Positions 1 through 6,527 of a stretch of 6,527 bases of DNA are shown here, piece after piece. The stretch is from Peptococcaceae bacterium BRH_c23 (GTDB lineage: Bacteria > Bacillota_B > Desulfitobacteriia > Desulfitobacteriales > Desulfitobacteriaceae): contig LADV01000085.1 in NCBI GenBank assembly GCA_000961805.1, positions 1 to 6,527 on the forward strand, read 5' to 3'. The first letter of the stretch is position 1; every line of letters starts with the position of its first letter. Made by a program: the position numbers and the translations under genes. The notes beneath the pieces were generated by a model. The model was not told where the DNA came from. It made no database searches and saw only the letters and a list, made by a program, of their open reading frames with translations.

Positions 1-30
1 GTAATTGTCAAAACCTAAGCACTTGAGTAA

Positions 31-55
31 AGAAAAAGCCCAACCCAAAGGTTGG
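31..55 (-). terminator. Rho-independent terminator after tnpC
   Basis: Read on the minus strand, CCAACC and GGTTGG (50-55 and 40-45 on the plus strand) form a perfect 6-bp stem with a 4-base TTTG loop, followed by GCTTTTTCTTT. It lies 11 bases beyond the tnpC stop codon, which is where the transcript would be expected to end. Confidence 0.75.
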
Positions 56-66
56 ACACGAATTCG

Positions 67-1698
67 CTATTTATTAGTTTTGTAGCAGTTTGCCGGAAGC
101 TCTTTTGACCAAGGAACAAATTTTTCAATCAGTTCTGGGCGCTGGTCGAAATCGGTATTCGGCATCTGTTTCAATAAATAGACCAGATAGTCATAAACCT
201 TCAGGTTATTTGCCAGCGCAGTCAGAATGATGCTGTATACCATTGAACTGTCGTGGGCACCGCGATCCGTTTTCATGGTGACCCAATTTTTGCGGCCGAT
301 TGTAAACGGACGTATACTTCGTTCCACCAAATTGTTTGTCGACTCTAGGCGGCCATCTAAAAGAATGTTTTCAAAATACGGCCACTGGTTCAGCGCATAA
401 TTTACAGCATCATAAGCCTGGGACTTGGGAACCGTAAGGGGCTTTGTCTCTTTAAGCCACAACAAAAAGGCATCCATCACCGGTTTTAACAGGGCGAGGC
501 GCTTTCTATGACGCTCTTCGGGTTCAGCATCCTTGTATTTCTTTTCAATGTGGAACAGGTAATCACAGTACTCCTGCCCCTTGAAGCAAACAGTCTTCTT
601 TTGCTCCTCCGGACTTAATGCCTTGATAGCGTCAGTAAATTTGCGCTTTATATGGGCAAGGCATCCAACCACCGTGATTCCAGAACCCAGACGATGGTAA
701 ACTTCGTAGCCATCTGAATGCAAGTAACCGGCATAGTCCTTGAGGAAATCCTTAGCCGATTTCGAAGCCCGGCTTTCGTGGAATTCATAATAGACAATCG
801 GCTCGTCATGTGCCCCGCTGCAGTAAACCCACATATAGCATTTCTTCTTGGATTCTCTTCCATCCTGCTGCACAACTTTCGTCCAAGTTTCGTCAGCATG
901 CAAAACATCCTTACTCAGAAGAGTGCTTTTCATATGGGTGTGGATCCTTGAAAAGTATTCCTCTGAACACTGGAGTATCCAGTTACTCATGTTCTGCCTA
1001 GAGATCCGGACGCTATCCATCCGGTCAAACTCACGCTCAATCCGGGCCAGCGGTATCGCATTGGTATATTTGCTGTTGATGATACCGGCGATAAGCTCCG
1101 GTGTGGCGAAGCTTCCTGGAATCGGCAAGTTGGGCATATCAGCACGAACGAAGGGGATTTTATCGCCTTCGCCTTGGGTCTTTTCACACGCACGGCAGGT
1201 ATAGACATGACGTCGGTGTTCCTCGACTTCAAAATGGGCCGGTACAAGCTTAAGTGTTCTCGTAACCTCGACCTTCATATCATGCAGAGGGCTGACACAG
1301 ATCGGACAGACCTGTTGTTCAGCTGGAAGCTCATGCTCAATGACCGTAACCTTCAAATCGCTGAAGTCCTGCTCACGCTTACCCTTTTGTTTGGCTTTTC
1401 TAGGGGTCTTCGCGGTCGCTTCTTCAAAGGTCGGCTCCGGTGCCCCAAGGAAGGCAGTGGCTTCGGCTTCATTGAAGAAGTTGAGTTGCTCTAAGCCCTC
1501 AGGATAGGCTACGGAATCACCGCTAGTACCAAACTTCCGCTGAGTATTCAGGCGGATCATTTCAATGAGGCGGTTCACGTTTTGGGTCAGTTCAGCAATG
1601 GCTTTATCCTGTCTTTCACAGCGCTCAACCAGTTCTGCCTGTGACATTTCCCTGTAATTCAGTTGTTGTTTTTCAGGTAATCTTATCTCGTTATCCAT
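67..1698 (-). CDS. tnpC: IS66 family DDE transposase TnpC
   Basis: The 543-residue protein catalyses cut and strand transfer of the IS66 element. Domains in order: an N-terminal helical, leucine-rich segment (about residues 18-52) likely to form a coiled coil; a zinc-binding domain with two CxxC pairs (C131/C134 and C168/C171); then the RNase H-fold DDE core with D269 in HADET, D329 in HSDGY and E459 in NNLVERSIRP, all in the expected IS66 contexts, plus the family CLAHIKRKF motif near 346-354; and the IS66 C-terminal segment around 484-512. Length is normal for the family (roughly 500-540) and no frameshift is seen, so it could be active, although TnpB is damaged and TnpA missing. ATG at 1698 gives the usual N-terminus; a GAGG lies unusually close upstream, so initiation may be weak or coupled. 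A terminator follows directly. Confidence 0.95.
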   Translation of the reverse strand: MDNEIRLPEKQQLNYREMSQAELVERCERQDKAIAELTQNVNRLIEMIRLNTQRKFGTSGDSVAYPEGLEQLNFFNEAEATAFLGAPEPTFEEATAKTPRKAKQKGKREQDFSDLKVTVIEHELPAEQQVCPICVSPLHDMKVEVTRTLKLVPAHFEVEEHRRHVYTCRACEKTQGEGDKIPFVRADMPNLPIPGSFATPELIAGIINSKYTNAIPLARIEREFDRMDSVRISRQNMSNWILQCSEEYFSRIHTHMKSTLLSKDVLHADETWTKVVQQDGRESKKKCYMWVYCSGAHDEPIVYYEFHESRASKSAKDFLKDYAGYLHSDGYEVYHRLGSGITVVGCLAHIKRKFTDAIKALSPEEQKKTVCFKGQEYCDYLFHIEKKYKDAEPEERHRKRLALLKPVMDAFLLWLKETKPLTVPKSQAYDAVNYALNQWPYFENILLDGRLESTNNLVERSIRPFTIGRKNWVTMKTDRGAHDSSMVYSIILTALANNLKVYDYLVYLLKQMPNTDFDQRPELIEKFVPWSKELPANCYKTNK

Positions 1699-1816
1699 AG
1701 CCTCATTATATAATAGACTAGCCGAGAATCACAGGATAATAGAGGTAAAAAGGCCTGAAATAGGCGAAAATAGGGCGTTTTGAGCAAATTTAGTTTAAGA
1801 TTTTTCGAGGATCTTA

Positions 1817-2119
1817 TCAAAGTATAATCCTCTGCTTAACTGGTTTGTGTGCCGATGGCTGATCCATAGATAAACCATCCAAAAGCCACCTAAACTGCTG
1901 TTCGGAAACCTCAAGGACTTGCTTGTTTTCGTGAAACTTCCATCGGAAGACGCCTTGACTCAGTTTTCGGTAGTACAACCACCAGCCGTTATTTGACCAA
2001 TGAAGAATTTTACACTTGTCACAGTTTCGGTTGCAGAACACGTAGAGACACTTTTCAAAAGGATCCATTTGAAGTTGCGTTTTTACTAATGTCGTAAGAC
2101 CTTCGATGCTTTTCCGCAT
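1817..2119 (-). pseudogene. tnpB: IS66 TnpB, N-terminally truncated
   Basis: The readable protein (100 residues from the internal ATG) matches the IS66 Orf2/TnpB family: MRKSIEGLTTLV at its start, FCNRNCDKCKIL in the middle, then QQFRWLLDGLSMDQP and HKPVKQR near the end. TnpB is an accessory protein needed for IS66 transposition; its exact role is poorly known. Family members normally have about 15-20 further residues before the MRKS motif. The frame stays open upstream and still reads like TnpB for C-K-P-C-D, then changes to unrelated residues exactly where the interspersed repeat begins near 2139. That upstream frame has no ATG, GTG or TTG before its stop at 2243-2245, and the ATG at 2119 has no Shine-Dalgarno site. 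The likely meaning is a gene that lost its start; a shortened functional product cannot be excluded. Confidence 0.8.
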
Positions 2120-2138
2120 ATCGCAGGGTTTGCAGGAA

Positions 2139-2272
2139 TGCTCGGGTCGGAAAAGGCCTCCGAAGTTCGTCTTCGGGGGTCGTCTTTTCCTCCCTCGGGG
2201 AGTGGTACTTCCCGCAATTTGTCGAATCCCTTCGGGGGTTGACTATGTAACTTAATGTAGTTGTGTTACATT
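2139..2272 (+). repeat. Interspersed repeat, copy A (fullest copy)
   Basis: This copy carries every block seen in the others. It starts TGCTCGGGTCGG, then a long hairpin (2149-2190): outer arms GGAAAAG/CTTTTCC, inner 9-bp arms 2157-2165/2171-2179, loop TTCGT. A small stem CTCCC-TCG-GGGAG follows, then TGGTACTTCCCGC, a hairpin around AATCCCTTCGGGGGTT with a TTCG loop, and a conserved tail ending TGTGTTACATT. Positions 2203-2272 match 2791-2860 at 65 of 70 bases, and 2139-2190 closely matches 5195-5246. No open frame is conserved between copies, so it looks like a structured non-coding repeat (REP- or MITE-like). Confidence 0.85.
2149..2190 (+). other. Conserved bulged hairpin of the repeat (copy A)
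   Basis: Outer arms 2149-2155 and 2184-2190 pair over 7 bp; inner arms 2157-2165 and 2171-2179 pair over 9 bp (one T-G); the right side carries a TCGT bulge. The same fold occurs at 5205-5246. There the pair 2160C-2176G is replaced by 5216T-5232A, a compensatory change, while the loop TTCGT is unchanged. It is not followed by a T-run, so it is not a standard terminator. Confidence 0.75.
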
Positions 2273-2548
2273 GGAGTTATTTTAAAATAGTGAATTACAG
2301 AGGGAAATATATTTCCTTTTTAAGGCATCGAATACCACAAACCACAAACTTACTATATAATATAGTTAAGAGGTAAAAGATTACCCTATTCAAAATTGGT
2401 CAGATACGCCGATCGTTGCTATAGGTATAAAATAATGCAGGAATTTAATCATTTGTGTTGAATCAGTCTTTATAAGCTATTAAAGCCATTCCTCGTAATG
2501 AACTGGCTCAGTAGCAGCTATTAGAGCCGGAGGAAATGCAAGTTGAGC
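2273..2548. other. Gene-free, AT-rich stretch between repeat copies A and B
   Basis: I see no supported gene here. Three structures can be read: a perfect 14-bp palindrome GGAAATATATTTCC at 2303-2316 followed by TTTTT; a small GGTAA/TTACC hairpin at 2372-2385; and a 7-bp stem-loop with arms CTGGCTC (2503-2509) and GAGCCGG (2524-2530), with TAG/CTA able to pair inside. The last lies just upstream of repeat copy B and may be a REP-like palindrome linked to the RAYT remnant. An A+T-rich TATATAATATAG near 2353-2364 resembles a -10 box but has no gene behind it. Confidence 0.5.
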
Positions 2549-2610
2549 GCTCGGTCGGGGACCGCTCGGTCGGGGACTGGTACTTCCCGAATATTGTCGA
2601 ATCCCTTTTA
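2549..2610 (+). repeat. Interspersed repeat, copy B (partial)
   Basis: It begins with the 13-mer GCTCGGTCGGGGA repeated at 2549-2561 and 2564-2576, the same 13-mer that opens the shared block of copy C at 2777-2789. It continues into TGGTACTTCCCG, differs from copies A and C for four bases, then rejoins at TTGTCGAATCCCTTT. Similarity is lost after about 2610, so the 3' hairpin and the TGTTACATT tail are missing. The 5' bulged hairpin is also absent. Confidence 0.75.
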
Positions 2611-2702
2611 GACCATGTTCGGCTCGGTTGAGTAGTTAAAGTAAGCGAATGCATAACCTTTATATGTATGCCAAAATAAGGAAAAAGGCTGGAGAGGGGA
2701 AG

Positions 2703-2759
2703 ATGTTATTGCCGAGGAAAGCGCGTATCTGGTATCCGGGGGCTAATTATCATATCATG
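2703..2759 (+). pseudogene. REP-associated tyrosine transposase (RAYT, Y1_Tnp) remnant
   Basis: From the ATG at 2703 the first residues read MLLPRKARIWYPGANYHIM, which fits the very characteristic N-terminus of RAYT/Y1 (HUH-type) transposases, usually MPRKAR-WYPGA-YHI followed by an RGN motif. RAYT proteins nick single-stranded DNA and are thought to mobilise REP palindromes. Here the match stops at 2759, before the RGN, HUH and catalytic tyrosine regions, and the sequence passes at once into repeat-like DNA (TGCTCGCCTCGCGG, then repeat copy C). A GGAGAGGGG Shine-Dalgarno site at 2691-2699 still stands in front of the ATG, supporting a former gene start. The open frame runs on to 2843 with unrelated residues. 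Family assignment rests on 19 residues but the motif is distinctive. Confidence 0.7.
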
Positions 2760-2776
2760 CTCGCCTCGCGGTTCCC

Positions 2777-2860
2777 GCTCGGTCGGGGACTGGTACTTCC
2801 CGCAATTTGTCGAATCCCTTTAGGGGTCGACTATGTTACATAATGTAGTTGTGTTACATT
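2777..2860 (+). repeat. Interspersed repeat, copy C (3' two-thirds)
   Basis: The block opens with GCTCGGTCGGGGA and runs through TGGTACTTCCCGC to the tail TGTGTTACATT. Positions 2791-2860 differ from copy A by only five substitutions and no indels over 70 bases. The hairpin TCGAATCCC-TTTA-GGGGTCGA is kept here with a changed loop. The left limit is unclear: the preceding TGCTCGCCTCGCGGTTCCC (2758-2776) resembles the TGCTCGG end of copies A and D but lacks the long hairpin. Confidence 0.85.
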
Positions 2861-2945
2861 CACAGAAAGAGAGTCAATATTCTTACCTTGTATATGTGTT
2901 TCTGAATAAAATACTTAACCTGTAGTTCAACAGCGCAGGATATAG

Positions 2946-2951
2946 TATAAT
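2946..2951 (+). promoter_or_regulatory. Possible -10 box of the Rpn gene
   Basis: TATAAT stands 27 bases ahead of the TTG start, a sensible distance. No good -35 box is seen; the nearest candidates (GTAGTT or TGTAGT around 2921-2927) are at 18-19 bases and match poorly. Confidence 0.4.
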
Positions 2952-2978
2952 ATTTACAAAGGGGTAGGTGATAGTCAT

Positions 2979-3854
2979 TTGGAAACGGAGATCAGCGGTC
3001 ATAATAACGATATCATTATGAAGGCCACTGCAGCGATGTTCAAGGACAAGACGCTAGAGGTGTTCGGGCTTAAGACTGCAAAGATTGTGGACATCATGCC
3101 TACGGTCTTACCTGTAGTCGAGGCCAAAGAGAAGAGAGTAGATTTTGTCTTCCTCTTAGAAGACGATACTCTTCTCCACTTGGAATTCCAGACCACAGTC
3201 CCAGAGGACCTCCTGCGGCGAGTTGCCTACTACGGGGCTAGAATAGTAGAAAGACACAACTTGGAGGTCAACACCGCCGTAATATATTCAGGTCGAATAG
3301 AAAGTGCTCCCGAACTACTGGAAAAAGGATCGCTATGCTACAGAGTCACCAATGTCTTTCTCAAGAGCATGGACGGCGATGCAGAATATAATAGGATAAG
3401 GACCCTGCTTGAGGAAGGACGGGAATTAGAAGAAGCAGATCTATGGAAACTGATCCTTCTGCCCTTAATGAAGAGTCAACAATCCGAAGCGGAGATGACC
3501 ATTAAAGCAGCGCAATTGGCCAAATCAGCCAATTCCAAATTAACTGACTTTGTCATAGGATCAATCATTGCCATTACTGACAAATTCTTACCCGAAGAAT
3601 ATAAGAAAAAATTACTGGAGGTGTTAAGCATGACCCAGATTGAAGAATGGATAAGAGAAGAAGGCAAGATAGAAGGTAAGATAGAAGGCAAGATAGAAGG
3701 TAAGATAGAAGGAATCTTGGAAGGCGAAGCAAAAGGTAAGCTGGAGGCAGCACGAAACGCATTGAAAAAGGGATTGTCATTAGAAGACATTGCCGAGATA
3801 ACTGATCTGCCCCTAGAAACCGTACAGAAGCTCAAAGCAGAACGGTCAAACTGA
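2979..3854 (+). CDS. Rpn/YhgA-family PD-(D/E)XK nuclease-like protein
   Basis: The 291-residue protein belongs to the Rpn family (recombination-promoting nuclease / putative transposase). The nuclease fold is seen in DFVFLLEDDTLLHLEFQT, where D55, E69 and Q71 form the D-ExQ type active site, followed by AYYGARI (84-90) and TAVIYSG (99-105). Family members cut DNA and stimulate recA-independent recombination; the cellular role is unsettled. The start is TTG at 2979 with GGTAGGTG 8 bases upstream; the next in-frame ATG (3018) has no RBS and would cut into the family's usual N-terminus. Residues 229-244 are GKIE repeated four times, a charged segment likely to be helical, then ALKKGLSLEDIAEITDLPLETVQKLK (261-286), an HTH-like tail common in this family. 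It is monocistronic, downstream of a RAYT remnant and upstream of palindromes. No inactivating change is seen. Confidence 0.85.
   Translation: METEISGHNNDIIMKATAAMFKDKTLEVFGLKTAKIVDIMPTVLPVVEAKEKRVDFVFLLEDDTLLHLEFQTTVPEDLLRRVAYYGARIVERHNLEVNTAVIYSGRIESAPELLEKGSLCYRVTNVFLKSMDGDAEYNRIRTLLEEGRELEEADLWKLILLPLMKSQQSEAEMTIKAAQLAKSANSKLTDFVIGSIIAITDKFLPEEYKKKLLEVLSMTQIEEWIREEGKIEGKIEGKIEGKIEGILEGEAKGKLEAARNALKKGLSLEDIAEITDLPLETVQKLKAERSN
3663..3710 (+). repeat. In-frame 12-bp tandem repeat in the Rpn gene
   Basis: Four units of GGYAAGATAGAA encode GKIE-GKIE-GKIE-GKIE. The third base alternates C, T, C, T, so the true unit is an exact 24-bp duplication (3663-3686 and 3687-3710), flanked by degenerate units up to 3746. 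Copy-number change would lengthen or shorten the segment by 4 or 8 residues without shifting the frame. Confidence 0.9.
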
Positions 3855-3997
3855 GTTCTGCTCAGTTCTGCTCGGGTCTACTCCCGGGGTCTGACCGAGC
3901 GCCATGCTCGGCACAATCCCTCCCGTCCGGTCCGGTCGGAATTGTGTCGGTTGCGCCTTGCTAAGCTCAAGGAGCAAGGGGACCGGTGCCTGACACC
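3851..3997. repeat. Cluster of palindromes (REP-like) after the Rpn gene
   Basis: Hairpins in order: CTGAG/CTCAG at 3851-3865, overlapping the Rpn stop; GCTCGGGTC (3870-3878) with GACCGAGC (3893-3900), one bulged G; 3908-3920 with 3938-3950, about 12 pairs with one mismatch; CCTTGCT (3956-3962) with AGCAAGG (3973-3979); and GGTGCCTGACACC (3985-3997). The 12-mer CCCTCCCGTCCG at 3918-3929 recurs at 5160-5171 beside repeat copy D, tying this cluster to the repeat family. None has a T-run, though the first ones could still slow transcription leaving the Rpn gene. Positions 3998-4093 contain only a CTAGT/ACTAG hairpin at 4012-4025. Confidence 0.6.
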
Positions 3998-4093
3998 AAC
4001 TTATTGTTTAGCTAGTGAAAACTAGTGTTCGATGTTGTAGGTACGAGAAGTATAGGTACATTGAATCCGTGGGTGCTGTGTGTTACTCAGGGG

Positions 4094-4645
4094 TTAGATT
4101 TTGTTAGTTAGGTATTCATAGTAAGTTCCAGGGCGTACCACCTCTACATTACCGAATGTCTTGGGAAAGTCATCAACGTTCGCTGTTAAAAGGATATTGC
4201 AATCGTGTTCCAGCGCGCCAAACATTACATGGATGTCGCAGGGATCAATATCCTTCAGCTTCTTACCTTCGTTGTCAAGGGCGATCAGCAGTTCCTCTTT
4301 TCGTTGACCAGTTCGCAACTGGAATAGGTGATAAAGGAAATGTCCTATTGGTTGGTTTGATTTGGTAACGTCAATCCAGAGTTGCCGACCTACCTGAATA
4401 CGTTCGATGTTTTCAAAGTTTAAGAGCGGAGCAAGGCCCTCGAAGAACAGATCAATTTCTTCCTCGGAGTAAATGGTTCCCCTCATACCCCTTCGGCAAT
4501 TTGCTATGAATTCACATACTACAACTTCAGTAATCACTGGTTCAAATAGTGTAGGGATTTGGGCCAGTTCTAGGAGCTTATAATTGATTCCGCGGGTAAG
4601 GAGCGCAGCACAAAGAACAGTTGTGTCAAATAGCACCCGATCCAT
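4094..4645 (-). CDS. PIN-domain protein, putative toxin RNase
   Basis: The 183-residue protein has the PIN fold pattern: an N-terminal strand ending in D7 (VLFDTTVLCAALL, compare the common DTNVLISAL), an acidic residue at E45 (VVVCEF), D134/D137 in DIDPCDIHVMFGAL, and a C-terminal ILLTANVDDF with D158/D159. These acidic residues normally bind the metal used to cut RNA. The ATG at 4645 is preferred over the longer frame beginning at 4690: it starts the PIN fold directly, has GGGGGA upstream, and lies one base after the TGA of the partner gene, implying translational coupling. It is the second gene of a two-gene unit behind an HTH protein, the arrangement expected of a toxin-antitoxin pair. 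The length is somewhat greater than a minimal VapC (about 130-140), so it is a PIN relative and not a classical VapC. Toxicity is inferred. Confidence 0.8.
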   Translation of the reverse strand: MDRVLFDTTVLCAALLTRGINYKLLELAQIPTLFEPVITEVVVCEFIANCRRGMRGTIYSEEEIDLFFEGLAPLLNFENIERIQVGRQLWIDVTKSNQPIGHFLYHLFQLRTGQRKEELLIALDNEGKKLKDIDPCDIHVMFGALEHDCNILLTANVDDFPKTFGNVEVVRPGTYYEYLTNKI

Positions 4646-4646
4646 T

Positions 4647-5072
4647 TCACAAGTCCCCCAGGTCGTCTTCATCAATTGGGTGCAAACCATCCCGCTTTGC
4701 CCATAGCTGTTCGAATATAGCCTCTCTCTTGGCGTCCTGTTCAGGGGTCGTCTTAAATTGGTCTGCCGGGATCCGATAGTGGCCCCCTGGAAGCTTTATC
4801 GCCTCTATTTTTTCTGCCTCAATCCAATTGATAACGGCTTGCGTAGATACACCTAATTTCTTGGCTACCTGTCCAGTCGATAACATTTCACGGTCAAGTT
4901 TAATACTATTAGCAAAGCTTTTTAACATCTCAACCTGTTCCGGATCAAATTCTAATGCAGTAACTGTAAGAAGGGATTCAAGAGATTGTCTAATCCGCTT
5001 TACCTGACCCTTTTGGACTGACTGCACCAATGCATGAAGAGCAGCTGATTTATCTTTTGCACATACTTCCAT
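4647..5072 (-). CDS. Excisionase-type HTH protein, putative antitoxin and autoregulator
   Basis: The 141-residue protein carries a clear MerR/excisionase-like winged helix at residues 63-106: MLSTGQVAKKLGVSTQAVINW forms the helix-turn-helix and LPGGHYRIP the wing. The N-terminal 60 residues are helical and may dimerise. The C-terminal 35 residues are charged, ending EDDLGDL, and would be the natural toxin-binding segment. In known systems of this type (an excisionase-fold antitoxin with a PIN toxin), the first gene both neutralises the toxin and represses the shared promoter; that role is inferred here from order and spacing. The ATG at 5072 has a strong AGGAGGT 8 bases upstream and a recognisable promoter. 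It could alternatively be a regulator of a degraded mobile element, but the one-base gap to the PIN gene favours a dedicated pair. Confidence 0.8.
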   Translation of the reverse strand: MEVCAKDKSAALHALVQSVQKGQVKRIRQSLESLLTVTALEFDPEQVEMLKSFANSIKLDREMLSTGQVAKKLGVSTQAVINWIEAEKIEAIKLPGGHYRIPADQFKTTPEQDAKREAIFEQLWAKRDGLHPIDEDDLGDL

Positions 5073-5093
5073 GAATTAACACCTCCTACAAAT

Positions 5094-5122
5094 ATTCTAA
5101 CCAATTTCTTAAAAATTAGCAA
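5094..5122 (-). promoter_or_regulatory. Promoter of the HTH-PIN operon
   Basis: On the minus strand TTGCTA (5117-5122) and TAGAAT (5094-5099) are separated by exactly 17 bases, matching sigma-70/sigma-A boxes at 4 of 6 and 5 of 6. The -10 box lies just upstream of the AGGAGGT ribosome binding site at 5081-5087 and the ATG at 5072, leaving a short leader. Confidence 0.6.
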
Positions 5123-5204
5123 TAACAACAATAATAGCAAAAATTAGAACGAAGGAAAGCCCTCCCGTCCGTTAACTATACTAAGATGCTAATATGCTCG
5201 GGTC

Positions 5205-5246
5205 GGAAAAGGCCTTCGAAGTTCGTCTTCGAGGGTCATCTTTTCC
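5205..5246 (+). other. Conserved bulged hairpin of the repeat (copy D)
   Basis: Arms 5205-5211/5240-5246 and 5213-5221/5227-5235 pair as in copy A, with the TTCGT loop unchanged and the bulge TCAT in place of TCGT. The 5216T-5232A pair replaces C-G of copy A, which supports selection on the fold or at least folding-dependent maintenance. Confidence 0.7.
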
Positions 5247-5258
5247 TCCCAAAGGGGA

Positions 5259-5264
5259 CTGGTA
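5259..5264 (+). other. Predicted IBS1 of the group II intron target
   Basis: CTGGTA is the last six bases of the repeat before the intron. It is perfectly complementary to TACCAG at 5496-5501 within the intron, and ends exactly at the point where copy D diverges from the uninterrupted copies. Confidence 0.6.
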
Positions 5265-5371
5265 TTGCGTCAGGATAAGTCTGGTAAAGGGGAATGCCAG
5301 TGGGCTAAAACCTTTAGAAGGAACCTAGCAGGGCGGAAGTGACCTGCCCGGTAAAGTCTGGTCAACAGCCG

Positions 5372-5421
5372 GAAGCGAGTCTTGCAGAAGCGAGTCTTGC
5401 ATACTAAGAAGCGATTCTTGG
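5372..5421 (+). repeat. Tandem 15-mer within intron domain I
   Basis: GAAGCGAGTCTTGCA occurs twice without a gap (5372-5386, 5387-5401). A third diverged copy, GAAGCGATTCTTGG at 5408-5421, forms the loop side of a GNRA-capped hairpin. This looks like a duplicated stem-loop unit within the ribozyme. Confidence 0.75.
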
Positions 5422-5495
5422 TGTGAAGCGTAGACAGCAAGTGCAAAAGCTGTGTGATTGAGCCTCGAAAACCTTTTCGTTGGAGCTTTTGTTTT

Positions 5496-5501
5496 TACCA
5501 G
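5496..5501 (+). other. Predicted EBS1 of the group II intron
   Basis: TACCAG lies in a loop of roughly 12-14 bases closed by GCTTTT (5485-5490) and AGGAGC (5505-5510). An apical loop in domain I is where EBS1 normally sits. It pairs over six bases with CTGGTA immediately before the proposed intron start. A companion EBS2 is not convincing: CCTTT at 5472-5476 could pair with AAAGG at 5251-5255. Confidence 0.55.
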
Positions 5502-5865
5502 ATCAGGAGCAGTACAAGGGTACTTTATAGACCTGGTGCCGTTGTCCGACCGGGGTCGAAGAGCAGAGCAAATGCACAAGAGGTTCCCCAGGAACCTGAG
5601 AGAAACTGTTAAAGTCCATCTTAAGTGTCCGGTGGGGATACGGGATAACAACTCCAGGCTTTTCATTGTTGTTCTCAGTCATGGAAAGAGCGAAAAATGA
5701 GAATAGAAGATGGTACTGCCAAGCGAAGGAAACGAAGTGCGGCGGGATGCGATAACAGTAGTCGTAGTGTCGTCATAGTACCAATGAAGTAGGAGAACTC
5801 ACCCGAGAGGATCCTATAGAGGGAAGGGCGTGCACCTTATTATGGGATCGTTGGGAGGAAACACC

Positions 5866-6527
5866 ATGAATACATCGGAATTCAGTTCGGTGTCAACGAA
5901 ACAGCAACGAATAGCACAATTGGCGAAGCAGTCATCAGAGATGGTATTCACATCGCTAGCCTATCACATGGATATCGAATGGCTCGAAGAAGCCTATAGG
6001 CGAACCAAGAAAAATGGAGCCGCAGGAATAGACGGAGTAACAGCTAAGGAATACGAAGCTAACTTGCCAGAGAACCTTAAGGGTCTCTTGGAGAGGGCTA
6101 AGTCTGGGCGTTATAAAGCTCCACCTGTTAAAAGAGCCTACATTCCAAAGGGAGACGGAAAAGGAGAGTTGAGGCCAATCGGCATACCCACTTTAGAAGA
6201 TAAAGTACTTCAGAGGGCGGTATGTATGCTAATGGAGCCTATCTACGAGCAAGACTTCAAGAATAGTTCGTTTGGGTTCCGTCCGGGACGGTCTCAGCAC
6301 CAAGCACTTAGTGTCATAAGGAATGAAATCATGGGGATGAACGGCGGCTGGATCTTGGATGTCGATATTCGAAAATATTTTGATACCATCGAACATGGGC
6401 AAATACAAGCGATGCTTCGACAACGGGTTAATGATGGAGTCATTACAAGGCTTATAGGAAAGTGGCTAAATGCAGGAATACAAGAGAAGGGTCAACTTAG
6501 TTACCCAGAATCTGGATCCCCTCAGGG
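5866..6527 (+). CDS. ltrA: Group II intron-encoded reverse transcriptase/maturase (3' end outside window)
   Basis: This protein binds its intron RNA, helps it splice (maturase) and copies it into DNA at the new site. The first 220 residues are visible. Motifs in order: GAAGIDG (51-57), PPVKRAYIPKGDGKGELRPI (86-105), GIPTLEDKVLQRAV (106-119, RT-2), FGFRPGRSQHQAL (136-148), LDVDIRKYFDTIEH (164-177, RT-3, with the first catalytic aspartate D167), and GSPQ at the cut end (RT-4). The YxDD motif, the thumb/X domain and any endonuclease domain would follow outside the window. ATG at 5866 has GGGAGG seven bases upstream. The frame is uninterrupted so far, so the element may be functional. The frame is open at 6527 and would continue; the gene symbol is used for family naming only. 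Confidence 0.93.
   Translation, partial: MNTSEFSSVSTKQQRIAQLAKQSSEMVFTSLAYHMDIEWLEEAYRRTKKNGAAGIDGVTAKEYEANLPENLKGLLERAKSGRYKAPPVKRAYIPKGDGKGELRPIGIPTLEDKVLQRAVCMLMEPIYEQDFKNSSFGFRPGRSQHQALSVIRNEIMGMNGGWILDVDIRKYFDTIEHGQIQAMLRQRVNDGVITRLIGKWLNAGIQEKGQLSYPESGSPQ

Follow-up and report, generated by a model that had tools for sequence, protein, structure and literature searches.

Positions 5265-6527 of the window (the whole stretch of 6,527 nucleotides from Peptococcaceae bacterium BRH_c23 that was analysed) very probably belong to a mobile group II intron, of which they form the 5' part and which entered the core of a REP-like palindromic repeat of the Desulfitobacteriaceae by reverse splicing. 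The features that make up this arrangement are as follows.

2138..2235, plus strand: repeat copy A, uninterrupted, with GTGGTA at the IBS1 place
2562..2608, plus strand: repeat copy B (core form), uninterrupted, holding CTGGTA followed by C
2709..2759, plus strand: what is left of the beginning of a gene for a Y1 (RAYT-like) transposase, situated between repeat copies B and C (17 residues with 76%, E 2.3e-4)
2775..2821, plus strand: repeat copy C (core form), uninterrupted, holding CTGGTA followed by C
5194..5264, plus strand: 5' part of repeat copy D, cut by the intron (71 aligned bases, 90% identical to those of copy A)
5259..5264, plus strand: IBS1 (CTGGTA), the six final bases of the 5' exon, pairing with EBS1
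5265..6527, plus strand: 5' part of the group II intron, starting with TTGCG and running beyond the window (Rfam RF02005; 88% DNA identity to the relative L001 over 1281 bases)
5496..5501, plus strand: EBS1 (TACCAG), occurring once in the window and covarying with IBS1 in relatives
5558, plus strand: likely EBS3, base G; in 14 of 15 relatives its homologue can pair with the base that opens the 3' exon
5866..6525, plus strand: first part of the reverse transcriptase/maturase gene carried by the intron, with a frame that stays open as far as the window reaches (RVT_1, TIGR04416)

The interrupted repeat and the intron

The repeat core TGGTACTTCCCG is found at positions 2203, 2578 and 2791 in copies A, B and C, respectively, and is followed by CAATT in copies A and C and by AATAT in copy B. 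In copy D the likeness to copy A stops at 5264, and from 5265 onwards the sequence reads TTGCGTCAGG. The coordinates given in the preliminary description of this DNA are right, with the single correction that copy A differs from copies B, C and D in the first base of the IBS1 place and so reads GTGGTA rather than CTGGTA. The predicted fold of copy A has a z-score of -5.2 and that of copy C of -2.3.

The window also contains other elements. On the minus strand, positions 67-2119 encode an IS66 transposase and TnpB, the latter without profile positions 1 to 11 (its PF05717 match covers 12-100 of 101) exactly where copy A starts, and the IS66/TnpB element looks as if it was cut at this repeat copy. 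An Rpn-family nuclease/transposase is encoded at 2979-3854 (TIGR01784, 55.4 bits, cut-off 52.1), and a tandem repeat of 12 bases lies close to its end, while overlapping frames at 4094-5072 resemble a PIN-like protein (a weak match, below the cut-off) and a helix-turn-helix protein, perhaps together a toxin-antitoxin pair. The sequence GGGGACCGGTGCCTGACACCAAC, located at about 3975-4005, also directly adjoins an intron fragment in genome G016 (L052) and is perhaps a third repeat family.

The presence of group II domain I is confirmed by the Rfam covariance model RF02005 (group-II-D1D4-6), which matches positions 5353-5565 with 110.8 bits (gathering threshold 49, E 1.7e-31). Within domain I AAGCGAGTCTTGC occurs twice (at 5373 and 5388, spanning 5373-5400), compared with once in the L001 intron, and no EBS2 was found by eye. 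The reverse transcriptase (RT) frame extends over 220 residues without a stop and matches RVT_1 above the cut-off (4.3e-15). It also matches TIGR04416 (4.2e-60) with 203.7 bits, a score that stays under the cut-off of 300 for whole proteins since no more than 220 residues fall in the window; the full-length RT of a relative passes this cut-off with 336.3 bits. In the 455-residue protein of the relative GIIM is matched weakly (14.5 bits against a cut-off of 23), and no endonuclease domain was found at E values up to 0.1. The window ends inside the intron, and domains V and VI are identified in L001, an intron of 2012 nucleotides, by RF00029 (45.7 bits, gathering threshold 40).

The window intron starts with UUGCG and departs from the consensus ends GUGYG..AY. 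Since UUGCG starts occur in the literature, as for plant introns (PMC6867995) and for a fungal mitochondrial intron with ends UUGCG..GGU (PMC12308204), they are a known variant, and group II membership is not excluded by such a start.

Among 46 loci drawn from a collection of species genomes the nearest relative is L001 from Desulfosporosinus fructosivorans 63.6F, with an RT that is 89% identical. The intron part of the window is matched in 8 of 45 genomes of its family, and six metagenome proteins are 90-94% identical to the window RT over the full query. Two plasmid records match, at 68% and 72%. The phages gave no match, and the viral contigs contained no exact repeat core, no exact junction and no stretch fitting the RT patterns.

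Pairing of the intron with its target

The hexamer TACCAG at 5496-5501, the reverse complement of CTGGTA, lies inside the Rfam match and pairs at six of six positions with the last bases of the 5' exon. For comparison, a complement within 5491-5510 exists for 18 of 4200 hexamers of the window, and a complement within 5265-5565 for 274 of 4200.

The pairing covaries in other introns. In a set of 21 introns, most of which are from phyla other than that of the window, a 50-base EBS1 region was searched for a perfect complement of the six bases that end the 5' exon. One is present for the cognate exon in 16 of 21 introns, with 12 different pairs, versus 11 of 410 combinations with the exons of other introns, where the rows are partly non-independent (L005, L007 and L008 represent one site, L017 and L021 have the same IBS1, and both G003 copies are included) and L003 is represented by the first of its two candidate 5' ends. 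When G-U pairs are allowed the counts become 19 of 21 for cognate and 92 of 410 for non-cognate exons; L002 and L003 have no match in either form, and the match in L012 is out of register (offset 4, versus 20-26 in the others). Dropped before the count were L009, L018, L019 and L020, for which a TTGCG, GTGCG or TTGTG 5' end was not found or not sought, and the relics L048, L052 and L058, in which the 5' exon or EBS1 is absent; L022-L046 are left out as well. The introns L005, L007 and L008 belong to three phylum-level groups and have the common insertion site TATTCTGTTGAAA/GTGCG (here and below, a slash in a target marks the insertion point).

Within the family seven 5' junctions are readable (the window, two in G001, three in G003 and one in G027), all of which start with TTGCG. 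EBS1 is kept in five of the seven, and matches the local exon in all five, with four different combinations of IBS1 and EBS1: CTGGTA with TACCAG in the window, TTCTTA with TAAGAA in G001, TTCTGA with TCAGAA in two G003 copies and CCAATA with TATTGG in G027. Together with the Rfam match, these junctions and the covariation uphold the earlier reading of a group II intron inserted between 5264 and 5265 and pairing through EBS1 and IBS1. The preliminary description had also held that intron copies in targets lacking CTGGTA would speak against this reading. Such copies do exist, but in all four family copies of this kind with a readable EBS1 it matches the copy's own target, which points to retargeting rather than to refutation.

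The 3' side of the intron can be read in relatives, of which the family provides nine examples, counting 3' relics: eight end in GGC, and one, a relic in G033, in GGT. At the place of G5558, 14 of 15 introns have a base that can pair with the one opening the 3' exon (13 Watson-Crick pairs and one G-U pair, the miss being L003), with 3' ends set by eye from domain VI and without a shuffled control; 11 of the 15 cases are the same T-A pair, to which the two G003 copies add G-C. As the likely EBS3, an element that in IIB introns resides in the coordination loop, G5558 predicts C as the first 3'-exon base, which is the base that an uncut repeat would supply after CTGGTA. This C follows CTGGTA in copies B and C, and GTGGTA in copy A. 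In 11 further repeat loci C likewise follows TGGTA, and the leading C of CTGGTA is present in 11 of 11; the search pattern required TGGTAC, so that only this leading C is free evidence.

In the 14 introns of which both ends were read (loci within L001-L021, with 3' ends set by eye), a U start, as at 5265 in the window, goes with a penultimate G in 8 of 8 cases and a G start with a penultimate A in 6 of 6. These end labels require four changes on the RT tree; when only branches with good support are counted, a single change is forced and one independent pair remains, and the link between first and penultimate base thus carries little statistical weight. Experiments to which PMC4238363 and PMC3669008 refer have shown a contact between these two bases, and the U/G and G/A combinations represent this known contact, here seen as natural variation.

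Filled, empty and relic sites in repeat families

Copy A has matches in 28 of 45 genomes of the family, at up to 12 places per genome (G036). The repeat is interspersed, palindromic and multicopy, as expected for REP elements, of which a GTAG-type tetranucleotide at the foot of the hairpin is a further feature. In G036 seven repeat places lie on one strand within about 11 kb (5106922-5118242), around a Y1 transposase gene (5113817-5114350), and in G041 a repeat copy adjoins Y1 fragments on one contig. Among 120 scanned loci and the window, a Y1 match is present in only L065, L157 and the window, and in G012, G034 and G039 there is no Y1 match on any contig with a listed copy of the repeat. Counted by genome, Y1 matches (E up to 1e-20) occur in 19 of 28 genomes with the repeat versus 6 of 17 without (Fisher p 0.06). 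Given this mixed association, the label REP-like is preferred to REP. The cluster in G036 (L157, C1:5103000-5122999) also holds a MazF-like toxin gene and others amid the seven same-strand copies. An integron attC array was considered in view of such clustered repeats among accessory genes, and was rejected: no attC motif was seen by eye, and a Y1 transposase is present in one cluster.

The proposal that a multicopy repeat serves as an intron home is supported for the relative G003, with a different repeat, since there intron copies occupy one position of another repeat family of which empty copies remain. Two G003 introns, on contigs C60 (1008 nucleotides) and C12 (1258 nucleotides), both internally deleted, break a second palindromic repeat, ..GGGGTCTGACCCC..ACACAA..ATTCTGA/CAA, at the same position. 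The joined flanks of the C60 intron (77 bases) match two uninterrupted G003 copies across the junction (C63:271243-271316 with 89%, and C63:264978-265043 with 86%). The second repeat occurs at ten places in G003, three of which are flanks of the two introns; the seven others comprise four with ATTCTGA/CAA and the three variants ATTCAGA/CAA, ATTCTGA/ACA and ATTCTGG/CAA. On C60 the same repeat flank also comes after a 3' relic, and C38 contains a 5' relic at another target, CCTTGA. Y1 genes or fragments of them accompany the second repeat on contigs C60 and C63 of G003 and on C32 of G028.

It is quite possible, though not the reading preferred here, that the window intron is a single chance insertion, the repeats being common and dispensable DNA with no particular tie to the intron. 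The window provides the one known filled copy of its repeat, which is present at none of the six other 5' junctions of the family. The G001 site is not repeated either: when joined it finds only its own two halves, next to four other matches with E > 2, and the two G001 junctions have GTCnCATTATTCTTA in common. The sites in general do not stand out by structure upstream, with a mean z-score of -0.59 (n=21) versus -0.43 for the control (n=18; p 0.92). Chance is harder to reconcile with G003, where the same position of one repeat family holds two introns and a 3' relic, and with G016, which contains an intron fragment with the G003-type EBS1 TCAGAA and holds one copy of that same repeat with the site intact. 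The flank comparison also led to rejection of hairpin-guided targeting, as in class C introns, as a general rule, because the window copy has a strong upstream hairpin with a z-score of -2.95, yet the mean of the 21 flanks does not differ from that of the control.

Repeated retrohoming could be dispensed with if filled repeats had been multiplied as DNA, by duplication or gene conversion of the repeat together with its intron. Repeats can recombine, and around the joined site the two filled G003 copies share 89% identity across 81 bases of repeat, but they differ further out and in their internal deletions. Because of these differences copying as DNA is less likely in G003, where gene conversion is nevertheless conceivable, and as a general explanation it is improbable. 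The notion that the junction 5264/5265 is an assembly join of two repeated elements can hardly be maintained: both partners are repetitive and in G001 the end of a contig cuts off one intron copy, but the window EBS1 fits the repeat bases at the junction exactly and differs from the EBS1 of the nearest relatives.

Mechanism and relation to known systems

Insertion by reverse splicing, the preferred reading, most likely proceeded by retrohoming of a ribonucleoprotein of intron RNA and RT, in line with the lack of a detectable endonuclease domain in the protein of the relative. This particle would insert into the repeat DNA, perhaps when a replication fork exposes it as a single strand, and would recognise its target by pairing of EBS1 with the six bases of IBS1 and probably also of EBS3 with one base, IBS3. 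The insertion point would then lie between CTGGTA and an expected CTTCCCG, and beyond the intron the repeat is expected to resume with CTTCCCGCAATTTGTCGAAT. Through changes in EBS1, lineages may pass from one repeat family to another.

Group II introns at REPs are already in print, as are introns starting with UUGCG. In Pseudomonas putida KT2440 group II introns are tabulated as REP-associated in 2 of 9 copies (PMC1525189), an association as observed here but in another host and, in the passage concerned, given without pairing or junction data. The intron UHB.I2, described in PMC7923331 as a CL1/IIB1 intron beside an attC site with ends UUGCG..GU, resembles the window intron in its UUGCG start, a penultimate G (..GC in the relatives of the window intron), the lack of an endonuclease domain and an adjoining repeated palindromic site; its target, unlike that of the window intron, is an integron attC site, and the likeness to CL1/IIB1 is one of intron ends. 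Class C (IIC) introns insert after terminators and attC sites (passages in PMC4424553 and PMC7923331). They share with the window copy a hairpin upstream of the site, whereas their IBS1 pairing, as described there, covers 3-4 bases instead of six, and the 21-flank set shows no general preference for structured flanks. The TeI introns of Thermosynechococcus elongatus, according to PMC2882425, form families with different EBS that diverged during spread into other mobile elements, as seen here, but their targets are introns and insertion elements rather than small palindromic repeats. A non-exhaustive search of open-access literature for group II introns in connection with REP, RAYT or Desulfosporosinus yielded no further relevant paper.

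The window intron is ordinary in kind, and it is its link with the repeats that deserves a survey. This link joins two mobile systems, a retroelement with an RNA-pairing target of about seven bases, and palindromes that are thought to be multiplied by another enzyme. Tentatively, and with considerable reserve since the link with Y1 genes is weak, it may be proposed that a group II intron lineage of the Desulfitobacteriaceae lives largely in the REP families of its hosts, switching between them by changes in EBS1 and EBS3. If so, palindromes spread by RAYTs would offer this lineage renewable and harmless homing sites. If changes in EBS1 indeed move lineages between repeat families, genomes like G003, with their empty, filled and relic sites, would constitute a natural record of retargeting.
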